From Marivirga sericea (lineage in GTDB: Bacteria; Bacteroidota; Bacteroidia; Cytophagales; Cyclobacteriaceae), in the NCBI RefSeq assembly GCF_900177665.1, contig NZ_FXAW01000004.1:186001-250000 (forward strand): 64,000 bases of DNA. Direction: 5' to 3'. The position numbers and the translations under genes were made by a program. The notes beneath the pieces were generated by a model that saw only the letters and a list, made by a program, of their open reading frames with translations, had not been told where the DNA came from and searched no databases. Every line of letters starts with the position of its first letter. Positions within the stretch are counted from its first letter, which is position 1. This document shows, piece by piece, positions 1-64,000 of this stretch.

Positions 1-484
1 AAAACTTTTCATTAGCTCCAAATTTCAAATTTGTTCCCCTCTCATACAATTTTGGTATTTCCCCTTTTGGTTTACCAGGAGTTACTCCAAACGGAATAAA
101 GGAATCAATTTCAAGCACTCCCATCTTAACTACTTCTCTCTTAAACTCATGTTCATCCTTAGGTAAATTATAAACCTGTATTTCATCCAATTGAATTATT
201 TCAGGAGTTAATAAAATAGATTGAAAATCTATCTTCTCAATAATTCTAAACTCTGATTTAAACCCTACAAAAGTAATTCTCAAAGTGTCGCCAACTTTAC
301 CTAATATTCTAAACTTCCCTTCCTCGGAGCTAAAATCTACCTCATCATTCGCAACATTTAATAGATGCGCTCCAGCAATTGGCTTATAATTCTCAGAAGA
401 ATAAACTACACCTTCAATATGATTTTGACAGAAGGAAGAAAAATGAATAATCAATAATAAGGTTGACAGATAATAAATACGCAT
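1..484 (-). CDS. Secreted protein with carboxypeptidase-regulatory-like domain (partial, C terminus outside window)
   Basis: Only the first 161 residues are present; the gene reads leftward off the window edge. It starts with a signal peptide (hydrophobic residues about 3-17, then SFCQN) and runs directly into a small beta-sandwich of the carboxypeptidase regulatory-like type, visible as EGVVYSSENYKPIAGAHLL and, later, DTLRITFVGFKSE. In Bacteroidota this domain is found at the N terminus of TonB-dependent receptors and of free-standing secreted proteins, so the missing part decides the function. The ATG lies 29 bp downstream of the rmuC stop on the same strand, so the two may be cotranscribed. 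The domain call is from visible pattern only. Confidence 0.75.
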   Translation of the reverse strand, partial: MRIYYLSTLLLIIHFSSFCQNHIEGVVYSSENYKPIAGAHLLNVANDEVDFSSEEGKFRILGKVGDTLRITFVGFKSEFRIIEKIDFQSILLTPEIIQLDEIQVYNLPKDEHEFKREVVKMGVLEIDSFIPFGVTPGKPKGEIPKLYERGTNLKFGANEKF

Positions 485-513
485 TTAAAACAAACGTACT
501 TACTTTTTCAATA

Positions 514-1842
514 TTACTCAGCTGACCTATCTAACAATCTCTTATCAATATTTTTGGTGGTTTTAGCCCCCAGTTCTCTAAGGATCTCAGTCCTTCTTAC
601 TAGGTTGCCCTTACCGTCATAAAGCTTCTTCATTGCATCTGAATAACTATTTTGCGTAGTTTTAAGATTATTACCAACCTTAAGCAAATCATCTGTGAAA
701 TTGGTGAATTTATCATAAAGAGCCCCTGCCTGAGTTGCAATTTCAATCGCATTTTTATTTTGTAAATCTTGTTTCCAAATATAGGAAATCGTCCTAAGAG
801 TAGCCATCAGGGTGGTTGTAGAAACCAATACTATATTTTTATCCAGTGCTTTCTCATACAAACTTTGATCTTCTTTCAGCGCAATTGTTAATGCAGGCTC
901 ATTTGCAATAAACATTAATACGTAATCCGGTTGATTAATATCATAAAGATTCTGGTAGTTTTTATCTCCCAATGTTTTTATGTGGGAATAAATACTATCA
1001 AGATGATTCTTTAGAAAGCGACTTTGCTTTTCATCATCTTCAGCATCAAAGTAATTGCTATATGCAGTTAAAGAAACCTTTGAATCTAAAACTAAATATT
1101 TATCATCTGGCATTTTGATGATGTAATCTAGTCGCTGGTTATCTCCCTCCTCATTCTTATAATTTTTCTCCTTCTCGTAATGTACTCCCTTTTGCAACCC
1201 TACCTTTTCTAAGATGGCTTCTAACTGCATCTCCCCCCAATTTCCTTGTGATTTAGAATCCCCTTTTAGAGCTCTTGTTAAGTTCTCGGCTTCTTTTGTT
1301 ATTTGAAGATTTAATTCTTTCAAGGAAGTGATCTGCTCCTTTAATGCGCTATTCCAAATTAGATTTTCTTTATTGCTTTTCTCTACTTTTTCTTCAAATT
1401 TATCTATCTTTTCCCGTAGCGGATTTAGCAATTCCCCAATATTTGTTTTATTCTGTTCTGTGAATTTTTTACTCTTTTCTTCAAAGATCTCTTGAGCCAA
1501 ATTTTTGAATTCGTTTTTAAATTGCTGTTGCAATTCTGCTAATTCAGTTTTATGTTCTTCTAATTTAATTTTAAGGTTTTTATAATCAGACTCAACGGTA
1601 GATAATTGTCTATTTAACTGAACATTCTTTTCTCGTTCCTGAGAATGCGCATTTTTTTCTTCTTTTAACTCTCCTAATAGGCTATCCTTCTGACTTTTTG
1701 CTACGCTAAGCTCAGTTAGAGCCTGTTGCTTTTCATCTTTTAAAACAGCTAATTCTCCTCCATTACTATTTTGAGATTTAAGAATGAAGTAAGCCAAAAT
1801 ACCTCCAACTACTAATCCGACCACTACTGCTATGATTTCCAT
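514..1842 (-). CDS. rmuC: DNA recombination protein RmuC
   Basis: RmuC-family protein, thought to be a membrane-anchored nuclease-like factor that limits DNA rearrangement at inverted repeats. The 442 residues begin with one membrane anchor (about 2-21), followed by a long Lys/Glu-rich coiled coil (about 35-190) and the RmuC core, where GNWGE (200-204) and VLDSKVS (251-257) match the conserved PD-(D/E)XK-like core. Length is normal for the family. It lies behind the tonB terminator, so it probably has its own promoter in the 1843-1940 gap. Confidence 0.93.
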   Translation of the reverse strand: MEIIAVVVGLVVGGILAYFILKSQNSNGGELAVLKDEKQQALTELSVAKSQKDSLLGELKEEKNAHSQEREKNVQLNRQLSTVESDYKNLKIKLEEHKTELAELQQQFKNEFKNLAQEIFEEKSKKFTEQNKTNIGELLNPLREKIDKFEEKVEKSNKENLIWNSALKEQITSLKELNLQITKEAENLTRALKGDSKSQGNWGEMQLEAILEKVGLQKGVHYEKEKNYKNEEGDNQRLDYIIKMPDDKYLVLDSKVSLTAYSNYFDAEDDEKQSRFLKNHLDSIYSHIKTLGDKNYQNLYDINQPDYVLMFIANEPALTIALKEDQSLYEKALDKNIVLVSTTTLMATLRTISYIWKQDLQNKNAIEIATQAGALYDKFTNFTDDLLKVGNNLKTTQNSYSDAMKKLYDGKGNLVRRTEILRELGAKTTKNIDKRLLDRSAE

Positions 1843-1940
1843 GATATTACTATTATAAAGATGCTCTTAAGAAAAAACAAAATTAAAGATTCAAAAAGAT
1901 AGATTTCCATAAATCCTGAAAAGTATTTTGAAGAGGGCAT

Positions 1941-1970
1941 AAAAAAAGCCGGATAAACCGGCTTTCTTTC
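1941..1970 (-). terminator. Rho-independent terminator of tonB
   Basis: On the minus strand an 8-bp perfect stem (AAAGCCGG / CCGGCTTT, plus-strand arms 1945-1952 and 1958-1965) with a 5-nt loop is followed by a T-run. It lies about 30 bp after the tonB stop and separates tonB from rmuC. Confidence 0.85.
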
Positions 1971-2000
1971 ATATGTATATGTAAATATGTAAAAGTTCTA

Positions 2001-2681
2001 TTAATTCAATACGAATCTTATAGGAATTACCCTTTGAGATCGTACAGCTCTACCTCTCTGTCTACCTGGTGTCCATTTAGGAGAGTTTTTCACTACTTCA
2101 ACAGCTACTTCATCACAACCTCCACCTATACCTTTAACAGCAGTTACGTCTGTTAAGGAACCATCTCTCTCGATTACGAACTGCACATAAACTACCCCTT
2201 CTATACCCATTCTTTGTGCTTGTCTTGGATACTTATCGGATAATTGGTTAGCAACATAATCATAGAATGCTTGGATACCCCCAGAAGGCTCAGCTTGTTG
2301 CTCTACAATCTGGAAAACCTTGTCTACTTCCTCTTCTTCACCTTCATCTTCAAAGACTATATCTTCAATTGCATCATCCTGATTCATATCCATATCTAAA
2401 TCAAGCTCGATATCTTCTTCAATTTCTTCTTCATCAGGTATCTCAATGATTTCAGGAAGTTTTACTTTTGGTGGCGGTGGCGGTGGTTGCTCCGTTGGTG
2501 GAATCTCCATGATATCCTCCATGTCATCAGTCACCGTACCTAAGTCCATGGCCGGCCCATCATCATAAAATTTGTACTCAAAAGCAAAAAACACCAAGGA
2601 TATGGATATAACCAATCCTATGTTCAAAAAAAGCGTTGACTTTTTGTTGATGTCAGCTTTCGGATTCTTTTTAAGTTCCAT
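2001..2681 (-). CDS. tonB: Energy transducer TonB
   Basis: TonB links the inner-membrane proton motive force (through ExbB/ExbD) to outer-membrane TonB-dependent receptors. The 226 residues show a short basic cytoplasmic start, one membrane anchor (about 16-36), a proline run (PTEQPPPPPPK, about 62-72), an unusually acidic linker (about 80-120, mostly Asp/Glu) and a C-terminal TonB domain (about 140-226) with GIEGVVYVQFVIERDG and a terminal RVIPIRFVLN. No exbB/exbD neighbours are present in the window. The acidic rather than basic periplasmic linker is notable but occurs in Bacteroidota TonB proteins. Confidence 0.93.
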   Translation of the reverse strand: MELKKNPKADINKKSTLFLNIGLVISISLVFFAFEYKFYDDGPAMDLGTVTDDMEDIMEIPPTEQPPPPPPKVKLPEIIEIPDEEEIEEDIELDLDMDMNQDDAIEDIVFEDEGEEEEVDKVFQIVEQQAEPSGGIQAFYDYVANQLSDKYPRQAQRMGIEGVVYVQFVIERDGSLTDVTAVKGIGGGCDEVAVEVVKNSPKWTPGRQRGRAVRSQRVIPIRFVLN

Positions 2682-2765
2682 AATTAAACATCGTTTAGAT
2701 AGTAAAACTATTATTTAATGAATTAAATTCAAATTATACTTATAATCTTTTTGAAAAATTTGAAT

Positions 2766-3137
2766 TTAAATTTTATAAATCACATAAAATACAAACCATC
2801 CTGCAAAAACTCCAATCGTATTTGCAAGAATGTCTAGTGGTTCAAGACCACGATCTGGAATAAAGGTTTGCCCAATTTCTATGATCAACCCATATCCTAT
2901 ACTGAGCCCGATTGCTAAAGGCACAGCATAAAATCGAAAAAACAAGAAGGTATATTGTTTAGAAAAACCCAGAATAAAAAGGAAGCACAATACTGCAAAA
3001 ACAAAGAAATGGGCGATTTTATCAAAACTTAAGATTTCCCAAACATTTGTGACAGGCATTGATTCACCTGGCGTTAGGCCCAATAGTAAAATGAGCAAGA
3101 ACCAGATAATTCCAAACAGATTATACCTGAGAAACAT
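2766..3137 (-). CDS. VanZ-like family membrane protein
   Basis: Small membrane protein of 123 residues with four predicted helices (about 6-22, 40-58, 67-85 and 103-121). DKIAHFFVFAVL, GLIIEIGQ and the following LDILANTIGVFAG fit the VanZ-like family seen across Bacteroidota; the biochemical role is unknown. The ATG lies 2 bp after the gcvH stop, so it is almost certainly translated from the sprA-gcvH-vanZ transcript. The family is named for a teicoplanin resistance protein, but nothing here suggests a resistance role. Confidence 0.8.
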   Translation of the reverse strand: MFLRYNLFGIIWFLLILLLGLTPGESMPVTNVWEILSFDKIAHFFVFAVLCFLFILGFSKQYTFLFFRFYAVPLAIGLSIGYGLIIEIGQTFIPDRGLEPLDILANTIGVFAGWFVFYVIYKI

Positions 3138-3139
3138 TA

Positions 3140-3520
3140 CTACTCGCCTATCAATTCTTTATACTCTTCTGCCGACAACAACTTATCTACAGATGAAGGG
3201 TCGGAAAGTTTCAGTTTTATCATCCATCCTTTATCATAAGGATCATCATTTACAGACTCAGGTGCATCTTCTAAAGACTCATTAAACTCTAAGACTGTTC
3301 CTCCCACCGGCATAAACAAATCTGAAACTGTTTTCACAGCCTCTACCGTACCGAAAACTTCACCTTCATCTATTTCTTCATCAACCGTTTCTACTTCTAC
3401 ATAGACGATGTCACCTAGCTCACGCTGTGCAAAATCTGTTATACCGATATAGGCTTCATCACCTTCTACCCTCACCCATTCGTGATCTTTGGTGTACTTT
3501 AAATTGTCAGGAATATTCAT
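3140..3520 (-). CDS. gcvH: Glycine cleavage system H protein
   Basis: Lipoyl carrier of the glycine cleavage complex; it shuttles the aminomethyl group between the P, T and L proteins. The 126-residue length is standard. The lipoylation site is Lys63 within [13 protein letters not shown] and T subunit genes are not in the window; a dihydrolipoyl dehydrogenase (candidate L protein) is encoded far away at 32562. It sits between sprA and the VanZ-like gene. Proximity of gcvH to sprA recurs in Bacteroidota as far as I recall, but no functional link is known to me. Confidence 0.95.
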
Positions 3521-3594
3521 TCTTATTTAATTTTAAAATGGCTACTGATTAATATTTCTCCAAAATTACATTCTTTTTTCGGATGCAAAAATAA

Positions 3595-6500
3595 TTATTG
3601 CAATCCAAAGCGAACTTGTACACCAAAGGACGTATTTGTGGTTGGAAATGAGTTCTGAACCCTGGGTTCATTGAAGTTTCTTTGGAAATAAAAGTTCAGG
3701 TTTAGCCTATCATTAACTGTATAATTTACTGTCGGGCGAAGTTGGAAGTTTATTGTACCATCCACCAAAACATTTCGTCCATCGTCTAGAGTACGTTGAA
3801 CCACTTCTGTATCCCTTACAGTTATACTTAACTGCATGGTTAAGTCATTATCTAATGATACCGTCCTTCCTTTTACTTTGAAGGGTAGCGTAAAATTTGG
3901 GTCCGTAAAACCGATATCAATTACTATATCATTACTTTTCTGATCTGTGATTTGAGATGTTTCAGTACTTAGAGCGACATTCCTTTCCTTTTTGTATTCG
4001 AATTTTGCAGTTAATCTTCCTGAACTTCTTAAGCTTACACCAATCAAGGGTGAGAAGCGTTCAGAAATTAGCACTTGACCTATTGTATAAACTGGCAAGT
4101 AAAATCCACTGTCAGAAACAACGGATGGTAATGGATAATTTTCTATGTTGTTATTCAGGTTTATTTGACTCTCCGCGTTGTAAAAAGCATTATTAATGTA
4201 ATTATTAATAGTCAAAGTAGATACGTAGGCGTGACTTAAACTTACACTCGGGAAAACTTCCTTAACTGCTTTAATATTAGATAGTCCCTTATAATCGACT
4301 CTCCAATTAGGTAATGGTAATTTCGGAAATGGATTAGTTTTAATTTCATTAGGGGACGTCCCTGAGTAAGCTGCTAAAAAAGAAGGAATCAAAACATCTT
4401 GGTGATTGATTTGATATTCACCCCCATTCGGATTATTAGCAGATAATCTTTGTCTTAGTATTTCTCTGTTTTGACGGACCTCTTCAAATAGAGGAGAATT
4501 ATTTTCATCAGTTGCTACAAATGATGTATTGATCATATTGTAGCTCATTATATAATTCCCACTTCGTGTTGGTGTCAGATTTACAAAAGCATCCTCCTGA
4601 TCACTAAACCTGAATAACTCACTATAATTTTCATTTATGGTCCTATTAACATCCAACTGGATACTTAAATCTTTTGCTGGTTCAAGCGTTGCTTTCAGAT
4701 CAAGCGTTTTTGTAATGGATTGTGTATAAAAATTTGATTGTGAGTTTGACCTAGCTAACCAATTGTTTTCTGCAGCTCTGTATCGAATATTGGGGTCTTG
4801 ACTTCCTAGAATGAAAGGTAGACCAGGAGCTGTTAAAGAGGAATCTAAACCAAAAAGATAGGCTCTATTTCTAAAACCTGGTAGTAAGGTACCTCCCCGT
4901 TCGGAATAACTACCGGTGACGTTTTTCAATGACATGAGTAGTTTAAGAAACCCTTTCACTATCGGTGCCCCTGGTTGAGTCCAGGTGGTATCTTGTTCAT
5001 TAGCCCTTAGTCGTGGTGGGTTATTAATTCTATTCAGAATTTTTACCTTATTGTAGAGCTTATTCATATCCAATCGCGAATTCAATCCCCATTCACTACT
5101 GTTTTGAATCAAGTGACCTAAAGTGTCAATCTGATTTAAAGAACCCGAAGTCCAGTTAAAATCAACTTTATAACGAGCCTCAGCAGAAACCCAATCTGTA
5201 AAAGGAATCTTTCCTAAAGGTATTTGATATCCCGTTACAACGCTCTGGTCAAAATTCTTCATTCTCCCTAAATTCTGAAGATTAGTCAATATACTATCTC
5301 TCTTAGCTTCTGTATTTATTTCTCCCGCCTCTTCATCAATTATAGAAAATGCTCTTGCAGAATAGTTTACATTTAGATTCTCTGTTAAATTCCAATCTAA
5401 GTTATAACTCCTATTTAACGTAAAAGCCTTCTGGAATTGAGGTTCTATCCCTTCAATTCCCAGTCTGTCATTTCTCAACTGAGTTTTCACGTAACTCCTA
5501 TCCAAATCAGCACGTACCCCAAAAGTTGAAGGCAAAGGATTAATATTAATATCTTGAATTAATTGCAAATAAGGAGAATTTAAAAAACTAGCTTTCTTAA
5601 GAGGTGCAATACTGGCATTAGGAAATCCGTAATTGTAACCTACTGCGCCTTTGTAATTCCGTGTTTCAAAAACTGCCGTTTGTAAGTTACTCCTATTAAT
5701 ATCACTATACGCATATGTAAAATCAAAATTAGAAATAGCAAAAGGTAAGACGAGTTTATCGCTCTGTTTGCGTTCTTTTCTGACGTTTGTAAAATTGATA
5801 CTTCTTCTTACTTCCTGATCAATCACTAAATTTCTGTAAGCTTCTGCCTCTTCGACTGTTTCAAAGCTTTGCAACGCAGCAACTAGAGGAATATCAGGAT
5901 CTCTTGGATCAAAAAATGGGGTTGATGTGAAAGTTTGATAGCCTAAATATGTTGGGATTTTAATTCCTGACTCGTCCCCAAAAAATTTTCCTAAACTAAA
6001 ATTTGCAGAGATATCATAAGCTTGAATAGTTTCCCGAGATCTTTGCGCAATATTTTGTTCAATTCCACCAAAGCCAACTGTAGAATAATTAGTCCCCATA
6101 GTAATATTAGCAAAATCAGCTAGTTTGGCATTTATTGTGGCATTAGCAGCCCAACCATTGGTTTGATCAAAATCGGTCACTCGCATTTCATTAGCCCAAA
6201 CGCAAACATCTTGAGGTAGTGTCGTTCCACCATCCGGATTTCGAATCCCCACCATCATAGTTTGTAAAGAACTCATATCTGGTCTCCCCCTCACAGTCAG
6301 TGTATATTTACCAAACTGCTCAGAATAAGGTAATAGAATATTTTGGTTACCCAACACGCGATTTCTTCTTGATTTTAATTCATAAAGTCTGTTGATATCC
6401 AAATCAATTTCATTTTCCAATGGCCAAATATCTCTCGGATCAGTAGTTTGATAAGGTGTGATTTTAAGAGGAATTTCAATTTCATAATAATTATCATCAA

Positions 6501-9500
6501 AATCAGTACCTAGCCTTACAAAAGCTGTCACCGCATCATCATTGACATTTGCACCTTGAGCATGTAAAAACAATTTCAAAGTGTTATAATTGACTAAATC
6601 GAAATTCACATTTTTAAAGGCTGCTACTGCTTTTCCTTCCTCCAAATCTTCTACACATAATTGAATAGATTTTTCATTTTGACGCACCGGATTGGCTACC
6701 GCTGCTATATCTTGGTCCCGCGTAATTCCCGGTGGTAAAACATAAGGCACTTTACCAGGGCCGTTTTCTGAATTGGCCTCTATACTCACTGCAGAAATCA
6801 CCAGGTTAGAAGGTTTCTGTTCAGGTGTTTCAATTATTCCTGTCCTCGACAGGGATCCATCATATCTACGCCATTGAGAACCTACCAAGCGGAAATCTGC
6901 CATTCTTAAAACTACCGGCTGTTCAAAATCTGTCAAAATAGTTCTTACATATCGGATGGTTTTAAATCCTTGTATATCACCTTGAGTTCTTGTCGGATTT
7001 CTTACCGGAATTCGAAATAAATACCATTTTACATTTTCATTTTCACCGGAAGCAGTTACCTCATCCACTATATAGGGATTGCTAGATACATTCAGGTTAC
7101 TGGTTGTCAAAGGTACCTCATATTCATAATACTCCTCTAAGGTTGATACTGTTTTATCGTTATTCAAATCCTCCGAATCAGGATATCTGCTTCCAGAAGG
7201 ATTAAAATTCTCTCCACCTGATTCTGCCGGAGTGTTCCCCTCCATATTACTAAAGTTTTTATAGCGTTCTATGATAGGAGCTTCTCGCTCATCAAATTCG
7301 TCTCCAAGAAAATACCTGAAGTTATCGGCTGCTACATCGCTCAATATTCTATCTTTTGCCTCTTGAGAGATAGCAGCACTTGAATTTATTTCGTTTACAA
7401 AATCGCTATAGAATTCACCTTCCAAATCGTTTCTAATTCCATCCAGTCCTACGTCTTGATTAGCTCTTGCACTAGGATCAGTTGAAAATACATCTGTTAT
7501 AGGAGAATTTGAAGGGACTCGCCCTTGATCCGTAATATCTACTTCTGCTGCATTATCATAATTGGCAGGCAACCCATTTTCATAAGCTAGCTTATTATCA
7601 GGCAAAATATCTTCTGAGACACTGCCTAGATTAAAGAAAAGCTTCCCCCCTGTGGTATTATTAGTAGCATCTTCCGAGCCATCATCTACAACTCCTCGTT
7701 CTGTTTCAATGAACGGATCTAGTAACCAAAACTCTATATACTCAATATTATTTTTATCAAAATCGACCTCAGAAGTGATAGCACGGGTAATTCCACCCCA
7801 ATTTTGTCTTGGAGTCTTTAACAAACCATCGGAAGTCAAGTCACTGTTAAAGTTATACATCCCTCTTTCCTCTGGAAAGTAAGCCATGTCAAATGTTTGT
7901 TGAAGATTTATACCAATATTTCTATCCCGATTTTTATAAATTTCTTGAATAGCAACACTTCTACCGTAGTGATTTTGCTTTGCTGACTCAGAAATTTCCG
8001 GTAGATTTTGACCTGTAGTTTGATAAATTGTATTATCAATATTGTACCATGCTAATTTGGCTCGCTTTTTATTTTCACCATACTTTCCCTGTCCCATGAA
8101 CCGATTGTCTTCGGTCTTTGGAGGGGATGCCAAACTCCAACTAACAAAATCACTACCTAGATTATTCACCGTAACCGATTGTTCAAAGTCATCTAAATAA
8201 GCCGTTCCTTGCCCGTCTACTTGACTACTCGTACCAGGTATTAACTGAGCAAATTCTCCTCTCAGGGTTAGGGAAGATGGGGCTTTGGTATCAATAAATG
8301 GAATCAAATCAACCATCTTCGTTAAAAACGGCACTTCATCACTATAATTTAAATCAAGTCCCCATTTTGTGTTGCTCGAAGGTTCAGAGCCAATCGTATA
8401 TCGTGAGACCCCTAAAGGCCGTTGTGTATGGCGAAGCACTGTGGCTCCAATATTAATTTTATCGCTAACAACGTAATCAAACCTAGTTCCAATCAATGTT
8501 TTAGACTGAAAATTGAACATGTCTTCAGTTTCAAAATCTATATCTAGATCTCTACCTGAACTCAAAATTCCGTCATTCAAAATAATCACTCTTCCTAGAT
8601 TATAATCTACTCTGTAATCAATCCCTTCTTGAAGAGGAGTTCCGCCAGCACTAACCCTTACTGAGTTTTCTGCAATATTTAAACCAGGCAATGCGATTTC
8701 AGTAGATGATCCGCTTTCATATTGACCTTTTATAAAGAATTTATCCTTAGAAGTGAGCTGTTGTGCATCATTCTTGGTTGATTCATACAAAGTATTAAAA
8801 ACATATTTACTTTTAAAAGTCTGCTCATCTGGTCTAAATTGCTGATCTAAACTGCTTCCAAATGGCTCTAATACGGGAAATATGATTTTACCTTCCTGCT
8901 GATTAATCGTAAGTCCATTGATATAATCAAAGTTTCCATCTGGTTGCGGATCATTATTTTGATTTAAGCTATCCAGGTTAAATACTCGAAGCAAAGGAAT
9001 GTCTCGTAATGAACTCTCATGCAAACTTGGGTTATCCTGGCCTGTTCTATCATCTCTGTAGATTATTCTTAATTGAAAACCTTCCTGACTAATCTGATTT
9101 CCCTGAAGATTATAAATATTCTTCATCATCAAATCCCAAGTTGGAACATCAACGTTAATCTTCGAAGGCCTTAGCAACTTTAACAAAACAACGGCATCAT
9201 CAGATCTACTACCATAGTTTTCTGCCATTTCACCCACTTGATAACGTTGACCATTATAAGTATATTCATATGCTACTGCTAACATCTCATCATTCTGAAG
9301 CTGTCTCCTTAACGAAACATAGCCCAATTCTTTATTAAAATTATACTCTGTTGCATCTAGCTTCCTTGCAACATTAATAATTTCATAATCAACTGTGCGA
9401 GACAAGGATGGACTAGAAGTTTCTAGTGAATTAAGGAAAACATCGTAATTCTTATTGTAATTGTTAATTTCACCCCACAAGCTGTTAGCATCGTTATCTG

Positions 9501-10743
9501 TGGGATTATTATTAGAAACACCAGATTCTAAAAATTGACTTTGATTGATATTGTTAGGATTAGCTTCTCCTAAATCCATAAAAGCAGCTATTGATCGTAA
9601 ATTTTGGGTATTTGCAGTCCTATTTAAGATGTAAACCTCAACTCTTCTTATATCTAAACTAGAATTAACTCGAGGAAGCCCATTCAACCATCTCTCATAA
9701 TTATTTCTAAAAAAGTGACCTAAAAAGAAATGCCTATTTTCATCATAATCAGAGGATCTTACTTCAAACTCCTGCCTTTGAGAGCCTCCTTCTACTTTTA
9801 CGCTTTCTGCTTTTCCCCTTTGAGTAGAAGCTACACTGGTGACAAATAAATGACCAAACTGCATTTGCGTTTTCACACCAAAAAGGTTTTGTGCACCTGA
9901 CATCAAGGAATTATTAACTGGCATACTTACATTACCAATTTCGATTTTCTTTAGTATCTCTTCTTCATAACCAGTGTATTCTACTTTCAAATCGTTCTGA
10001 AAATCAAAAGAATTATTATTAGCAAAATTAGCAGTAACTGCAAGTTTTTCTCCGACCTTACCGACAGCGTTCATATTAATTTGCTGATCAAATTCAAAGC
10101 TTGAGTAGCGTTGTTGCTGAACTGGGAGATTGGGGTTTTCATTCCTTGTAAATCGTCCTCCAAAATCTAAGGTAATGAATCCGTTTGGTATTAATTCTAC
10201 AAAGCTTCCTCCAAAAAGTCGATCAAATACAGGGCTGACGTATAAAGGAGGAATCAACGATCGACCACTGACGGCACTTTCCCCATCTAATCCTAAGGAA
10301 CGCTCTCTCCAATATTCCTTTAAAATTCTATCATCTTGGTAATTTGAAAATTCATCATATGACATTGATGAAGTAGGTCGAAAATCGATATCTCCTATAG
10401 TTTCATATATGGAATAATTAAAGCCTGTATCAATTTCTACATTAAGATTTAATGCTGCAGGATCTTCCAATAATAAAGGGCTATTACCTAAATCATTCGA
10501 AAAGGGATCGCCATATCTATCTTGAACCTGATAGGTGGGTCTTCTGCTGGGTTGGTATTTTCGTAAACTGTCAGCTTTGATACTATCTGTTTTTGATTTG
10601 ACGGTATCCTGAGATTGCTGAACTTGCTGAAACATTTCAAAAACATTCTCGTTACTTTTTGAGAATAGGTTTTGATGCCCCCCAATAGAAAGGGAAAAAA
10701 TAAAAACTACCCGTAAAAGAAGTTGAAAGCTTCTACTTTGCAA
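3595..10743 (-). CDS. sprA: T9SS outer-membrane translocon SprA/Sov
   Basis: At 2382 residues this is by far the largest gene here. SprA (Sov in Porphyromonas) is the single-chain 36-strand beta-barrel pore of the type IX secretion system, needed for export of cargo with C-terminal sorting domains and, in many relatives, for gliding. Visible support: an N-terminal hydrophobic signal (about 7-22), repeated beta-rich blocks such as ELGYVSLRRQLQNDEMLAVA and GIDYRVDYNLGRVIILNDG, a long run of barrel-like alternating strands, and a C terminus NTSFGVQVRFGLQ. The start codon is TTG at 10741-10743, 13 bp after the ruvA stop; no upstream ATG is in frame. Other T9SS genes in the window are the PorE-like gene (27676) and one cargo gene (26233). 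Confidence 0.96.
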   Translation of the reverse strand: MQSRSFQLLLRVVFIFSLSIGGHQNLFSKSNENVFEMFQQVQQSQDTVKSKTDSIKADSLRKYQPSRRPTYQVQDRYGDPFSNDLGNSPLLLEDPAALNLNVEIDTGFNYSIYETIGDIDFRPTSSMSYDEFSNYQDDRILKEYWRERSLGLDGESAVSGRSLIPPLYVSPVFDRLFGGSFVELIPNGFITLDFGGRFTRNENPNLPVQQQRYSSFEFDQQINMNAVGKVGEKLAVTANFANNNSFDFQNDLKVEYTGYEEEILKKIEIGNVSMPVNNSLMSGAQNLFGVKTQMQFGHLFVTSVASTQRGKAESVKVEGGSQRQEFEVRSSDYDENRHFFLGHFFRNNYERWLNGLPRVNSSLDIRRVEVYILNRTANTQNLRSIAAFMDLGEANPNNINQSQFLESGVSNNNPTDNDANSLWGEINNYNKNYDVFLNSLETSSPSLSRTVDYEIINVARKLDATEYNFNKELGYVSLRRQLQNDEMLAVAYEYTYNGQRYQVGEMAENYGSRSDDAVVLLKLLRPSKINVDVPTWDLMMKNIYNLQGNQISQEGFQLRIIYRDDRTGQDNPSLHESSLRDIPLLRVFNLDSLNQNNDPQPDGNFDYINGLTINQQEGKIIFPVLEPFGSSLDQQFRPDEQTFKSKYVFNTLYESTKNDAQQLTSKDKFFIKGQYESGSSTEIALPGLNIAENSVRVSAGGTPLQEGIDYRVDYNLGRVIILNDGILSSGRDLDIDFETEDMFNFQSKTLIGTRFDYVVSDKINIGATVLRHTQRPLGVSRYTIGSEPSSNTKWGLDLNYSDEVPFLTKMVDLIPFIDTKAPSSLTLRGEFAQLIPGTSSQVDGQGTAYLDDFEQSVTVNNLGSDFVSWSLASPPKTEDNRFMGQGKYGENKKRAKLAWYNIDNTIYQTTGQNLPEISESAKQNHYGRSVAIQEIYKNRDRNIGINLQQTFDMAYFPEERGMYNFNSDLTSDGLLKTPRQNWGGITRAITSEVDFDKNNIEYIEFWLLDPFIETERGVVDDGSEDATNNTTGGKLFFNLGSVSEDILPDNKLAYENGLPANYDNAAEVDITDQGRVPSNSPITDVFSTDPSARANQDVGLDGIRNDLEGEFYSDFVNEINSSAAISQEAKDRILSDVAADNFRYFLGDEFDEREAPIIERYKNFSNMEGNTPAESGGENFNPSGSRYPDSEDLNNDKTVSTLEEYYEYEVPLTTSNLNVSSNPYIVDEVTASGENENVKWYLFRIPVRNPTRTQGDIQGFKTIRYVRTILTDFEQPVVLRMADFRLVGSQWRRYDGSLSRTGIIETPEQKPSNLVISAVSIEANSENGPGKVPYVLPPGITRDQDIAAVANPVRQNEKSIQLCVEDLEEGKAVAAFKNVNFDLVNYNTLKLFLHAQGANVNDDAVTAFVRLGTDFDDNYYEIEIPLKITPYQTTDPRDIWPLENEIDLDINRLYELKSRRNRVLGNQNILLPYSEQFGKYTLTVRGRPDMSSLQTMMVGIRNPDGGTTLPQDVCVWANEMRVTDFDQTNGWAANATINAKLADFANITMGTNYSTVGFGGIEQNIAQRSRETIQAYDISANFSLGKFFGDESGIKIPTYLGYQTFTSTPFFDPRDPDIPLVAALQSFETVEEAEAYRNLVIDQEVRRSINFTNVRKERKQSDKLVLPFAISNFDFTYAYSDINRSNLQTAVFETRNYKGAVGYNYGFPNASIAPLKKASFLNSPYLQLIQDININPLPSTFGVRADLDRSYVKTQLRNDRLGIEGIEPQFQKAFTLNRSYNLDWNLTENLNVNYSARAFSIIDEEAGEINTEAKRDSILTNLQNLGRMKNFDQSVVTGYQIPLGKIPFTDWVSAEARYKVDFNWTSGSLNQIDTLGHLIQNSSEWGLNSRLDMNKLYNKVKILNRINNPPRLRANEQDTTWTQPGAPIVKGFLKLLMSLKNVTGSYSERGGTLLPGFRNRAYLFGLDSSLTAPGLPFILGSQDPNIRYRAAENNWLARSNSQSNFYTQSITKTLDLKATLEPAKDLSIQLDVNRTINENYSELFRFSDQEDAFVNLTPTRSGNYIMSYNMINTSFVATDENNSPLFEEVRQNREILRQRLSANNPNGGEYQINHQDVLIPSFLAAYSGTSPNEIKTNPFPKLPLPNWRVDYKGLSNIKAVKEVFPSVSLSHAYVSTLTINNYINNAFYNAESQINLNNNIENYPLPSVVSDSGFYLPVYTIGQVLISERFSPLIGVSLRSSGRLTAKFEYKKERNVALSTETSQITDQKSNDIVIDIGFTDPNFTLPFKVKGRTVSLDNDLTMQLSITVRDTEVVQRTLDDGRNVLVDGTINFQLRPTVNYTVNDRLNLNFYFQRNFNEPRVQNSFPTTNTSFGVQVRFGLQ

Positions 10744-10756
10744 AATACAATTTAGT

Positions 10757-11350
10757 TTAGGCTGATTTCAAGGCTTGCTTAATTAATTGCTCTAAAGTAA
10801 TATTTTCTTGATTAGCTTGCAATATCTTATCAATAACCTTCTCAGCAGAATTTTTAGCAAACCCCAAATTTATCAAAGCAGATAACGCTTCGTTTCGTAG
10901 GCTATTGTTTGAAACTACAGAAGATTGGCTAGATTCTGAAATTAATCCTTCTTTTTTATACTTATCTTTAAGCTCTAAAATAACCCTTTGAGCTGTTTTT
11001 CCTCCAATTCCTTTAATCGATTGAATTTGCTTTACGTTTTCAGCTACTATTGCCGATTTAATTTCATGGGGATTCATAGCAGATAACATTCCAATTGCAG
11101 TTGAAGGGCCAATTCCAGAAATTCCTACTAAATCTAAAAATACTGTTCTCTCCTCAGGCAAATAAAACCCGTATAGTGTTTGGGCATCTTCTTTGACGTG
11201 AAAATGAGTCAAAACTTTAATCTCCTTCTGACTTTTAAAAGCATCAAAAGTGGATAAGGGAATATTGACATGATACCCTACTCCCCCAACTTCTATGATG
11301 AGGTGAGTAGGCTCTAGTTCAACTAAAAATCCTTTTAAATAAGAAATCAT
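10757..11350 (-). CDS. ruvA: Holliday junction branch migration protein RuvA
   Basis: RuvA binds Holliday junctions and recruits the RuvB helicase motor. The 197 residues show the N-terminal OB fold (about 1-62), two helix-hairpin-helix motifs (LVGISGIGPSTAIGML, about 71-86, and IKGIGGKTAQRVILEL, about 109-124), and a C-terminal domain III (LRNEALSALINLGF) that contacts RuvB. The ATG overlaps the malic enzyme stop by 4 bp (ATGA), implying translational coupling. ruvB and ruvC are not in the window. Confidence 0.97.
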   Translation of the reverse strand: MISYLKGFLVELEPTHLIIEVGGVGYHVNIPLSTFDAFKSQKEIKVLTHFHVKEDAQTLYGFYLPEERTVFLDLVGISGIGPSTAIGMLSAMNPHEIKSAIVAENVKQIQSIKGIGGKTAQRVILELKDKYKKEGLISESSQSSVVSNNSLRNEALSALINLGFAKNSAEKVIDKILQANQENITLEQLIKQALKSA

Positions 11351-13626
11351 AAATTTGACTGGATCTGATGATTTTGGGCATCTACGACAGAAATGGCTAC
11401 CATATTAACTATTTCTCTAATAGAACTACCTAGTTGTAAAATATGCACTGGTTTATTCATACCCAATAATATTGGTCCTATTGCCTCAGCATTTCCCAGT
11501 TCCATTAATAATTTATAGGCAATATTACCGGATGATAAATTTGGAAATATAAAAGTATTGGCTCCTTTTTCAGCTAACTCACTAAAAGGATATGTTTCTT
11601 TTAATAGCTCTTCATTAACAGCAATGTTTGCTTGAATATCTCCATCTATAATTAGATCTGGCCATCGCTCTTTAGCTATTTGCCTGGCTTTTGCAGTCTT
11701 TTCAGGAATTTCACCTTTACTGCTACCAAAATTAGAATAGGATAGCACGGCCATTCTTGGTTCGAATCCAAAAACTTTAGCTCCTCTTGCAGTTAGTCCA
11801 ATAATTTCAACTAATTCATCAACGGTTGGATTAGTATTAACCGTAGTGTCCGAGAAAAAGAAAGTGCCTTTTTTAGTCAATAAGATATACATCCCTGCAA
11901 CTCTCTTACCTTCTTCTGCTCCAATAATTTCTAATGCAGGTCGAATAGTTTTAGGGTAGTCCTTTGTAAGACCGGAAATCATGGCATCAGCTTCCCCTAG
12001 TTCTACCATCATACTGCCAAAGTAATTCCGATCACGCATTAATTTTACTGCCTCATATTGCGTAACTCCCTTTCTTTTTCTTTTCTCATAGAGCACTTTC
12101 CCAAAATCGTTCCGCTTTTGATCATCAAGGAAGTTATCAATTATGTCTACACCACCTAAATCCAATTGGTGCGTTTCAATCAGTGCTTCTATTTTTTCTC
12201 TGTTGCCTAACAAAATCGGCACAGCAATTCCCTCATCAATAACCATTTGAACAGCCTTCAGAATATTAGCATTGTCTGCTTCTGAAAACACCACTCTTTT
12301 AGGATCTTTCTTGGCTTTGGTGAGTATTCTATTCATCAATTTCTGATCTACACCAATTCTTTTTTGAAGATCAACATCATATTGTGCCCAATCCCTGATA
12401 TTAGTTTTGGCCACACCTGATTTCATTGCAGCATTTGCAACAGCAGGTGAAATCGTTGTAATTAAGCGAGGATCAAGAGGTTTCGGAATTAGGTATTCTC
12501 TACCAAAAACAATTTTTTGATCATCGTAAGCTTTATTAATCAATTCGGGAACGGGCTGCTTAGCTAGTTCAGCAATTGCATAAGCAGCTGCTAATTTCAT
12601 TTCTTCATTAATCGCTGTGGCTCTTACATCTAACGCACCTCTAAAGATATAAGGGAATCCTATGACATTATTAACTTGATTAGGATGATCGGATCTACCA
12701 GTAGCCATAATGATATCCTTTCGCGCTGCCATCGCCTCAGCATAAGGGATCTCAGGGTCAGGATTTGCTAAAGCAAAGACAATTGGGTTATCTGCCATAG
12801 CTTTTATATGTTTCTTATTGATGACATTTCCAGCAGATAGACCTAAAAAGACATCCGCTCCTTTCATGGCATCCATTATGTCTTTAATTTCAGTATTTGC
12901 TGAAGCAAAAAACCTACCTGTTTCACTTAAATCATCCCTATCTTTAGTCAATAATCCCTTTCTATCAAACATATAGATGTTTTCAAGCTTAGCTCCCAAA
13001 GAATTATAAAGCTTACTACATGAAATGGCGGCAGCACCTGCGCCTAGTACTACAATCTTTACATCCTCAATCTTTTTATCTACCAATTCCAGAGCATTCA
13101 ATAAAGCGGCACTTGAAATAATAGCCGTACCATGTTGATCATCATGCATTACCGGGATATTCATCTGCTGTTTCAATGCGGTTTCCACTTCAAAACATTC
13201 TGGTGCCTTGATATCTTCTAAGTTAATCCCTCCAAAAGTTGGCTCAAGTGATTTAATGATTTCGATCAGTTTCTTAGGATCCTTCTCTTGTATTTCTATA
13301 TCGAAAACATCAATTCCTGCAAATTTTTTGAATAATACACCTTTACCTTCCATAACTGGTTTGGATGCATCTGGCCCAATATCTCCTAGTCCCAAAACAG
13401 CCGTACCATTAGAAATAACTCCAACCAAATTTCCTTTAGCTGTGTATTTATAGGCATTCTCTTTATCTTTTTCAATCTCTTTACAAGGCTCTGCTACTCC
13501 TGGAGAATAGGCTAATGCCAAGTCCGATTGAGAGCTTAACATTTTAGTGGGCACCACCTCAATTTTCCCTGGGGTGCCTTGCATATGATAATTTAATGCA
13601 TCTTGTCTGCGAACTTTTTTTGGCAT
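11347..13626 (-). CDS. maeB: NADP-dependent malic enzyme with C-terminal phosphotransacetylase-like domain
   Basis: Oxidative decarboxylation of malate to pyruvate. The frame is open to 13659, but the natural N terminus is [17 protein letters not shown], giving 759 residues, the usual MaeB length. Malic enzyme domain: about 1-420, with [17 protein letters not shown]-type [15 protein letters not shown] and the dinucleotide fold [12 protein letters not shown]. Phosphate acetyl/butyryltransferase-like domain: about 430-750 ([15 protein letters not shown]), regarded in this family as regulatory rather than catalytic. It is followed by ruvA with a 4-bp overlap and preceded by a likely terminator at 13717. 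Confidence 0.95.
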
Positions 13627-13716
13627 AATAACTCTGTAAAAATTTATGAATAGCATCAACGAGACAATTGCTACAATTCTCTCGCTTGAAAAAATTTTAA
13701 TATAAGGGTAAATTTA

Positions 13717-13767
13717 GAAAAGACTAGAGTAAACAACAGGCAAAAGTTGTTTTTTTAATGTCTAGTC
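13717..13767 (-). terminator. Probable terminator after the DUF4837 gene
   Basis: Plus-strand arms GACTAGA (13722-13728) and TCTAGTC (13761-13767) pair perfectly, with a nested ACAAC/GTTGT hairpin between them; on the minus strand the outer stem is followed by TTTTC. The outer arm overlaps the DUF4837 stop codon. The T-run is short, so attenuation or partial readthrough is possible. Confidence 0.45.
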
Positions 13768-14868
13768 ATTAATATTTTTAGGAAGCTTGGCAGTTCCTAA
13801 AATAGCTTTCAGTCTGCGCATAGGTTCACGCTTTGCTTCACCGGGCGCATCTAAATATCCCTCAACATAATACAAATCACCAGCTTCTTCATTTGCAAAA
13901 AGATAACTTACAAATGCGCCTCCTCTAGAATTATCGGAGTACTTCCAAAGTCCTTTAATTTGCAGCGCGTATTGGCTATTTAAATTTATTGTATCAATGA
14001 CGAATTCCTTTTCATCTTGGCTAGTTAAATGCAAATCTGCAACATCTTTATCCGTGATATATCTCTCACCTAATGAATTCCTGAGCTCCTTAATATTTTC
14101 AGGATTGAATACTGATTCATCTTTGTAAGGCATCTTAACAATCCAAAGATTATACTCTTCCTTGGAATCTAATTCCCTTAACCAAAGAAAGTTATCTTCT
14201 TTTACTGCAATTTCATATCCATAAGGCACTACTAGCTCCAGATTCAATGAATCTTGAATGTAATTCATAATGCCTTTTTGAGCACTTTTTTTGAATGATG
14301 AGACAAGTCGCTCAGCTTCTTTATCATTGAAAAACTCCTTAATTCCAGATCTATTTTCTTGAATATTCTTAATTAACTCTTCTTCATTTCTTCCAAAAAG
14401 GTAAAGTACTTCTTGGCCTTTTGCATAAACATCCTCTTGATTGAAGGAAAACAAACTTGGATTTTTCTCAATTTGATTTAGGGAATTCTCAGTGAAATAT
14501 CTCTTCATGTATTTTCCCTCTGGTTTTTGATTATCTAAAGTCGCAACGAACATCAGGTTCTGGGATGCTTTAAATATACTATTAAATTTACTGGGGTCTA
14601 CAGGCTTTAAATCATATAATCTTTCATCTTGAGGGAGTACTTTTACGTTAGAAGTAAAAACTTCTCTTAGTAAATTTCCCAGTTCGCTTTCCCACAGACT
14701 AGGAGGAATGACCAAAATAACTTCTCCCGATTCGCCCCTCGCTTGTTGCAAATTAGCATTTGAATCTTTCGCTTGATCTCCTCCTTTTCGTTCATCCTCA
14801 CACGAAACTGAAAAAATAGAGACGCATATAAATATCGATAAAATGTATAATTTATTGAATTTTAACAT
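13762..14868 (-). CDS. DUF4837 family lipoprotein
   Basis: Predicted lipoprotein of 368 residues with a signal peptide and lipobox SVSC near residue 23, followed by a Lys/Asp-rich linker. The body resembles the Bacteroidota DUF4837 family, whose function is unknown; features include GEVILVIPPSLWESELG and, near the C terminus, LWKYSDNSRGGAFVSYLF. An in-frame start exists at 14892, but it lies inside the MltD-like gene and would place extra residues ahead of a well-formed signal peptide, so the ATG at 14868 is preferred. Position directly behind an MltD-like gene suggests a cell-wall or envelope role. Confidence 0.8.
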   Translation of the reverse strand: MLKFNKLYILSIFICVSIFSVSCEDERKGGDQAKDSNANLQQARGESGEVILVIPPSLWESELGNLLREVFTSNVKVLPQDERLYDLKPVDPSKFNSIFKASQNLMFVATLDNQKPEGKYMKRYFTENSLNQIEKNPSLFSFNQEDVYAKGQEVLYLFGRNEEELIKNIQENRSGIKEFFNDKEAERLVSSFKKSAQKGIMNYIQDSLNLELVVPYGYEIAVKEDNFLWLRELDSKEEYNLWIVKMPYKDESVFNPENIKELRNSLGERYITDKDVADLHLTSQDEKEFVIDTINLNSQYALQIKGLWKYSDNSRGGAFVSYLFANEEAGDLYYVEGYLDAPGEAKREPMRRLKAILGTAKLPKNIND

Positions 14869-14878
14869 TGTGTTAGTT

Positions 14879-16363
14879 TTATGAATTTTCATTAATTTTC
14901 AGAATCTGACCTGGTTTTATTCCATTTCCCTCCAAATTATTTAATTTTTTCAACTTTTCTACCGTTAAGCCTTCAAATTTTCGGGAGATTTCCCAAAGCG
15001 TATCCCCATTCTGAACTCTATACTCACCTGTTTTCAATGCCACATTCTGGTTAGATACACCCTGCTGACTTATAGCTGTAAGTTTTTTATTTACATCATC
15101 ATAAAAATCATCTGCTATCCAAATATTTAATGGTTGTCCAACCCTAATCACAGTTCCACTAATATTATTCCATTGCTTTAAATCCGCAATTCTAACTTTG
15201 TAAGTCTCTGCTATTTTACCTAGTACATCACCCGACCTCACTTTGTAAGTCAACTTTTGCCTTCCGTAGGTACTACCTACCTCATTTTTAGCTAACCTAT
15301 TAAAATGTTCCTCTCCTTGACTAGCAAATCGCATAATTTCATCCATATTTTCGGAAATGAAATCCTTCTGATCAGCAGGAATTCTTAATTGATACATATG
15401 ATGATTATCAGATACAACACCACGTTTAAGCTCGGGATTTAAATCATTTAAAGTCTCCAAACAAATTCCGGAATGTTCAGCAAATAATGGCAAACTTAAA
15501 AAGCTATTGATAGAAACCATTTCATAATCAGGCATATACTCAAATTCTTCTATAAAGAAATTATGCTCTTCTAAATAATTCATACTATACATAATAGCAA
15601 TAAATTGAGGCACATAAGACCTTGTTTCTCTGTATAGATAAGGATAAATTTCCCAGAAATTCTTTTTATATCCACTTCTTCTGATCGCTTTTCGGACGTT
15701 GCCTGGGCCTGTATTGTATGCTGCTAAAGCTAAGGGCCAATCATTGTAAAAATATTTGTAGAGAAAGGTCAAATACCGGCATGCCGCATCAGTAGATTTC
15801 TCCATATCCATTTTTTCATCTAGATACCAGTTTTCTGATAGCCCATAGTCTACTCTTCCCGTAAGGGGCATAAATTGCCATAATCCCACAGCACCTGCCG
15901 GAGACTTTGCCTTTGGATTTAGTCCTGACTCTACGATTGCTAAATATTTCAACTCATCTGGCAAATTATACTTTTTCAAATATCGCTCTATCATAGGGAA
16001 ATATTTCGTCTGCAATCTTGCAACTTTCCTAGTATAATCTCTATCTGTAACCGTAAAATAGCTGATAAATGAATTGACAATCGGATTATAGGTCAGTGGA
16101 ATTTCATTCTCTATTTGAGATAATCTTTGTTTAATTGTTTCCTCCTCATATTCGGGAATAAATTCATACTGATGAGAAAAACGAACCAATTCCAGTTCTG
16201 TGGTATCTTTTGCAAAAAAGTTAAAGCCTCTTGGCAAGCTGATCGAAAAAGTATCAGGTGAAACGGTTTCAGGTAGAGAATCAATTTCTTGAGCATGTAT
16301 AGGTGAAATAGCACAAACCCAATACAATCCTAAAGTCAAAATGATTTTCAATATCGTTCTCAT
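14879..16363 (-). CDS. mltD: Membrane-bound lytic murein transglycosylase D-like protein with two LysM domains
   Basis: Cleaves the glycan strands of peptidoglycan with formation of 1,6-anhydromuramic ends. The 494 residues show a signal peptide (about 1-24, ending IHAQ), an SLT lysozyme-like domain (about 120-290) with the catalytic glutamate in LAIVESGLNPKAKSPAGA (Glu145) and GLWQFMP, and two LysM repeats at about 373-417 (YKVRSGDVLGKIAETYKV) and 446-490 (YRVQNGDTLWEISRKFEG). There is no lipobox, so it is probably periplasmic rather than lipidated as in E. coli MltD. It lies 18 bp after gatA. Confidence 0.92.
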   Translation of the reverse strand: MRTILKIILTLGLYWVCAISPIHAQEIDSLPETVSPDTFSISLPRGFNFFAKDTTELELVRFSHQYEFIPEYEEETIKQRLSQIENEIPLTYNPIVNSFISYFTVTDRDYTRKVARLQTKYFPMIERYLKKYNLPDELKYLAIVESGLNPKAKSPAGAVGLWQFMPLTGRVDYGLSENWYLDEKMDMEKSTDAACRYLTFLYKYFYNDWPLALAAYNTGPGNVRKAIRRSGYKKNFWEIYPYLYRETRSYVPQFIAIMYSMNYLEEHNFFIEEFEYMPDYEMVSINSFLSLPLFAEHSGICLETLNDLNPELKRGVVSDNHHMYQLRIPADQKDFISENMDEIMRFASQGEEHFNRLAKNEVGSTYGRQKLTYKVRSGDVLGKIAETYKVRIADLKQWNNISGTVIRVGQPLNIWIADDFYDDVNKKLTAISQQGVSNQNVALKTGEYRVQNGDTLWEISRKFEGLTVEKLKKLNNLEGNGIKPGQILKINENS

Positions 16364-16381
16364 AATTAGTAAATATAATCA

Positions 16382-17806
16382 TTATGCTTTCATCAAATAG
16401 TCTGCAAATGCATATAATTCGCTCTCTTTGAATACATCAGTCATAATTTGTAAGCCAATCGGCAAATTTTGCGCATCTGTGCCATTTGGAATTGAAATTG
16501 CCGGAATACCACTCACATTAGCTTGAACGGTAAAAATGTCTTCTAAGTACATTTCAGCGGGATTATCTCTTTTGCCACCTAATGGAAATGCAGTGCTTGG
16601 TGTAGTAGGCATCACAATGAAATCATATTTCGACAACATATTGCGAGTTTCATCTCTAATGATCCTTCGTACTTTTTGTGCTTTGGTATAGTAGGCATCA
16701 AAATAGCTCGCTGAAAGGACGAATGTGCCCAGCATAATTCTGCGTTTCACTTCTTCTCCAAAACCATTGGTGCGCGAAAGCTTATACATACTTTCCATAT
16801 TATAAGCTTCAGGTGCTCTGTATCCATAGCGCACACCATCAAAACGCGATAAGTTAGTACTTGCTTCTGCAGTTGTGAGAATGTAATAAGTAGGCAATAC
16901 GTAATCTAAATGAGGAAATCTAACCTCTTCAACTTGATGACCTTGCCCTTTCAACCATTCTAATTTTGATACTGTAGCCTCTTTGATTTCTGTTTGTAAA
17001 GCCTCATTTTCTAATGTCTCCTTAATGTATGCAACCTTCATTTTTTTGTTGACTTGAAGGCTTTCTGCATAAAGTGGGACTTCTTCTGTGGAAACGGTGC
17101 TATCATAGTCATCATGCCCGGCTATCACTTCCAAAATAAGAGCATTATCTTCAATGACAGTGGAAAATACTCCGATGCAATCAAAGGAGGAAGCAAAAGC
17201 TATTAATCCATATCGAGAAACTCTGGAATAAGTAGGTTTGATACCTACTACACCACAAAAAGCGGCAGGCTGTCTAACGGAACCACCTGTATCAGTTCCC
17301 AAAGAAGCCATACAAAGTCCTGCTTGAACTGCTACTGCCGATGCTCCTGATGAGCCCCCTGGCACCCTTGAATTATCGGTAGCATTTAAAGTAGGTCCAT
17401 AAGCAGAATTCTCATTAGAAGAGCCCATTGCAAATTCATCACAATTTTGAGCTCCAATGATAATAGCATCTTCATCTAACAATCTTTGAACTGCAGTTCC
17501 TGAAAATTGGGATTCGAAACCTTCTAATATTCGAGAAGCAGACCTGACTTCTCGACCTTTTTGCACCAAAACATCTTTGATGCCTATCACTAAGCCGAAA
17601 AGTTTACCTAATGGCTTTCCAGCTTCTAACTTCTCTTGAAGATTCTCGGCTTTGATTAAAGCTTCAGTTTCGTAAACATCTAAAAATACATTAAGATGCT
17701 TCTGTTCATTAATTTGCTTTAAATAATGCTCAACAACTGACTTTAGGGTATACTTCTCTTGCTTCAACTGATGCTGAAGTTGTTTTAGACTGTGATAGGA
17801 CTCCAA
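16382..17806 (-). CDS. gatA: Aspartyl/glutamyl-tRNA amidotransferase subunit A
   Basis: Glutaminase subunit of GatCAB, which amidates misacylated Glu-tRNA(Gln) and/or Asp-tRNA(Asn). The amidase Ser-cis-Ser-Lys triad is visible: Lys77 in IGIKDVLV, Ser152 in GGSSGASAV and Ser176 in TDTGGSVRQPAAF. Length (474) is normal. The start is a TTG at 17804-17806, 2 bp after the tatA stop, which gives the family-typical N terminus. gatB and gatC are not in the window, so the complex is encoded at separate loci. Confidence 0.95.
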   Translation of the reverse strand: MESYHSLKQLQHQLKQEKYTLKSVVEHYLKQINEQKHLNVFLDVYETEALIKAENLQEKLEAGKPLGKLFGLVIGIKDVLVQKGREVRSASRILEGFESQFSGTAVQRLLDEDAIIIGAQNCDEFAMGSSNENSAYGPTLNATDNSRVPGGSSGASAVAVQAGLCMASLGTDTGGSVRQPAAFCGVVGIKPTYSRVSRYGLIAFASSFDCIGVFSTVIEDNALILEVIAGHDDYDSTVSTEEVPLYAESLQVNKKMKVAYIKETLENEALQTEIKEATVSKLEWLKGQGHQVEEVRFPHLDYVLPTYYILTTAEASTNLSRFDGVRYGYRAPEAYNMESMYKLSRTNGFGEEVKRRIMLGTFVLSASYFDAYYTKAQKVRRIIRDETRNMLSKYDFIVMPTTPSTAFPLGGKRDNPAEMYLEDIFTVQANVSGIPAISIPNGTDAQNLPIGLQIMTDVFKESELYAFADYLMKA

Positions 17807-17808
17807 TT

Positions 17809-18051
17809 TTATTGGTCTTTAGTATTGCTACTTTCAGTGCTATCTGTTTTAGAGGTTGTGTTCTTTGTCCCTCCATCTTCTATATTATCTTTAATTTCTG
17901 TGGTAGCATCTTTAAATTCTCTGATGCCTTTACCTAAACCTCTTGCTAGATCCGGAATTCTTTTAGCACCAAAAAATATTAAAATCACTAACATGATCAG
18001 AAGAATTTCCCATCCTCCTAATCCTCCTAAAAATGCAAATACTGTGTTCAT
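17809..18051 (-). CDS. tatA: Sec-independent protein translocase TatA/TatE
   Basis: Pore-forming subunit of the twin-arginine translocase, 80 residues. It has one N-terminal membrane helix (about 8-25, WEILLIMLVILIFFG), the FGAKRIPDLARGLG hinge and amphipathic helix (about 23-45), and a polar Thr/Ser/Asp-rich tail. tatC is not adjacent. It leads a short operon with gatA; an inverted repeat lies just upstream. Confidence 0.93.
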   Translation of the reverse strand: MNTVFAFLGGLGGWEILLIMLVILIFFGAKRIPDLARGLGKGIREFKDATTEIKDNIEDGGTKNTTSKTDSTESSNTKDQ

Positions 18052-18094
18052 TGCTTATTGTATTATAAATGTGATTGTAAAGTTAAATAATATT

Positions 18095-18112
18095 TGATTG
18101 CCTAAGCAATCA
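18095..18112. promoter_or_regulatory. Perfect 7-bp inverted repeat between the EnvC-like gene and tatA
   Basis: TGATTGC (18095-18101) and GCAATCA (18106-18112) are perfect inverted arms with a CTAA loop. There is no T-run on the minus strand, so it is not a canonical terminator. It could be an operator or mRNA-end hairpin. Confidence 0.3.
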
Positions 18113-18190
18113 CTGATCAAAAAATTAAATACCTATTATGAGAAAGGTTAAGATAATAGAAATAGTTCAGTTAACTGCAGCAAAAATTAA

Positions 18191-19396
18191 TTACTTCTTA
18201 AACAGCCACTGCTCAGGATTCAGCTTCTGGTTATTTTTCCAAACTTGAAATTGGATTTCTGAGGTACCATCATTATCTGTATACACTATACCCAAAGTCT
18301 CCTTAGCAGTTATTTTATCTCCTTTCTTAACCTTGACATCTTTAAGTCTGGCGTAAACAGTGAAATATTCACCATGTTGCACCATCACTACGTTATTCAT
18401 GCCCGGTATGAAAGCAACATTTCTAACTTCTCCTGCAAAAACTGCTCTTATAGCTTCATTTTCATTGGTTTGAATATCGATACCATCATTATTAACTTGA
18501 ATATTTTTATAAACAGGATGGGGATGCGTCCCGAATTTTTGAGAAATGAAACCAGAATTCACAGGCCAGAATAATTTATTTCTGTTACCAGCAAAGGAAT
18601 CAGATAGCTCTTTTGCTTCAGGAGTAAGCGCAAATTTAGTAGAAGAAGTCCCTTTTGAACTTTTCTCTATTTCTTTCTTTATTAATTCCGCTATAATTTT
18701 CTCTAAATTATCAACAGCTTTTTTTCTGTCTTCGATTTCACTTTTGACCTGTTTTTCCCTTGTATTCAGCTCTGCAACCAGGCTACTCTGCTGCTGTTTC
18801 AATTTATTTAACTCTCTATTCCGGAAAATTTGTTCTTGCAACAAAGTGCTTTTTTCCATCCTCACCTTTTCTACGCTTTCTTTTTGGCCGATCAATAAAT
18901 CTCTTATAATCTCAATTTGAGCAGCTTGCTGCCTCCGCATTTTTCCATAATACTCCATATATTTAAGTCTCATGAACATCTCATAAAAAGATGCTGAAGC
19001 AAAAATATAGGCTAGTTTACTTAATGATTGATTGCTTTTTTGAGTAGCATAAATCATGCTGGCGTACTCTGTTTTCATTTTATCTAGGTCGCTTTCCATA
19101 GAATTAATGATGCTGCCAATCTCATTCAACTTTTGATTTAACAAGTTAAGCTCATTTGAAATAGAGTTTGTTAAGGACTGCTGGGCATCAATTTTATAAT
19201 TTAGCGCATTCAATTGACCGATTGTTGCCCTCTTTTTGGACGTTGTTTGATTGAGAATCTTTTCAGCTTGACTAATTTTTTCGAGATTTTCCTTTTTTTC
19301 TTTCTCGAGTTCTTCTCTTGATTTCTGGGCACTAGCCAAGTGTCCCAGTGCGAACAAGAAAAAAAATAGACTTATATGAAAAATACTAATTCTCAT
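18191..19396 (-). CDS. EnvC-like murein hydrolase activator with degenerate LytM domain
   Basis: Periplasmic protein of 401 residues: signal peptide (about 1-23, ending ASAQ), a long coiled coil (about 25-250) and a C-terminal LytM/M23-fold domain (about 285-401). The M23 zinc site is missing. The histidine expected four residues before Asp307 (motif NDGID) is Asn303, the YAHL histidine is Arg350 (VYARL), and the HLHF motif is EIQF (380-383). In E. coli, EnvC has a similarly inactive LytM domain and activates cell-separation amidases through its coiled coil. Its stop lies past the start of the preceding DUF4292 gene end by an 11-bp overlap, so the two are coupled. Confidence 0.88.
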   Translation of the reverse strand: MRISIFHISLFFFLFALGHLASAQKSREELEKEKKENLEKISQAEKILNQTTSKKRATIGQLNALNYKIDAQQSLTNSISNELNLLNQKLNEIGSIINSMESDLDKMKTEYASMIYATQKSNQSLSKLAYIFASASFYEMFMRLKYMEYYGKMRRQQAAQIEIIRDLLIGQKESVEKVRMEKSTLLQEQIFRNRELNKLKQQQSSLVAELNTREKQVKSEIEDRKKAVDNLEKIIAELIKKEIEKSSKGTSSTKFALTPEAKELSDSFAGNRNKLFWPVNSGFISQKFGTHPHPVYKNIQVNNDGIDIQTNENEAIRAVFAGEVRNVAFIPGMNNVVMVQHGEYFTVYARLKDVKVKKGDKITAKETLGIVYTDNDGTSEIQFQVWKNNQKLNPEQWLFKK

Positions 19397-20132
19397 ACTT
19401 ACCCGGTACGCTAAAAGGGAAAGACATTGGGCTATCGCCTACTTCAACTTTCGAATGATTAATTTCTATCTGTGTAGATTCTTCTCCTTTAGTCCCTTTT
19501 GAAAGAATTTCAACATTGGTTCTAAAAGGAAATGCTTGACTTGCCACTATGTTAAACTCTGAAAAAATAATTTCCATTCTATTTCCATCAGGGATTTCAC
19601 GAACTTTAACATTTTTCACTTTCCTGTTTTTAGAAGAAGCAAATGTTTCCAATTCAAATCTACCCCTTTTTTGATCAATTTTAAGTTCACCTGATCTCTT
19701 AGAGAAATTATCTTCTCGCTGGAAATCAAAAACTTGATTCCCCAAAATAATTGATTGAACCATTTGGAAATCTATTTCAAAATTGAGCGCATTACTTAAA
19801 GACTCGTAATTGTACCTATAAACGTCCTTATTCACTCTATCCATAAAAACAATAGTGTCTTGACTAATATAACCTCTTGCTGCTTCAATACCAAAAACTG
19901 GCGAAACAGAAATCCATATTACACTGTCCTTCTTCATCCGAATACTCGCACTAGAACTTAAATTTCGATCCGATGAGCTGAATCGAATTTTTGACTTAGC
20001 TTGCAAATATTCAAAATCAAATTTCTCTAGAGCGTATTCTTCCTCTATACTAGAGGTAGGTAGTAATTTCTTACCACATGAAGAGAAAATCAACACTACA
20101 CAACAAATCAACACACTAAATAGACGCATCAT
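19386..20132 (-). CDS. DUF4292 domain lipoprotein
   Basis: Outer-membrane-type lipoprotein of about 248 residues. The signal peptide MMRLFSVLICCVVLIFSSC ends in a lipobox cysteine followed by GKK. The body contains IRFSSSDRNLSSSASIRMKK and WISVSPVFGIEAARGYI, a pattern I associate with DUF4292. That family may be distantly related to the LolA/LolB fold, which is an inference. The open frame extends to 20162, but the ATG pair at 20127-20132 begins the signal peptide; it overlaps the end of the TPR gene by up to 17 bp and the EnvC-like start by 11 bp, so TPR, DUF4292 and EnvC form one coupled operon. Confidence 0.8.
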   Translation of the reverse strand: MMRLFSVLICCVVLIFSSCGKKLLPTSSIEEEYALEKFDFEYLQAKSKIRFSSSDRNLSSSASIRMKKDSVIWISVSPVFGIEAARGYISQDTIVFMDRVNKDVYRYNYESLSNALNFEIDFQMVQSIILGNQVFDFQREDNFSKRSGELKIDQKRGRFELETFASSKNRKVKNVKVREIPDGNRMEIIFSEFNIVASQAFPFRTNVEILSKGTKGEESTQIEINHSKVEVGDSPMSFPFSVPGKYEN

Positions 20133-21879
20133 AATATTTTTTTTCGGATATTTTTTTATCAATTAATTCAGAAGCTCCTCCTAAAGACTTAGCCTTCTTC
20201 CACTGTTCTAATGCTTTTTCTTTCTGACCCGTTTTGTATAGGGCATCAGCATAATGCTCTATTATGGTAGCAGACGATTGATTTTGAACCGCCTTCTCTA
20301 AATACTTTAGCGCTTCCTGATATTCTTCCTTCTGGAACAACACCCACCCGTAAGTATCTAAAAAAGTAGCATTATCTGGATTAGCTTTTACCATTTTAGA
20401 AGACAATTCCTTCGCTCGTTCTAAATCCCTCTTTTGCAATGACAAATAATATGCGTAGTTATTAATGGCAAAATAATTTAAAGGATTAGATTTTATAGCT
20501 TCTTCGTAGGTTCTAAAAGCTTCTTCATATTGCTTATCAGCATGATAGGCATCTGCTAATTGCGCTGCAAAACTACTTTTCATTCTATCATTTCCGTAAA
20601 CTATAGATTTGCCTTGCTTCCAAAACATAATCGCCTTCTTAAAATCATTCATTGCAAAATGAGCGGAACCTGCGTACAAATAAAGTACTGGCTGATTAGG
20701 GAAATAGGAAATAGCCTCATCAGCATACTTAACCACCTTTTTATACTTTTTATTTTCCATCTCAAGGGACAATAAGTTTTGCCAGAGTTGAAGATTATCT
20801 CCATTCAACGTCACTGCCTTTTCATAAAAATATTTAGCGCTATCTTTTTGATTAAGTGCAAAGTACAAATCACCATTAGCAGCAAAGGCATTGGCATCAG
20901 TGGAATGAATTTCTAAAATACTGCTTCCCAAGGCTTTGAGTTTTTCTACTTCATCTCCTTGCGAAAGTTTTTGAATAAGGGCTACAAAATTATTCAACTT
21001 GGCTTCGAGCGGGATTTCCTCGGATTGAAAAGCTTTCTCAAAATGCTTTAAGGCAAGGATAGTCTCATTGGATTGTCTATACAATTTGGCTAACTCCATT
21101 TCAACCAAAGCTTGGTTAGGATGCTCTTCTAAATAATTTTTCAAGTAATTAAGAGCCTCTTCATTTTTATTATTTGAAACTAATATTTGAGCTACTGAAA
21201 CGGCATATTCACTTATTTTAGGATAAGCCTCTACTAATCTTTTGCCCTCCGCTATTGCTTCTTTCAGCTTATTTTGCTTTAAATATATTTTCTGCTTTTG
21301 AGTGCTAACCTCCTCTAGTATTCCTAATCTTTTTTCAATTCTATCGTACGTTTCTAAAGCCATATCTGGATTATCGCTATAAAGATATAAGGCTGCCAGT
21401 TCTAGCAGGTAGTCATCTGGTGCGTCCTCAGAAAAACGATACAGATCTTCATAAGTGGAAATTGCGTTCTTTAGGTCACCTTTATCTGTTAAAATCTCTG
21501 CTTTTAGCGCTTGATAATAATAATTTTCCTTTTCTTTTTCTGTGGCTTTACTGATGTAAAACAGGGCTTGATCAGAATCGGAGCTTTGATGCAGAATCTT
21601 CGCTATTTTAAAATTTACAGCAGCATTTTCAGGCATTATTTGGTGTGCCTTGATAAAACTATCTAATGCTTTAGCCTGATTATCAATAGCTAGGAAATGC
21701 ATCCCCTCGACTAATAAGAACTCTACATTAAAACGATCAACCTTCAAAGGATCTGCATCAGGCAAAATATCCTCTTGCATAGGAGTTTCAGGCGTCTGTG
21801 CAATAAGCAAAACCCCTTGCATCCAGAAGAAACAGGATATTAAAATTATTTTAAAAATGTTGTTCAAATCGCTTCTCAC
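20116..21879 (-). CDS. Tetratricopeptide repeat protein (secreted/periplasmic)
   Basis: The 587-residue protein has a signal peptide (about 1-28, ending LLIAQ) and at least ten TPR units spread over the rest of the chain, for example MEENA-type AAVNFKIAKILHQ and YFAINNYAYYLSLQKRDLE and FLDTYGWVLFQKEEYQEALK. TPR arrays are protein-binding scaffolds; no catalytic domain is visible. The start is a GTG at 21877-21879, 2 bp after the nucleotidyltransferase stop. Operon position with the DUF4292 and EnvC-like genes suggests an envelope assembly role. Confidence 0.85.
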   Translation of the reverse strand: MRSDLNNIFKIILISCFFWMQGVLLIAQTPETPMQEDILPDADPLKVDRFNVEFLLVEGMHFLAIDNQAKALDSFIKAHQIMPENAAVNFKIAKILHQSSDSDQALFYISKATEKEKENYYYQALKAEILTDKGDLKNAISTYEDLYRFSEDAPDDYLLELAALYLYSDNPDMALETYDRIEKRLGILEEVSTQKQKIYLKQNKLKEAIAEGKRLVEAYPKISEYAVSVAQILVSNNKNEEALNYLKNYLEEHPNQALVEMELAKLYRQSNETILALKHFEKAFQSEEIPLEAKLNNFVALIQKLSQGDEVEKLKALGSSILEIHSTDANAFAANGDLYFALNQKDSAKYFYEKAVTLNGDNLQLWQNLLSLEMENKKYKKVVKYADEAISYFPNQPVLYLYAGSAHFAMNDFKKAIMFWKQGKSIVYGNDRMKSSFAAQLADAYHADKQYEEAFRTYEEAIKSNPLNYFAINNYAYYLSLQKRDLERAKELSSKMVKANPDNATFLDTYGWVLFQKEEYQEALKYLEKAVQNQSSATIIEHYADALYKTGQKEKALEQWKKAKSLGGASELIDKKISEKKYYDASI

Positions 21880-21881
21880 TA

Positions 21882-22892
21882 TTATTCTGTCACCTTATTA
21901 TAATCACCTATACTCAAATCTTTAGCTGAACCTTCATACAATACAAAATTTCCTAACATACTGTTTTTAATTTGTGCTTCAGATATCACGGAATTTGTTT
22001 GAATAATACTATTACTTATTCTGCTATTTTCGACCTCTGTTTCTTCTCCAATGGAAACGTGTGGACCTATCACAGAGTTCTTAACACTAACATTTTCACC
22101 CAAATAAACTGGCGGTATAATAACAGTATTCTCTATTTTTGCAGATTTGCTAATTAGTTCTTGCCCTTTTAAAAACTCCAGATATCGTTGATTTGTATAC
22201 ACTGTAGCATCTTTATTCCCACAGTCCAACCATTCTGTAACCGTCCCAGGTCGTAATTTTACGCCCTTCGCTTTCATATTCTCGAGTGCCACTGTGATTT
22301 GGAATTCTCCACCCGCATCCTTTATATCATGATCTAAAAGATATTGAAGTTCCTTTCTTAAATCCTCGCCTTTTTGGAAATAGTAAATACCAATAATAGC
22401 TAAGTTAGAGACCGGTGTTTTCGGCTTTTCTATGAAATCAGTAATAATATTTTCATCATTCACTTTCACCACACCAAAAGCAGAAGGATCATCCACTTTT
22501 TGTGTCCAGATAATACCTTCTTCTGAAGTATCTAATTTGAAATCGGCCTTAAAAAGAGTATCTGCAAAAGCTACTACAGTATTTCCATCCAATAGATTTT
22601 TAGCGCACATTATCGCGTGAGCAGTACCTAATGCTTCTTCCTGATAATGAATTGAACCTTTGGCTCCAACAGATTCCGCAATTTTCAACAAACTGCTTTC
22701 AATTTCTTTTCCAAAAGAAGACTTGATAATAAATCCAATTTGATCTACATCACTGCCGCAAACTTTTGCGATGTCCTCTACTAATCGTTGGACAATTGGT
22801 TTTCCTGCTATGGGGACTAATGGTTTCGGTACTGTTAATGTATGTGGACGCATGCGTTTACCCATGCCTGCCATTGGAATGATGATATTCAT
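21882..22892 (-). CDS. Sugar-phosphate nucleotidyltransferase with left-handed beta-helix tail
   Basis: The N-terminal nucleotidyltransferase domain (about 1-240) carries the signature IIPMAGMGKRMRPHTLTVPK (3-22), binding NTP and a sugar 1-phosphate to give an NDP-sugar; GTAHAIMCAK and FADTLF follow. Residues about 250-325 are hexapeptide repeats (IIPPVYLGENVSVKNSVIGP), as in GlmU-like and mannose-1-phosphate guanylyltransferase-like enzymes. The sugar and nucleotide cannot be fixed from sequence alone. It lies between dut and the TPR gene; a GC-rich repeat element sits just upstream, and the flippase is two genes away. Confidence 0.88.
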   Translation of the reverse strand: MNIIIPMAGMGKRMRPHTLTVPKPLVPIAGKPIVQRLVEDIAKVCGSDVDQIGFIIKSSFGKEIESSLLKIAESVGAKGSIHYQEEALGTAHAIMCAKNLLDGNTVVAFADTLFKADFKLDTSEEGIIWTQKVDDPSAFGVVKVNDENIITDFIEKPKTPVSNLAIIGIYYFQKGEDLRKELQYLLDHDIKDAGGEFQITVALENMKAKGVKLRPGTVTEWLDCGNKDATVYTNQRYLEFLKGQELISKSAKIENTVIIPPVYLGENVSVKNSVIGPHVSIGEETEVENSRISNSIIQTNSVISEAQIKNSMLGNFVLYEGSAKDLSIGDYNKVTE

Positions 22893-22909
22893 AATATTTA
22901 TATTTTTAT

Positions 22910-22955
22910 AGCCCCCTATCCCCCTAAGGGAAAATATTCACGGAGGAACATTAGT
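22910..22955 (+). repeat. GC-rich palindromic intergenic repeat, copy 1
   Basis: Begins AGCCCCCTATCCCCCTAAGG and continues into a TTCACGGA-type segment. Its GC content stands out from the AT-rich surroundings. It pairs as an inverted partner with the copy at 23044-23079, spanning 168 bp between dut and the nucleotidyltransferase gene. Confidence 0.7.
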
Positions 22956-23043
22956 TTTTTAATTTGACCTTTTATCTATTTAAATTTTCGCCATAAGTTA
23001 CTACAAAAAGCAAGGATTTATTTAAGATTTCTACTTCATTACA

Positions 23044-23079
23044 TCCATGCGACTTTCCCCCTTTGGGTGTTAGGGGGCT
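23044..23079 (-). repeat. GC-rich palindromic intergenic repeat, copy 2 (inverted)
   Basis: Read on the minus strand it begins AGCCCCCTAACACCCAAAGG and runs into CGCATGGAT, the same extension seen after copy 4 at 27499. Its outer edge touches the dut stop codon (23080-23082). Confidence 0.7.
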
Positions 23080-23511
23080 CTATTTCCCCGTACTCCCAAA
23101 ACCACCAGCACTTCGCTCAGAATCTTCCAAGCGTCCCACTGTTTTCCATTCTATCTGTTCATGTTTGGAAATTACCATCTGCGCAACTCTTTCACTTGAT
23201 TCAATTAAAAAAGGCTTATCGGACAAATTCACTAATAAAATCTTAATCTCTCCTCTGTAATCAGCATCAATTGTGCCAGGACTATTCAAAACCGTAATTC
23301 CGTGTTTAAAAGCCAATCCACTTCTTGGCCGAATTTGAGCTTCATAACCAAGAGGTAATTCCAAAAATAAGCCGGTTGGGACTAAGATTCGTTCCATTGG
23401 CTTCAAATTAATGGGATCAGGTAAATCTGCTCTTAAATCCAAGCCTGCGGCACCATCCGTTTGATAAGCTGGTAATTCATTCTTTGACTTATTTATAACT
23501 TTAACTTGCAT
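23080..23511 (-). CDS. dut: Deoxyuridine 5'-triphosphate nucleotidohydrolase
   Basis: Hydrolyses dUTP to dUMP and pyrophosphate, keeping uracil out of DNA and feeding thymidylate synthesis. The 143 residues show the trimeric dUTPase motifs: [29 protein letters not shown] and the C-terminal arm [11 protein letters not shown]. It lies 25 bp after the flippase gene on the same strand and is separated from the next gene by the repeat pair at 22910-23079. Confidence 0.97.
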
Positions 23512-23536
23512 AATTTATTTTTCAAACTCAAAAGTA

Positions 23537-25015
23537 TCATTTTAATTTATCGGAAAAAATCCTTTTCCGCTCATATAAAAACATTAAGCCAGCATACAGA
23601 AGACTAATGACGATTCCCAAGGTGTAGTTCCAAATGTTTGATGTTGGTTTGAGGTAGAAGAATACAGTAATTAAGGTTCCCGCTATCAGTACATTTAAGA
23701 ATATTTTACCAGTAGGATATGGGATATAAAAATGTCTTTGACCAGCAAAATAGCAATAAATCATCATACTGAAATAAGCTAAGACTGAAGTTAAAGCAGC
23801 ACCTGTATAACCTAAAACAGGAATCAGCAAAATATTCCCAAACAATGCGACCCCGCCACCTACCAAACTGATGTAAACACCATAATACGTTTTATCCGTT
23901 ATTTTAAACCAAATACTAAGGTTGATATAAATCCCGAAAAATAATTTACCTAATAATAGAATTGGTACCAAAAACAATGCTTCTCTGTATGCCTCACCCC
24001 TCAAAAATATTCGACCTATTAAATCTGCATTGAGACTTACTCCTACCCAAATCAATAAACATAAAGCAACAAAATAATAAAGTACTTTTGCAAACAGCTC
24101 TGGAGCTTTCTTATCTTCTGCCTGACTAAAAAAGAATGGTTCACCTGCATAACGGAAGGCCTGAATAGCCAAAGCCATAAATACACTTAACTTGAAAGTC
24201 GCAAAATAAATACCTAAAGCCGCTTTTGCAGTAGTGTCTGTATAAAAGTTTGAAGGCAATAGATATTCAAAAATCACTTTATCCAATTGATCAACTGCCA
24301 TTCCAGCTAAACCCATCAGGAGAATTGGATAAGCATAAATCAACATCCTTTTAGTCTTAGTCCAATCAAGTCGTATCCTGGAAAAGAATATTTCTTTATA
24401 TAAAATCAATACCATTGAGGCATTGCCTAATAGATTGGCTAAAAAGACATAACCTATATCGTATGGTTTTTGGGTATCCCAATCCATAATGCCCGCTTTT
24501 GCCAAAAAAGGGAAAAGTACAAGAAATAGTAAATTGAACAATATACTAAATACAATACTGCTCATTCTGGTAACTGCAAACTTTTTTGCTTTGTGTGCTA
24601 ATCGGAGTTTTGCAAGCGGAATTGCCACTATAGCATCAACAAAAAAGATGACAGCAAGGTAGCGGACAATGTATGTTTCAACAGATAATTCAAGAATCTC
24701 TATGATTTCTTCGGCTAAAATAAAAATACCGCCACTAAATATGATAGAGGTTAAAAGAATTGAAGAAAAAGCAGATTCATAATAATTTTCAGACTTTTCT
24801 TTGGTGGTAAAACGGAAATAAGCCGTTTCCATGCCATAGGTGTAAATGATATTTAAAAAAGCAGCGTAAGCATATAATTGACCTATACTTCCAAACTGTT
24901 CGGGAATAAAGACGGCTGTATGAAGAGTAACCAACAAATAGTTTAGCAATCTGCCCAAAATGCTTGGCAATCCATATAAACCGGCTTCAGATGCTAATTT
25001 TTTTAGTGGGTTCAT
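23537..25015 (-). CDS. Polysaccharide biosynthesis membrane protein (Wzx/MATE-like flippase)
   Basis: Integral membrane protein of 492 residues with about 12-14 predicted helices spread along its length, starting LYGLPSILGRLLNYLLVTL (about 13-31), which is typical of the polysaccharide biosynthesis/Wzx branch of the MOP superfamily. Such proteins flip lipid-linked sugars across the inner membrane. No glycosyltransferase cluster surrounds it, but a sugar nucleotidyltransferase lies two genes downstream. The substrate is unknown; a lipid II flippase role cannot be excluded. Confidence 0.88.
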   Translation of the reverse strand: MNPLKKLASEAGLYGLPSILGRLLNYLLVTLHTAVFIPEQFGSIGQLYAYAAFLNIIYTYGMETAYFRFTTKEKSENYYESAFSSILLTSIIFSGGIFILAEEIIEILELSVETYIVRYLAVIFFVDAIVAIPLAKLRLAHKAKKFAVTRMSSIVFSILFNLLFLVLFPFLAKAGIMDWDTQKPYDIGYVFLANLLGNASMVLILYKEIFFSRIRLDWTKTKRMLIYAYPILLMGLAGMAVDQLDKVIFEYLLPSNFYTDTTAKAALGIYFATFKLSVFMALAIQAFRYAGEPFFFSQAEDKKAPELFAKVLYYFVALCLLIWVGVSLNADLIGRIFLRGEAYREALFLVPILLLGKLFFGIYINLSIWFKITDKTYYGVYISLVGGGVALFGNILLIPVLGYTGAALTSVLAYFSMMIYCYFAGQRHFYIPYPTGKIFLNVLIAGTLITVFFYLKPTSNIWNYTLGIVISLLYAGLMFLYERKRIFSDKLK

Positions 25016-25020
25016 GGAGC

Positions 25021-25058
25021 GAAGTTGGAAGCTTGAAGTTGGAAGAAGGAAGTTGAGA
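25021..25058. repeat. Short direct repeat GAAGTTGGAAG
   Basis: GAAGTTGGAAG occurs exactly at 25021-25031 and 25035-25045, followed by a third degenerate unit. This purine-rich stretch lies just upstream of the flippase start and looks like simple intergenic repeat sequence. Confidence 0.55.
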
Positions 25059-25128
25059 GACAGAGATTAAAAATAGGGAGATGACTACCAAAACGATAAT
25101 TTAACTCCCTATTTACCATATTCTTTAT

Positions 25129-25163
25129 AATTACTAATTAAAAAATTACTAATTATTAATTAA
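25129..25163. repeat. AATTACTAATTA intergenic repeat, copies 1-2
   Basis: AATTACTAATTA is present twice (25129-25140 and 25144-25155), followed by ATTAATTAATCACT abutting the enoyl-CoA hydratase stop. A closely similar unit abuts the rhomboid stop at 35628-35657. Confidence 0.55.
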
Positions 25164-25949
25164 TCACTCTCCTTTAAACTCAGCAGCTCTTTTTTCTAAA
25201 AAGGCTTTGGTACCTTCTTTAAAATCTTCCGATTTGCAACATGCTGCAAAGCTGTTGGCTTCCGTTTGATAGCCATTTTCTTCGCCTGTGTAATACGCAT
25301 TTACGCTATCGATGACCATCCCAATTGCTAAGGGTGCTTTACTGTTGATTTTGCTTAGGATAGAATTCGCTAAAGTCATCAATTCTTCTCGATTTTCGGC
25401 TATATGATTCACTAAACCAAGACTTTTCGCCTCTTCAGCTCCTATAAAATCAGCCGTCATCATTAATTCCAAGGCTTTTCCTTTTCCTATTAATTGCGTC
25501 AATCTTTGCGTTCCGCCATAACCCGGGATAATACCCAAGTTCACTTCCGGTTGACCAAATTTTGCGTTTGGAGTCGCTATTCGCATATGACAAGCCATAG
25601 CTAGTTCGCAACCTCCTCCTAAAGCAAAGCCATTGACTGCTGCTAATACAGGTTTGTGGCATTTTTCAATCATTTCAAAAACTTCCTGACCATTTTCAGA
25701 AAACTTCCTGCCATTCATTTCATTGAGTTCTGATATTTCAGAAATATCCGCTCCAGCCACGAAAGCCTTTTCACCAGCACCTGTGATGATGACAGACTTT
25801 ACTTCAGGATTATCATAAATATCTTGGAAAGCTTCACGCAATTCTTCTATAGTGGCGATATTTAAGGCATTTAGTTTTTCGGCTCTGTTGATGGTGACGG
25901 TTAAAACACCATTATCATTCGCCAGTTGTAGGTTTTCAAAATCAGCCAT
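25164..25949 (-). CDS. Enoyl-CoA hydratase/isomerase family protein
   Basis: Crotonase-fold enzyme of 261 residues, expected to hydrate 2,3-trans-enoyl-CoA in fatty acid beta-oxidation. The oxyanion-hole segments GAGEKAFVAGADISEI (about 57-72) and NGFALGGGCELAMACH (about 105-120) are present, as is PEVNLGIIPGYGGTQRL with the second catalytic glutamate. No other beta-oxidation gene is adjacent; etfAB, electron acceptors for acyl-CoA dehydrogenases, lie at 58.5-60.3 kb. Confidence 0.93.
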   Translation of the reverse strand: MADFENLQLANDNGVLTVTINRAEKLNALNIATIEELREAFQDIYDNPEVKSVIITGAGEKAFVAGADISEISELNEMNGRKFSENGQEVFEMIEKCHKPVLAAVNGFALGGGCELAMACHMRIATPNAKFGQPEVNLGIIPGYGGTQRLTQLIGKGKALELMMTADFIGAEEAKSLGLVNHIAENREELMTLANSILSKINSKAPLAIGMVIDSVNAYYTGEENGYQTEANSFAACCKSEDFKEGTKAFLEKRAAEFKGE

Positions 25950-26160
25950 AAATGAATTCTAGTTTCTTTTAGCTTGCAAATATAGCGCATGCAGAGCCAA
26001 TCACAAAGGGCTATTTGTTTTAATGATAACATCCATATAACTAAAACTCAGTTCTGAGAAGCTTTATCGACCAAATCCAGCGATTTAACGGAAGCCATGA
26101 ATGCTTGACACCCAAAAACCATTGAGTGATCGTATAATAGGCATAACATGTAAGAAAAAT

Positions 26161-26213
26161 AGGGTTTTCCCTGATTGAATAACATCTAGCGATACGAATA
26201 TCTCGTATATTTG
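26161..26213 (+). promoter_or_regulatory. Candidate promoter/operator of the T9SS cargo gene
   Basis: TATATTTG at 26206-26213 matches the Bacteroidota -7 consensus TAnnTTTG, 14-20 bp before the start codon. No TTTG lies at the right -33 distance. A perfect inverted repeat ATACGA/TCGTAT (26192-26197, 26203-26208) overlaps the -7 box, and AGGG-TTTT-CCCT (26161-26172) lies upstream, so an activator or repressor site is plausible. Confidence 0.35.
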
Positions 26214-26232
26214 CATATCTAATTTAATGATT

Positions 26233-27351
26233 ATGAAAAAGATTTTATTTTTATTATTGATAAGCTTTCCGGCTTTCAGCCAATCAAGTTTTGATGAGCA
26301 ATCTGGAGCTTGGACAGCCAATTCAACTTGGAATGGAAGCAATGCACCAGGAACCTCTGGCCTTAAAAACATCAACCTTACCATTAACGGTACTGTGACT
26401 AGAACTGGTAATCTTGATTTTGACCAAAACGTAAACATTACTCTAAATAATAGTACAGATGACACTGATACTTTGATAGTTACAGGTGATCTTATTTTCA
26501 AAAACAACACTGTTCTAACCATTCGAGGTTCAAGTATATTAATTGTGCTTGGCGACTTGGAATCGAATAACAATATAAATGTTTCGTCTAGTGGTAAATT
26601 GGTAGTAGTTGGTTCCGCATCTACCGGTAACAATACCAATATTTCAAATAGCGGTGATTTTTATATTCTAGGAACAAATAATCTAGGCACAGGTGGTGGA
26701 AGTAATTATGCAGGAACTACTCCAGGAAATGCTCAAGATATGGTTGATAATGATCAGGCATTGGCAGATTACCTTGTTAATGAATTAGGAGTGACAAATG
26801 CTACTTTACCAATCGAACTAAAATCCTTCAATGCTTCAAAATCAAAGCAAAATATAGATCTAAATTGGGTTACAGCCAAGGAAGAAAACTTTTCCCACTT
26901 TGAGGTTGAACGTTCTCTAGATCAAAATAAATGGAAGCAGATTGGCTTGGTACAGGGCATAGGTGAAAGTAATTCGGATGTGCATTATGATTTCACTGAC
27001 AGAAATACTGCGTTTGGCATAATCTATTACAGATTGAAAGCTGTAGATATTGATGCTTCATTTGAATATTCACCTGTTGTAAAAATTGAAGTTGGTTTTG
27101 AAGGGAAACTTGCAGTTTCACCTAATCCAATAAAAAATGTTTCTAATTTAAAAATTCAAGTACCAACTGAATTTAGAGAGGATCTGGCTTATATTGGTTT
27201 ATTCGATCTAAACGGTATTAAAGTCCAAGAATTTAGAAATTTTGATACAAATGGAACTCTCCAAGTCAATCAGAAACTGAAGTCTGGCATGTATATTTTG
27301 AGGGTAAACCATAATGGCTTGCAAGAGAATATTAGAGTGATAGTTCAGTAG
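26233..27351 (+). CDS. Secreted protein with type IX sorting domain
   Basis: Predicted T9SS cargo of 372 residues. Order: signal peptide MKKILFLLLISFPAFSQ; a GAWTANSTWNGSNAP entry motif and beta-helix-like Asn/Ser/Thr-rich repeats (about 20-165); a fibronectin-like segment (LNWVTAKEENFSHFEVERS, about 215-300); and the T9SS type A sorting domain (about 300-372: AVSPNPIKNVSNLKI, GLFDLNGIKV, LKSGMYILRV). ATG codons at 26227 and 26233 are both possible; the second begins the canonical signal peptide. The TAG stop is shared with a GC-rich repeat. The ligand or adhesion target is unknown. Confidence 0.85.
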   Translation: MKKILFLLLISFPAFSQSSFDEQSGAWTANSTWNGSNAPGTSGLKNINLTINGTVTRTGNLDFDQNVNITLNNSTDDTDTLIVTGDLIFKNNTVLTIRGSSILIVLGDLESNNNINVSSSGKLVVVGSASTGNNTNISNSGDFYILGTNNLGTGGGSNYAGTTPGNAQDMVDNDQALADYLVNELGVTNATLPIELKSFNASKSKQNIDLNWVTAKEENFSHFEVERSLDQNKWKQIGLVQGIGESNSDVHYDFTDRNTAFGIIYYRLKAVDIDASFEYSPVVKIEVGFEGKLAVSPNPIKNVSNLKIQVPTEFREDLAYIGLFDLNGIKVQEFRNFDTNGTLQVNQKLKSGMYILRVNHNGLQENIRVIVQ

Positions 27352-27402
27352 CCCCCTAGTCCGCCACCAACTGGCGGGGAATGGTCGCGGAAATACTAGT
27401 GC
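27349..27402 (+). repeat. GC-rich palindromic intergenic repeat, copy 3
   Basis: TAGCCCCCTAGTCCGCCACC at 27349 includes the TAG stop of the cargo gene, then CTGGCGGGG completes the palindrome and GTCGCGGAAATAC follows. It is the most diverged copy: CCGCCA/TGGCGG arms replace CCCCCA/TGGGGG, a compensated change that keeps the stem. Confidence 0.65.
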
Positions 27403-27470
27403 TGCTTAATATGAAACTGAAGGAGCTCGACTTAAATAATTAAAATTCATCATCATGCAACAATAGGGCT

Positions 27471-27499
27471 AGCCTCGCAGAAATGTGGGGCTTTTTTTA
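27471..27499 (+). terminator. Rho-independent terminator of the T9SS cargo gene
   Basis: A 9-bp stem AGCCTCGCA/TGTGGGGCT (27471-27479, 27484-27492; two or three G-U pairs) closed by a GAAA loop is followed by seven Ts. It lies 120 bp after the cargo stop; copy 3 of the GC-rich repeat lies between. Confidence 0.8.
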
Positions 27500-27546
27500 G
27501 CCCCCTAACCCCCAAAGGGGGAACACGCATGGATTTCGCGGACCAG
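27499..27546 (+). repeat. GC-rich palindromic intergenic repeat, copy 4
   Basis: AGCCCCCTAACCCCCAAAGG at 27499, then GGGAACACGCATGGATTTCGCGG. This is the best-formed copy and directly follows the cargo-gene terminator. It forms an inverted pair with copy 5, 175 bp end to end. Confidence 0.75.
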
Positions 27547-27649
27547 TAAAATGACACAGCATCTTTACTTTCAAATGAAAAGAGCAAAATAATGTGACTC
27601 AGGAATATTCTGTATCACATTAAAATAAATAAGTATAATCTGTGAGAAA

Positions 27650-27675
27650 ATTCCCCCTTTGGGGGTCAGGTGGCT
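27650..27675 (-). repeat. GC-rich palindromic intergenic repeat, copy 5 (inverted)
   Basis: On the minus strand it reads AGCCACCTGACCCCCAAAGG then GGGAA. Its outer edge abuts the stop codon of the PorE-like gene (27676-27678), as copy 2 abuts the dut stop. Confidence 0.7.
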
Positions 27676-29718
27676 TTAATTAAAATCAAACTCATCCGTT
27701 GAGGCTTCTGGTACTTCTTTCTCCTCTTTAATTTCTACTTCTACTGTGCCTTTTTTAAATTGAGCTTCTTCTTGCTCTCTAATCCTTCTAGCTATTTCTT
27801 TATCGTATTCAGTTACTTTGAATTCTGTTCTACGGTTGGTTTCGTGTTCCTCTTCGGTCTTTGCGTCTTGAATAATCAATTGACTCTCCCCGTAACCCCT
27901 AGCTCTAATTCTGGATGGATCAATTCCTTGAGAAATAATATAAGCAACGGCTGACTCTGCTCTTCTTTTTGATAATTCTTGATTATAAGCTGCATCTCCT
28001 CTGGCATCAGTATGAGAACTTAATTCTATTTTAATCGGTGGATTGTCTTCGAGGATAGTCACCAATTTATCAAGCTCAATAGCCGCATCTGCACGAATAT
28101 TTGCGGAATCAAAGTCATAGTAAATATTTTCAAGTTCAAATGCTTTGTCTAAAATAATTTCTTCTAGCAAAATCTCCGTTTCAAATACTTTGTTAGTAAT
28201 AAGTGCATCTAGCTTAGACTTATCTAATGATTTACCTTTGGTGGAGAAAGTCTTTCTTGTGGTGAAGTAATTATCTTTCTCTGCAATGATAAAATAGTCT
28301 TCTTCCTCAGAAACACGAAAGTTAAACTTACCGTCTTGCCCTGTCAAAATCTCGCCTAGCAAAACACTATCCTGAGAAAAAATTCTGACATTTGCACCTG
28401 GCAAAATTACTTCTTCATCATTGGAATTATTTGTGGTGGTAACACCTGCCAAGAAATAGTTTACAATTTTTAAATTTGGATCCTCATTTTTAAACGTATA
28501 AATATCATCCCGCCCTTCACCACCAGGCCGGTCGCTAGAAAAGAACCCACGGTCAGGAGAATACATAAAAACCGCAAAATCATCTTTATTGGAATTCATA
28601 GGTTTGCCCAAATGAGAAATGGTAATATCTCCTCCCTTTCGTTCAGCAACAAAGATATCAAGTTTCCCTAATCCGGGGTGTCCGTTTGAAGAAAAGTACA
28701 GTTTTCCATCTTGAGAAGCAGACGGAAACATTTCATCTTCAGGAGTATTAATTTTATCTCCTAAATTTCTTACATTTCCCCATTGCCCTCTACTATTAAC
28801 GGTTGCAGAATATAAATCAACTCCTCCAAAACCTCCTTCTCGCGTTGAAGAGAAATACAAGGTCCGCCCATCTTCACTAAATGCAGGAGTAGAATTCCAT
28901 GCATTTGGGTCATTAATCCTCATCAATTCCGGTTCGGACCAATTACCATTTCTATATCGGGTTATGTATAAGTTAACATCATTTAGGCCTTTTCTTTTCC
29001 CCGTATTTCCTCTGGCAAAAACCATGGTCCTACCTCTACCATCAATTGCTACGGAACCTTCATTTGCATCGGTCCAGTTTATAATAGAAGGGAGTTTCTC
29101 AATCTCTGTGGTATCAACATTTGCACCTTTCGAATCAACTTTATAAATATCAGAAAAATTATCTCCTGTCGCTTTGTAGACCCTTCCATCCTCATCACGA
29201 GTTGAGGTAAAATACAGCTCACCATCATGAAAGAAAGGAGCATATTCTGCAGCAGATGTATTAATATCTTTTAAGTTCTTTACCGTATAAAAAGTCTGAT
29301 CTTCAAGAATTTCGTCAATGTTATATAAATTCTTTAGCTGAAATTCAGCCAAACGCTTTATCTCTGGATTATTAGCTTTCAGTAGGTAGCTCTCAAGAAC
29401 TTCTTTGGCATTTTTATAATCTGAATTTGCCTTTAGGGCTAAAGCATAATTGTAAAAAACTTCATCCTCCTGATAACCAGATTCAATAGCAGCTTCGTAA
29501 TAAGGTGCTGCTATTTCCAAGCGATTAGAAAGACGGTAAGACTCAGCAGTATAAAATAATGCTTGAGCGGCATTATCATTTTTCTCTACTGCTTGCTTGT
29601 AAAAATTGATTGCGGAGTTAAACTCCCCTTTCTCAAATTTCTTTTCTGCTTTTTTGTAAACAGAACATGAATTGAACAAGAGAAGGAAACCAATTATTAT
29701 TAATGATAAATTTTTCAA
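27676..29718 (-). CDS. PorE-like OmpA-family lipoprotein (TPR, PD40 propeller, regulatory-like, OmpA domains)
   Basis: Predicted outer-membrane lipoprotein of 680 residues with lipobox FNSC (Cys18). Order: TPR repeats (about 22-135), a WD40-like PD40 beta-propeller (about 150-405; repeated ELYFTSTRDEDG, TLYFSSTREGGFGG and KLYFSSNGHPG blades), a carboxypeptidase-regulatory-like domain (about 435-510) and a C-terminal OmpA peptidoglycan-binding domain (about 540-650; YYDFDSANIR, LSSHTDARGD, NRRTEFKV). This architecture and length match PorE, a peptidoglycan-anchoring T9SS component of Porphyromonas. Bacteroidota encode several such proteins, so orthology is unproven. The start is a TTG at 29716-29718; no ATG is available. 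Confidence 0.85.
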   Translation of the reverse strand: MKNLSLIIIGFLLLFNSCSVYKKAEKKFEKGEFNSAINFYKQAVEKNDNAAQALFYTAESYRLSNRLEIAAPYYEAAIESGYQEDEVFYNYALALKANSDYKNAKEVLESYLLKANNPEIKRLAEFQLKNLYNIDEILEDQTFYTVKNLKDINTSAAEYAPFFHDGELYFTSTRDEDGRVYKATGDNFSDIYKVDSKGANVDTTEIEKLPSIINWTDANEGSVAIDGRGRTMVFARGNTGKRKGLNDVNLYITRYRNGNWSEPELMRINDPNAWNSTPAFSEDGRTLYFSSTREGGFGGVDLYSATVNSRGQWGNVRNLGDKINTPEDEMFPSASQDGKLYFSSNGHPGLGKLDIFVAERKGGDITISHLGKPMNSNKDDFAVFMYSPDRGFFSSDRPGGEGRDDIYTFKNEDPNLKIVNYFLAGVTTTNNSNDEEVILPGANVRIFSQDSVLLGEILTGQDGKFNFRVSEEEDYFIIAEKDNYFTTRKTFSTKGKSLDKSKLDALITNKVFETEILLEEIILDKAFELENIYYDFDSANIRADAAIELDKLVTILEDNPPIKIELSSHTDARGDAAYNQELSKRRAESAVAYIISQGIDPSRIRARGYGESQLIIQDAKTEEEHETNRRTEFKVTEYDKEIARRIREQEEAQFKKGTVEVEIKEEKEVPEASTDEFDFN

Positions 29719-29765
29719 TGATTCAGATTTAAAATCTAAGTACTAAAACGAAAAAAATAGTAAGA

Positions 29766-30260
29766 TCATACTTTTGTTTTAAAAAATCTCCCCATCCAGC
29801 TTTCACTAGCCGGTATCAACCAATTTGATTCAAATTGATTTTTATCAGAAACCATATTATTAAAAGTTAATAGATCAGCCGAGATTTCGTCTGACTCCAC
29901 TTTGCTTTTAATGGACGACAAACTTTCTAAAATCACTTCGTCATTTTTTAAGAAAGCAACTTTACTTTTCTCAAGTAAGTTAATTTTCAGCTCATTTTCT
30001 AATGCTTTAATAAAATGAACCGACTTATCAATTGAACATCCTGTAGCAGAAGCATTTGTTTCATCTACTGCCAAAATGATAAATTGATCATATCTTATTT
30101 CTATGGATGCGTTGAGCTCTTTATTGTGAGCTGTCCATGTCTCTACAAAGGATTTTCCATTTTCTAAAATAAATTGCTTTTCATTTTCATTAAAAGCTCT
30201 ATTGGCTTGATAAACCCAAAGTCTAGAACTTGCATCAAGATCTTTAAAATTAGTATACAT
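29766..30260 (-). CDS. Conserved Bacteroidota protein often mislabelled ABC transporter ATPase
   Basis: Cytosolic-looking protein of 164 residues, starting MYTNFKDLDASSRLWVYQAN; the frame is open 15 codons further but without family-like sequence. It resembles a small conserved Bacteroidota protein that databases often call ABC transporter ATPase, yet it contains no Walker A, Walker B or ABC signature. Acidic/polar content and the pattern ASIEIRYDQFIILAVDET suggest an alpha/beta fold. The function is unknown. Neighbours (PorE-like gene, fabG) give no firm clue. Confidence 0.75.
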   Translation of the reverse strand: MYTNFKDLDASSRLWVYQANRAFNENEKQFILENGKSFVETWTAHNKELNASIEIRYDQFIILAVDETNASATGCSIDKSVHFIKALENELKINLLEKSKVAFLKNDEVILESLSSIKSKVESDEISADLLTFNNMVSDKNQFESNWLIPASESWMGRFFKTKV

Positions 30261-30422
30261 AATTTTAGTATTAAAAAAGAAGTAATTGCCTATGCAGCGC
30301 TTCAACTCAAAACGCCTAATTATTTTCTCTGCTAAACGGATGCGAAAGTTAATAAGTTCGCAGGAAAGTAAAGGACAATTTACAATACAATTTACTCACT
30401 TGCAGATGCTAGTGGAGTTCAA

Positions 30423-30499
30423 ACCTGCCAGGAGCTACCCAGTTACATTTTGATCAAGACCAATTGTCTCAATAATTTAAGTAAAGAATCCTAGCAGGT
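30423..30499. repeat. Near-perfect 11-bp inverted repeat in the 30.3-30.5 kb gap
   Basis: ACCTGCCAGGA (30423-30433) and TCCTAGCAGGT (30489-30499) are inverted with a single mismatch, separated by 55 bp. The second arm is about 23 bp from the fabG stop. There is no T-run; it may be an interspersed repeat. Confidence 0.4.
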
Positions 30500-30522
30500 A
30501 TATTGAAGTTGTTAAACAAGAA

Positions 30523-31275
30523 TTAAGTTAACATCCCTCCATCCACTTGAAATACTTGTCCTGTTATATAAGAAGACATATCAGAACCCAGGAATACACA
30601 TAGATCAGCAACATCTTCCGGTGTACCGCCTCTTTTCAATGGAATTGCATCTCTCCATCCTTGAACTGTCTTCTCATCCAAGGCATCTGTCATTTCAGTC
30701 TCAATAAATCCAGGTGCTACAGCATTTGATCGTATATTTCTAGACCCTAATTCCAGTGCAACAGATTTGGTAAAACCGATAATACCTGCTTTTGAAGCTG
30801 AATAATTTGCCTGACCTGGATTACCTTTTATCCCTACAACGGAGGTCATATTAATGATTGAACCACTCTTCTGCTTCATAAAGGTACGATTTGCAGCTTT
30901 TACTGTATTAAAGCATGATTTCAAATTAATATTGATGACATCATCCCACATTTCTTCCGTCATACGCATCAACAAATTATCTTTAGTGATGCCCGCATTA
31001 TTCACCAAAACATCTAAGCTTCCGAAATCTGAAACTACTTCGGCTATCAATTCTTCAGCAGCTTTGAAATCTGAGGCATCAGAACGATAGCCTTTCACTT
31101 TTACTCCATACGCATCAGATAATTCCTTTTCTAGCGCTTGACCTTTTTCTACACTTGATAAAAAAGTAAAAGCTACATTAGCGCCTTGTTCAGCATATTT
31201 TTGAGCAATGGCCTTGCCTATTCCTTTTGAAGCACCTGTGATGAGTGCAGTCTTTCCTTCTAATAGTTTTGTCAT
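30523..31275 (-). CDS. fabG: 3-oxoacyl-[acyl-carrier-protein] reductase
   Basis: NADPH-dependent ketoreductase of type II fatty acid synthesis. This 250-residue classical SDR has the cofactor motif ITGASKGIGKAIA (about 12-24), LVNNAGIT (about 87-94), the catalytic Ser in INMTSVVG, YSASKAG with catalytic Tyr and Lys, and the PLKRGGTPEDVA/FQVDGGM tail typical of FabG rather than other SDRs. No other fab genes are near. It is divergent from the GT-C-like gene, so the 60-bp gap must hold both promoters. Confidence 0.93.
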   Translation of the reverse strand: MTKLLEGKTALITGASKGIGKAIAQKYAEQGANVAFTFLSSVEKGQALEKELSDAYGVKVKGYRSDASDFKAAEELIAEVVSDFGSLDVLVNNAGITKDNLLMRMTEEMWDDVININLKSCFNTVKAANRTFMKQKSGSIINMTSVVGIKGNPGQANYSASKAGIIGFTKSVALELGSRNIRSNAVAPGFIETEMTDALDEKTVQGWRDAIPLKRGGTPEDVADLCVFLGSDMSSYITGQVFQVDGGMLT

Positions 31276-31335
31276 AATGGGTTTGTAGTTGATTCTAAAA
31301 AGCCTAAAATTACAAGGAATAAGCTAATTTAGAAA

Positions 31336-32499
31336 ATGAAAGGTAAAATAGAAGCAAAAACTATCACTGATCAATATGAATGGCAAATTGTTGGCGGGCT
31401 ATTACTGCTTGCATTTGGCATTCATGTTTATAGTACTTTTGGTGGTCTAATATGGACTTCAGATTCCTTTCACTATTGGGCTGCCTCGAGGAGTTTTCAA
31501 TCTGAAAAAGTTTTTCTCGCATGGGATGGGGGTGCTTATGTCTTTTGGCCTCCACTATTTCCAATTGTTTTGAGCTTTTTCAATGAAACAACTTACCATA
31601 TAATTCATGTTATCTGCTTCCTGTCCTCTTTGTTCTTTATCTACCTGTTTTTCAAACACTTATACCCAAAACACCTAGTAATCATCAGCTTAGCAATCTT
31701 CATTCTAAGTGTGTATCCATATTTGATAAGCAGTTTCCTATGGTCTGAGACAATTTTTACTTTCTTACTTTTTTCAGGCTTATTCTATTACGAGAAATGG
31801 AGCCAAGCCAAGAACAAAAATTATAATTTGCTAATCTCTTCTATATTATTGACTTTAATGTGCTTGCAGAGAAATGCAGGCGTCTTTATAATATTCGGAC
31901 TCTCCCTTTATTGTTTTGTTATTTTTCTAAAAGATCGAAATTGGAAATTTTTATTTACATCGGCTTTGATTAATCTTCTGATTGTGGCTCCAAACATTGT
32001 ATGGAACAGCTACCATAAAATACATCAAACAGAAGATTACGATTTCTCAGATCGCCACTTCATAGTTGACTTTATTCCCAATCTAGAAACATACTCTGTA
32101 GAAATCATAAGGTTCTTCATTCCAATCCAAGCAGACACTCCCCCGTGGATACTACTAACTTTTGGACTCACTATTTTAACGCTGGTTTTTGTTCGCAATC
32201 CAAAAACCTTCCCATTGATAATTTTTTCGAGCTATATTATTTTTTTTATGGCTATGCCTAAATTTGAAACAAGTGAAACAGGGAGGTTTTTAGCCCCTGT
32301 TTTTCCATTTATAATTTTACAGATAGTCCTACTATCCAAAGAAGCTTTGTCTAAATTCCATTCGAAACGAATCAAAATAATAATTTCTACACTTTTGGCT
32401 TTACTTTTATTGTATAACATTGCCAGAACGGTACAAAATGTAGCTCAGTGGAATTATAGAAGTATTCACAATCCTAAGTCAGCTAAAATTTTTTTCTAG
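31336..32499 (+). CDS. Polytopic membrane protein, GT-C glycosyltransferase-like
   Basis: Integral membrane protein of 387 residues with roughly 9-10 predicted helices. An early loop WTSDSFHYWAASRSF (about 36-50), followed by WPPLFPIVLSFF, resembles the first periplasmic loop of GT-C enzymes (ArnT/PMT type), where an Asp binds the lipid-linked donor. The chain is shorter than ArnT and lacks an obvious soluble domain. Donor and acceptor are unknown. Confidence is moderate: the membrane topology is clear, the enzyme class is inferred. Confidence 0.6.
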   Translation: MKGKIEAKTITDQYEWQIVGGLLLLAFGIHVYSTFGGLIWTSDSFHYWAASRSFQSEKVFLAWDGGAYVFWPPLFPIVLSFFNETTYHIIHVICFLSSLFFIYLFFKHLYPKHLVIISLAIFILSVYPYLISSFLWSETIFTFLLFSGLFYYEKWSQAKNKNYNLLISSILLTLMCLQRNAGVFIIFGLSLYCFVIFLKDRNWKFLFTSALINLLIVAPNIVWNSYHKIHQTEDYDFSDRHFIVDFIPNLETYSVEIIRFFIPIQADTPPWILLTFGLTILTLVFVRNPKTFPLIIFSSYIIFFMAMPKFETSETGRFLAPVFPFIILQIVLLSKEALSKFHSKRIKIIISTLLALLLLYNIARTVQNVAQWNYRSIHNPKSAKIFF

Positions 32500-32561
32500 A
32501 CCGTTTTCCATTAAATTTGTCAACGAATCGAAACGAATCCAAAATTTAATAAATAGATATT

Positions 32562-33953
32562 ATGGCATCAAAATATGACATTATAGTAGTGGGCTCTGGT
32601 CCGGGTGGTTATGTAGCCGCAATCCGTGCCTCTCAATTAGGCAAAAAAGTAGCTATAGTTGAAAAAGAAAGTTTAGGCGGCATATGCTTGAACTGGGGAT
32701 GTATCCCTACTAAAGCACTTATCAAAAGCGCCAACGTATTTGAATACATCAGCCATGCTGAAGATTACGGGATCACTGTAAAAGATGCTAAAGTTGATTT
32801 CACCAATATGATTAAAAGAAGCCGTGATGTAGCGAATGGCATGAGCAAAGGTGTTCAATTCTTGATGAAGAAAAACAAAATTGACGTAATTGATGGTTTT
32901 GGTAAATTAAAATCAGGTAAAAAAGTAGAGGTAGAACATGATGGTAAAAAAACCGAATATTCTGCTGACAGTGTTATAATAGCCACAGGAGGAAGAGCTA
33001 AGGAATTGCCAAACCTTCCGATTGATGGTAAAAAAGTAATTGAATATAGAAAAGGAATGAGCCTTGAAAAGCAACCAAAGAAAATGGTAGTGGTAGGCTC
33101 AGGTGCTATCGGAGTTGAGTTTGCCTATCTATATAATGCCATCGGTACTGAAGTGACAATCGTTGAATATATGGATAGAATTGTCCCTGTTGAAGACGAA
33201 GAAGTTTCTAAAGCATTGGCCAAAACCTATAAAAAAGCTGGCATCAATATCATGACTAGCGCTGAAGTAACTTCTGTTGACACCAAAGGCAGTGGTTGCA
33301 AAGTAACAGTAAAAACTAAGAAGGGTGAGGAGAAATTAGATTGTGATATAGTACTATCAGCAGTGGGTATTGCTACCAACTTAGAAGGAATTGGTCTAGA
33401 AGATGTTGGCGTTTCAACCGATAAAGGTAAAATATTAGTAGATGATTTTTACAAGACTAATGTTGATGGCGTTTATGCAATTGGTGATATTGTGCACGGC
33501 CCTGCATTAGCTCATGTTGCTTCAGCTGAAGGTATTATTTGTGTCGAAAAAATCGCTGGTGAGAACCCTGAGCCTTTGGATTATAAAAACATACCTGGTT
33601 GTACTTATTGCAGCCCTGAGATTGCATCCGTTGGATATACTGAAAAGCAAGCTAAAGAAGCCGGTTACGACTTGAAAGTGGGTAAATTTCCATTTTCAGC
33701 TTCAGGAAAAGCGAGTGCTGCCGGTGCTAAGGATGGTTTTGTGAAATTAGTTTTCGATGCAAAATATGGAGAGCTATTAGGAGCCCATATGATAGGTGCT
33801 AACGTAACAGAAATGATAGCTGAAATCGTGGCAGTACGAAAACTGGAAACCACTGGTCATGAACTAATCAAAACAGTTCATCCTCACCCAACAATGAGTG
33901 AAGCTATTATGGAAGCTGCAGCTGCCGCTTACGATGAAGTGATTCATATTTAG
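32562..33953 (+). CDS. lpdA: Dihydrolipoyl dehydrogenase
   Basis: FAD-linked E3 subunit that reoxidises dihydrolipoamide in 2-oxoacid dehydrogenase complexes and the glycine cleavage system. The 463 residues carry the FAD motif VVGSGPGGYVAA (9-20), the redox disulfide Cys42/Cys47 in GGICLNWGCIPTKAL, the NAD motif VVGSGAIGVEFAY (about 182-194), GVYAIGDI, and the catalytic HPHPTMSE near the C terminus. No E1/E2 genes are adjacent, so it may serve several complexes, including GcvH encoded at 3140. A strong terminator follows at 34021. Confidence 0.96.
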   Translation: MASKYDIIVVGSGPGGYVAAIRASQLGKKVAIVEKESLGGICLNWGCIPTKALIKSANVFEYISHAEDYGITVKDAKVDFTNMIKRSRDVANGMSKGVQFLMKKNKIDVIDGFGKLKSGKKVEVEHDGKKTEYSADSVIIATGGRAKELPNLPIDGKKVIEYRKGMSLEKQPKKMVVVGSGAIGVEFAYLYNAIGTEVTIVEYMDRIVPVEDEEVSKALAKTYKKAGINIMTSAEVTSVDTKGSGCKVTVKTKKGEEKLDCDIVLSAVGIATNLEGIGLEDVGVSTDKGKILVDDFYKTNVDGVYAIGDIVHGPALAHVASAEGIICVEKIAGENPEPLDYKNIPGCTYCSPEIASVGYTEKQAKEAGYDLKVGKFPFSASGKASAAGAKDGFVKLVFDAKYGELLGAHMIGANVTEMIAEIVAVRKLETTGHELIKTVHPHPTMSEAIMEAAAAAYDEVIHI

Positions 33954-34020
33954 TGGTATTTTATGTCACAAGCCTCAGCTTGACACAGTGCAGGGGATAA
34001 AAATCTTCAGAAAATAAAAC

Positions 34021-34074
34021 AAAAAGCTGTTAAGCAGATTTAATTAGTTGAATTTACTTAGCAGCTTTTTTTAT
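34021..34074 (+). terminator. Rho-independent terminator of lpdA
   Basis: A 14-bp stem AAAAAGCTGTTAAG (34021-34034) pairs with CTTAGCAGCTTTTT (34057-34070; one G-U pair) and continues as T-run. It lies 68 bp after the lpdA stop and before the sigma factor gene. Confidence 0.85.
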
Positions 34075-34126
34075 TGATTTAATATCATTTATTTAGCAAA
34101 CGAAATTTAAGACTATAGCACAGGCA

Positions 34127-34660
34127 ATAAAAATATCAGAAGAGGTTCTCATAAAAGAACTCAAAGCTCAAAAAGCTAATGCTTTTGAATATCTGTACGA
34201 TAATTACAGTGCTGCTATCTATGGAGTTATTGTGAGAATAGTTAAATCAGATGAGGTTGCTCAAGAAGTATTACATGATGTTTTTATAAAAGCTTGGAAA
34301 AATATTCACGCCTACAATGCAGAAAAAGGGCGTTTATATACTTGGCTGGTCAATATTAGTAGAAATGCTTCCATTGACAAGCTTAGATCCAAAGAAATAA
34401 AGAAAACAGGGAAAACCGATTCAGTCTCAGACAACGTACATACCATTGACAATGCAAATTCTACTGAGCTATCAATAGATGGTATAGGTTTAGAAAAAGT
34501 TTTAGATAAACTTTCAGGTGAACTTAGATTTGTAATTGATCAAATGTATTTTAAAGGCTATACGCAAACTGAAATTGCCGAAGAATTTGATATCCCTTTG
34601 GGAACTGTCAAGACACGCGCCAGAACAGCTATGCGTACATTAAGAGAATTGTTATTGTGA
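34127..34660 (+). CDS. ECF RNA polymerase sigma factor (start codon uncertain)
   Basis: Sigma-70 ECF factor with region 2 (ANAFEYLYDNYSAAIYG, then EVLHDVFIKAWKN) and region 4 (LRFVIDQMYFKGYTQTEIAE, then GTVKTRARTAM). The first conventional in-frame start, GTG at 34232, would cut off the beginning of region 2, yet clearly coding sequence continues upstream in frame to a TAG at 34094. In that stretch there is no ATG, GTG or TTG. The best-placed candidate is ATA at 34127 (…KISEEVLIKELKAQ), giving 177 residues, normal for the family. The stop overlaps the anti-sigma GTG by 4 bp. Confidence 0.85.
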   Translation: MKISEEVLIKELKAQKANAFEYLYDNYSAAIYGVIVRIVKSDEVAQEVLHDVFIKAWKNIHAYNAEKGRLYTWLVNISRNASIDKLRSKEIKKTGKTDSVSDNVHTIDNANSTELSIDGIGLEKVLDKLSGELRFVIDQMYFKGYTQTEIAEEFDIPLGTVKTRARTAMRTLRELLL

Positions 34661-35481
34661 GTAAAATAGAAGCATACATATCGTCAGGAGTAATAGAAGC
34701 TTTTGTTATGGGACAGCTTAACGAAGCTGAAACAAAGCAATTACTGCAGTATGCTGATGAGCATGAGGAAGTAAGAAAAGCATTAGACGAGGCCGAAGAA
34801 ACATTATTTGCTTTAGGTCAGAAAGGAAGCATTACACCTCCTGCCCTATCTAAAAACACCCTTTTTGAAGAATTGGGTATAGACATAGAATCTGATAAAG
34901 TTGATTCTAATCAACTGATTGAAAAAGAAATTAAGAAGGAAACAAAATCCTTTTCTATATATCCATATCTTTCAGCAGCAGCTAGTGTAATAGCTACAAT
35001 TGGAATAGTGTTAAGTGCCTATTATTATAATCAATGGCAAGAAACAGAAGCAAAGTTATCCAATATTATGGCTCAAAACCAAACCATGGCTCAGCAATAC
35101 AATGTGGTAAAAAACCAAATGGATCAGTATGCACAGAATGTAGAAATTCTCAGACAGCCTGGTATAGAAACTGTGCCGATGAAGGGTTTAGACATAGCAC
35201 CAGAGGCTCAGGCATTTGTACATTGGAATAAAAAAACGAATGAGGTCTTCTTGAATGCTAAAAAGATGCCATCTAATCAGATAGACAATCAATACCAGCT
35301 ATGGGCAATAGTAGATGGAAAACCGGTAGATATGGGAGTATTTGATGTAGCTGGTGATATGACAAGCTTATTGAAAATGAAAGCTACAGACGAGGCCTCA
35401 GCCTTCGCTGTTACGCTAGAACCGAGAGGCGGAAGCGAGAATCCCACCATGGAAAAAATGTATGTGATCGGGCAGATTTAA
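34657..35481 (+). CDS. Anti-sigma factor, RskA-like
   Basis: Membrane-anchored partner of the ECF sigma encoded just upstream. The 274 residues show an N-terminal cytosolic helical domain (about 1-95, SSGVIEAFVMGQLNEAETKQ), one membrane helix (about 104-125, PYLSAAASVIATIGIVLSAY), a periplasmic coiled coil (about 127-165) and a C-terminal RskA-type domain (NQYQLWAIVDGKPVDMGVF). The start GTG overlaps the sigma stop (GTGA), so translation is coupled and stoichiometry fixed. No HxxxCxxC zinc motif is present. Confidence 0.88.
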   Translation: MSKIEAYISSGVIEAFVMGQLNEAETKQLLQYADEHEEVRKALDEAEETLFALGQKGSITPPALSKNTLFEELGIDIESDKVDSNQLIEKEIKKETKSFSIYPYLSAAASVIATIGIVLSAYYYNQWQETEAKLSNIMAQNQTMAQQYNVVKNQMDQYAQNVEILRQPGIETVPMKGLDIAPEAQAFVHWNKKTNEVFLNAKKMPSNQIDNQYQLWAIVDGKPVDMGVFDVAGDMTSLLKMKATDEASAFAVTLEPRGGSENPTMEKMYVIGQI

Positions 35482-35512
35482 TTACTAATTTGGAAATTAA
35501 GAATTACGAAGT
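35480..35512. repeat. AATTACTAATT intergenic repeat, copy 3
   Basis: AATTACTAATT (35480-35490) overlaps the end of the anti-sigma gene and is followed by AATTAAGAATTACGAA, which resembles the reverse complement of the unit at 35628. Confidence 0.45.
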
Positions 35513-35627
35513 GGCAGTTTTATCAGACATTGTCTTCCATTTTAAATTTATCAGTCTTTTTTAAATTATAAATTTAAGTACGAGCTAATCATAAACGACA
35601 AAAGCTTTCTATAAATTGGAATGTCCT

Positions 35628-35657
35628 AATTACTAATTCGTAATTATTAATTACAAA
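35628..35657. repeat. AATTACTAATT intergenic repeat, copy 4
   Basis: AATTACTAATTCG (35628-35640) then TAATTATTAATTAC abuts the rhomboid stop codon. This is the same arrangement as the copies abutting the enoyl-CoA hydratase stop at 25164. Confidence 0.5.
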
Positions 35658-36563
35658 TCACTTCTTACTTGCATTAAAAAGCTTTTGCTTTTCATCCTTG
35701 CTTAAGCTCTCATAACCCTTCTCAGAGATTTTATCCAAGATTCTATCAATTTCTTCTTGCTCAGTGACTGAAGATGCTGATGAGGATTTACTACTGCTAT
35801 GACTTGCTCCAGCAGTTTGTTTCTTTTTGTACGTAACTTTAATCTTAGGTTTAGATCTAAAAATACTTTGAATAAAACCTAATGTTCTTTGAATCCAGAG
35901 GCCGAAGTCTGTACCTGCCTGTAAACCCCGGATATATAAAAAACCAATACCTGCGCCTCCCAAATGGGCTAAATTACCACCTGCATTAGGACCTGCTGAA
36001 TTCAAAAGGGATAAAATTATATAGACTGCCACAATATATTTAATCTTCACTGGACCAATGAAAATCAAATGAAATCTGTGGTCGGGTAGTAAGGTTGCAG
36101 AAGCGGTAGCTACTGCATAAACTGCAGCGGATGCTCCAACCATACCATTAGTAGTTCTATCCGCTAAAAAAGGAATCAAATTATACGCTAATATAAATAC
36201 TACTGCTCCAGCTAAGCCTCCCAGCACGTATAAGTTAACCAATTTAGCACTTCCTAAATATTGGGATATTAACATACCAAACCAATAAAGAACCAACATA
36301 TTCATTAAAATATGAAAGAAGCCTGCATGAGAAAAGGTATACGTTATTATTGTCCACGGTCTATAAATAAATCGCTCCAAATCGGGCGGAATCGTGAATT
36401 GGGCATCCACTATAGCATATAAACCTTCTACTCCAGAAAATTTACCTATCAAGGCTAATAAACCCAAGCCTACAAAAACCACAGCATTGATAATAATCAA
36501 CTGGTTCAATGCATTATTAGGTCTTTTAAAATTTTGTTTTAACTCATCGAAAAATCCTGCCAT
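35658..36563 (-). CDS. Rhomboid family intramembrane protease 1
   Basis: Intramembrane serine protease family, 301 residues. About six helices occupy residues 20-225. The His/Asn segment HAGFFHILMNMLVLYWFG, a catalytic serine in VGASAAVYAV (GASA rather than the common GASG) and the catalytic histidine in NLAHLGGAGIGFLY are visible. A Ser-rich linker and a Lys/Glu helical tail (about 245-301) follow, a soluble extension that could bind a partner. It lies 5 bp after a second rhomboid gene, both downstream of mutL. Substrates are unknown. Confidence 0.9.
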   Translation of the reverse strand: MAGFFDELKQNFKRPNNALNQLIIINAVVFVGLGLLALIGKFSGVEGLYAIVDAQFTIPPDLERFIYRPWTIITYTFSHAGFFHILMNMLVLYWFGMLISQYLGSAKLVNLYVLGGLAGAVVFILAYNLIPFLADRTTNGMVGASAAVYAVATASATLLPDHRFHLIFIGPVKIKYIVAVYIILSLLNSAGPNAGGNLAHLGGAGIGFLYIRGLQAGTDFGLWIQRTLGFIQSIFRSKPKIKVTYKKKQTAGASHSSSKSSSASSVTEQEEIDRILDKISEKGYESLSKDEKQKLFNASKK

Positions 36564-36568
36564 CTTCT

Positions 36569-37360
36569 TTAATAAAATCTTCTATTATTCTTCTGCCAAA
36601 TCTTTAACAGAATAAATGCTATTAACATCCCTCCCAAATGGGCATAATGTGCGACATTATCTCCCGGAACATTCTGTATGCCTGCATATAACTCATATAA
36701 TCCGTAGAAGGTTACAAGGTATTTAGCTTTGATGGGAATGGGTGGGAATAGTAAAAATAATTCCGTATTAGGAAACAGGAAACCGAATGCAAATAAAATT
36801 CCGAATACTGCACCGGAAGCTCCAATTAAAGGAACGTTTCCTTGAAAACGCACCACTTCTTTTACCCTCTGAATACTTCCATCAATGTATTGCTGACTCC
36901 CAGGATTTTCTCCGTATGCATCAATAAAATCATACCATTGCCTGTAGGCATAGTTCGCATTTTCTTGGATGAAAGAAACAAAGCTTTCATAATTCGGATT
37001 CTCAATGTATTGTTCTGCAGCGCTTTCTAATTGTTGCATTTCAATGAAATTCACAACCCCATAAAGAATTCCAGCACCCACACCTGTTACCATGTAGAAT
37101 ATAAAGAATCTTTTCGACCCCCAGAATCGCTCTAACATCGGTCCAAAAATGAATAGGGCAAACATATTCCCTAGCAAATGACCAAAACCTGAATGTAAAA
37201 ACATATAGGTGATGAATTGAAAAGGTTGGAAGGAATCTGCAAAGATATAGCGTAACCCAAAATATTGAGCCAATTCAAAATTCATGAATGAGGGAATAAG
37301 CAATAAAGCTATATTTATTATTAATAGGTTTTTAACTACTGGTGTAAGTCTGGCGAACAT
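36569..37360 (-). CDS. Rhomboid family intramembrane protease 2
   Basis: Second rhomboid of 263 residues with about six helices. HSGFGHLLGNMFALFIFGPM, the catalytic serine in IGASGAVFGI and the histidine in HYAHLGGMLIAF are all present. A long hydrophilic insertion (about 112-160, rich in Glu, Asn, Tyr and Gln) lies between membrane segments where most rhomboids have a short loop. The tandem arrangement suggests duplication or a heteromeric pair; sequence divergence between the two is large. Confidence 0.9.
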   Translation of the reverse strand: MFARLTPVVKNLLIINIALLLIPSFMNFELAQYFGLRYIFADSFQPFQFITYMFLHSGFGHLLGNMFALFIFGPMLERFWGSKRFFIFYMVTGVGAGILYGVVNFIEMQQLESAAEQYIENPNYESFVSFIQENANYAYRQWYDFIDAYGENPGSQQYIDGSIQRVKEVVRFQGNVPLIGASGAVFGILFAFGFLFPNTELFLLFPPIPIKAKYLVTFYGLYELYAGIQNVPGDNVAHYAHLGGMLIAFILLKIWQKNNRRFY

Positions 37361-37425
37361 AAATCTTTAATCTATAAATTTAAATAATAAGTATAATACC
37401 TGCTGAGAAGGCTAATAAAACCTAT

Positions 37426-39273
37426 CTAATTAAAAAAGCTTGCGATTCTATTGAGGTCAAAAATAATAAAAGTTGAATTACCGGAGGGCGCGTAATTGGG
37501 ATTTTGACAAGCAAACAATTTATCAATTAGTGCATTCATTTCTTCTCCGTTCAATTTATGCCCTGCCCTAATAGCTGATCTTTTTGCCAAAGAACGAGCA
37601 ATATTTTCATTTTTAGATACACTTAAAACATTTTTATTATGTTTAAATTGATCTATAAGCCCCTCAAAAACGGATTTCACTGAAGTATCAGTTAATTCTG
37701 TGGGCGCCCCATTAATCACCACTGTATCTTTGCCGAAAGATGATATCACGAAGCCTAATGCTTTCAATTCCTCCTCCATATCCATCACTAATGCGTAGTC
37801 TGGAGCTGATAACTGTACTTGCTCAGGAAACAGAAATTGTTGAGAACTCCCGTCACTATTTTGCAAATGACGATTGAACTTCTCAAATAAGATCCTTTCA
37901 TGGGCTGCTTGTTGATCAACTAGCATTAAGCCTGACTTAACTTGAGTGGCAATATACTTTTGATGAATCTGGAAAATACTTGTTTTTGCTTCTACACGCT
38001 CATTTGGTGCAGAGGAACTTTGACTTGTCTCATTGATTGCACTTCCAAAGGTCATTGACTGCTGCGTATCATCAATGAATGCCTCCTTATCTTCCTCACT
38101 GCTTATTTTATCGCTTAACTCTTGAAAATTAGACAAAATCTTATCCCATTCTCCATCATTATCTTTCGGTTGTCTGAACTTTTGATAGTTAGCAGCTTTT
38201 GTCGAGAATTCATCAACTCTATTTCGTTTAGGCGCATTAAAACTGAAATTTACATCACTATCAAAATCCAATGCTGGTGCTACATTGTGGGCGCCTAGTG
38301 CTTGACGAATTGCCGCAGCTAAGATACCATAAACCATTCGCTCGTCATCAAACTTAATTTCCGTTTTAGTGGGATGAACATTTACATCAATTCTTTTGGG
38401 ATCTATTTCTAGGCACAAAACGTAAAAAGGATGAGCTTCCTTGGCTAATAAACCTTCAAATCCATTCACCACGGCATGATGCAAATAGCCGCTTTTGATG
38501 TAACGATTGTTTACAAAGAAAAACTGTTCTCCACGCGTTTTCTTAGCAAATTCCGGCTTTCCAATGTAACCGTATATTTTTAATTGATCAGTGGTTTCTT
38601 CGCAAGCCACTAACTGTTCTTGATAATTCTTCCCAAACAAACCTACTATCCGTTGACTCAACTTTCCTGCATTCAATTGATATACATCCATATCATTTTG
38701 ATGCAGACTAAAAGCCACGTGGGGATTAGCTAGAGCTATTCTATGGAATTCGTCAATGATATGACGCATCTCCACCGGATTTGATTTTAGGAAATTACGC
38801 CTTGCCGGTACGTTATAAAAAAGATTCTTAACTGAAATAGTAGTTCCACCAGTATGTGCAGTGTGCGATTGCGTTTTAACTTCTGAGGCCTCTACTTGAA
38901 GCAAGACGCCTAGCTCTGCATCAGCAGTTTTGGTTTTAAGCTCTACTTGAGCAACCGCTGCAATTGAAGCCATAGCTTCACCCCTGAAACCCATAGTCTT
39001 TAAAGCAAATAAGTCATCTGATTTTCTGATTTTAGAAGTAGCATGCCGTTCAAAACACATTCTAGCATCTGTTTCTGACATCCCTAAACCATCATCAATC
39101 ACTTGAATCAATTGCTTTCCAGCATCTTTTACCACTAATTTTATTTTACTGCTCCCTGCATCAATAGAATTCTCTAGTAATTCCTTCACTACAGAAGCAG
39201 GTCTTTGGACTACCTCTCCTGCAGCAATTTGATTAGCAATTGCATCAGGCAATAACTGTATTATATCGAACAT
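37426..39273 (-). CDS. mutL: DNA mismatch repair protein MutL
   Basis: Links MutS mismatch recognition to strand incision. The N-terminal GHKL ATPase (about 1-330) has ENSIDAG, DDGLGM, FRGEAMASI and HVHP-like VNVHPTKTEI. A poorly conserved linker (about 340-425) follows, then a C-terminal dimerisation domain (about 430-615). The endonuclease motif DQHAAHERI is DQQAAHERI (from Asp453), and the later zinc-site motifs are AKRSA and APSGNS instead of ACxxA and CPHGRP, so nicking activity is doubtful. Two rhomboid genes follow. Confidence 0.96.
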   Translation of the reverse strand: MFDIIQLLPDAIANQIAAGEVVQRPASVVKELLENSIDAGSSKIKLVVKDAGKQLIQVIDDGLGMSETDARMCFERHATSKIRKSDDLFALKTMGFRGEAMASIAAVAQVELKTKTADAELGVLLQVEASEVKTQSHTAHTGGTTISVKNLFYNVPARRNFLKSNPVEMRHIIDEFHRIALANPHVAFSLHQNDMDVYQLNAGKLSQRIVGLFGKNYQEQLVACEETTDQLKIYGYIGKPEFAKKTRGEQFFFVNNRYIKSGYLHHAVVNGFEGLLAKEAHPFYVLCLEIDPKRIDVNVHPTKTEIKFDDERMVYGILAAAIRQALGAHNVAPALDFDSDVNFSFNAPKRNRVDEFSTKAANYQKFRQPKDNDGEWDKILSNFQELSDKISSEEDKEAFIDDTQQSMTFGSAINETSQSSSAPNERVEAKTSIFQIHQKYIATQVKSGLMLVDQQAAHERILFEKFNRHLQNSDGSSQQFLFPEQVQLSAPDYALVMDMEEELKALGFVISSFGKDTVVINGAPTELTDTSVKSVFEGLIDQFKHNKNVLSVSKNENIARSLAKRSAIRAGHKLNGEEMNALIDKLFACQNPNYAPSGNSTFIIFDLNRIASFFN

Positions 39274-39358
39274 TTAATTAAAACTATAGATTCCAAAATT
39301 TGAATTCGAAAATGCTTTCAAAAGCATCAGCAGATATTAAGCAAACTTGAATTAAATA

Positions 39359-39688
39359 TTATTTTCTTCTCCTCAAGAAAATATATAAAGGAACCAGCAA
39401 TAGCAAAGCAAAATAAACATTTGCTCCGTACATTAAATATCCCCCGATGGATAAGCCCACAATCAAAATCATTAAAAACTGAAATAAATCTGCAGAGCGA
39501 TTTGAAATTCTTCTGGTTTTATATGCCTCTCTGATGCTTTCAGCATTTACTCCGTTTCTTTCATTTTTCAATTCCTGCTTAATCCTATTGGTTCTTTTTT
39601 CCATATCCTCTTTTACAGGATCGTAATATCTTGGTTGAATTTCAAACCTTTGATGGCCTGGTATTCTAAATATAGATGGCATTTTCAT
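39359..39688 (-). CDS. Conserved hypothetical membrane protein
   Basis: Small protein of about 109 residues. A hydrophilic, charged N-terminal half (PSIFRIPGHQRFEIQPRYYD, then Lys/Arg/Glu-rich helix) is followed by two closely spaced membrane helices (about 70-88 and 91-105) and an FLRRRK tail, giving both ends in the cytoplasm. I recognise no functional family. An in-frame GTG at 39694 is possible, but the ATG at 39688 (or 39682) is preferred. Divergent from the GH3 gene and 85 bp upstream of mutL on the same strand. Confidence 0.7.
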   Translation of the reverse strand: MKMPSIFRIPGHQRFEIQPRYYDPVKEDMEKRTNRIKQELKNERNGVNAESIREAYKTRRISNRSADLFQFLMILIVGLSIGGYLMYGANVYFALLLLVPLYIFLRRRK

Positions 39689-39876
39689 AGTCACTTATTT
39701 AAAATTGATGAATAAAAGAACGAACATCTCGTTATGTAAGTTTAAATTGAGAACTGTTGATATGGTTTCAAATTAATTTAACAAATTAGCAGTTATATTC
39801 AAACTTACAGCATTCATTTTTCTTAGAAACAAACTTAATGTTAATTTAGCTTTTATCATAAATTCAAAACTGCCAC

Positions 39877-42828
39877 ATGTTCAAAAAAGTTTTATTCATA
39901 ACAAATCTCCTTATTTTTTCAATAAATGTCATTTCGCTTGGACAAGAAAGGTCCTTTCCGCAATGGGTTAATAAAACCTATAATGAAATGAGTCAGGAAG
40001 AGAAAATTGGACAGCTTTTTATGGTGGCCGCCTATTCCAATAAAGATCAACAGCATACTGAAAACTTATCCCTTTTGATAGAAAATTATCACATTGGTGG
40101 TTTGATATTTTTCCAAGGTGGGCCTGGCAGGGAAATCAATATAACTAATGAGCTGCAAGCTAAATCAAAGATCCCTTTATGGATAGGGATGGATGCAGAG
40201 TGGGGTTTAGGCATGCGTCTGGACAGCACCATGAACTTTCCTAAACAAATGACTTTAGGGGCTATCCAAGATAATAATTACATCTATCAACTAGGCGCTG
40301 AGATTGCTCGTCAAGCAAAATTGATTGGCGTTCACGTGAATTTCGCGCCTGTAGTTGATGTCAATAACAACATTAAAAACCCTGTGATTGGATATCGTTC
40401 GTTTGGAGAGGATAAAGAAAATGTAGCACAAAAAGGCGTGGCCTATATGAAAGGAATGCAAGACAATGGCCTTTTAGCAAATGCAAAACACTTCCCAGGG
40501 CATGGGGATACTGATTCTGATTCCCACATGACTTTACCTGTTATTAATCACAGTACAGAAAGGCTAGACGAAATAGAACTATATCCCTTCAAAAAGTTAA
40601 TTGAAAATGAGGTCAATAGTATGATGGTTGCCCATCTGCATATTCCTGCTTATGACGATACTCCCAATAAGGCTACTACTTTATCGAAAAATGTGGTAAC
40701 AAATCTCCTAAAAGAAGAACTGGGCTTTGATGGGTTGATATTTACTGACGCCTTAAATATGAAAGGTGTCAGTGATTTTTATGCCCCGGGAGAAACTGAT
40801 TTATTAGCATTTAAAGCGGGAAATGATGTTTTACTTTTCCCAATGAATGTCCCAAACGCCATCAAAATGATAAAAGAAGCTATTAAGAATAAAGAAATAG
40901 CTGAAGAAAGGTTAGAAGAAAGCGTGAAAAAGATTCTGCATGCCAAGTATAAATTAGGGCTGCATAAAGGATTTGAAAATTTAAATGCTGAGAATATCCA
41001 TCAAAAACTTAATTCGACTAAAGCTCAGATTTTAAATGAAAAACTATACTCAGAAGCGGCTACATTAGCGAAAAATGGTCAGGATTTTTTGCCGATCCAT
41101 ATCCTAGACACCACCAATTTTGCTTCTCTCTCATTAAGAGGAGATCAAAATAGCATTTTCCAGCAGTATTTAGATAAATACGCTGACTTCACTCACTATA
41201 ATCTCCCTAAGCAAAATATGGATCTCGGCGACTATAGTCAACTTATGAATCAGTTAAAGCAATATGAAACCGTCATAGTAGGCTTGCATGGAATGAATAA
41301 CTCTGCCTCTAAAAGATTTGGTTTAAAATCGGAAGACTTGCTGTTTCTGCAAAATCTTTCTGAACAAGCAAATGTCATTCTAACAGTTTTTGGTAACGCT
41401 TACAGTTTAAAATATTTGCAATCATTTTCTCATATTCTGATGATGTATGAAGACAATGATATCACTCAAAAACTAGCCCCTCAAATGATCTTTGGAGCAA
41501 AACCAACAAAAGGTAAATTACCTGTTTCTGTAGCAAAGGAGATGAAGGTTGGCACTGGAATCACCACCAAAACTTTAAATAGATTTGGTTACAGCAATCC
41601 TCTTGATGTCGGTATGGATCCTAAAATATTAGCTGAAATTGATGCTATTGCAGAAGAAGCTATTAACACGGAAGCCACTCCTGGTGGTCAAATATTGGTT
41701 GCTAAAGATGGGCAAATCGTTTACGAAAAAAACTTTGGTTATCAGACTTACCACAAGTACTCTAAAGTTGAAGATGAAACCATCTATGACCTTGCTTCCA
41801 TTACCAAAGTCACAGCTACATTGCAAAGTATTATGTTTTTGTACGATAGAGGAATTATTGATTTGGACAAAAAAATCAGTAATTATCTCCCTGAGCTTAA
41901 GAAAAGTAATAAACAAAATATGACTTTACGTAATATTTTGACTCACCAAGCAGGCCTAATTCCTTATGTTCCATTTTGGAGACAAACACATGACATGTTT
42001 GGCCTGAAAACACCCTTATACCAAAATCATGAAGCATCTCTCTATCCCAATCAATTAGCCTCAGGCCTTTATGGTCATCAAGTATTGGGAGATTCAATCT
42101 GGCAGTGGGTGATCGATTCGGAATTGTTGGAGAAGCCTAGGTGGCAAAAAAATTATAGTTATCGCTATTCTGATATGGGCTATTACATCATGCAAAAAAT
42201 AAGCGAGCGCATGATGAATATGAGTTATGAAGAGTTTTTAAATGAGAACTTCTATAAACCTATGGGCATGAGCACGATGGGTTTTCTTCCTTTGTGCAGA
42301 TTTCCTGAAAATCAAATTGCCCCAACAGAAAATGATTTAGTATTTAGAAATGATCTCATCAAAGGCTGGGTCCATGATCAAGGTGCTGCTATGGTAGGTG
42401 GAGTTGCAGGCCATGCCGGTTTGTTCAGTAACGCCAAAGATTTAGCCATCTTAATGCAAATGAACTTATGGGATGGTACTTACGGAGGTGTCAGATACTT
42501 TAGCAAAGGAACCGTTCCTTACTTTACCAGAAAGCAATTTGATGAAAATAGGCGAGGACTAGGTTGGGACAAACCTGTAGAAAAAGATGGACCCTCTCCG
42601 ACCTCTCACTACGCCTCTCCTTTAACTTTTGGTCATACAGGATTTACTGGCACAGCCGCCTGGGCTGATCCAGAATTTGGGCTAGTTTATATTTTCCTTT
42701 CCAATCGAGTTTATCCAGATGCCGGCAATCGAAAATTGATCTCTTCTAATATACGTACAAGAATAATGGACCTCATTTATCAATCTATTTTCGAATACGA
42801 ATCAAAGCAAGAAGATTATGTGAATTAA
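39877..42828 (+). CDS. Glycoside hydrolase family 3 / beta-lactamase-family serine hydrolase fusion
   Basis: Secreted two-enzyme fusion of 983 residues. Signal peptide (about 1-23). GH3 N domain (about 35-370) resembles NagZ-type beta-N-acetylglucosaminidases: NAKHFPGHGDTDSDSHMTLP and the nucleophile region IFTDALNMKGV. A GH3 C-like domain occupies about 390-570. A penicillin-binding-like serine hydrolase domain (about 600-965) has the SxxK nucleophile in LASITKVTA, YSYRYSDMGYYIM as the YxN equivalent and HTGFTGTAAW as the KTG equivalent. The combination suggests coordinated muropeptide or cell-wall processing in the periplasm; substrates are unproven. Confidence 0.92.
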   Translation: MFKKVLFITNLLIFSINVISLGQERSFPQWVNKTYNEMSQEEKIGQLFMVAAYSNKDQQHTENLSLLIENYHIGGLIFFQGGPGREINITNELQAKSKIPLWIGMDAEWGLGMRLDSTMNFPKQMTLGAIQDNNYIYQLGAEIARQAKLIGVHVNFAPVVDVNNNIKNPVIGYRSFGEDKENVAQKGVAYMKGMQDNGLLANAKHFPGHGDTDSDSHMTLPVINHSTERLDEIELYPFKKLIENEVNSMMVAHLHIPAYDDTPNKATTLSKNVVTNLLKEELGFDGLIFTDALNMKGVSDFYAPGETDLLAFKAGNDVLLFPMNVPNAIKMIKEAIKNKEIAEERLEESVKKILHAKYKLGLHKGFENLNAENIHQKLNSTKAQILNEKLYSEAATLAKNGQDFLPIHILDTTNFASLSLRGDQNSIFQQYLDKYADFTHYNLPKQNMDLGDYSQLMNQLKQYETVIVGLHGMNNSASKRFGLKSEDLLFLQNLSEQANVILTVFGNAYSLKYLQSFSHILMMYEDNDITQKLAPQMIFGAKPTKGKLPVSVAKEMKVGTGITTKTLNRFGYSNPLDVGMDPKILAEIDAIAEEAINTEATPGGQILVAKDGQIVYEKNFGYQTYHKYSKVEDETIYDLASITKVTATLQSIMFLYDRGIIDLDKKISNYLPELKKSNKQNMTLRNILTHQAGLIPYVPFWRQTHDMFGLKTPLYQNHEASLYPNQLASGLYGHQVLGDSIWQWVIDSELLEKPRWQKNYSYRYSDMGYYIMQKISERMMNMSYEEFLNENFYKPMGMSTMGFLPLCRFPENQIAPTENDLVFRNDLIKGWVHDQGAAMVGGVAGHAGLFSNAKDLAILMQMNLWDGTYGGVRYFSKGTVPYFTRKQFDENRRGLGWDKPVEKDGPSPTSHYASPLTFGHTGFTGTAAWADPEFGLVYIFLSNRVYPDAGNRKLISSNIRTRIMDLIYQSIFEYESKQEDYVN

Positions 42829-42916
42829 CAAGCCAATCCAATTTTTTAAACATTACGACAGACCATTACGTTTTAAAATCCATCTAATAATAAAATTACT
42901 ATTTAATAACAAATAA

Positions 42917-44059
42917 ATGAATATAGGTATTGTTTGCTATCCAACTTTTGGTGGAAGCGGTGTTGTAGCTACAGAATTGGGGAAAGCACTAGCTAAGAAT
43001 GGTCATAATGTACATTTTATCACCTATTCACAGCCTACCCGCTTGGATTTTTTCAATGAAAATCTTTTTTATCACGAGGTAGATATTAGAACCTATCCAT
43101 TGTTTCAATACCCACCCTATGAGTTGGCTTTAGCCAGCAAAATGGTCGATGTTGCTCAGCATGAAAAATTGGATTTATTGCATGTACATTATGCAATTCC
43201 ACATGCTTCAGCTGCCTATATGGCAAAACAGATACTGAAAGAAAAAAACATAAATATTCCAGTCGTAACTACCTTGCACGGGACTGATATAACCTTGGTA
43301 GGAAAAGACCCCTCCTACGAACCAGTGGTCACATTCAGTATTAATAAATCAGATGGCGTTACTGCAGTATCAGAAGATTTGAAGAAAGATACTTTAGAGC
43401 ACTTTGATATCTATCAACATATAGAGGTAATTCCTAATTTCATAGATCTCAACAGATTTAAAAGACAGAAGAAAGAACATTTCAAGACCGCTATTTGTCC
43501 CAATGGAGAAAAGTTATTAGTACATACATCCAATTTTAGAAAAGTGAAACGAGTGGAAGATGTTATTCATGTCTTCAATAACGTTCGCAAAATAATCCCA
43601 GCCAAACTCTTATTAGTGGGAGACGGTCCAGAGAGAATAAAAATGGAAAAGCTCTGTCGTGAATTAGGTACATGCGAAGACATCCGTTTTTTAGGGAAAA
43701 TGGAAGCAGTAGAAGAAGTATTATCTGTGAGTGATTTATTTTTGATGCCTTCCGAAAAAGAGAGCTTTGGCTTGGCTGCGCTGGAAGCCATGTCGTGTGA
43801 AGTTCCGGTTCTTTCTTCTAATGCTGGCGGAATTCCTGAGTTAAACATAGACGGGGAAACAGGATTTACTTGCAATGTAGGAGATGTTAAAGACATGACT
43901 GAGAAAGCTTTGTATATTTTAGCTGATGAGAATTTAGATCGGTTTAAAACTGCTGCATTGGAAAGAGCAAAGAAGTTTGACATTACAAATATTCTACCTT
44001 TGTATGAGAATTTCTATGATAAAATTCTGAAAAAAGAATTAGCTGAAAGAGCATCATAA
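42917..44059 (+). CDS. bshA: N-acetyl-alpha-D-glucosaminyl L-malate synthase
   Basis: First enzyme of bacillithiol biosynthesis, transferring GlcNAc from UDP-GlcNAc to L-malate. GT4-family protein of 380 residues. The N terminus MNIGIVCYPTFGGSGVVATE and the segments HVHYAIPHASAAY and TTLHGTDITLVGKD are characteristic of BshA rather than generic GT4. The C-terminal donor site is SEKESFGLAALEAMSCEVPV. BshB and BshC genes are not in the window, so the low-molecular-weight thiol pathway is dispersed. Confidence 0.92.
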   Translation: MNIGIVCYPTFGGSGVVATELGKALAKNGHNVHFITYSQPTRLDFFNENLFYHEVDIRTYPLFQYPPYELALASKMVDVAQHEKLDLLHVHYAIPHASAAYMAKQILKEKNINIPVVTTLHGTDITLVGKDPSYEPVVTFSINKSDGVTAVSEDLKKDTLEHFDIYQHIEVIPNFIDLNRFKRQKKEHFKTAICPNGEKLLVHTSNFRKVKRVEDVIHVFNNVRKIIPAKLLLVGDGPERIKMEKLCRELGTCEDIRFLGKMEAVEEVLSVSDLFLMPSEKESFGLAALEAMSCEVPVLSSNAGGIPELNIDGETGFTCNVGDVKDMTEKALYILADENLDRFKTAALERAKKFDITNILPLYENFYDKILKKELAERAS

Positions 44060-44149
44060 TAGAATTCGTTGAACAAATCCAGTAAGTAGTCGTTAAAAAG
44101 CCATAGTTAATCGAAGAACAACTTTTTAAAATTGTCACTTTTATTGATT

Positions 44150-44776
44150 ATGGATATAACACACGAAAAAGACGTTAAAAGATCGGGTACGAAAAAACTA
44201 TTTGAGAACCCGATACTAGAAAAATTAACAAGGAGTCATTTTTCAGTACCTCTAAGCATTTTAGCAATTATTTCAACCTACCTTGCTTATCTTGCTTTTA
44301 CTCAATTTAATCTTGAGGTTACAACTTTTACAATTCTGTTTACTTTGGGTTTCTTTAGTTGGACCTTGGGCGAATATTTCATACATCGCTACATTTTCCA
44401 TATGGATGACGATAAAAAATGGAAGAGATGGGTAACCTACACCTTTCATGGTATTCATCATGAATATCCAAAAGACAAAGACAGAATTGTGATGCCTCCC
44501 GCTGGTGCTATTTTAATCAGCAGTATAATTTTTGGAGTATTTTGGCTATTCCTTCAAGAATATGCCTTTGCTCTTGTACCTGGATTCTTAATTGGATATT
44601 TAGTTTATGCTTTTGTTCACTATGCTATTCACGCCTATCAGCCACCGAAAAACTTTCTGAAATGGTTATGGATATATCATAGCATCCACCACTACAAACA
44701 TCCAGATAAATATTTCGGGGTGTCATCTCCAATCTGGGATTTTGTTTTCAACACTGTTCCTAAAAAGAAAAATTAA
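44150..44776 (+). CDS. Sterol desaturase/fatty acid hydroxylase family protein
   Basis: Di-iron membrane hydroxylase of 208 residues with four or so helices. Histidine clusters are HRYIFH, HGIHHEYP, HYAIHAYQ and HSIHHYKH, the expected ligand set for the fatty acid 2-hydroxylase branch. In Cytophagales it may act on sphingolipid or lipid A acyl chains, which is inference. The frame is open to a TTG at 44132, but ATG at 44150 gives MDITHEKDVKRSG and is preferred. Its TAA overlaps the next ATG by 1 bp (TAATG). Confidence 0.9.
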   Translation: MDITHEKDVKRSGTKKLFENPILEKLTRSHFSVPLSILAIISTYLAYLAFTQFNLEVTTFTILFTLGFFSWTLGEYFIHRYIFHMDDDKKWKRWVTYTFHGIHHEYPKDKDRIVMPPAGAILISSIIFGVFWLFLQEYAFALVPGFLIGYLVYAFVHYAIHAYQPPKNFLKWLWIYHSIHHYKHPDKYFGVSSPIWDFVFNTVPKKKN

Positions 44777-45582
44777 TGGCTTCAGTTAGTGTATTAGGGT
44801 GTGGTTGGTTGGGGTTTCCACTTGTAAAGAAGTTACTAGAAAAAGGCTATACAGTAAAAGGAAGCACCACCACTAGCTCTAAGATACAAGAACTAGAAGC
44901 GTGTGGAATTGAAGCATATCATATTAATTTACCTGCGAAAAACATAAATAAAGATTTCTTCAAATCTGAGTATGTAGTGATAAATATTCCACCAAAAACA
45001 TCGAACAAGGGTGTCAATCATCATTTTGATGGTATAAAATCTATTATCCATCACATAAAGCCTCCTCAGAAGATCATTTATATCAGCGCCACTTCTGTAT
45101 ATCCAAAAGTTGACTATCCCATAAAGGAAGAGCATGAATTGGACCAGCAGTCGGAAAGAGCTCAAGCCCTCATTCAAACAGAGCAATTACTACTAAATAC
45201 TTTTCACAGTAATTTAACAGTGATTAGATTTGGTGGATTACTGGGTTACGATAGAATTCCAGGCAAATACTATGCAGGGAAAACCTTAGACCAACATGAG
45301 CAAAAGGTCAATTACATTCATAGAGATGATGCTGTAGGAATAATTGAAGCAATAATACAGCAAAAACGTTGGGGCCATATTTTAAACGGAATAGCCCCAA
45401 AACATCCGAACAAGAAACAAGTTTTTTCCAAAAATGCCAAAGATTTTAATTTTCCTCCCCCAAACTTTGCAAATACAAAACAAAGACTTACCAACAGAAT
45501 AATCGAAAGCTCCAAAATTGAACATATTTTAGATTATTCATTCATTTACCCTGACCCGATTGATTTTTTTTATACTAATTAA
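44776..45582 (+). CDS. NAD(P)-binding epimerase-like protein (YeeZ-like)
   Basis: Rossmann-fold protein of 268 residues: SVLGCGWLGFPLVKKLLEKG (about 4-23) carries the dinucleotide-binding GxGxxG variant, IIYISATSVYPKVDYPI follows as in extended SDR epimerases, and YIHRDDAVGIIEAI lies near the C-terminal half. The usual YxxxK catalytic pair is not evident, as in YeeZ/TDE-type members whose substrates are unknown. It is translationally coupled (TAATG) to the preceding fatty acid hydroxylase gene. Confidence 0.82.
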   Translation: MASVSVLGCGWLGFPLVKKLLEKGYTVKGSTTTSSKIQELEACGIEAYHINLPAKNINKDFFKSEYVVINIPPKTSNKGVNHHFDGIKSIIHHIKPPQKIIYISATSVYPKVDYPIKEEHELDQQSERAQALIQTEQLLLNTFHSNLTVIRFGGLLGYDRIPGKYYAGKTLDQHEQKVNYIHRDDAVGIIEAIIQQKRWGHILNGIAPKHPNKKQVFSKNAKDFNFPPPNFANTKQRLTNRIIESSKIEHILDYSFIYPDPIDFFYTN

Positions 45583-45641
45583 AGAAATGACTTTTTAAAC
45601 ATTCTATTATTTACTATCATTCGGAAGTTTTACCAAAAGTT

Positions 45642-46391
45642 ATGTGCACGCTAACATATTTACCACTTTCCGAAGAACAATACCTCTTAACTACCAACAG
45701 GGATGAAAGCCCGGACAGAGGTCAATCTGGATTTCCATCTTATCATCATGTAGAAGGAAAAAATATAATATTCCCTCAGGATCCAAAAGCGGGAGGTACT
45801 TGGGTGGCGACTTCAGATAATGGAATCAGTGTATGCTTATTAAATGGTGCAAATGAGCCACATGAATTGAAACCTCCGTATAGAATAAGTAGAGGATTAG
45901 TTGTAATGGAGGCTATCGAATGCATTAAGCCCGATGAATTTTTCAAGAATTATGATTTCACAGGCATTGAACCTTTTACGATGGTTGTGCTCTTCCATGA
46001 CCCTGTCTTAAAAATATTAGAATTCAAATGGGATGGAGAAAATACATTTTTAGAGGAGAAAGATCCTAGAAAACCGCATTTATGGGCATCTGCACAACTT
46101 TACACCAAAAAATCTATCCAAGATAGGCAGCAGTGGTTCGAAAAATGGTTGAAAAAGCATTCCGATTATTCTATTGAGTCTATAATGGAATTCCATAGAA
46201 ATGCAGGCTCTGGTGATTTAAAGAATGACATGGTGATGGACAGAGGCATTGTAAAAACCGTAAGTATCACAAATATTTCTTCCTTGAAGGGCATTATTAA
46301 CATGACGCACAGCAACTTACTTCAAAATAGTAGTCAACAGATTAGCTTATCCCAACATGTGAACCAAGAGTTTTCGCATCATATTTTATAG
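45642..46391 (+). CDS. NRDE (TANGO2-like) family protein
   Basis: Protein of 249 residues starting with an N-terminal cysteine after Met (MCTLTYLP) and LLTTNRDESPDRG, the NRDE motif. The initial Cys could become the N-terminal nucleophile, as in Ntn-hydrolase-fold relatives, once Met is removed; that is an inference. GGTWVATSDNGISVCLLNG is typical of the family. The eukaryotic relative TANGO2 affects lipid and haem handling, but the biochemical activity is unsettled. It stands alone between the epimerase-like gene and the VWA gene. Confidence 0.88.
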   Translation: MCTLTYLPLSEEQYLLTTNRDESPDRGQSGFPSYHHVEGKNIIFPQDPKAGGTWVATSDNGISVCLLNGANEPHELKPPYRISRGLVVMEAIECIKPDEFFKNYDFTGIEPFTMVVLFHDPVLKILEFKWDGENTFLEEKDPRKPHLWASAQLYTKKSIQDRQQWFEKWLKKHSDYSIESIMEFHRNAGSGDLKNDMVMDRGIVKTVSITNISSLKGIINMTHSNLLQNSSQQISLSQHVNQEFSHHIL

Positions 46392-46426
46392 AACTCAAGT
46401 AACAATCACTTCTGTTTATTTGTAAT

Positions 46427-46447
46427 GTACCCTAAACATTTGGGTAC
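46427..46447. promoter_or_regulatory. GTACCC/GGGTAC inverted repeat upstream of the VWA gene
   Basis: GTACCC (46427-46432) and GGGTAC (46442-46447) form perfect arms; extra TAAA/TTT pairing lengthens the stem. It lies 74 bp before the VWA gene start and 36 bp after the NRDE stop. No T-run follows, so an operator is as plausible as an mRNA-end hairpin. Confidence 0.3.
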
Positions 46448-46520
46448 CTGCCAATATATTCCCCTCAAATTTAATCAGATTACGGTAACATTCACCTTCC
46501 CAAACTAGTTAAGCAGAGAT

Positions 46521-47618
46521 ATGTTAGGTTATAGATTTACAAAATATTTAGCTCACAAAGATTTATCAGACACTACTTTTGATCAATTATTCAATGTATT
46601 CAATGAATTATTGATTATAACAGGTGGTGATGTTAGTGAAGCTTTAAGCTGGCTAACTAATATTGACAAGCAGTATAACATCACTGATGGTCAATATGGC
46701 ATGGGAGATTTTATAGAGGATTTGAAAAATAAGGGTTTTATTTCGGATAAAACACCTGATGGTTCTTTCGAAATTACTTCTAAAACAGAGCAAAACATTA
46801 GAAAAAATGCCTTAGAAGAAATCTTTGGTAAACTTAAAAAATCAGGAAAAGGAGAACATAAAACCAATTTCACAGGCTTAGGTGAAGAAACTGGAACGGA
46901 TAGGCGAAATTATGAATTTGGCGATTTATTGCACCAAATCTCTATGACCGATTCTTTACGAAATGCACAAATTAATCACGGTTTAGGTGACTTTATGCTA
47001 ACGCAGGATGATTTGGAGGTAGTGGAAAGTGAATATAAGACGCAAACTTCAACCGTCCTGATGATTGATATTTCACATTCCATGATTCTTTATGGAGAAG
47101 ACAGAATAACGCCTGCGAAAAAGGTAGCTATGGCCCTAGCCGAACTTATTACCAAAAAATACAAGAAAGACACATTAGATATCATTGTATTTGGTAATGA
47201 TGCATGGCAAATACAAATAAAAGATTTACCCTATCTCCAAGTTGGACCCTATCACACAAATACCATAGCTGGCCTAGAGTTAGCGATGGATTTACTGAGA
47301 AGACGAAAGAATAAAAATAAGCAGATCTTTATGATTACAGATGGGAAACCAACATGTATGAAACAAGGAATCAAGTATTACAAAAACAGCTTTGGGCTAG
47401 ACCCTAAAATATTAAATAAAACACTTAATCTTGGCGCTCAATGCCGAAGGTTAAAAATTCCAATTACTACTTTCATGATTGCCTCTGATCCATATCTACA
47501 GGAATTTGTCAAAGAATTCACGACTGTAAATAATGGGAATGCTTACTACAGCAGTTTGCAAGGACTTGGCAATTTAGTTTTTGAAGATTACAAAAGAAAT
47601 AGAAAAAAAAGATACTGA
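46521..47618 (+). CDS. VWA domain protein (ChlD/CoxE-like partner of the MoxR ATPase)
   Basis: Protein of 365 residues with a helical N-terminal half (about 1-165) and a von Willebrand A domain (about 173-350). The metal-ion-dependent adhesion site is intact: Asp183-x-Ser185-x-Ser187 in MIDISHSMILYG, Thr/Asp later in IMIFMITDGKP-like QIFMITDGKPT. In MoxR systems the VWA protein acts with the AAA+ ATPase in remodelling or metal-insertion complexes. The ATPase gene follows 10 bp downstream, supporting one complex. Cytosolic; no signal or membrane segment. Confidence 0.88.
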   Translation: MLGYRFTKYLAHKDLSDTTFDQLFNVFNELLIITGGDVSEALSWLTNIDKQYNITDGQYGMGDFIEDLKNKGFISDKTPDGSFEITSKTEQNIRKNALEEIFGKLKKSGKGEHKTNFTGLGEETGTDRRNYEFGDLLHQISMTDSLRNAQINHGLGDFMLTQDDLEVVESEYKTQTSTVLMIDISHSMILYGEDRITPAKKVAMALAELITKKYKKDTLDIIVFGNDAWQIQIKDLPYLQVGPYHTNTIAGLELAMDLLRRRKNKNKQIFMITDGKPTCMKQGIKYYKNSFGLDPKILNKTLNLGAQCRRLKIPITTFMIASDPYLQEFVKEFTTVNNGNAYYSSLQGLGNLVFEDYKRNRKKRY

Positions 47619-47628
47619 ATAGAACTTT

Positions 47629-49152
47629 ATGAGCTACGAGAAACTCACTACGAAAGATAAATTAAAAATTACTACGCTTAAAGGATTGATGGAAAGCGGA
47701 TATCAACCGAAAGCGGTTAAGGAGGAACTTAGGCAAAACCTCATCAAAAAAATGCAAGCTGGAGAAAATGTTTTTGAAGGTATTTGGGGCTATGAAGACA
47801 CTGTCATTCCAGATATTCAAAGAGCGATTCTTTCTCGTCATAACATTAATTTGTTAGGTTTACGAGGTCAGGCTAAAACAAGGATAGCCCGAATGATGAC
47901 CTTACTTCTGGACGAGTATATTCCCGTCTTGCAAGGTACTGAATTGAATGACGATCCGATGCAACCTTTGTCTCGTCAAGCGCAAGACATTCTAGAAGAA
48001 AAAGGTAATGATGCTCCTGTAGTATGGATGCATAGAGACGAACGCTACACTGAAAAATTAGCTACACCCGATGTGTCTGTAGCTGACCTAATTGGAGACG
48101 TTGACCCTATAAAAGCAGCCACTTTAAAACTACCATATTCAGACGAAAGAGTGATTCATTATGGCCTTATCCCACGTTCACATAGAGGAATCTTTGTCAT
48201 CAATGAATTGCCCGATTTGCAAGCAAGAATTCAAGTTGCACTATTCAATATATTGCAGGAAGGTGATATACAAATAAGAGGATTCAAACTAAGATTGCCC
48301 TTAGATTTACAATTTGTATTTACTGCCAACCCTGAAGACTACACTAATAGAGGAAGCATCATTACTCCTTTAAAAGATAGAATCGATGCCCAAATAATTA
48401 CTCATTATCCTGAAAGCATTGAAATTGGTCGTAAAATCACCCTTCAGGAAGCAGCTATTAAAAAAGAACAGCTCGAAGCTGTTGAAGTTAATGACCTTTC
48501 AAAGGACTTAATTGAGCAAATAGCGGTAGAAGCGCGAAATAGCGAATACATAGATGAAAAGAGTGGCGTTTCAGCACGTTTGACGATCTCAGCCTACGAG
48601 AGTCTAATCAGTGCTGCGGAAAGAAGATCTCTACTTAATAAAGAGCAAAAAGTTTATGTTCGTATGTCTGATTTTACTGGAGTGGTCCCAGCAATAACCG
48701 GGAAAGTAGAATTAGTGTATGAAGGAGAACAGGAAGGGCCTGGCATTGTTGCACAAACCTTGGTAGGGAAAGCTATACGTACTCAATTTGATCAATATTT
48801 TCCGAACCCAGAAGAATTAAGAAAAGACAGAGAGAAGAAGAATCCATATAGACCAATCAGCAAATGGTTCAACGATGGAAAAATGATTGATCTTTTTCAT
48901 GATGATAGTGAGAAAGAATACAGAAAAAAACTAGAAAATATTCCAGGGCTCAAAGAACTTGTGAAAGATCATCATAAAAAATTGAACGAAAAAGAGAGCT
49001 ATTTTATGATGGAATTCGCGCTTCACGGCATGGCTGAATACAGCTTGATCAGCAAACACGCATTAGCAAAAGGTCATAGTTTTAAAGATCTGTTAAGCAG
49101 CATGTTAAATTTTGAAGAATCATCTGATAATGATGAAGATTTTAATATATAA
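47629..49152 (+). CDS. MoxR/magnesium chelatase ChlI-like AAA+ ATPase
   Basis: AAA+ protein of 507 residues. Walker A GLRGQAKT (77-84; the A before K is typical of MoxR), Walker B region GIFVINELPDLQARIQ, and FVFTANPEDYTNRG as sensor I. The C-terminal third (about 400-507) is a charged helical extension not seen in minimal MoxR proteins. It likely works with the VWA protein encoded just upstream (10-bp gap). The substrate is unknown; no chlorophyll or cobalt genes are nearby, so metal chelatase activity is unlikely. Confidence 0.88.
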   Translation: MSYEKLTTKDKLKITTLKGLMESGYQPKAVKEELRQNLIKKMQAGENVFEGIWGYEDTVIPDIQRAILSRHNINLLGLRGQAKTRIARMMTLLLDEYIPVLQGTELNDDPMQPLSRQAQDILEEKGNDAPVVWMHRDERYTEKLATPDVSVADLIGDVDPIKAATLKLPYSDERVIHYGLIPRSHRGIFVINELPDLQARIQVALFNILQEGDIQIRGFKLRLPLDLQFVFTANPEDYTNRGSIITPLKDRIDAQIITHYPESIEIGRKITLQEAAIKKEQLEAVEVNDLSKDLIEQIAVEARNSEYIDEKSGVSARLTISAYESLISAAERRSLLNKEQKVYVRMSDFTGVVPAITGKVELVYEGEQEGPGIVAQTLVGKAIRTQFDQYFPNPEELRKDREKKNPYRPISKWFNDGKMIDLFHDDSEKEYRKKLENIPGLKELVKDHHKKLNEKESYFMMEFALHGMAEYSLISKHALAKGHSFKDLLSSMLNFEESSDNDEDFNI

Positions 49153-49191
49153 TTGTATATTTGAAATAGAACCTTTGAATAATATATAAAT

Positions 49192-50955
49192 TTGAAAATT
49201 GCTGACAATCTAATTGAGGAGATAGAGGATGTACTTGCTGAGGCTCATCAAATCTCATTAGAAAGTGTTCCAAATGCTATCAGCCTAACGGAAAAAGCAC
49301 TATTTAAATCTCAAAAAATAAAGGATAAAAATGCTATTCATGCAGATGCACTCAATCAGCTTTCCCTTCTTCAAAGAAAGAATAAAGAGTTTGCTACTGC
49401 AAAGTCTTTAGCAGAAAGAGCTCAGTCGATAGCAAATAAAATCAATTATGAGAGAGGAAAGGGTGACGCATGTTATAATTTAGGAACTATATATAAAGCA
49501 CAAGAAAAATACAGTGAAGCCCTGCCCTATTTAATTGATGCAGTTCACTTCTATGCTAAAATTAAAGATTATGGGTTCCACGCAAAGACTTTGTGTCTAT
49601 TAGGTAACATCTATGAAGAATTCCATGATTTCAAAAATGCATATTTGGCATACGAAGAGGCATTGACGGAAGCTGAAGAGCAAGAAAATAAAAACTTAAT
49701 AAGTGATATATATCTGAGCCTTGCCGGCATAAACCTAAAATCAGAAAAGGTTGGGAAAGCATCTCAATTAATAGAGAAGTGCATTAAAATAAAAATTGAC
49801 ACTGAGCAACAAGAAAAACTTGCCAGCGCTTATTACTTAGAAGGAAAAATAAAAGCTAAAGCCGGAAAACTTGATAAGGCAGAGGCAAGCTTTAAAGCGG
49901 CTTTGTCTTTATTTACGCAATACAACTTGCAATCGGGCATGGTGGAAAGTATGGTGAAATTGGGAGGCGTTTTTTACGAAGAAAACAAAATCAAAGAAGC
50001 CATAGATTTGCTAGAGGAAGCTGCTCAATTAGCAGAAAAAAGTCATTTTAAAAACAGCCTATTTAAATCCCATCATCTTCTTTTCAAATGTCTTAAACCA
50101 GTCAATACATCAAAGGCTCTTTACCATCTGGAAGAATACGTGAAGTTGAAAGAAGAGGAAAGTAATAAGTACATTCAAAATCTGGTGGACGGATATGAAG
50201 TCATTTCTCAAATGGAAGATCTTGAAAAAGATGCAGAAATTGAGCAGGAAAGAGCATCCATAATTGAAAAAAAGAATACTGAATTAGACTCCTTTTTTTA
50301 CAGAGTTTCACATGACTTAAAAGGTCCAATTGCTTCACTATTGGGTTTAAGCGACTTAGTAGATAAAGATATCAAGGATCCTGATGCTCGCCATTTTTTT
50401 AAAATGTACGATCATCAGATTAGACGCCTGAATATGATAGTGATGGAACTCATCAATATCACAGAATTAAATTATAGAGATATAAAGCTTACTCCCATCA
50501 ATTTTTATGAAATAGTGGATAACTGTATATCAGCCTATGCTTATCTACCCAATTATCATAAAATTAATTTCACAGTCGATATTGAAAGTAACTTATACTT
50601 TAAATCAGAATGGTATATCATTAATACAATATTGCAAAACCTAATCGAGAATAGCATTAAATATGTTGATGAAGCGAAGGAAGAAGCTGAAGTGAAAATC
50701 AAGATTTTCAAGTCGAAAGACAAGATTCATATTCAGGTAATCGATAACGGTGAAGGAATAGAGCAAGAGCATCAAAGTAAAATATTTGAAATGTTTTATC
50801 GAGCGAGCGCCAATGGCAGCGGAACAGGCTTAGGATTATTCATTTTAAAAAGAGCGATAGAACGTCTGAAGGGAGAGGTTTTAGTCAAAAGTGAAATCAA
50901 CATCGGTAGCACATTCGAAGTAAAAATCCCAATTGGCCAAGAACAGTTGAAGTAA
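49192..50955 (+). CDS. Cytosolic TPR histidine kinase
   Basis: Two-component sensor of 587 residues without signal peptide or membrane segment. TPR repeats fill about 20-320. A short coiled coil (about 335-368) leads to the HisKA domain with phospho-acceptor His374 in RVSHDLKGPI. The HATPase domain (about 480-585) has NLIENSIKYV (N box), DNGEGI (G1) and GTGLGLFIL (G2). The start is TTG at 49192; a TAA 12 bp upstream in frame leaves no alternative. Cognate response regulator is not adjacent. The TPR region presumably senses a protein or peptide ligand in the cytoplasm. Confidence 0.88.
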   Translation: MKIADNLIEEIEDVLAEAHQISLESVPNAISLTEKALFKSQKIKDKNAIHADALNQLSLLQRKNKEFATAKSLAERAQSIANKINYERGKGDACYNLGTIYKAQEKYSEALPYLIDAVHFYAKIKDYGFHAKTLCLLGNIYEEFHDFKNAYLAYEEALTEAEEQENKNLISDIYLSLAGINLKSEKVGKASQLIEKCIKIKIDTEQQEKLASAYYLEGKIKAKAGKLDKAEASFKAALSLFTQYNLQSGMVESMVKLGGVFYEENKIKEAIDLLEEAAQLAEKSHFKNSLFKSHHLLFKCLKPVNTSKALYHLEEYVKLKEEESNKYIQNLVDGYEVISQMEDLEKDAEIEQERASIIEKKNTELDSFFYRVSHDLKGPIASLLGLSDLVDKDIKDPDARHFFKMYDHQIRRLNMIVMELINITELNYRDIKLTPINFYEIVDNCISAYAYLPNYHKINFTVDIESNLYFKSEWYIINTILQNLIENSIKYVDEAKEEAEVKIKIFKSKDKIHIQVIDNGEGIEQEHQSKIFEMFYRASANGSGTGLGLFILKRAIERLKGEVLVKSEINIGSTFEVKIPIGQEQLK

Positions 50956-51332
50956 TCAAGTTCGCATCAAAGAGGCTACTTATTTGTCATAATTATCCTA
51001 CTAGAAGGTTTTTTTTGAGGATGTTCTAACTGAACAGTAAACAAAAAAATAATTTTAATAGTCAACTTCTTGCCATCACAAAAGTGACAATAACAAAAGT
51101 CAGAGAAAAAAATCAGTGATTTTCAATATATATACTCTCTTGATGAAATTTCACCTTTATCTCTATTAAAGCTTTACGGATTACGCTTACTGACTCTGGA
51201 AATCATCAGTATATATTAGCAGGCTCTATTAATTTCCCTGATAGTTTTCAATGCTATAAAAGATGCAAATAAGTAGCTGTGAGACTAGCAAACAAATGGA
51301 AAGAGGGGTACAGTTTACCAAATAGTGCAAAT
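50956..51332. other. Gap of about 375 bp after the histidine kinase gene
   Basis: No coding sequence, repeat or convincing terminator is seen here. A T8 run at 51009-51016 has only a weak 3-4-bp stem in front of it. Open frames on the minus strand (51254-51544) run across the riboswitch and are not convincing. Confidence 0.5.
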
Positions 51333-51363
51333 TTTGCATATTGCAATTCAACTATTACCTTAG
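51333..51363 (+). promoter_or_regulatory. Promoter of the pnuT transcript
   Basis: TTTG (51333-51336), 19 bp, TACCTTAG (51356-51363): matches the Bacteroidota -33/-7 pattern with one mismatch in TAnnTTTG. It places the transcription start just before the riboswitch. Confidence 0.6.
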
Positions 51364-51375
51364 CGAAATCAATTA

Positions 51376-51443
51376 AGGGGTGCCTCATAAAAACGGGCTG
51401 AGAACATACCCTGGACCTGATCCTGATAATGCAGGCGTAGGAA
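51376..51443 (+). promoter_or_regulatory. TPP riboswitch 1 (THI box) upstream of pnuT
   Basis: Conserved THI-box segments are present: GGGGTGCC (51377 on), GGGCTGAGA, then ACCTGATCCTGATAATGCAG and GCGTAGGAA. Only 15 nt separate the aptamer from the pnuT start, leaving no room for a terminator, so TPP probably blocks translation initiation. Confidence 0.95.
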
Positions 51444-51458
51444 TTAATAATATCGCAA

Positions 51459-52064
51459 ATGGACATTTTAAATGAATTGTATGAAGGCCTTCTCAACATG
51501 GGTTGGCTCGAAGGGCTAGGTGTATTTTTCGGAATCTTGTACATCTATTTTGCTGCCAAAGAGATGATTTGGTGCTGGTATGCAAGCTTGGTCAGTGTGA
51601 GTATATATCTTATAATCTGCTACCAAGTACAGCTCTACGCAGAAATGGGTTTAAATGTGTACTATTTAGGAACTACTGTTTACGGCTGGTGGCATTGGCG
51701 AAACCCTAATAGAAAAGAAAAAGAATTAGCAATTTCTAAAATGAAACCGCAAGAACATGGAATATTTATTCTTGCTGGAATACTTTTCACCTTGGGATTA
51801 GGTTATTTTCTTATTGAAAAAACTGATGCTCAACTACCTTATCTGGATTCCTTTACTACAGTTTTCAGTATTTTAACAACGCTATTGGTCACCCGTAAGG
51901 TTCTGGAAAATTGGCTTTACTGGATCATTATAGATGCAGTGGCAGTCTATATATATTTTCAAAGAGAATTATATTTAACTTCCCTCCTAATGGCTGCTTA
52001 TGTCATTATATCCGCAATTGGCTATTTTAATTGGCGTAAACTTTACCAAACCAAATATGCATGA
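51459..52064 (+). CDS. pnuT: PnuT-like thiamin transporter (PnuC family)
   Basis: Inner-membrane facilitator of the PnuC family, 201 residues, about six to seven helices. VYGWWHWRN (about 75-83) and ENWLYWIIIDAVAVYIYF (about 153-170) are PnuC-family vitamin-binding motifs. The TPP riboswitch directly upstream points to thiamin rather than nicotinamide riboside as substrate, which is the established PnuT assignment in Bacteroidota. PnuC-type carriers do not concentrate by themselves; they need phosphorylation of the imported vitamin. The next gene overlaps by 4 bp (ATGA) and encodes a NadR-like kinase that could supply this. Confidence 0.9.
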   Translation: MDILNELYEGLLNMGWLEGLGVFFGILYIYFAAKEMIWCWYASLVSVSIYLIICYQVQLYAEMGLNVYYLGTTVYGWWHWRNPNRKEKELAISKMKPQEHGIFILAGILFTLGLGYFLIEKTDAQLPYLDSFTTVFSILTTLLVTRKVLENWLYWIIIDAVAVYIYFQRELYLTSLLMAAYVIISAIGYFNWRKLYQTKYA

Positions 52065-52564
52065 AGAAAATTGCTGTTATAGGGCCTGAAAGTACAGGGA
52101 AAAGTACATTGACAAAGGATTTAGCTCATTACTTTAATGAACCTTTCGTAGCAGAATATGGTCGAACTTATCTGGAAGAAAATGGTAGTTTTTATGTTGA
52201 ATCTGATTTGTTAAATATCAGTAAAGGAATGCTTGAAATAGAGCAAACACAAGCAAAAAATGCGAATCGATTTTTGTTTTGTGACACCGATCTAATCATG
52301 ATGAAAGTTTGGTATGAGGTGAAATATGGGACTTGTCATCCATGGGTATTAGGTCAATTAAGGTCTAATCCTTACGATTTTCATTTGCTATGTGCACCCG
52401 ACTTACCATGGGAAGCAGATCCATTGAGAGAAAATCCAACTACACGAGTAGAACTTTTTGAACACTATCAAAATGAATTAATTGATTACCAATGTGCTTA
52501 CAGTGTAATTTCGGGGACAAACGACAGACTACAAAAGGCAATAGAAGTGCTTGAAAAAATTTAG
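52061..52564 (+). CDS. NadR-like ATPase/kinase, candidate thiamin kinase
   Basis: P-loop protein of 167 residues: Walker A GPESTGKST (8-16), EYGRTYLEE (about 36-44) and FCDTDLIMMKVW (Walker B-like). It resembles the ribosylnicotinamide kinase domain of NadR without an adenylyltransferase domain. It is translationally coupled to pnuT by a 4-bp overlap and shares its TPP riboswitch. In NadR/PnuC systems the kinase traps imported vitamin by phosphorylation, so here the vitamin would be thiamin. The role is inferred from family and context; no thiamin pyrophosphokinase or ThiN domain is visible. Confidence 0.75.
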   Translation: MKKIAVIGPESTGKSTLTKDLAHYFNEPFVAEYGRTYLEENGSFYVESDLLNISKGMLEIEQTQAKNANRFLFCDTDLIMMKVWYEVKYGTCHPWVLGQLRSNPYDFHLLCAPDLPWEADPLRENPTTRVELFEHYQNELIDYQCAYSVISGTNDRLQKAIEVLEKI

Positions 52565-52577
52565 TTTCGGGAAAATA

Positions 52578-52609
52578 TTTGCATTCCCCATATTTCCAAC
52601 TTATACTTG
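52578..52609 (+). promoter_or_regulatory. Promoter upstream of the second TPP riboswitch
   Basis: TTTG (52578-52581), 20 bp, TATACTTG (52602-52609): near-consensus Bacteroidota -33/-7 promoter, 12 bp before the aptamer. Confidence 0.65.
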
Positions 52610-52620
52610 CAGCGTCAATG

Positions 52621-52689
52621 AGGGGTGCCTTAATATAACGGGCTGAGAGTATACCCTTGACCTGATCTCGGTAATTCGAGCGTAGGAAT
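52621..52689 (+). promoter_or_regulatory. TPP riboswitch 2 upstream of the NMT1/THI5-like gene
   Basis: AGGGGTGCC, GGGCTGAGA, ACCTGATCTCGGTAATTCG and GCGTAGGAAT follow THI-box order. The start codon lies 22 nt downstream with no terminator between, again indicating translational control. Confidence 0.95.
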
Positions 52690-52711
52690 TTTGAATATAA
52701 ATTAATACAAA

Positions 52712-53632
52712 ATGGAATTAGTTAAACTAGCATTGGATTGGACTCCGAATACCAATCATACTGGCTTTTTTGTAGCTCAAGCAAAAGGATTTTATGATAA
52801 ACTAGGTGTAAAAGTAGAAATCAGATCACCAGAAGTAGACAATTACGAAAAAACTCCAGCTAAATTAGTTGAGGAAAAGTGGGTTGAATTAGGGATTGCT
52901 CCATCAGAATCAGTTATCACTTATCAAACATTAGACAGTAAGCCGAATTTAACCGCAGTAGCAGCTATCTTACAAAAAGATGCCAGTGCAATTGTCAGCT
53001 TAGCAAATGGAAAGATTCAAAGCATTAAAGACTTGGACGGAAAAATTTATGCATCTTACAATGCACGCTTTGAAGACCATATTGTAGAAGCAATGATCAA
53101 GAAAGGTGGAGGAAATGGAGAATTTACTAAAAGCAATCCGGATAAATTAGGAATTTGGGACACCTTGCTGGAAGGCAAAGCTGATGCTACATGGGTTTTT
53201 ATGCCATGGGAAGGAATCTTAGCAAAAAGAGCTGGAATCATATTAAATGATTTTCGATTAAATGACTACTCCATTCCGTATGGATATTCTCCTATTCTTC
53301 TAGCTCATCCTGAAGTTTTAGAAAGCAAAGGTGATGCTATTTCCAAATTCCTAAAAGCATCTGCCAAAGGATTCTTGTTTGCTAAGGACCATCCCGAAGA
53401 TGCAATAAAAATACTGGCTGCCTCGGGCACGCAAGAAGAATTAAAAGATGAGAAGTTTTTGCTAGAAAGTCAGGAATCAATAAACCATTACTACACTTCA
53501 GAAAATGGTAAATGGGGCTTAATGGAAGATCAAAGATGGGAGACTTTTACTAATTGGTTAAAATCTGAAAACTTACTAAATAAAGAAACTTTATCGGATC
53601 ACAAATCATTGTATACCAATAAGTTCTTATAA
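52712..53632 (+). CDS. NMT1/THI5-family protein under TPP control
   Basis: Periplasmic-binding-protein-fold family of 306 residues whose members bind thiamin precursors or, in fungi, make HMP-P. The N terminus MELVKLALDWTPNTNHTGFF lacks any signal peptide, and the riboswitch 22 nt upstream prevents a longer start. The yeast Thi5 CCCFC iron motif and the active-site Lys/His pair are missing (the matching region reads ELGIAPSESVITY), so it should not be an HMP synthase. No ABC permease or ATPase gene is present in the window. It is probably a cytosolic vitamin-related binding protein of unknown action; an ABC transporter partner elsewhere is possible. Confidence 0.82.
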   Translation: MELVKLALDWTPNTNHTGFFVAQAKGFYDKLGVKVEIRSPEVDNYEKTPAKLVEEKWVELGIAPSESVITYQTLDSKPNLTAVAAILQKDASAIVSLANGKIQSIKDLDGKIYASYNARFEDHIVEAMIKKGGGNGEFTKSNPDKLGIWDTLLEGKADATWVFMPWEGILAKRAGIILNDFRLNDYSIPYGYSPILLAHPEVLESKGDAISKFLKASAKGFLFAKDHPEDAIKILAASGTQEELKDEKFLLESQESINHYYTSENGKWGLMEDQRWETFTNWLKSENLLNKETLSDHKSLYTNKFL

Positions 53633-53651
53633 AAATATTACTCTTTTGAGT

Positions 53652-53725
53652 AGGGGTGCCTTAATACAACGGGCTGAGATCATACCCAATGAACCTGATA
53701 CCGGTAATGCGATCGCAGGGATTTT
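53652..53725 (+). promoter_or_regulatory. TPP riboswitch 3 upstream of the TonB-dependent receptor
   Basis: AGGGGTGCC, GGGCTGAGA, GAACCTGATACCGGTAATG and GCAGGGA are present; the 3' strand carries an extra CGATCG before GCAGGGA. It begins 20 nt after the THI5-like stop with no good promoter between, so it is internal to the upstream transcript and gives the receptor gene a second layer of TPP control. Confidence 0.93.
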
Positions 53726-53741
53726 GGTTAAGGAAAATGAA

Positions 53742-53762
53742 GGAGGTAATTACCCCACCTCC
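53742..53762 (+). promoter_or_regulatory. Hairpin in the leader of the TonB receptor gene
   Basis: GGAGGT (53742-53747) pairs with ACCTCC (53757-53762), 17 nt after riboswitch 3. The first arm is also a purine-rich sequence resembling a ribosome-binding site. No T-run follows, so it may be an expression platform or accessibility switch rather than a terminator. Confidence 0.4.
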
Positions 53763-53794
53763 ACAAGTTTCACAAACAAATTTATATATTTTAA

Positions 53795-56086
53795 ATGTTA
53801 CACATTTTACAAAGATCGCTAATCATATTAGCGACAGTGCTTTTATCATTTACTACTTATGCTCAGAATTCGATTAACGGAATTGTTAAATCCAAGTATG
53901 ATGATGAAGCCTTAGTAGGTGCAAATGTAGTATTATTGCCCCTTTCAAAAGGAAGTACCACAAATGTTAGCGGTCAATTCACTCTTGATAACATCCCAAA
54001 TGGTGAATATCAAATCAAGGTAAGCTATGTAGGTTTTAAAACTGAAGAACGCTCCATAACCTTGACTGAAGATCGGTCATTTTTCTTTTTTCTGGAGAAA
54101 GATAAGCTAATTGGAGAAGAAGTGGTGGTCAGCGCCATTCGAGCAGATAAACTTGCTCCCATTACACAGACGACCTTGACTGACCAAGAAATTAAATCCG
54201 TATTCAATGGGCAAGATGGGGCATTTGTATTGGAGCAATTAACCCCTTCTATTCAAGTGAATTCAGATGCTGGAACGCGATTTACTAATTATGGAAGTAT
54301 GCGCTTAAGGGGCATCGATCAGGGAAGAATTAATATAACATTAAATGGAGTTCCCCTAAATGACATGATCGATCAGGGTGTGTTCTTTTCAAATTTTACG
54401 GATATTACACGAAGTATGGAAAGTGTGCAAGTTCAGAGAGGAGTTGGAACGAGCACAAATGGAACTGCTTCCTATGCGGGATCAATCGGATATGAATCAG
54501 AAGATATCAATACAGAAAATCCTGAAGCTACCGTAACTTTATTAGGTGGATCATTTAATACCTGGCAAGGCACCGCTGAGGTAAAAACTGGAATGATGGA
54601 AAATAATACTGCTTTTTATACTCGATTAAGCAGAACTTATAGCGATGGCTACAGAGATCATTCAGGTTCTGATGCCTACTCTTTCTTTTTTAGCGGAGGA
54701 TGGTTTGGAGAAAAGGACATCATCAAAATCAACGGATTTAACGGAAGAACTAAAAATGATTTAGCCTATTCACCAGTTCCAGAATCCTTGATAGAAGAAG
54801 ATCCAAGGACCAATGTCAACAATCCTAACGATATCGATGATTTCGGGCAGTCATTATTACAATTAGAGCACACTCACTTTTTCAATGAGAATTCGACTTT
54901 AACTTCATCAGCTTATTACGGTGCTGCAGGTGGAGACTTCCCGTTTACTTATAATGTTGATAGCGTAACTTTAGCTAGTATAAATTACCCCCTGTTTAAT
55001 GATCACTACGGTGTAATGAGCTACTTTAACCAAAAGTACACTGATATAGAATGGACTACTGGAGTACATGCTTATCGCTTTAATAGAGAAAACATTGAAC
55101 AAATGGTGCCGAACTTCGACAATCCTTATTATCAAGATCAGTCAATAAAAGATGAAATCAGTGGATTTGCAAAAGCTACCTACAGGATTGGTGATTTCAG
55201 CATTTTAGGAGATATACAAGCTAGATTTGTAACGCTTGATATGATTCCGGACACAGACTTCTTAGGTGCAGACCGTTCAATTCCAACATACGACTGGACC
55301 TTTATAAATCCAAAAATTGGAGTAACCTATGAGATTACTCCTTCGCTTAACGCTTATGCCTCTTATGGACGTTCTGGTAGAGAGCCCACAAGAAGTAATT
55401 ATTTAGGAGATACACAGATCAACCTAGGAAATATTGACAGTTTGCAAAACCAAAACCTCGTACAACCGGAATATGTAAATGATTTCGAAACGGGAGTAAG
55501 ATTCAATACAAAAAAAGCCAAAGTCAACTTTAATGCTTTCTATATGGATTTTGAGAATGAGATCGCTCCCATAGGTGAGTTCATCCCCCAATATTTTATA
55601 CAGCTTTATGAGAACCAAGAGGCGTCTTTTAGACGAGGAATTGAGCTAGATTGGCAATTAGCACTTGTTGAGAAATTACAAATCAGAGGTAATGCTACTT
55701 ATATGCAAAGTATCATTAGCGAATATAGTCCTGAGGGAAGTAATGAGGTATTTAAAGACATTAAAACACCTTATAGCCCTGAGTACTTTGCTAATATTAC
55801 TTTACAATATCAAGCTTTTGAAAACTTTGGAGCCAGTATTCATACGCGATTTGTTGGGAAAAGCTATACAACATTAACCAACGATGAAAATTTTGTATTA
55901 CCTAGCTATTCAGTAACAAATGTGCAGTTGTTCTCAAATATTGGTCAGCATTACAGAGTTGAATTGGATATCAATAATATTTTAAGTGAGCAGTACTATA
56001 CAGATGGCGGTCCTGTTGGAAACGAAATGGGGTACTTTGTACAAGCACCAGCCCATTTCTATGCTACCTTTATTGCAAAATTTTAA
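53795..56086 (+). CDS. TonB-dependent receptor, probable thiamin/thiamin-precursor receptor
   Basis: Outer-membrane receptor of 763 residues. Signal peptide (about 1-22, TTYAQ); carboxypeptidase-regulatory-like domain (about 25-110, LVGANVVLLPLSKGSTTNVS); plug (about 115-230, SMRLRGIDQGRINITLNGVP and VQVQRGVG); 22-strand barrel ending in the aromatic HFYATFIAKF. The TPP riboswitch directly upstream and the PnuT and THI5-like neighbours point to thiamin or a precursor as ligand. It corresponds to the thiamin-regulated outer-membrane receptor described for Bacteroidota (OMR1), a family-level inference. A strong terminator follows. Confidence 0.93.
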   Translation: MLHILQRSLIILATVLLSFTTYAQNSINGIVKSKYDDEALVGANVVLLPLSKGSTTNVSGQFTLDNIPNGEYQIKVSYVGFKTEERSITLTEDRSFFFFLEKDKLIGEEVVVSAIRADKLAPITQTTLTDQEIKSVFNGQDGAFVLEQLTPSIQVNSDAGTRFTNYGSMRLRGIDQGRINITLNGVPLNDMIDQGVFFSNFTDITRSMESVQVQRGVGTSTNGTASYAGSIGYESEDINTENPEATVTLLGGSFNTWQGTAEVKTGMMENNTAFYTRLSRTYSDGYRDHSGSDAYSFFFSGGWFGEKDIIKINGFNGRTKNDLAYSPVPESLIEEDPRTNVNNPNDIDDFGQSLLQLEHTHFFNENSTLTSSAYYGAAGGDFPFTYNVDSVTLASINYPLFNDHYGVMSYFNQKYTDIEWTTGVHAYRFNRENIEQMVPNFDNPYYQDQSIKDEISGFAKATYRIGDFSILGDIQARFVTLDMIPDTDFLGADRSIPTYDWTFINPKIGVTYEITPSLNAYASYGRSGREPTRSNYLGDTQINLGNIDSLQNQNLVQPEYVNDFETGVRFNTKKAKVNFNAFYMDFENEIAPIGEFIPQYFIQLYENQEASFRRGIELDWQLALVEKLQIRGNATYMQSIISEYSPEGSNEVFKDIKTPYSPEYFANITLQYQAFENFGASIHTRFVGKSYTTLTNDENFVLPSYSVTNVQLFSNIGQHYRVELDINNILSEQYYTDGGPVGNEMGYFVQAPAHFYATFIAKF

Positions 56087-56091
56087 CTAAA

Positions 56092-56136
56092 TAAACCCAC
56101 TTAGGAATTCACTTTTCCTAACTGGGTTTACTTTTT
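56092..56136 (+). terminator. Rho-independent terminator of the thiamin locus
   Basis: TAAACCCA-C-TTAGGAA pairs with TTCCTAA-C-TGGGTTTA (56092-56107, 56115-56130): 15 base pairs with a single C-C mismatch, followed by CTTTTT. It lies immediately after the TonB receptor stop. Confidence 0.9.
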
Positions 56137-56147
56137 AAATCTTTCTT

Positions 56148-57203
56148 ATGAAAAACAAAACAATCATCCCATTTTATGATATAAAAAAATATCCTAATGA
56201 AGTGCTAGTAGTAGATGCTCACCATCCGCAAGGTTTTGATTTATCCCATTGGAGAGGAGCAGCAGTTCCCGAACAGTGCGAAGCTGATACTAGTACAGAG
56301 ATTGTTTTAAAGGCAATTCAAAACCAACTTCCTGAACTGGGAAAAACTTATGTAACCAACAATCACTATGATATTGATGGCTTTTTGGGTGTCTGGGCCA
56401 TTTTCAACCCAGAGAAAGCCTTACGACATTATGACCTTCTAGTTGAAATGGCACAAATAGGAGATTTTAGAGAGATAAACTTTCAATACTCTGAATGGAG
56501 AAAAGCATTAAAATTAGTGTGCTGGCTTAATGAAGCAGAAGCTGAAATATTTTACCCTCCTTTTGGAGCACCGGAAATAGCAGAAAAGGAAATGGAGGCA
56601 TGCGTTCCCAAGTATGCGCATTTTCTAGATGCATTTAATGCGCTTATAGATTTATCGATTAAAGAAATTCCTTCAACAGAAGAGTTTCTTCTGGTTTTGA
56701 ATCACTTAGATAAAATCAATCAGCAGGAAACAGTTCAAGATATTAGAATAAATATTGTTCAAGCTGAACAACCGCTCCACTATTACGCACTATACAGCAA
56801 AAGCCAACAAGCCGATATTGTTATGAGCATTTACCCTGGTAATCGATATGAGCTTGAATTTAAATACACAACATGGATCAACACGACTAGGAAGCATTTT
56901 CCTAGAATTAGCATGAAAAAGCTTTGTAATCAATTGAATGCCATTGAAGAAACTGAAAAAAAATGGGAAGCAGAACATTTCACTGATACTGCACCAATAC
57001 TTCGTCTAACAGGGGAGAAATTAAGTAAAAAAGAGCGATACCAAAGTCCTTGTTTTCGACTTATCCACTCATCAAGTATTTCACCGGAGGATTTTCAAAA
57101 TATTTGTTTAAACTATTTTAGAGAACATTATAAACCACTTTCAAGTGGAGAAACACTAGATTGGACAGAAATCCGAAATTTGAATGCGAAGATTTTTACC
57201 TAA
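56148..57203 (+). CDS. Conserved hypothetical protein with DHH-like motif
   Basis: Cytosolic-looking protein of 351 residues that I do not recognise. Near the N terminus: DAHHPQGFDLSHWRGA, then TNNHYDIDGFLGVWAIFNP (about 69-87). The latter recalls the DHH/DHHA phosphoesterase motif (metal-binding N/D-H-x-D-x-D-G), although only one such motif is clear. Downstream residues EIFYPPFGAPEIAEKEM and SPCFRLIHSS are distinctive. No signal peptide or membrane helix. It follows the thiamin-locus terminator by 12 bp, so it needs its own promoter, and an active role in thiamin uptake is not implied. Confidence 0.6.
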   Translation: MKNKTIIPFYDIKKYPNEVLVVDAHHPQGFDLSHWRGAAVPEQCEADTSTEIVLKAIQNQLPELGKTYVTNNHYDIDGFLGVWAIFNPEKALRHYDLLVEMAQIGDFREINFQYSEWRKALKLVCWLNEAEAEIFYPPFGAPEIAEKEMEACVPKYAHFLDAFNALIDLSIKEIPSTEEFLLVLNHLDKINQQETVQDIRINIVQAEQPLHYYALYSKSQQADIVMSIYPGNRYELEFKYTTWINTTRKHFPRISMKKLCNQLNAIEETEKKWEAEHFTDTAPILRLTGEKLSKKERYQSPCFRLIHSSSISPEDFQNICLNYFREHYKPLSSGETLDWTEIRNLNAKIFT

Positions 57204-57239
57204 AAAAACCTCCTAGATAGCAATAATCCAGAAGGTTTG
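57202..57239 (-). terminator. Terminator of the DUF5606 gene (minus strand)
   Basis: On the minus strand AAACCTTCTGG pairs with CTAGGAGGTTT (11 bp with two G-U pairs; plus-strand arms 57206-57216 and 57228-57238), followed by T-run. On the plus strand the same arms have C-A mismatches, so orientation is clear. Confidence 0.75.
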
Positions 57240-57267
57240 AGATCCTTACTTCAAAAAATAGAGAAAA

Positions 57268-57687
57268 TTAATTTTCTTTTTCTTCTCCTTTAGCAGTTAA
57301 AACTTCAGGCGCTTCTTTTAATAAGGTGTTGTACCAATTTACTAGTTTTTTCACATCGGAAGGATAAACTTGATTCTCATCGTAGTTTGGCAATACATGT
57401 TTCAAAAAGGACATGATCTCTTCTTTAGATGATTTATTATCAATTCCCAGATCATCACCGAATTCTTCATGCATGGTATTAAAAATCTTTTGCAAGGGTA
57501 CATTCCCTTCTGCATCAGTAGTGTATATTGAAATCTCATCCAAGATGGACACTCTATCATGTGCATGGGCTACAAGTTTCTGCTTCTTCTCATCTAAAGA
57601 TTCTAAAATAACGCCTGTTCTTGATGGTTTCACTACCTGAAACAAACCACCTTTTCCTGTAACTGATGCTATATCTTTTAAAGTCAT
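57268..57687 (-). CDS. DUF5606 family protein
   Basis: Small protein of 139 residues: MTLKDIASVTGKGGLFQVVK, then SILDEISIYTTDAEG and a C-terminal Lys/Glu-rich tail. The pattern fits the Bacteroidota DUF5606 family, small cytosolic proteins with an SH3-like N-terminal half and helical C-terminal half; no function is known. Convergent with the 351-aa hypothetical gene, with a terminator overlapping that gene's end. The gene upstream on the same strand (bifunctional nuclease) is separated by 189 bp and a terminator, so this one is monocistronic. Confidence 0.8.
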   Translation of the reverse strand: MTLKDIASVTGKGGLFQVVKPSRTGVILESLDEKKQKLVAHAHDRVSILDEISIYTTDAEGNVPLQKIFNTMHEEFGDDLGIDNKSSKEEIMSFLKHVLPNYDENQVYPSDVKKLVNWYNTLLKEAPEVLTAKGEEKEN

Positions 57688-57814
57688 TTTTTATCGTCTT
57701 ATTATTTAATGGACGAATTTAGTGCAAACATTTCCGATATCACAAAATTGTAAGCTTGATTTTAATAGAAATTTGCCTTTTGACTTATCTAGCTTAAAGA
57801 AAACTTATTCCGGA

Positions 57815-57853
57815 TCAAAAAAAATAGCCTCTCCAATTAAGGAAAGGCTATTT
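57815..57853 (-). terminator. Terminator of the etfB-etfA-bifunctional nuclease operon
   Basis: On the minus strand a 13-bp stem AAATAGCCTTTCC/GGAGAGGCTATTT (one G-U pair; plus arms 57822-57834 and 57841-57853) is followed by eight Ts. Confidence 0.88.
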
Positions 57854-57876
57854 GACTTAAAAAAGTAAGATCATAT

Positions 57877-58503
57877 TTAATTCCTTCTATTTATCTCATC
57901 ACGGATTTTGGCCGCTTTTTCATAATCCTCACTCTGGATCATCTTGTCCAGTAAATCATTCAATTTATCCATCGGCATATTTTTCAATTTGTCGAAATCG
58001 GATTTAGAAGGGGGCGTTGAAGATCCAGATCCCGGTGAAGATGATTTTTCCACGGGCTTTTTCAATTCAGAAATATCGTCTTCGTCTTTTTCATCAGATA
58101 ATACAATACCTGCTTCTGACATGATTTTTTCATATGTGTAAATAGGAGCGTCAAAACGTATCCCAATAGCTATTGCATCAGAAGGTCTACTGTCTATTTC
58201 TACCGTTTCCATACCATTATCGCAAACAATCTTGGCAAAAAACACACCTTCCTTCAAATCTGATATCACAATCTCTTTAACTGAATAATTGAAACTATGC
58301 GCAAAAGATTTAAACAGATCGTGTGTCATTGGCCTATTGGGTACAATTTTTTCTATTTCAATTGCAATGGCCTGTGCTTCAAACATTCCAATAATGATAG
58401 GAAGTCTTCTACTGCCGGGCGTCTCACCCAACACCAAGGCAAACGATCCTGATTGCGACTGACTAGACGATAAACCTAATATTTCTAATTTGATTTTATC
58501 CAC
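57877..58503 (-). CDS. Bifunctional nuclease domain protein with UVR motif
   Basis: BFN (DUF151) family, proteins with RNase/DNase activity in plants and of unsettled role in bacteria. The 208 residues hold the BFN domain (about 1-135: LVLGETPGSRRLPIIIGMFE, MTHDLFKSF, SRPSDAIAIGIRFDAPIY), a Ser/Pro/Gly linker (about 150-172) and a C-terminal UVR helix pair (about 176-206, DYEKAAKIRDEINRR), as in UvrB/UvrC interaction motifs. The start is GTG at 58501-58503, 9 bp after the etfA stop, so it is cotranscribed with the electron transfer flavoprotein genes. Confidence 0.88.
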   Translation of the reverse strand: MDKIKLEILGLSSSQSQSGSFALVLGETPGSRRLPIIIGMFEAQAIAIEIEKIVPNRPMTHDLFKSFAHSFNYSVKEIVISDLKEGVFFAKIVCDNGMETVEIDSRPSDAIAIGIRFDAPIYTYEKIMSEAGIVLSDEKDEDDISELKKPVEKSSSPGSGSSTPPSKSDFDKLKNMPMDKLNDLLDKMIQSEDYEKAAKIRDEINRRN

Positions 58504-58512
58504 AAGTGAATT

Positions 58513-59469
58513 TTAGTTTTGTGCTGCTTTTAATGCTTCCGTTAATTTAGGAACTACATCAAATGCATCTCCTACAATTCCGTAATCTGCTGCTGAGAAG
58601 AACGGTGCTTCTTCATCTTTGTTAATCACTAAAATATATTTTGAAGAATTCACCCCTGCTAAATGCTGGATAGCTCCAGATATACCGATTGCAATATATA
58701 ATTGTGGGGACACTTTTACCCCTGTTTGACCAACGTGTTCGTGGTGAGGTCTCCATCCAATATCTGAAACAGGCTTAGAACATCCAGTAGCTGCCCCTAA
58801 TGTTTTAGCTAAATCCTCAATCATTCCCCAGTTTTCCGGGCCTTTCATTCCTCTACCACCTGAAACTACTAATTCTGCTTCCGGTAATAATATCTCACCT
58901 TCTTGCTTATCTTGAGAAGTAATTTTTACTGCGAAATCTGCATCATCTAATGACGGTTCAAATGCCTCAACTGAAGCTTCTCCACCATCTTCTTTTAATT
59001 CTACCGCATTTTTCTTAATCCCAATAATTTTAGTTTCTGTGGTCATTTCTACATTGGCAAAAGCCTTACCTGTATAAATACTTCTTTTCACTGAAAATCC
59101 ACTTGACGTATCAGGTAAATCAGCTACATTAGAAACGAAAGCAGCTTTCATTTTGGCAGCCACTCTTGCTGCTACAGGATCTCCTAATGAAGATTTAGCA
59201 AGCACTAACGTTTTTGCTCCCTCCTTTTCCATTGCCTGAGCAATTACTTTTGCATAAGGCTGGATGAGTCCTTTTTCTAACTTGGAATCTGCAGCATGTA
59301 AAACTTTAGAAGCTCCAGCTGATCCAGCTGCCTTCAAAACTGATTCTTCCACTGGACCAATTGCTATGGCGGTTACATCCTCTCCCATTGCCGCAGCATA
59401 AGATACTGCTTCAAGAGATGATTTTTTAATTTCGCCTTCTGCGTGTTCTATAAATACTAATATTGACAT
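58513..59469 (-). CDS. etfA: Electron transfer flavoprotein subunit alpha
   Basis: FAD-binding subunit that accepts electrons from acyl-CoA dehydrogenases and passes them to ETF-quinone oxidoreductase. The 318 residues have the N-terminal alpha/beta domain (MSILVFIEHAEGEIKKSS) and the C-terminal FAD domain (about 190-315: VVSGGRGMKGPENW, GQTGVKVSPQLYIAIGISGA, VINKDEEAPFF). It lies 51 bp after etfB. Together with the enoyl-CoA hydratase at 25164 it suggests fatty acid beta-oxidation. Confidence 0.96.
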   Translation of the reverse strand: MSILVFIEHAEGEIKKSSLEAVSYAAAMGEDVTAIAIGPVEESVLKAAGSAGASKVLHAADSKLEKGLIQPYAKVIAQAMEKEGAKTLVLAKSSLGDPVAARVAAKMKAAFVSNVADLPDTSSGFSVKRSIYTGKAFANVEMTTETKIIGIKKNAVELKEDGGEASVEAFEPSLDDADFAVKITSQDKQEGEILLPEAELVVSGGRGMKGPENWGMIEDLAKTLGAATGCSKPVSDIGWRPHHEHVGQTGVKVSPQLYIAIGISGAIQHLAGVNSSKYILVINKDEEAPFFSAADYGIVGDAFDVVPKLTEALKAAQN

Positions 59470-59520
59470 ATCTTTTGTATAATTTCGTTCAACAATGATT
59501 AATAGGCAAATCAGTTAATC

Positions 59521-60258
59521 TTAAATAACTTTAGCCTCATTTTTCAACAATTTCACCAACTCTCCTACATTGTCGGCATCAATCATTTTTACATCACCTT
59601 TGGCAGGTGGCAACTCGTATTGCTGTAATTTAACTGCTTCCGAAGCATCTGATGGTGCAAGCACCTCCAACTTTTTACTTCTCGCTGACATAATTCCTCT
59701 CATGTTAGGAATTTTCCATTCTGCAATTGGCTCTTGACAACCTGCAATAAAGGGTAAATCCAATTCTAAATACTCCTTACCACCTTCAATTTCGCGGGCT
59801 AACTTAGCTGTTTGACCTTCGATATCTAATTTCATTACTGGAGAGATTGCTGGCAAACCTAATAATTCACCTACCATTCCGTGTACCATTCCGCCATTAA
59901 AATCTATTGATTCTCTTCCCATCATGATTAAATCATAACCGGCATCTTTAGCGTGGTTAGCAATTTGCTCCGCTACAAAATATGAGTCTGTTGGCTCCGC
60001 ATCAATTCTGATCGCATCATCAGCTCCAATTGCCAATGCTTTTCTTATAGTAGGTTCTGTTTCAGAAGTTCCTACATTTAGAACTGTAACAGTACCACCT
60101 GAAGCTTCTTTTAATTCAACAGCTCTTGCCAAGGCATAATCATCATATGGGCCAATGATGTACTGCACTCCGTCTGAATTAAATTTTGTATTATCGTCCG
60201 TAAAGGAAATCTTTGCCGTTGTATCCGGCACGTGCGTAATGCAAACTAATATTTTCAT
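59521..60258 (-). CDS. etfB: Electron transfer flavoprotein subunit beta
   Basis: AMP-binding ETF subunit, 245 residues. MKILVCITHVPDTTAKISFT, the DDYALARAVELKEASGG segment and ISPVMKLDIEGQTAKLAREI are typical of ETF beta, and GRESIDFNGGMVHGMVGELL forms the AMP-binding part. First gene of the etfB-etfA-BFN operon; the 133-bp gap to the divergent TPR gene must hold its promoter. Confidence 0.96.
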   Translation of the reverse strand: MKILVCITHVPDTTAKISFTDDNTKFNSDGVQYIIGPYDDYALARAVELKEASGGTVTVLNVGTSETEPTIRKALAIGADDAIRIDAEPTDSYFVAEQIANHAKDAGYDLIMMGRESIDFNGGMVHGMVGELLGLPAISPVMKLDIEGQTAKLAREIEGGKEYLELDLPFIAGCQEPIAEWKIPNMRGIMSARSKKLEVLAPSDASEAVKLQQYELPPAKGDVKMIDADNVGELVKLLKNEAKVI

Positions 60259-60391
60259 AAAATATATTGAGTTTATAGTTCATTGCCTAAAACACTTTTT
60301 GTTAAAGACAATTTGAAGATTTATAAAGTATAACTGATATTAAAGCCCGAAGTTAAGTATAATTGAAAAAAATAAAAATTGAATCCGACTA

Positions 60392-60712
60392 ATGAATGAA
60401 GATAGAATAGCACAACTTGAAAAATTTCTAGAAGAATCTCCCAATGATCCCTTTTTACTCTATGCTTTGGCTACTGAATACAAAGAAGAAATACCCCAAA
60501 AAGCCAAGAAACTTTTCGATGAATTGCTAGAAAAGCATGAAAGCTATATCGGAACTTATTATCATGCGGCCGCTTTGTATGCTGAATTCTTTGACAGAGA
60601 TATAGCTGAGGAAATTTACCAAAAAGGAATTGCACTTGCTCAAAAAAATGGAGAACATCATGCGCTAAGGGAATTGCAGAATGCTTATACGAATTTTCAG
60701 TTTGAGGAGTAG
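60392..60712 (+). CDS. Small tetratricopeptide repeat protein
   Basis: Cytosolic protein of 106 residues made of about two and a half TPR helices pairs (PNDPFLLYALATEYKE, YIGTYYHAAALYAEFFDRDI, EIYQKGIALAQKNG). No signal peptide or other domain. Divergent from etfB; partner unknown. Confidence 0.8.
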   Translation: MNEDRIAQLEKFLEESPNDPFLLYALATEYKEEIPQKAKKLFDELLEKHESYIGTYYHAAALYAEFFDRDIAEEIYQKGIALAQKNGEHHALRELQNAYTNFQFEE

Positions 60713-60794
60713 AGAATAGATTTCAGAATCAAGAACCTAGATTCAAGATTTACAGCTGCGTTAAGCTCATCTCTATTGAAAAAAAGAAAGAGGC

Positions 60795-61436
60795 TTAAAA
60801 GGAATATGCAATTGAAAAAAGAGCTGATCTATTTTTTACCATAATACCTCCTGAAGAGCCAATAACAAGGCCTGGGTAGAAATCTTTAAAACCAATAAAA
60901 ACATCACAACTAATACTAAAATCTTTTATTATTTGCTGGCTTATTCCTAAAACACAACCCAAGTCAGTTTGAGAGGCCAGTAGCGATACTGGGTCTTGGT
61001 CTTTTGGTTGCCATTTTCTAACTATTATACCAGTATTTATAGACCTGTTTCCAGTTAATAAATACTTAATTATAATAGGAACTTAAAAGGCAAAATGCCT
61101 TTGCGTTGCTGTGTCATCTAAAGTTGGAAATAGTGATCCTTTCCCGTACCAATATATTTCATCTACCAGTGGTGATTTACTTTTAGCCCTGAAATATAGG
61201 TTGATTCCAGACTGTAGTTGAACTCTATTGCCTATCACATTCCTTGAAACACTAAATCCTATGCGAGTTGCCATTGCCGGATAATCTTCTGTTTCAAATC
61301 CTGTCACAGCAAATTTGGTTATCCCTACTCCTACATTGGCACTGAAGTTATAAGTCTTATTCTGCTCACTATGACTTTGAGAATAGATAAAACACATAGA
61401 ACATAGATAAAATGTAATAAATAGTATAAGTTTCAT
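60795..61436 (-). pseudogene. Outer-membrane beta-barrel protein interrupted by an in-frame stop
   Basis: The first 117 codons encode a signal peptide (MKLILFITFYLCSMCFIYSQ) and a beta-barrel start (SANVGVGITKFAVTGFE, GNRVQLQSGINLYF). A TAA at 61083-61085 follows RHFAF. The same frame then stays open for another 95 codons (VPIIIKYLLTGNRSINTG to VKNRSALFSIAYSF, ending in the terminal Phe expected of barrels) before its real stop at 60795. A 213-codon barrel gene is therefore split by one nonsense codon. The next minus-strand gene upstream is also broken. Sequencing error, pseudogene or recoding are the alternatives; decay is most likely. Confidence 0.82.
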
Positions 61437-61449
61437 AGATTTTTTATAG

Positions 61450-61477
61450 CCAGATGGTTTTAACTAAAACCGCCTGG
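61450..61477. other. Hairpin between the two broken genes
   Basis: CCAG (61450-61453) and CTGG (61474-61477) form outer arms, with GGTTTT/AAAACC inner pairing. No T-run follows on either strand, so it is not a clear terminator. Confidence 0.3.
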
Positions 61478-61496
61478 ATAAAATATTATTGTATTA

Positions 61497-61936
61497 TTAT
61501 GGGCAATCTAACTCTACCCAGTTATCTCCTACACCTCTTGATGTAGCTTCCAAGTTTACTATAGTAAATTCAATTGTTGGTACAGCACCATCTTGCCAAT
61601 ATATTAGGTTATCTGTTAATGCTCCTTCATCTATCACAATATCTAATGCCTCTGAGGTAGTCTCTTGATCAGGAAAACTTTCACTATGACTATAGTTTTG
61701 TCCATTCATTGTTACTGTGATCCTATATGAACAATCTCTTGCAGCTAAGGATGTTCTATAATTATTCCAATTGCAAAAAAAGTGGTTCTTTTTTTTCCAT
61801 AAGCTTGAACATATACTGTAGGAGTATAGTTGTTTTCTGATATTATAAAATCAGCTGATCCACTAACAAAAACCTTTCTGTCAATCAATAACTTTAAACT
61901 GCTTGTTAGAGTTAAATCAATACAACTGTCATCTCT
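61497..61936 (-). pseudogene. Remnant of a secreted-protein gene with homopolymer frameshift
   Basis: Minus-strand coding-like sequence in two frames. Upstream segment (61936 to about 61780): LTLTSSLKLLIDRKVFVSGS to TVYVQAYGKK, without a plausible start. Downstream segment (about 61775 to 61497): CNWNNYRTSLAARDCSYRIT to DNWVELDCP. They join across an A8/T8 run at 61789-61796 and an A7/T7 run at 61775-61781 if one base is removed or two added. The protein looks like a fragment of a beta-rich extracellular repeat protein. The 5' end is missing, so the gene is truncated as well as frameshifted. Confidence 0.6.
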
Positions 61937-61990
61937 CTAACATTTTTTAAAGAGAAGATTTACTTATTTAGAAATCCTAAATTACAAACT

Positions 61991-62737
61991 ATGAAACTCA
62001 GCAGCTATCAGGAAAAACTGAATAAAGAAAACAAGACAGATTTTAGCGACTTAAAAGCCGTTTTCATCAATTGCACATTAAAAAAATCACCAGAAAAATC
62101 TCATACTTCCGGGCTGATAAGTATGTCAGCTGAAATCATGGAGGAAAATGGAGTTCATGTGGATATCATCAGAGCCGTTGACCATAAAATTGCTTTCGGG
62201 GTTTACCCTGACATGACAGAATATGGCTGGGAGAAAGACGATTGGCCGGCCATTCAAAAAAAGATAATGGAGGCTGATATTTTAGTTATTGGAACACCGA
62301 TTTGGTTAGGGGAGAAATCTTCAATTGCTACTCAAGTGATTGAAAGATTATATGGCTTTTCAGGAGAAACAAATGAACATGGTCAATATGCCTACTATGG
62401 TCGTGTAGGTGGTTGCTTAGTGACGGGCAATGAAGACGGTATCAAACATGTAAGCATGAACGTTTTGTACAGCTTGCAGCATTTAGGTTATGTTATTCCT
62501 CCGCAAGCCGATGCTGGATGGATAGGCGAAGCCGGTCCGGGTAAGTCGTATATGGATAAAGGTAGTGGTGGTCCAGAAAATGAATTCACTAATCGAAACA
62601 CTACTTTTATGACTTGGAATTTGATGCATATGGCTAAAATATTGAAAGCGCATAATGGAGTTCCTGCATACGGTAATCAAAGAACCGAATGGGATGCATC
62701 TTCGCATAAAGATCATCCAAATCCTGAATATAGATAG
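61991..62737 (+). CDS. Flavodoxin-like NADPH-dependent FMN reductase family protein
   Basis: FMN-binding protein of 248 residues: VFINCTLKKSPEKSHTSGL (about 25-43, the phosphate-binding segment) then ADILVIGTPIWLGEKSS (about 96-112), typical of NADPH:FMN oxidoreductase/flavodoxin-like proteins. A His-rich tail (SHKDHPNPEY) may contact metal or cofactor. Redox partner unknown. Its start lies 55 bp from the fragment at 61936 and it is divergent to the broken locus. No other redox gene is adjacent. Confidence 0.82.
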   Translation: MKLSSYQEKLNKENKTDFSDLKAVFINCTLKKSPEKSHTSGLISMSAEIMEENGVHVDIIRAVDHKIAFGVYPDMTEYGWEKDDWPAIQKKIMEADILVIGTPIWLGEKSSIATQVIERLYGFSGETNEHGQYAYYGRVGGCLVTGNEDGIKHVSMNVLYSLQHLGYVIPPQADAGWIGEAGPGKSYMDKGSGGPENEFTNRNTTFMTWNLMHMAKILKAHNGVPAYGNQRTEWDASSHKDHPNPEYR

Positions 62738-63021
62738 AAAGGAATTTACTTAAAGTTTATCATGCTTAGTGGCTCTACAAAACAATCCTACAGTTTTCTG
62801 GCATCAATGCAAAATCAACTTTGTAAGAGTTTGAATAAGTAATAAAATGTTATCTTATTCTCTAAAGAAACCTTAAGCAAAATTCTGATAACGCTGAGCC
62901 ACTAATCCATTATTTATGTATATACATACAAGTTTCATTACTTTCTATCGAATTATTTTCTAACTAATTCTTAAAGAATGTATATTACGAATGAAAAAAC
63001 TTAAACTTAATCAAAATATAC

Positions 63022-63378
63022 ATGTCAACTGAAATCATTAACATTAAGAAACAAGAAGGAAACGATCATCTTTACCTGACTGATAACGAAGGTCACGCTG
63101 GTAAGGATACTATCACCACCACTGTGAAGAACGGGGATACGGTTACTTGGAAATTAGACCCTAATGGAGGAATAGATCAAATTACTGGAATTACTGCAAA
63201 GCCCGGAAGTCAAAATCTTTTTTCGGAAGGTCCTGCACCAGTAGATATAAAAGACCCTAAAACGGATTGGACAGGTACTATAGGCAAAGATGCGACAGGC
63301 TCAGAGTCTTATACTATTGCGTATAAAATTGGAGATCAAGCTTTGGTAGATGATCCAAAATTGAGAATAAATAATTAA
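63022..63378 (+). CDS. Small beta-rich hypothetical protein
   Basis: Protein of 118 residues without signal peptide or cysteine: GKDTITTTVKNGDTVTWKLD (about 28-47) and GSESYTIAYKIGDQ fit a beta-sandwich, with a loose resemblance to cupredoxin or Ig-like folds. I recognise no functional family. Its TAA overlaps the ATG of the next gene (TAATG), so translation is coupled to the TPR protein. The 284-bp gap upstream (62738-63021) holds no gene and presumably the promoter, but I see no clear -33/-7 pair. Confidence 0.65.
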   Translation: MSTEIINIKKQEGNDHLYLTDNEGHAGKDTITTTVKNGDTVTWKLDPNGGIDQITGITAKPGSQNLFSEGPAPVDIKDPKTDWTGTIGKDATGSESYTIAYKIGDQALVDDPKLRINN

Positions 63379-64000
63379 TGCAACCCCTATTCTTTAAAAT
63401 TATTATAAAATCAGCCTTAATTATCGGGCTGATTTTTACTGCTTTTACATCATCTTTTAGTCAAAATCAAGAAATTGCCGATAGCCTATCCTCCGTTCTT
63501 AAACAGCATCCAAAAAAGGATACAATTAGGTTAGAGCTATTACGTAATATTGCTGCAAATGAAAGAGATCTTAATAAGGCAATTGAATACTCCGAAAGCT
63601 TAATCCAACTTTCTGAATCACTTCAAAATCCTGTCTATCTTTATAGAGGTCACCTACAAAAAGGTCAAATTTTAAGAGAAAAAGGAGATTTTTCAGCGGC
63701 TATAAATTCCCTATTCAAAGCAGCTAAAGCAGCTGAAAAAGCCAATTATCAAGCAGGGGTAGGTGGTTCATATGCTGCGCTAGCCGATCTTTATTCAGTG
63801 AATGATAATCATAAAAACGCATCTTTTTTTTACAAAAAAGCGATAAAGGTTTTGCGCCAGGAGCAAGACTCTGTTACTCTGGCAACAGTTTTGCTAAATG
63901 CTGGAGATGAGTACCGAAATGCAAATAAATTAGATTCAGCTCTCCTCTATTTCGAAGAATCAGGGGAAATATTCCAAAAAGTAGAATATTTAATCGGTAC
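63378..64000 (+). CDS. Secreted/membrane TPR protein, start of a longer gene (partial)
   Basis: The 207 visible residues run off the window edge. They begin with a hydrophobic segment (about 8-25, IIIKSALIIGLIFTAFTSS) and FSQNQEIADSLSSVL, then TPR repeats (YLYRGHLQKGQILREKGDFS, YQAGVGGSYAALADLYSVND, SVTLATVLLNAGDEYRNANK). This layout is typical of Bacteroidota TPR-containing histidine kinases, adenylate cyclases or LuxR-type regulators, whose effector domain would be at the missing C terminus. Start at ATG 63378 overlaps the preceding stop. Confidence 0.8.
   Translation, partial: MQPLFFKIIIKSALIIGLIFTAFTSSFSQNQEIADSLSSVLKQHPKKDTIRLELLRNIAANERDLNKAIEYSESLIQLSESLQNPVYLYRGHLQKGQILREKGDFSAAINSLFKAAKAAEKANYQAGVGGSYAALADLYSVNDNHKNASFFYKKAIKVLRQEQDSVTLATVLLNAGDEYRNANKLDSALLYFEESGEIFQKVEYLIG

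Follow-up and report, generated by a model that had tools for sequence, protein, structure and literature searches.

A standalone NadR-type kinase encoded with PnuT under a TPP riboswitch in Marivirga sericea is a predicted thiamin kinase of Bacteroidota

Introduction

In many Bacteroidota, the enzyme that traps imported vitamin B1 and activates it has been missing; the kinase described here is most likely that enzyme. It is encoded in a stretch of 64,000 nucleotides of the genome of Marivirga sericea (contig NZ_FXAW01000004.1, positions 186,001 to 250,000), hereafter called the window. There are strong grounds in its sequence and genomic context for the view that this standalone kinase of the AAA_28 family phosphorylates imported thiamin to ThMP with ATP, trapping it for ThiL, and its assignment as a non-orthologous thiamin kinase is a well-supported prediction. 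The proposed pathway would comprise five steps: (i) a TonB-dependent receptor would carry thiamin over the outer membrane; (ii) PnuT would allow its diffusion across the inner membrane; (iii) the 167-aa kinase would phosphorylate it with ATP and thereby trap it as ThMP; (iv) ThiL, encoded elsewhere in the genome, would add the second phosphate to give TPP; and (v) TPP would shut all three riboswitch-led transcription units, thus closing the loop.

Several known systems resemble this one in part. ThiK (YcfN), reportedly identified in a 2004 paper, is the thiamin kinase of Escherichia coli; it needs ThiL afterwards and has a fold of the aminoglycoside phosphotransferase or choline kinase type. 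The same reaction, again followed by ThiL, is predicted for the window kinase, but the fold differs: the only Pfam family that matches the window kinase at E 0.001 is AAA_28, and the thiK model is absent among its NCBIfam matches. Thiamin pyrophosphokinase (TPK), for its part, makes TPP in one step. NadR (TIGR01526; PDB 1lw7, 8x7f, 9x6f) has the same P-loop, E..R, DT and W..D..R motifs as the window kinase and, like it, is often found beside a PnuC-family carrier and sometimes a TonB receptor; in contrast to NadR, the window kinase has no NMNAT domain, falls in a separate group of the tree, lies under a TPP riboswitch and differs at positions 37, 57, 117 and 126. In passages of PMC5613172, a pnuT-tnr3 pair is described from Bacteroides thetaiotaomicron, and pnuT-tnr3 and a TonB receptor are placed under TPP riboswitches in gut Bacteroidetes. 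Going by those passages, the tnr3 TPK (PF04263) of Bacteroides resembles the window kinase in being paired with PnuT under TPP control, but it belongs to an unrelated family (PF04263 has no match in the window kinase) and is found in genomes without ThiL over the cut-off. The available part of PMC6593275 names ThiK, ThiM and ThiN as signature B1 salvage enzymes, and no NadR-type one. Likewise, the titles, abstracts and passages searched hold no description of a NadR-type thiamin kinase, and an earlier prediction is possible.

If the proposal is right, it (i) supplies a missing step of B1 salvage for much of the phylum Bacteroidota (79 of the 118 genomes surveyed in the order); (ii) corrects the NadR label of these proteins; (iii) explains the use of ThiL without ThiE or a pyrophosphokinase; and (iv) changes predictions of which Bacteroidota depend on the thiamin of their neighbours.

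Organization of the locus

Three successive units, each headed by its own TPP riboswitch aptamer, occupy positions 51366-56086 of the window (Table 1). Gene order and aptamers are read directly from the DNA, and all three aptamers exceed the gathering score of RF00059 (54.3). As the preliminary description had stated, the pnuT-kinase pair lies under a TPP riboswitch, whose Rfam match is directly 5' of pnuT and reaches the pnuT start codon with its 3' end, and the two genes overlap by 4 bp, sharing the ATGA at 52061-52064 that includes the kinase start. The second and third aptamers end 6 and 56 bases, respectively, before the start codons that follow them. Given that the aptamers end near start codons, the three riboswitch-led units are probably controlled at translation initiation. 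In the whole genome, an Rfam search in which 150 of 175 first-look candidates were scored returned these three TPP aptamers and no others.

Table 1. Features of the thiamin locus, in window coordinates
Feature	Position	Strand	Evidence
TPP riboswitch aptamer, pnuT leader	51366..51461	+	Rfam RF00059, 59.6 bits, E 3.6e-9
pnuT, PnuC-family carrier, predicted thiamin carrier	51459..52064	+	PF04973, 194.3 bits, E 2.2e-57
Standalone NadR-type P-loop kinase, predicted thiamin kinase (thiamin -> ThMP), 167 aa	52061..52564	+	PF13521, 110.9 bits
Walker A loop GPESTGKS, kinase residues 8-15	52082..52105	+	Translation
Second TPP riboswitch aptamer, NMT1/THI5-like gene leader	52611..52705	+	RF00059, 60.7 bits, E 2e-9
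NMT1/THI5-like protein, 306 aa	52712..53632	+	PF09084, 154 bits
Third TPP riboswitch aptamer, TonB receptor leader	53642..53738	+	RF00059, 56.3 bits, E 2.4e-8
TonB-dependent receptor, predicted outer-membrane thiamin receptor	53795..56086	+	PF00593 + PF07715

The carrier encoded by pnuT is a clear PF04973 member and the only PF04973 match of the genome. In the carrier tree, it falls outside the main PnuC clade, which unites 10 NadR-linked carriers with that of locus L155 (support 99); its own place, beside one long-branched NadR-linked carrier, is weakly supported, and the carrier tree agrees with the split among the kinases only in part. At carrier position 66, the window pnuT has Asn; this position is Gln in 94% of 17 PnuC-type rows and, among PnuT-like rows, Asn in 55% and Gln in 41%, in such a way that only weak markers separate PnuT from PnuC. 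The thiamin specificity of PnuT is inferred from context, namely TPP control and a position outside the main PnuC clade. Regarding the TonB receptor, its predicted role is based on homologues that come after TPP aptamers beside related kinases.

The NMT1/THI5-like protein has no evident signal peptide, as judged by eye from the translation. No ABC permease gene lies directly beside its gene, and the genome has no detectable ThiE. Near the kinases, tblastn (1e-3 or 1e-5) returned no homologue of this protein at the 100 order, 46 named and 33 phylum loci.

The kinase and its relation to NadR

Domain identity and catalytic motifs agree with the preliminary description of a NadR-kinase-like protein with an intact Walker A (Table 1). 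Against the NadR model of NCBIfam (TIGR01526), the kinase aligns only with the C-terminal kinase part (profile 163-318 of 325), with a score of 105.3 bits that lies below the cut-off of 341. With regard to membership of NadR (TIGR01526 / NF005988), the C-terminal P-loop ribosylnicotinamide-kinase domain is present and the NMN-adenylyltransferase domain is absent from the protein, which totals 167 aa with a kinase match beginning at residue 2. Residues 2-166 align with PDB 1lw7, and of seven sequence matches in solved structures the top four are NadR-type proteins and the other three RecA. The AlphaFold2 model has a pLDDT of 97.0 and a pTM of 0.91.

In 40 aligned sequences, G8, E10, G13 and K14 of the Walker A are invariant. 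In a larger comparison, with 138 standalone relatives (11 standalone kinases of the NadR group left out) and 30 NadR kinases, the P-loop G, E, G and K together with E32, R35, D75, D120 and R123 are invariant to rounding. Among the positions that nearly all standalone kinases share, but NadR does not, are Tyr37 (96% vs 17%), Gln57 (99% vs 53%), Trp117 (100% vs 53%) and Pro126 (86% vs 13%). The window kinase itself has Met at position 57, against Gln in 99% of the 138 relatives, which counts against its reading as a thiamin kinase. The search for substrate-site residues gave candidate positions only; according to a passage of PMC7221760, the Lactococcus structure has no substrate bound in the kinase domain, and no solved structure with a riboside in the kinase site was identified.

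The kinase tree holds 179 rows: 100 order loci, 46 named loci (among the matches listed) and 33 phylum loci, minus one (L171 of genome G079, dropped for its length), plus the window. It comes from a short search with SH-aLRT supports, has no bootstrap and is unrooted. The window kinase is one of 81 standalone kinases that form a group with 100% SH-aLRT, in which there is no NadR. The NadR rows are in another group, of 41 rows (support 89), hereafter the NadR group, which also holds 11 standalone kinases, among them those of G045 and G114, the two order genomes in which a standalone kinase and TPK occur together. The remaining standalone kinases, those of Flavobacteriaceae included, are on the same side as NadR of the branch that sets the 81 rows apart, and outside the group of 41. 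An unrooted tree gives no direction between NadR to kinase and the reverse; hence, from the earlier expression "NadR-derived thiamin kinase", thiamin kinase is retained as a prediction on the basis of gene content and TPP aptamers, and "NadR-derived" is set aside.

Classing NadR by ORF length alone was dropped, as there are long in-frame ORFs without NMNAT fusion (G012, G017, G147 and G248). An NMNAT profile replaced ORF length for calling NadR; it was built from 14 sequences among the 30 scored NadR, for which it is circular, and two of the 30 (L216 and L222) reach only 27 and 30 bits.

Thiamin gene content

Presence or absence of the kinase, TPK, ThiE and ThiL was scored in this genome and 259 others, two surveys taken together. 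The genome of M. sericea has ThiL (327.5 bits), nothing beyond a 22-bit partial match for ThiE and no TPK (PF04263); ThiN is absent from 118 of 118 order genomes, this one included. Its single NadR-like match at E 1e-5 is the window kinase, and a PnuC-NadR type module for nicotinamide riboside, apart from this locus, was not found. In other words, ThiL is present and the other ThMP or TPP sources looked for (ThiE, ThiN and TPK) are missing; among known sources, ThMP could then come only from a thiamin kinase or else from YjbQ, which a passage of PMC5613172 gives as an alternative to ThiE.

In the order (118 genomes), ThiL is over the cut-off in 107 genomes, TPK is present in nine and ThiE is over the cut-off in 43, to which 6 lower-scoring full-length matches of 88-109 bits can be added; a PnuC-family carrier occurs in 96. 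NadR-like matches at E 1e-5 are found in 87 genomes, and the 101 such matches comprise 19 NMNAT-fused and 82 standalone proteins. A kinase counts as thiamin-type if it is standalone and the tree places it outside the NadR group (the standalone kinases of G045, G114 and G027, which lie inside it, were moved out of the count before the statistics). So defined, it is present in 79/118 genomes, one of which (G079) is included although a stop breaks up its match, a caveat that weighs against the count.

Among ThiL genomes, the kinase is found in 55/57 of those without ThiE and TPK, vs 16/45 of those with ThiE or TPK (Fisher 7.7e-12, with genomes that are not independent samples), and in 5/5 of those that lack TPK and whose sole ThiE match is low-scoring. 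Genomes without a full ThiL have it in 3/11 cases; one of these, G095, has the kinase and no detected ThiL, which counts against the proposal. The kinase is present in 0/9 TPK genomes vs 79/109 others. The comparison can also be made inside the 10 families that include genomes of two sorts, those lacking ThiE and TPK and those that have ThiE and lack TPK: the kinase is commoner without ThiE in six, equal in four and rarer in none. Genome-wide gene content independently demands a source of ThMP in the genomes that carry the kinase.

The survey of the phylum covers 148 genomes, 6 of them in common with the order survey, with TPK in 72, ThiL over the cut-off in 111 and ThiE over the cut-off in 55. 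A thiamin-type kinase, standalone or fused to DUF4301, is present in 33/148; 23 first-look candidates were scored per genome in this search, which may have missed kinases, and the standalone kinases of G147 and G248, in the NadR group, are excluded from the positive tallies. In the class of the window (37 genomes), the kinase occurs in 28/28 genomes without TPK vs 5/9 with TPK and, in the phylum, in 21/26 ThiL genomes without ThiE and TPK. Of the 37 phylum genomes without ThiL over the cut-off (at least four of which, G118, G131, G186 and G211, have sub-cut-off ThiL matches of 128-170 bits), none has the kinase among the 23 first-look candidates scored per genome and 35 have TPK, a distribution that points to ThMP as the product.

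Some genomes do not follow the pattern. Six have ThiL with neither thiamin-type kinase nor ThiE nor TPK, which counts against the proposal: (i) G099, from the order, which has no PnuC-family match either; (ii) G116, also from the order, which has a 356-aa NadR-like ORF about 470 bp from a PnuC-family gene; (iii) G130, G151 and G244, of one genus, with an NMNAT-fused NadR beside a PnuC-family gene; and (iv) G210, with a probably cut NadR. In G248, a standalone kinase lies beside a carrier, but in the NadR group and on a long branch. In G130, G151, G244, G210 and G248, some NadR proteins may also act on thiamin, or another source of ThMP may exist. Also counting against the proposal, genus g76 (Flavobacterium-like) has TPK together with a kinase-DUF4301 fusion in 5/6 genomes.

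In four genomes, a low-scoring ThiE-like gene adjoins a low-scoring ThiL-like gene, apart from the main ThiL (G010:C34, G044:C95, G055:C134 and G062:C47).

Gene neighbourhoods and TPP aptamers

In the order, a PnuC-family gene is found on the same strand and no more than 600 bp away for 39/80 standalone kinases (and for 2 more in longer ORFs), and likewise for 9/19 NMNAT-fused NadR; about half of the standalone kinases of the order are not beside such a gene, which counts against the proposal. Pairs of pnuT and kinase also occur, among others listed, in Winogradskyella (L188), Flavobacterium (L196 and L202) and Hymenobacter (L181).

A TPP aptamer is found near 53/149 standalone kinases, window included (named loci among the matches listed), and near 0/30 NMNAT-fused NadR, with search stretches of unequal size (3, 4 or 8 kb per side). 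Stretches of 9.5 kb at the order NadR loci, some cut by contig ends, gave 0/19. Consequently, the kinases do not cluster with pnuC rather than with TPP-regulated genes in the manner which, according to the preliminary description, would speak against a thiamin kinase. By set, aptamers are present at 21/99 order loci, 11/33 phylum loci and 20/46 named loci (the latter among the matches listed, drawn with one P-loop pattern and not an even sample). These figures rely on a TPP model (R1) built from 18 sequences (3 from the window and 15 Rfam hits in relatives) that match by construction; at Rfam's own threshold, 15/100 order loci have an aptamer. Of the pnuT-linked loci without an aptamer in 3 kb, 18/19 still have none in up to 9.5 kb, which also counts against the proposal, and one gained an aptamer.

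In 49 of the 52 non-window loci with an aptamer, this lies downstream on the same strand, usually with a TonB receptor gene next; of the other three, two have it downstream but on the opposite strand, and L215, from a Burkholderiales MAG, has it upstream. Elsewhere, then, the link of the kinase is to a thiamin uptake cluster. An aptamer upstream of the pnuT-kinase genes is seen only in the window and at L215, which counts against the proposal: the kinase operon is clearly under a riboswitch of its own in the window, but rarely so elsewhere.

The kinase had also been described as replacing the TPK gene found next to pnuT in some relatives. This holds insofar as the genome has no TPK and the pair is known from B. 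thetaiotaomicron; it fails for the order, where none of the 9 TPK matches has the PF04973 match of its genome nearby on its contig.

Ten neighbour proteins were checked at nine standalone kinases (eight carrier-less loci and the pnuT-linked L105). One is a TPP-dependent E1 dehydrogenase (L239), one a TonB receptor (L105), and none of the remaining eight is clearly connected with thiamin or NAD. At L239 (1997-4525, G213), the kinase ORF begins a few bases after the gene of the dehydrogenase.

Alternative explanations

The window kinase could instead be a nicotinamide riboside kinase that makes NMN, its place in a thiamin operon being a by-product of the evolution of PnuC-family carriers. The catalytic motifs are common to both, the four best of seven solved-structure matches are of NadR type, and a standalone kinase beside a PnuC-like carrier does exist inside the NadR group (G114, L155). 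Nevertheless, the TPP aptamer sits directly on this operon and none was found near the 30 NMNAT-fused NadR; the window kinase belongs to a separate group with 100% SH-aLRT; an association with ThiL and with the absence of ThiE and TPK is not what a nicotinamide riboside kinase would be expected to show; and the order genomes with both a standalone kinase and TPK (G045 and G114) have that kinase in the NadR group. This explanation is, on balance, unlikely.

The two remaining alternatives keep the protein within thiamin metabolism. That it phosphorylates a thiamin precursor (HMP or hydroxyethylthiazole) and feeds biosynthesis, not salvage, is suggested by the next riboswitch-led gene, an NMT1/THI5-like one of a fold tied to pyrimidine precursors; but the usual steps that join precursors are missing without ThiE or ThiN, and 57 of the 79 kinase-bearing order genomes have no ThiE match even at a lower score, which makes it very improbable. 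Hardly any probability, the least of the three, is given to a pyrophosphokinase that makes TPP directly. The kinase does stand next to pnuT as TPK (tnr3) does in Bacteroides, according to passages of PMC5613172, and G095, with a kinase and no detected ThiL, is an exception to the argument that the kinase needs ThiL; against it stands the distribution in the 37 phylum genomes without ThiL over the cut-off, with the kinase in 0/37 and TPK in 35/37 (23 first-look candidates scored per genome).

Related modules and variant arrangements

Phosphorylation of thiamin to ThMP being the preferred reading, a broader one can be built on it, in which standalone NadR-type kinases, with no relation to either ThiK or TPK, are the main ThMP route of Bacteroidota, Burkholderiales (L215) came to the pairing independently, and DUF4301 acts on the kinase product, adding a further thiamin nucleotide step in Flavobacteriaceae. 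Taken jointly, these claims are improbable.

At L215 (4931-8546), a TPP aptamer is followed by an 855-aa ORF, a PnuC-family carrier and a standalone kinase of the NadR group, an arrangement that is possibly a separate recruitment.

DUF4301 (PF14134) comes after the kinase or is fused to it in many Flavobacteriaceae loci (L188 8529-10082; L196 7962-10076; L225-L229). This domain has a weak match to UDP-glucose pyrophosphorylase (UDPGP).

TonB receptors resembling that of the window lie beside eight NadR loci (L119, L122, L144, L166, L167, L168, L170 and L172), five of which have a PnuC-family gene within 600 bp and none a TPP aptamer. TonB-PnuC-NadR is presumably a parallel module for nicotinamide riboside; if the window kinase does act on thiamin, TonB-PnuC-NadR and TonB-PnuT-kinase would constitute a pair of related modules for studying substrate change.

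Finally, an aldose-1-epimerase-like gene comes after the kinase in Hymenobacter-like genomes and Botryobacter (L075 3556-4446; L174 8538-9413), and at L094 (2038-3471, G012) aldose-epimerase and kinase are in one ORF.
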